From Pseudomonadota bacterium (GTDB lineage: Bacteria > Bdellovibrionota_C > UBA2361 > OMIW01): a DNA stretch of 8,569 nt. Below the pieces are notes generated by a model. That model was not told the DNA's origin. It ran no database searches and saw only the letters and a list, made by a program, of their open reading frames with translations. The stretch is from contig OMIW01000150.1 in assembly GCA_900299205.1 (NCBI GenBank), positions 1-8,569 on the forward strand, in the 5' to 3' direction. Of this stretch, positions 1 to 8,569 are shown piece after piece. A program made the translations under genes and the position numbers. The stretch's first letter is position 1. Each line of letters begins with the position of its first letter.

Positions 1-649
1 CAAGATCATGAATTTCGCGCCTAACGGTGGTCATCAGTGTATGCAATCGTTCAATCTCAGAGAGGGTGAGGGTGGTATCGGAGGGGTAGCCGAGCCAAAG
101 GTGAAATGTGGCCCCCTCTGACTGGTCGGTTAATAAACACTCCTGTGTGATGCCACACCATCGAAGCGCGGGATCGGCAACAGGAGCGAGTGTCGGGCTG
201 TTCGTCGTGTTATTTGACTCGTGATAACGTGACTGTAAGCGGTGAAGTACCTCTGTCAATTGGATTCCTGCAGAACAGCTCCGGAGTACGCCAGAGGAGC
301 GAGTCGTGTAGCAGAGATGCCATGCGCGGACTTTACTAGAGCGGAGAAGGTGACGAGCTGTTTCCTCTATGCGCTCCTCCGAGGGTGGGCGCTCAGCGGT
401 GTCAGGCGAGCGGATTGGGTGGAGGAGCGGCGCGGAAAAATGCTCGGCAGTGAGTTTTTTGTGCAGAAGAACGAATCGTTGGAGTCGGTGGTCGCCGATG
501 AGGCGATTTCGATTAATAAGGAGGGCGGGGAGCCTTCTCTGATCTGAGAGAAGGTACTCGATACCGCGATCGATGGCGATGAGTCGTGCAACGAGGAGCA
601 TCGCGATAATGCTCGTGCAGAAAAGAGTACAACTAAGGACCAGAATCAT
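1..649 (-). CDS. Partial membrane-anchored protein, possible sensor histidine kinase (C-terminus beyond window)
   Basis: An uninterrupted frame runs from ATG at 649 to the window edge, giving 216 full codons with no stop. The start lies one base after the TGA of the receiver gene (TGA-C-ATG) and has a GGTGGAG ribosome site five bases upstream, so it is the next gene of the operon. Residues 1-24 are hydrophobic (LVLSCTLFCTSIIAMLLVA) and look like a membrane anchor. Residues about 50-100 are basic and then rich in Pro and Glu. Residues about 160-205 have the alternating pattern of the last strands and helix of a GAF-like domain. The final visible residues, VRREIHDL, resemble the H-box of HisKA_3-type kinases (AREIHDxL), with His214 as the candidate phospho-acceptor. 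Position directly behind a receiver-domain gene supports a kinase. No ATP-binding domain can be seen because the window ends, so the frame is well supported but the function is only a candidate. Confidence 0.6.
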   Translation of the reverse strand, partial: MILVLSCTLFCTSIIAMLLVARLIAIDRGIEYLLSDQRRLPALLINRNRLIGDHRLQRFVLLHKKLTAEHFSAPLLHPIRSPDTAERPPSEERIEETARHLLRSSKVRAWHLCYTTRSSGVLRSCSAGIQLTEVLHRLQSRYHESNNTTNSPTLAPVADPALRWCGITQECLLTDQSEGATFHLWLGYPSDTTLTLSEIERLHTLMTTVRREIHDL

Positions 650-650
650 G

Positions 651-1853
651 TCAGCTCCACCCCGGCTTGATGGGCAACGAATCGGGATATTTATGTCCCG
701 CAAATTCAGTTATCTGCTCAAGGTAAGCAAGAAGAACATCTGGGTCTCTATTCTTGGAGATGACCCCCCGCAGCCCTAACCTCAGGAGTGATGCCTCGAG
801 CTGATCATCGTTCTCGTTGCTGAGCACGACGATCTGGTGGGGTTCGATAATACCGCTTGAGAGAAGCTTCTCGACGGTGTCTTGTCCCACAGAGTCGGTT
901 ACGTTGAGATCGCTCACGACAGCGTGGGGCAGTGTCTTGAGCTCAAGGTGGTTCAGTGCCTCGGCGATTGAAGAGCAAGTATCAACCATGTAGTGGCTCG
1001 CCCTCAGAACCTCCGATACTATATTGGAAAATGAGGGATCGTCCTCGATAAGGAGGATGCTTTTTTCGTTGGCCAGGGTCGAGTTTGGTCTGCCATGCAC
1101 CTGGGTCGATTCCTCTGTCAATATGGCAAGGGAGTATTTGTCGGCGGCTATCGCGGACAATTCAATCCGAATTCCGTTGCTGAGAGTAATGTCACTTGGA
1201 GCACTTGCTAGGGTGGTAAGCTCTTCGAGAATATCGCGGTTTGCTGCCTCTACTAAACCACTTAGAGGCTCTGCGTCGGGAAGGGTGAAGTGATATGCAA
1301 GCCCTCTCGATGTCGCGGTGAGCGAGACAGATGAAAGACCAAAGCTGATGCCTTCATCGATTATTAGTTCAAGGATTGTCCTGAGTTTTTCGCTCGGCTG
1401 AGAGAAGGTAGGAGAAGTGTTGGTAAGGGCGGGGACCGCCGGAGGACGCTCTTCAAACTTTTGCAACGTCTCCCAAGTCACGATGACGACATTATTGTGT
1501 AGGTCGGCGGGAAGAAGATTTCGAAGGCGATATGGGTCGATGCAATACGCTCCTACTACCATTCCGTCGATGATATCGGGGAGTGCGCCATGACGGAGAT
1601 AGTCAGCATCCAACGGGCTCTCTAAGGCTTCCCGATGCACGGAAGGGGCAAAAGGAAGCCCGATACGGCCCGCGAGGTCGGTAAGAAATTCTTCTTCAGT
1701 GAAACCGAGAAGCCGGGCAGCGCAGGCGAATATCTCCCGAGAATCGCCTCCACACGCGATGAGTCGTTTGGCCTGAGTGGCCGATAGATAGTCAGGAATA
1801 AGCTCAGAGGTTGAGGGGAGCGACGAGCGTTTTTTTCGAGTCAACAAATTCAC
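651..1853 (-). CDS. GspE-N-like region fused to a CheY-like receiver domain; putative Tad pilus regulator
   Basis: This 400-residue protein starts with GTG, chosen because the GTG overlaps the tadE stop (GTGA) and has AAGGGAG nine bases upstream. Residues about 20-135 resemble the N-terminal domain of type II secretion/type IV pilus ATPases (GFTEEEFLTDLAGRIGLPF, then VVGAYCIDPYRLRNLLP). Residues about 155-248 loosely follow the second N-terminal domain of those ATPases, but no Walker motif follows. Residues 264-382 form a full receiver domain: acidic E270-D271-D272, phospho-acceptor Asp315 (VVSDLNV), Ser345 (VVLSNE) and Lys367 (GVISKN) are all present, so phosphorylation should be possible. 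There is no DNA-binding output domain. Family knowledge: Tad loci often carry TadZ/CpaE, an atypical receiver fused to a MinD-like ATPase; that protein is absent here and this one may fill its localising or regulatory role. The receiver call is strong, the GspE-N call moderate, and the role in pilus control is inferred from position. Confidence 0.85.
   Translation of the reverse strand: MNLLTRKKRSSLPSTSELIPDYLSATQAKRLIACGGDSREIFACAARLLGFTEEEFLTDLAGRIGLPFAPSVHREALESPLDADYLRHGALPDIIDGMVVGAYCIDPYRLRNLLPADLHNNVVIVTWETLQKFEERPPAVPALTNTSPTFSQPSEKLRTILELIIDEGISFGLSSVSLTATSRGLAYHFTLPDAEPLSGLVEAANRDILEELTTLASAPSDITLSNGIRIELSAIAADKYSLAILTEESTQVHGRPNSTLANEKSILLIEDDPSFSNIVSEVLRASHYMVDTCSSIAEALNHLELKTLPHAVVSDLNVTDSVGQDTVEKLLSSGIIEPHQIVVLSNENDDQLEASLLRLGLRGVISKNRDPDVLLAYLEQITEFAGHKYPDSLPIKPGWS
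655..661 (-). promoter_or_regulatory. Ribosome binding site of the left-edge gene
   Basis: The minus strand reads GGTGGAG five bases before ATG at 649. The site lies inside the last codons of the receiver gene. It is what fixes the start of the left-edge reading frame and argues that the frame is translated. Confidence 0.6.
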
Positions 1854-2566
1854 AACTGGAAACTCCCTTGAGAGAAGCCAAAAAAATGAGTGGAATACGA
1901 CATCGTTAAAATTCCCGCCTGCTGCCGAAGAGGAATGATGACATCATAAATAATCGAGCGAGGGGCAACCCGGAGTATGTCAAATTTCGTGAACGAATCG
2001 GTTTTAAGATTTACTCTGATCCTCAGAACAATGGGTGGCGGAGCCGAGTTGTCCCCGAGCGTGATGCCGGCGAGCACTTGATGAAGTCGGGGAGCTGAGA
2101 GAGAGGGGAATGTAGTAGCTCCGATCGGATCCCCTACCAGTCGCTGATGCCACCTCCCGACTGAGAGTTCATTTGCTGTGCCTGCAACCTGAATATATCC
2201 GACCTGTATCGTGAGATCGTCGGGACCTATCGCCATTAGCTCCGATGACAGGAGCTGATTCAGGGAATCCGCAGCATTATCAATTTCTCGTTGTAGTGGT
2301 AACTCGCTCAACTCGTAACCAACGGTGCCGTTTGTTGTCGTTATTCTATAGGGCACCGTCCCTACCTTCGCGGCATTCGAGTAGATTGCGTGCTCAATCG
2401 TCTGACGGTTGAGCAGGAATACAAAGAGAGAAATCGTGGCGAGCAGTATTGTCACAAATAAAATAAGACACAGGGCGGTCTCCAGAATGATCATTCCCCC
2501 GCATCGGTTAACCCGAAATCGCTTTAAGGCGGCACCTCCGGTCACGTGGGTATTTTGGGGCCTCAT
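1850..2566 (-). CDS. tadE: TadE-like pseudopilin
   Basis: This 238-residue protein has the TadE pattern. A basic N-terminus ends in Gly23-Gly24 and is followed by MIILETALCLILFVTILLA. Glu29 is the fifth residue after Gly24, as expected if a prepilin peptidase cuts after that glycine. The hydrophobic helix spans about residues 25-52. The rest (55-238) is predicted to lie outside the membrane and has short beta-like segments (LTIQVGYIQV, IVLRIRVNL) and a Gly/Ser/Phe end. In characterised Tad systems TadE is a processed pseudopilin needed for pilus formation. The ATG overlaps the tadG stop (ATGA) with a GGTGAT site six bases upstream. At 238 residues it is somewhat longer than many TadE proteins. 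The family is clear from the N-terminus; the body is divergent. Confidence 0.8.
   Translation of the reverse strand: MRPQNTHVTGGAALKRFRVNRCGGMIILETALCLILFVTILLATISLFVFLLNRQTIEHAIYSNAAKVGTVPYRITTTNGTVGYELSELPLQREIDNAADSLNQLLSSELMAIGPDDLTIQVGYIQVAGTANELSVGRWHQRLVGDPIGATTFPSLSAPRLHQVLAGITLGDNSAPPPIVLRIRVNLKTDSFTKFDILRVAPRSIIYDVIIPLRQQAGILTMSYSTHFFGFSQGSFQL
1863..1869 (-). promoter_or_regulatory. Ribosome binding site supporting a GTG start
   Basis: The minus strand reads AAGGGAG nine bases before GTG at 1853, within the 3' end of tadE. It decides for the GTG codon, which also overlaps the tadE TGA. Confidence 0.6.
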
Positions 2567-3948
2567 TTTGATATCACCACTGGTTTTCGAAGATGAGTGA
2601 GAAAAGGAGCAAGGGATTGTTCGAGATCGTCAGCTCCCCGCGTCATGAGAAGAGAGAGTTGCACGTGAGGGCGAGAGATTGACGAGAGATATGAATTAAA
2701 GTCACCACCCTCTTCTATGGTCACCCCAGTGTTATTCTGAAAAAGAATGATCGGAATGTGAATGATTGCATTTGCAAGAACGGCTTCTCTATCAAGAGTC
2801 GCAACCATCGCAGACAGGGCATCGGTGGTTTTTTTGTCGGGGAATCGAACCATGTCAATTCGAGGAATATCTCCAGCAAAAATGAGCCCGACCAGCGAAG
2901 TGGCTCCAGTGACGGAGACGGCCTTTTCTCCCTGTCCCAGACTCTCGAGGAGGGACATTCCGACTGATTGTATCGCGGCAATCGAATCGACTTCATCCTC
3001 TTCGCGTGCACTCTGGGACCATATTACCTCCTCCGCCGAGAGGAAAGGCGCATAGTTCTGATTAAATGACCGGGAGGTTAGATCAACGATTCGTTCTCCA
3101 GAGGGTGAGATGCCGGCTCCTATGTTAGGAAAACGGTAAGGCGACTCCGGTCGGTAAAGCGTTTCGTAAAGAGCGGCAGCTGCACAATCGGAATTGCTTC
3201 GGGTGGCGCCCCGGTATTCGACCCATTGGGGTTTTGTGTCAAGCAAGCCCTTTATTATTGAAAGGTGAGGATTCGTCCGATTTGAGTCTGTCATCGAGGA
3301 GGGGAAGATTGCGGCTCCTACTCGGTAGCTCGGTACCTTTGAAAGAGACGTATACGTCGCGGCGGCAATCCGTTTGAGAGGAAGGAGCGTATCATTAAAG
3401 CATGCCTGCGTTCGCTGAATAGCTCCGATCAGCGCCCGACCGGTATCAATGGTATCGCCGAGGAAAAGGCCCGCCGGAAGCAATCCTGCCGACGAGGCCC
3501 ACTTCGCATCCGTTCCTCGAGGTGCAGTGTAAAAGCTGGTATCGAGAGCAATAATGATGGACATCGGGGGAATGATAACTTTCGCGTGGGCGGTTGCTTT
3601 GATAGGACGCTTTAAGCCGAAATATCCGAGGAAAAAACCGCTCTTTGACTCCGAAACGGTCGCCTCGATAGAGTCAGGTCTTACGCGCAGTAACGTGTCT
3701 TGCTCCGGAAATGATGATGCGCTCTCAAAGGCACTCCGAGCTTTGATAACGTTCGGGAGGTGTTGTGCTGAGGCCACCACCAAAGTATCGAGCTTGGTTT
3801 GAGCTGAATTGGCGGCGAGAGACATTGTTGTCACCTCGAGTATGAGACTGAGGGCGAGAAACAGGACGGGCAAAAGGAACGTCAGAAAGAGGACCATTCC
3901 GCCAAATGAGTTTCTATGAAAATCTTTCGAGGTCGGTTCGTTTTTCAT
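2563..3948 (-). CDS. tadG: TadG-like pilus assembly protein with VWA-like segment
   Basis: This 461-residue protein has a short basic N-terminus (NSFGG) and one membrane helix at about 18-38. A linker-like part (40-60, NSAQTKLDTLVVASA) is typical of the Tad-associated N-terminal domain. After a beta-rich stretch (KATAHAKVIIPP) comes a VWA-like first strand and loop, IIIALDTSFY at 131-140. The MIDAS motif DxSxS is incomplete: D136 and S138 are present but Tyr140 replaces the second Ser, so metal binding may be weakened. A later segment (YRVGAAIFPSS) fits another VWA strand. Family knowledge: TadG proteins sit at the pilus base or tip and contribute to assembly and adhesion. The ATG overlaps the tadC stop (ATGA) with GGTGAT five bases before it. 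Assignment rests on architecture and neighbours; the remaining two thirds is not recognisable by eye. Confidence 0.75.
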   Translation of the reverse strand: MKNEPTSKDFHRNSFGGMVLFLTFLLPVLFLALSLILEVTTMSLAANSAQTKLDTLVVASAQHLPNVIKARSAFESASSFPEQDTLLRVRPDSIEATVSESKSGFFLGYFGLKRPIKATAHAKVIIPPMSIIIALDTSFYTAPRGTDAKWASSAGLLPAGLFLGDTIDTGRALIGAIQRTQACFNDTLLPLKRIAAATYTSLSKVPSYRVGAAIFPSSMTDSNRTNPHLSIIKGLLDTKPQWVEYRGATRSNSDCAAAALYETLYRPESPYRFPNIGAGISPSGERIVDLTSRSFNQNYAPFLSAEEVIWSQSAREEDEVDSIAAIQSVGMSLLESLGQGEKAVSVTGATSLVGLIFAGDIPRIDMVRFPDKKTTDALSAMVATLDREAVLANAIIHIPIILFQNNTGVTIEEGGDFNSYLSSISRPHVQLSLLMTRGADDLEQSLAPFLTHLRKPVVISK

Positions 3949-4805
3949 GATTTATCACCAGAGGAATTGAGTCTCGGATGAGTTTGAGAGCCATCGATCT
4001 TTTCAGATTGAGCGGCAGTGACGACCCCGATGATGGGGCCTGTCAGGAATATGATCAGCAAACCGAGGAACGTGCAGAGAAGCGGGGCAGTTGCCTTGAT
4101 TGGCATGACCGCAATCTCCTCCTCGATTGTCTGCTCATAGGTTACCTGGGTGGCGTCCGCGAGCTCGCGAAGGGGAAAGGTGAGGTCTCCTCCCCGGGAG
4201 TGGGCGACCTTGAGATGGAGGAGGACGTGCTTTAGCGGGATGCTGCGCGAAGCGGAAGCAACCTGTTCAAGCGCCGCCTCAACTGTCGCGCCGCCTTCGA
4301 TGAGCAGCACCACCTGCTGAAATGCCCGCGATGCAGGGTTCGGTAGTTCCGGTGTTGTGGATACAACCTGGAGTGCAGGGACGACATCGAGACCTGACTG
4401 AATCGCAATCAATAATTTCTCGAGTGTCATAGGAAGATTCAGGAGCACCCCTTTTTCCTCGTCGGGAGCCGCTGAATTAATGATGACTCTTCCCGCGATG
4501 TATCCCGCTGAGATCCCGATTGCAATGGTCGCGAAAGCCATATCAGGAAAGAACGCTGCGCCGATGAATCCTGCAATAATTCCTCCGAATGTGAGAAGAG
4601 ATGCTGTCCTCTCAGACTGAGTCTTGGCGGAGAGTTCGATATCTCCCGAAAAATCGGTGCAATCTATCGATTCGGCTTTTTGGTCGAGAGCTGCAATCGT
4701 CCCAACGAGTATCAAGCGAGAGTTTGCAACGAGACGTCGAGTTACGATGGTACCGATGGTCCCAGCCGCTCCAACGAGAAGCACCGTCAAAATGAGTTCA
4801 TTCAT
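3945..4805 (-). CDS. tadC: Tad pilus inner-membrane platform protein TadC
   Basis: This 286-residue polytopic protein has a type II secretion F-like (T2SSF) domain. It has an N-terminal helix (residues about 3-22), two close hydrophobic segments (about 70-110), a cytoplasmic four-helix part at about 120-235, and a final helix at about 238-263. Typical family segments are LPMTLEKLLIAIQSGLDVVPAL, the Gly-rich turn at about 170-180, and LREL followed by a conserved Glu-rich stretch (QTIEEEIAVMPIKA). TadC works with TadB as the membrane platform on which the ATPase acts. The order cpaF-tadB-tadC is the standard Tad order. The ATG overlaps the tadB stop (ATGA) and GAGGAG lies six bases upstream. 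The tail after the last helix is short and polar. Confidence 0.9.
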   Translation of the reverse strand: MNELILTVLLVGAAGTIGTIVTRRLVANSRLILVGTIAALDQKAESIDCTDFSGDIELSAKTQSERTASLLTFGGIIAGFIGAAFFPDMAFATIAIGISAGYIAGRVIINSAAPDEEKGVLLNLPMTLEKLLIAIQSGLDVVPALQVVSTTPELPNPASRAFQQVVLLIEGGATVEAALEQVASASRSIPLKHVLLHLKVAHSRGGDLTFPLRELADATQVTYEQTIEEEIAVMPIKATAPLLCTFLGLLIIFLTGPIIGVVTAAQSEKIDGSQTHPRLNSSGDKS

Positions 4806-5476
4806 ACGCGACTCCTCGTCAACATGAGAAGCCAGGTGATTCCAATTATTAAAAACGTACCACCAAGTAGGTAAGCGATCCCTCCGAATGGATGAATCAC
4901 CGCCTGCAGAACCTGGTCGCGTGCGGTGAATAGCTGAAAGATTATGATACTGATTGCTGATGCGACTATTCCAAAGGCTGACAATCGCTGCATCGCGACG
5001 GCCCCCCGAGCTCGTTGGCGGAATGCTTGACGTCGTCGGGTAATCCGGGCAAGGCGCTCCAAAGATGGACCGATGGGTCCTCCCTCACGCATTGCAATAG
5101 AGAGAGTTGCTCGAAAAAGGGGAAGATCGGGATGAGCGACTTTCTCAGCAAAGCGCTCAAGAGCCTCGAGTTCAGGTTCTCCAGATCGGATAAGAGCCTC
5201 CGTTTTCGCAATTTCATGATGAACAGGGCTCGATTCCGGAAATACCTCTCGAGTCGTCAGCATCGCAGCGAGAGGGTCAAGTCCTGCTCGCACTGATGAA
5301 GCAAGAGAGAGTAAGAAGGTAGGATAGTCTCGTTCAAAAGCCAGCGCCTGTTTCTTGTTGCCGGCTACCTTTTCCCTCGGTTTGAAATCTTCACAATCTG
5401 CCCATCGACCGGTTGACCTCGGCATTAAACGATCAACCCGCGAGAGCGCCCTATGATGGAATAGTTTTGTAATCAT
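4802..5476 (-). CDS. tadB: Tad pilus inner-membrane platform protein TadB, short form
   Basis: This 224-residue protein carries the T2SSF domain at about residues 50-180 (YPTFLLSLASSVRAGLDPLA, AMREGGPIGPSLERLA, RRRQAFRQRARGAVAMQRLSA), followed by two membrane helices at about 166-183 and 197-218. These are hallmarks of TadB. The family is usually close to 300 residues with additional hydrophobic helices at the N-terminus; here the first 50 residues are polar and basic with no helix, so the N-terminal membrane part is missing. The start is secure: ATG overlaps the cpaF stop (ATGA) and GGAGG lies five bases before it. The C-terminus of CpaF does not supply the missing helices. The protein pairs with TadC and probably contacts CpaF. 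Confidence 0.88.
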   Translation of the reverse strand: MITKLFHHRALSRVDRLMPRSTGRWADCEDFKPREKVAGNKKQALAFERDYPTFLLSLASSVRAGLDPLAAMLTTREVFPESSPVHHEIAKTEALIRSGEPELEALERFAEKVAHPDLPLFRATLSIAMREGGPIGPSLERLARITRRRQAFRQRARGAVAMQRLSAFGIVASAISIIIFQLFTARDQVLQAVIHPFGGIAYLLGGTFLIIGITWLLMLTRSRV

Positions 5477-6861
5477 GCAACCCTCCGATGAGGCGACGAT
5501 GAGAAGGTCGATGCTGAAGATGAAGTTGCGGAGGGCGTACCAGTACGAGGCCTTGTAGGGCTGATTTGAAGCGAATCGGGGAGTGAGCTCAGAACGAGTG
5601 CGGGTTCCAAAACCTCGCGGTGGTAGCTTACCTTATTAGGTATGCGCCATTCGCCCGTTTGACCTGGTTTATATTGGAATATGACCCGATGACGAATTGT
5701 GCCATCGGCTGCGGCTCCAAGCTCCCGAACTTCGAAGACCCGTCTCTTTCCGGATATCGGGCATACTCCGAGATGTACAACCGCATGAACGGCGCCCGCT
5801 ATCTGTTCGTGAATCGTCTGTCGTGATACTCCCGGTTGAGCTCTCCCGAGAAATAGCTCAAGCCGCGCAATCCCCTCCTGTGCGCTTCGTCCATGGACCG
5901 TCGAGAGCCCTGGATGGCCTGAGGCGCACACATCAATAAATGATTCAGCGGCCTCGGCGTCTCGGATCTCGCCGAGAATGATCCGATTCATCGCCATCCG
6001 CATCCCCGCTCGGATACAGGCACTGGGTGCCACCTTTCCGATCCCCTCGGCATTGTCTTCACGGGTCGACAGGTATCGAACGTGGGGGTGCTCTATCCGA
6101 ATCTCTGGCGTATCCTCAATCACAAGGACCGAATCGTGAGTTGGAATTGAGCCAGCAATGGCACGGGCAAGGGTTGTTTTACCGGTGCCGACTTCCCCTA
6201 CGAGCAGAATGGTTCGTCCTTGCTGACCGAATATCCTGAAGTATTCAATGATGGGCCCGGGTGCCAGCTCTGCATTAGCGAGCATGTCAAGGGATATGGT
6301 ATCGAAGCGGTTCACCCGAATGGTAAGGTAGGGTCCTCCCGAGCAGAGTGAGCGATGAACTGCGTGGATCCGAACCAATCCGCACACCATCCCATCCGCT
6401 ATCGGTTGCTTGGTTGAATAGGTGGTGCCAGCTTTTATCAATAACTTTTCAACGTACGCCTCGTAGCTCTGCTGAGAGGGAAATCGAACATCGGTCGGAA
6501 AGTTTTTTCTGCCGATTTGGATCGAGACCTTAGAGTAGTCATGGACAATGATATCAGAGATGGTGGGCTCATCTATAAGCGATTGTAGGAGTCCGAAGGG
6601 ACGAGATTCCTGTTCAGCTATCGATAGAAGTTCCGTTACTTCGCTCTGAGTTAGTTCGAACCCGTATGACTCACCGATGGAACGCAGAAGCCTCTCGCGC
6701 TCCCGAGGATGCATTTCATCGAGAGTAATGCCATGAATCTTGGCGCGAAATTGGTCAAGGATAGTCATCAATGCGGGGTATAGGCCTCCACCATTAACCG
6801 AGGAGGTCGGAGGCGTGGCAGGGGTTACGGGCAACTGGAATGGGGAATCAAACCTGTTCAT
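5473..6861 (-). CDS. cpaF: Tad pilus assembly ATPase CpaF/TadA
   Basis: This 462-residue member of the VirB11/CpaF secretion-ATPase family powers pilus polymerisation at the cytoplasmic membrane. The N-terminal domain spans about residues 25-205 (LLQSLIDEPTISDIIVHDY is the family signature before the ATPase core). The core holds Walker A GEVGTGKT (222-229), the Asp box VIEDTPEI (247-254), Walker B-like ILGEIRDAE (295-303) and the His box SGHPGLSTVHGRS (314-326). All catalytic landmarks are present. The last 30 residues are a Ser/Thr/Pro-rich basic tail with no clear role. The ATG at 6861 is the only usual start codon between the stop of cpaB and the conserved region in this frame. It lacks a ribosome site at normal distance but is overlapped (ATGA) by the stop of a four-codon reading frame. 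The stop overlaps tadB. Confidence 0.95.
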   Translation of the reverse strand: MNRFDSPFQLPVTPATPPTSSVNGGGLYPALMTILDQFRAKIHGITLDEMHPRERERLLRSIGESYGFELTQSEVTELLSIAEQESRPFGLLQSLIDEPTISDIIVHDYSKVSIQIGRKNFPTDVRFPSQQSYEAYVEKLLIKAGTTYSTKQPIADGMVCGLVRIHAVHRSLCSGGPYLTIRVNRFDTISLDMLANAELAPGPIIEYFRIFGQQGRTILLVGEVGTGKTTLARAIAGSIPTHDSVLVIEDTPEIRIEHPHVRYLSTREDNAEGIGKVAPSACIRAGMRMAMNRIILGEIRDAEAAESFIDVCASGHPGLSTVHGRSAQEGIARLELFLGRAQPGVSRQTIHEQIAGAVHAVVHLGVCPISGKRRVFEVRELGAAADGTIRHRVIFQYKPGQTGEWRIPNKVSYHREVLEPALVLSSLPDSLQISPTRPRTGTPSATSSSASTFSSSPHRRVA

Positions 6862-6872
6862 TGAGCACTCAT
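6858..6872 (-). other. Four-codon minicistron overlapping the cpaF start
   Basis: On the minus strand ATG at 6872 opens the frame Met-Ser-Ala-Gln-stop. Its TGA overlaps the cpaF ATG by the same ATGA arrangement seen at the tadB, tadC, tadG and tadE junctions. An AGGA lies 12 bases before its ATG, at the long end of a usable spacing. Translation of this leader would bring a terminating ribosome exactly onto the cpaF start, which itself lacks a well-placed ribosome site. The arrangement is seen in the sequence; the coupling role is inference and chance is possible. Confidence 0.3.
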
Positions 6873-6936
6873 GTGGCGATTTTATCCTGGGGTCTTCGAT
6901 ACCTTCTTCATCGGCACTTTTCTCGGATGGAATTGA

Positions 6937-7824
6937 TTACTCCCCCCGCGTAACAGAGAAGGACGAGGGCAGCGCATCGGCTTTCACCCATACCCCGTCT
7001 CGAAGAGCGAACTGTCGAGAATCTCCTTTGACGGAGATAAATCCCGATATCTTCCCTCCGTCCACTACAGCCTTTGGTGATCGCTTCAGTCTGTCGGCAG
7101 CAATAACCGGGTCAGTCCACGATTCGATGTCCTCGCCGTTACGAAGTGCAAATGCAATCTTGCCGAGGGGGATCGCCATGTTAATTGAGAGACACTGCTC
7201 CTGAGTGACGAGGATAGTCACGGTACTGGGGACCATCGGTGCATCGCCGGATCCCACGGGCGCGGTTGAACGCTCTGCTGATAGCACCCGTACTCGCTCC
7301 GCTATCACCGAGGTTTGGGCGGGGGTCACCAGCAGCACGTCAACCACCGCACCCGAGCCAGCCCACCCCTCAACCGCGCTCGTCGCATCTACCCGTAGTG
7401 TCATTGCCCGCATCGCGGGGGGGATCTGCTTTTCGATCGGATTGGTTCGAGGATCGGTGAAGGAGAAGTTCTCACGGAAGAGTGGCAGGTGCGCGGGAAG
7501 CTGAGCTATCGCCACGGCTCCTGAAAGCGAGTTGATATCGGTCACTGCATTCCCTGGAACCTGATGCTTAGGATACCGGATTCGTTGAAACATTATCTTC
7601 CCGACAGCGGTTCCCGCTGGAACCGGTTCAGTCGGTACCGGTAGTTCAACTGAATCGTACTCAGCGACGGTTATCGTCCGGGCAACTTTGGGTGGGGGGG
7701 CTCGGAGATGCTGCACCGCGAGCGGGGCCATCCCGACCACGCCTCCGAGAATGAACACCCACACGAACCCACTTTTTCCGCGAGATGGGCTCTTTCCCTT
7801 CGAGGAACTGACACGTCTAGCCAT
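6937..7824 (-). CDS. cpaB: Flp pilus assembly protein CpaB/RcpC
   Basis: This 295-residue protein has a basic Ser/Lys/Arg-rich N-terminus (1-19) and one membrane helix (about 20-37), so the bulk is periplasmic. Residues about 60-125 form an SAF domain (VPTEPVPAGTAVGKIMF through ALPAHLP-like LPAHLPLFRENF). Residues about 134-230 match the RcpC domain (IPPAMRAMTLRVDATSA, GSGAVVDVLLVTP, ERVRVLSAE, then a late strand IAFALRNGED). In Tad systems CpaB/RcpC is associated with the outer-membrane channel and helps export or stabilise the pilus. The site AAGGCGG lies about nine bases before the ATG. The gene follows the pilin after 67 bases and precedes cpaF in the usual order. Its TAA is in the same frame as cpaF, with 25 sense codons between them. 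Confidence 0.9.
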   Translation of the reverse strand: MARRVSSSKGKSPSRGKSGFVWVFILGGVVGMAPLAVQHLRAPPPKVARTITVAEYDSVELPVPTEPVPAGTAVGKIMFQRIRYPKHQVPGNAVTDINSLSGAVAIAQLPAHLPLFRENFSFTDPRTNPIEKQIPPAMRAMTLRVDATSAVEGWAGSGAVVDVLLVTPAQTSVIAERVRVLSAERSTAPVGSGDAPMVPSTVTILVTQEQCLSINMAIPLGKIAFALRNGEDIESWTDPVIAADRLKRSPKAVVDGGKISGFISVKGDSRQFALRDGVWVKADALPSSFSVTRGE

Positions 7825-7891
7825 GACTCTCTACCGCCTTTACACCGAGCACGTGTTCGTTAGGGGATAAGTATTTCGATTTATGCGAATC
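7825..7891 (-). other. Pilin-cpaB intergenic region
   Basis: These 67 bases separate the pilin stop from the cpaB start. They hold the near-palindrome at 7846-7859 and the cpaB ribosome site. There is no T-run after the palindrome on the minus strand, so it does not look like a terminator, and read-through from pilin into cpaB is expected. Confidence 0.5.
7846..7859. repeat. 14-base near-palindrome with CACGTG core
   Basis: The plus strand reads CGAGCACGTGTTCG, in which six of seven base pairs are symmetric around CACGTG. It sits 22 to 35 bases before the cpaB ATG. It could be a dimeric regulator site or an RNA stem with too small a loop to fold well. The symmetry is observed; any role is unknown. 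Confidence 0.35.
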
Positions 7892-8110
7892 TTAATCCGG
7901 TGCCTTTGAATCAAGCTCGGTCGCTCTTCGGTTCGCAAAATTAGCGATACTGGTAAGCAATCCTTCGAGGCTTCCCCCGACGGCTCGTAACCCCACATAC
8001 AAGACCCCCATCAAAAGGGCCGCACCGGCGGCGTATTCGAGGAGTGTGTATCCCGACTCCCGTCGATTTCTTCGAAGAGCGATCCGTTTTTTAGTTGTCT
8101 CAGGTTCCAT
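7892..8110 (-). CDS. flp: Flp/Fap-type major pilin precursor
   Basis: This 72-residue prepilin has a 20-residue basic leader ending in Gly20 and then YTLLEYAAGAALLMGVLYVG. Glu25 and Tyr26 are residues 5 and 6 of the mature chain, which is the defining Flp motif cut by a TadV/CpaA-type prepilin peptidase after Gly20. The mature pilin would be 52 residues, a usual Flp size. The hydrophobic helix covers about 23-45 and is followed by GGSLEGLLTSIANF, like the GSLSGLF segment of Flp proteins. The soluble tail is short and charged (RRATELDSKAPD). A TAAGGAG ribosome site six bases upstream is the best in the window, as expected for the most abundant subunit. No second flp copy is seen here. Location before cpaB-cpaF-tadB-tadC is the standard arrangement. 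Confidence 0.92.
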   Translation of the reverse strand: MEPETTKKRIALRRNRRESGYTLLEYAAGAALLMGVLYVGLRAVGGSLEGLLTSIANFANRRATELDSKAPD

Positions 8111-8167
8111 CTATTTCTCCTTACTTAAAGTGGTTTTTTTTAGAAATCGTCCAGGTTTTTTAAGGCT
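8111..8167 (-). promoter_or_regulatory. Pilin leader region with two spaced A-tracts
   Basis: The 57 bases between the upstream stop and the pilin start are A-rich on the minus strand, with an 8-A run (8134-8141) and a 6-A run (8156-8161) whose centres are 21 bases apart, about two helical turns. This is where a pilin promoter or curved DNA would be expected, but no clear -35/-10 or -24/-12 element can be read. No hairpin precedes the runs, so I do not call a terminator on either strand. Confidence 0.3.
8117..8123 (-). promoter_or_regulatory. Strong ribosome binding site of the pilin
   Basis: The minus strand reads TAAGGAG six bases before ATG at 8110. It is the longest anti-16S match in the window and fits high pilin output. 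Confidence 0.75.
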
Positions 8168-8569
8168 TTATGTCGGCTTAGGCAGCGGCTGAGATCGAGG
8201 CTTATTGGCTCCCATGCCCGGCGAGGGGAGCTGTTTGGGTCCTGACGGGGGAATATATGAAAGCGCGGGTATCGCAGCGATATCACGGGTACTCGATATG
8301 CTGCGTCTCGTTAGCGAGAGTATCTCGCTAATTCGCCGAAACCCGGTGGTGTTGGCGAGCGTTTTACTGCGCGGGTCTCCATCAAGAAGCTCTACCGTCG
8401 CTGACGTGAGTGCTCGTCGTGTCCTCCTGCATCCGATAGACACCGGTGTTGAAAAACTACCGGGCCAATACGCGACCGGCCGTGAATAGGGAATCGCCAG
8501 GGAGCACCACTGTTCATCGGAAGCTCCAGTCATCTTTGAGAGCTCTGACCTGAGAAGGGATGAGGGAAG
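8168..8569 (-). CDS. Partial protein of unknown function, C-terminal part, upstream of the pilin
   Basis: The frame is open from the window edge to TAA at 8168, giving 133 visible residues. An ATG at 8533 exists, but no good ribosome site precedes it and the frame stays open upstream, so the gene probably begins outside. I do not recognise it. Two cysteines 25 residues apart flank an aromatic/Pro-rich part (IPYSRPVAYWPGSF), which would suit a disulfide in an exported protein. The middle is basic and Ser/Thr-rich (SEILSLTRRSISSTRDI), and the last 40 residues are rich in Pro, Lys and Ser. There is no membrane helix in the visible part. Same strand and short spacing to the pilin suggest it may belong to the pilus operon, for example as a minor component, but this is not shown. 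A plus-strand frame overlaps it, so coding status is likely but not certain. Confidence 0.55.
   Translation of the reverse strand, partial: LPSSLLRSELSKMTGASDEQWCSLAIPYSRPVAYWPGSFSTPVSIGCRRTRRALTSATVELLDGDPRSKTLANTTGFRRISEILSLTRRSISSTRDIAAIPALSYIPPSGPKQLPSPGMGANKPRSQPLPKPT

Follow-up and report, generated by a model that had tools for sequence, protein, structure and literature searches.

What might a protein do that joins the front end of a pilus motor ATPase to an intact two-component receiver, omits the ATPase itself and is encoded within a Tad pilus operon? This question is raised by the window analyzed here, the whole of contig C150 (8569 bases, part of a 2.45-Mb draft genome), in which a minus-strand ORF at 651-1853 encodes a 400-residue protein with the domain order N1-N2-REC, hereafter RECN. 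An original prediction had taken this protein for a regulator that docks on the Tad machine under two-component control, and had linked it to an operon without TadZ. Tad systems rely on a single motor, CpaF, to power both extension and retraction of the pilus, and the control of the switch is unclear (PMC11300603).

Results

On the minus strand, the genes of the window run in the order tadZ, flp, cpaB, cpaF, tadB, tadC, tadG-like, tadE-like, RECN and histidine kinase. The first of these is the C-terminal (3') part of tadZ/cpaE (8168-8569, open at the contig edge; tblastn E 4e-8 against TadZ of relatives), followed by a 72-residue Flp-type prepilin read from the sequence (7892-8110; GYTLLEYAAGAALLMG), which resembles a 74-residue ORF at the same place in locus L038; CpaB/RcpC (6937-7824; PF16976, E 6.7e-13); the CpaF/TadA motor ATPase (5473-6861; PF00437, E 1.6e-26; 51-60% identical to CpaF from the Tad loci of relatives in the same order); the platform proteins TadB (4802-5476; PF00482, E 1.3e-11) and TadC (3945-4805; PF00482, E 2e-10); a TadG-like protein (2563-3948; weak PF13400 match, syntenic with cluster 13 of relatives); and a TadE-like pseudopilin (1850-2566; PF07811, E 6.6e-5). 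RECN begins with a GTG that overlaps the stop of the tadE-like gene upstream by 4 bases, and the next gene (1-649, ATG at 649) starts one base past the RECN stop. Given that neighbors from cpaF onward either overlap by 4 bases or are set apart by one-base gaps, this part of the operon looks like one transcription unit. The gene at 1-649 encodes the N-terminal part (216 residues) of a membrane histidine kinase, recognized by its position and an N-terminal hydrophobic segment; it leaves the contig at "...REIHDL", a probable H-box, with the catalytic part beyond the contig edge. Contig C129 opens (L227:1-255) with an HATPase_c fragment that is cut at its 5' end, has a stop and lacks a receiver; it may be the end of this kinase. 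In most other genomes of the phylum, a further CpaF-like ATPase of about 38% identity is encoded elsewhere, unlinked to RECN in the loci inspected.

The RECN ORF is genuine, and profiles, AF2 modeling and PDB fold searches bear out the predicted architecture of an N1 and a degenerate N2 domain ahead of a receiver, with no ATPase. The MshEN/T2SSE_N-like N1 spans residues about 17-137 (1443-1805), the N2-like domain about 153-242 (1128-1397) and the receiver about 264-386 (696-1064). Pfam detected the receiver alone (PF00072, residues 266-378, E 7e-13), which in VIA-align scored Z about 19 against activated receivers. Every catalytic residue that had been listed for it is in place (E270/D271/D272, D315, S345 and K367), with the codon of the phospho-acceptor D315 at 909-911, so that the domain combines the receiver fold with the acidic pair, phospho-acceptor Asp, Ser/Thr and Lys by which response regulators are recognized; D271, D315 and K367 are retained in 34 of 36 family members despite an overall identity of about 20%. 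Where the ATPase core of a motor would follow, RECN has neither a PF00437 match nor Walker motifs, and the receiver comes directly after N2. Nor did Pfam find a ParA/MinD-type ATPase domain in RECN, a PATAN domain in RECN or its homologues (scan listed up to E 10) or, together with NCBIfam, any DNA-binding or enzymatic output domain in RECN.

The assignment of the N-terminal part drew on an alignment of the window RECN with 20 full-length homologues from relatives (21 sequences). In hhalign, this N-part profile matched 26 PilB/GspE sequences of the same clade with a probability of 91.4 (score 56.5, 153 columns), in a colinear fashion spanning N1 and the start of N2, while control profiles from the same loci (CpaF, TadZ, CpaB, TadB/C and histidine kinase) reached a probability of at most 3.4%, and null scores were at most 24.5 for 150 column shuffles and 20.0 for the reversed alignment. 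Since a fold search with the full-length protein returned receivers only, the N-part was modeled alone (AF2, residues 8-242, alignment of 4 sequences; pLDDT 77.8, pTM 0.53). With this model, the first 18 Foldseek matches in the PDB were chains of PilF, GspE or PilB, at a modest best E of 2.5e-3, and the leading matches of the predicted N1 were to PilF-GSPIIB. VIA-align placed model residues 7-134 on PilF-GSPIIA (Z 8.0, 125 residues, 3.7 A), 10-129 on MshE 5htl (Z 7.6, 114 residues, 4.4 A) and 148-235 on the N2 of PilB 5it5 (Z 7.4, 85 residues, 3.3 A), with further N2 matches to PilB 5oiu (Z 7.1) and GspE 1p9r (Z 6.2); N1 was likewise compared with the N-domains of XpsE and PilB, and almost every match with a Z of 4 or more was a motor ATPase of the PilB/GspE superfamily. 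The single Z values are middling, and what makes them persuasive is that the two halves match two consecutive domains of one family. We conclude that residues about 17-137 and 153-242, as modeled, have the N1 and N2 folds of PilB/GspE-type motors rather than an unrelated fold.

Sequence profiles for N1 gave a fainter signal. Pfam MshEN (PF05157) matched 2 of the 21 sequences unaided, the best at E 1.5e-4 and 22.1 bits, below the curated cut-off of 23.1 bits, and gave a sub-threshold match (E 0.046) in a further family member (L213); no homologue reached the cut-off, and the window RECN had no match to this profile. We therefore term N1 MshEN-like and do not count it as a PF05157 member, the PF05157 fold being seen in the predicted model (Foldseek, VIA-align). 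In an hmmsearch of PDB sequences with the N-profile, an LA-motif protein came first (E 5.8e-4, probably by chance) and PilF followed at E 0.085 and above.

A CpaF origin of N2 was considered and is less likely than a PilB/GspE origin, judging from hhalign (probability 3.4 vs. 91.4) and VIA-align (Z 4.9 vs. 7.4). The better fit of N1/N2 to PilB/GspE (Z about 7-8) than to the N2 of CpaF (Z 4.9), along with PilB/GspE-type ATPases encoded elsewhere in the genome, could mean that RECN targets the motors of type IVa pili or type II secretion as a dominant-negative subunit that enters or poisons their hexamers, and so couples Tad expression to their silencing. We regard this as unlikely, as RECN is, within this phylum, always found in a Tad operon, mostly overlapping Tad genes, and never in pil or gsp loci.

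This placement holds across the phylum of the window, an uncultured group. The N-part profile was positive in 31 of 45 genomes (about 45 being surveyed), and inspection of the loci, which added divergent members missed by the profile, brought RECN to 36 genomes including that of the window. Of 40 resolvable Tad loci, 36 carry RECN, in every case behind the Tad genes, and a few further Tad loci that end at contig edges stand outside the 40; all members found belong to Tad loci within the phylum rather than lying away from pilus genes. RECN was undetected in L207, L208, L210 and L211, Tad loci whose downstream DNA is long enough to show it, hence not all Tad systems of this kind need it. A single-sequence search for related loci returned no matches, and an alignment-based scan recovered 3 orthologues amid mostly unrelated REC proteins; named orthologue records are those of Bdellovibrionales bacterium HKST-UBA25 (L108), an uncultured delta proteobacterium (L118) and Bacterium (L107). 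The first 4 bases of RECN are, in most loci, shared with the end of the Tad gene before it; a kinase gene begins within a few bases of the RECN end, mostly overlapping it, and adjoins RECN in nearly all loci. The expected two-component control is thus well founded, given that the Tad operon encodes an intact receiver and that the very next gene is that of a membrane histidine kinase.

The kinases of relatives at this place have HATPase_c, usually HisKA and usually a receiver of their own, as hybrid kinases do. The last feature would suit a RECN that acts mainly as a phosphate sink or phosphorelay intermediate alongside a hybrid kinase, with its N-domain as an anchor only, a reading we find improbable on two accounts: 1) no HPt domain was found in the kinases scanned; 2) two loci have kept the N-part and the adjacent kinase where the receiver is lost or degenerate, namely L218:5538-6305, which encodes the N-part alone (255 residues, no REC), and L206:5123-6223, in which the N-part is joined to a degenerate receiver lacking its aspartates, the phospho-acceptor included. 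The N-part, which stays in both, is accordingly the constant element of the family.

The claim that the operon shows no TadZ proved wrong. The window carries a truncated tadZ, and a search of the genome's own contigs located the N-terminal part, so that the gene is split over two contig ends, window 8168-8569 and L225:2674-3344 (the end of contig C172, at 12343), with about 100 codons missing between them; the argument from TadZ absence is therefore an artefact of the contig edge that cuts tadZ. Of the RECN loci, 29 extend upstream of cpaB and all 29 carry tadZ, the other seven being cut, and the survey of homologues for Tad loci lacking tadZ yielded none, which refutes the link within the phylum. 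TadZ carries a receiver-like domain (an atypical ARD), a trait it shares with RECN and one that might recommend RECN as a stand-in marking TadZ-less Tad systems; with tadZ in all 29 of these loci and truncated in the window, we effectively dismiss this idea.

As N1 resembles MshEN, we scanned for its c-di-GMP-binding motif. The 24-residue motif, even when relaxed, was present in 0 of 21 RECN homologues; in PilB of the same genomes it was perfect in 4 of 26 and near-complete in the right place in most others, unlike in RECN. Binding of c-di-GMP through the canonical motif is thus unsupported, and the signal to RECN is probably that of the kinase rather than c-di-GMP. A RECN that responds to c-di-GMP through N1 and integrates it with receiver input on the Tad machine would have in its favor the MshEN fold predicted for N1 and the existence of MshEN-REC proteins, of which Bdellovibrio Bd2402 binds c-di-GMP (PMC5013675); integration of c-di-GMP with REC has been suggested for other MshEN-REC proteins, and imperfect MshEN motifs are still able to bind (PMC5013675). 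The homologues, however, lack even a near-complete motif, whereas PilB of the same genomes mostly has one, and we give this reading little credence.

Where RECN came from is suggested by its neighbors in the phylum. Among the PilB/GspE ATPases there, full-length forms that end in a receiver are common (L091-L096 and L100; 615-785 residues), examples being L091:1766-3928 and L092:1828-4170, in which the full T2SSE ATPase is retained. There are also GspE-like remnants with a C-terminal receiver (L103:2375-4012, L104:2443-4014 and L270:727-1896) that have no Walker A and keep a C-terminal remnant of the ATPase region; these are a second non-catalytic derivative, and together the ATPase-REC and Walker-less REC proteins offer a ready evolutionary source for RECN. 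In a tree of receivers (123 columns; four genomes supplied 60 background receivers), those of RECN form one clade (support 99/97) that joins the PilB/GspE-REC receivers (99/95), and just two other receivers fall within this grouping, one being that of the remnant L270; the small number of columns calls for caution, as does the way the ATPase-REC members were obtained, mostly through REC similarity, which favors their nearness to RECN in the tree. As the receivers of RECN cluster with those of motor-REC proteins, ATPase loss from a motor-REC fusion is the simplest history, and on these sequence comparisons RECN probably arose in this way from a full PilB/GspE-REC protein. Derivation of its receiver from that of the adjacent kinase is unsupported, a 99/99 branch separating most of them.

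Discussion

RECN is a response regulator, conserved and dedicated to Tad, whose output derives from a motor. As to what it does, we lean, by a slight margin over even chances, toward a phosphorylation-gated, non-catalytic adaptor or regulator of the Tad machine, descended from a motor-REC fusion, whose N1-N2 output would dock on the motor, the platform or TadZ. In motors, the binding partners of N1 and N2 are proteins of the inner membrane or cytoplasm and the adjacent motor ring, as established for GspE-GspL and PilB-PilZ. We surmise that the adjacent membrane histidine kinase phosphorylates the RECN receiver at D315, and that the phosphorylated receiver would alter the exposure or dimer state of the output, which by prediction and profile comparison consists of N1 and N2 of a PilB/GspE-type motor minus the ATPase core. 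The partner of these domains may then be CpaF, the motor of the Tad system, or else TadZ or the TadB/TadC platform, and docking there could license, place or block pilus extension or retraction without ATP hydrolysis. The adaptor reading is supported by the N1/N2 evidence, the intact receiver, the place in the Tad operon next to a kinase, the receiver tree and the precedent of PATAN-REC proteins. More tentatively, and with somewhat less than even confidence, we postulate that a two-component system controls the Tad pili of this phylum post-translationally and that its response regulator, RECN, is an engine-less motor, a phosphorylation-switched adaptor that engages the Tad machine by replacing or competing with the N-domains of motors.

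Several known proteins come close to RECN. Bd2402 of Bdellovibrio bacteriovorus (PMC5013675) likewise joins MshEN/T2SSE_N to a two-component receiver; compared by description, RECN differs in adding N2, in lacking the c-di-GMP motif and in having a dedicated gene in the Tad operon, paired with that of a kinase. The PilB/GspE-REC proteins of the same phylum share the N1-N2 front and end in a receiver of the clade to which that of RECN belongs, but retain the full T2SSE ATPase that RECN lacks. In Synechocystis, the PATAN-REC proteins (PixG and others) are, like RECN, response regulators without a DNA-binding output; they bind the pilus motor PilB1 and the platform PilC, as PixG does, so that action of a REC protein on a pilus motor has a precedent (PMC12288463), although their output is PATAN in a type IVa pilus and that of RECN comprises motor N-domains in a Tad system. 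TadZ/CpaE is also a Tad protein that combines a receiver-like domain with another module, there a ParA/MinD ATPase; RECN has neither this order nor the ATPase, and the two genes co-occur. The arrangement had been put forward as unfamiliar, and with MshEN-REC (PMC5013675) and PATAN-REC (PMC12288463) already known, it is a variant rather than something unheard of; what is new is its dedication to Tad. In titles, abstracts and passages of the literature searched, mostly outside subscription journals, there was no description of N1-N2-REC in Tad loci.

RECN also illustrates a route by which a motor ATPase can become a motor-REC fusion, lose its engine and end as a regulator. The layout of the genes for RECN, the Tad proteins and the kinase suggests, at the level of sequence, that a signal controls the pilus machine directly. 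If this is true, RECN, gated by phosphorylation, built from the N-domains of a motor and itself a product of the Tad operon, would be a direct and testable candidate for the switch between extension and retraction.
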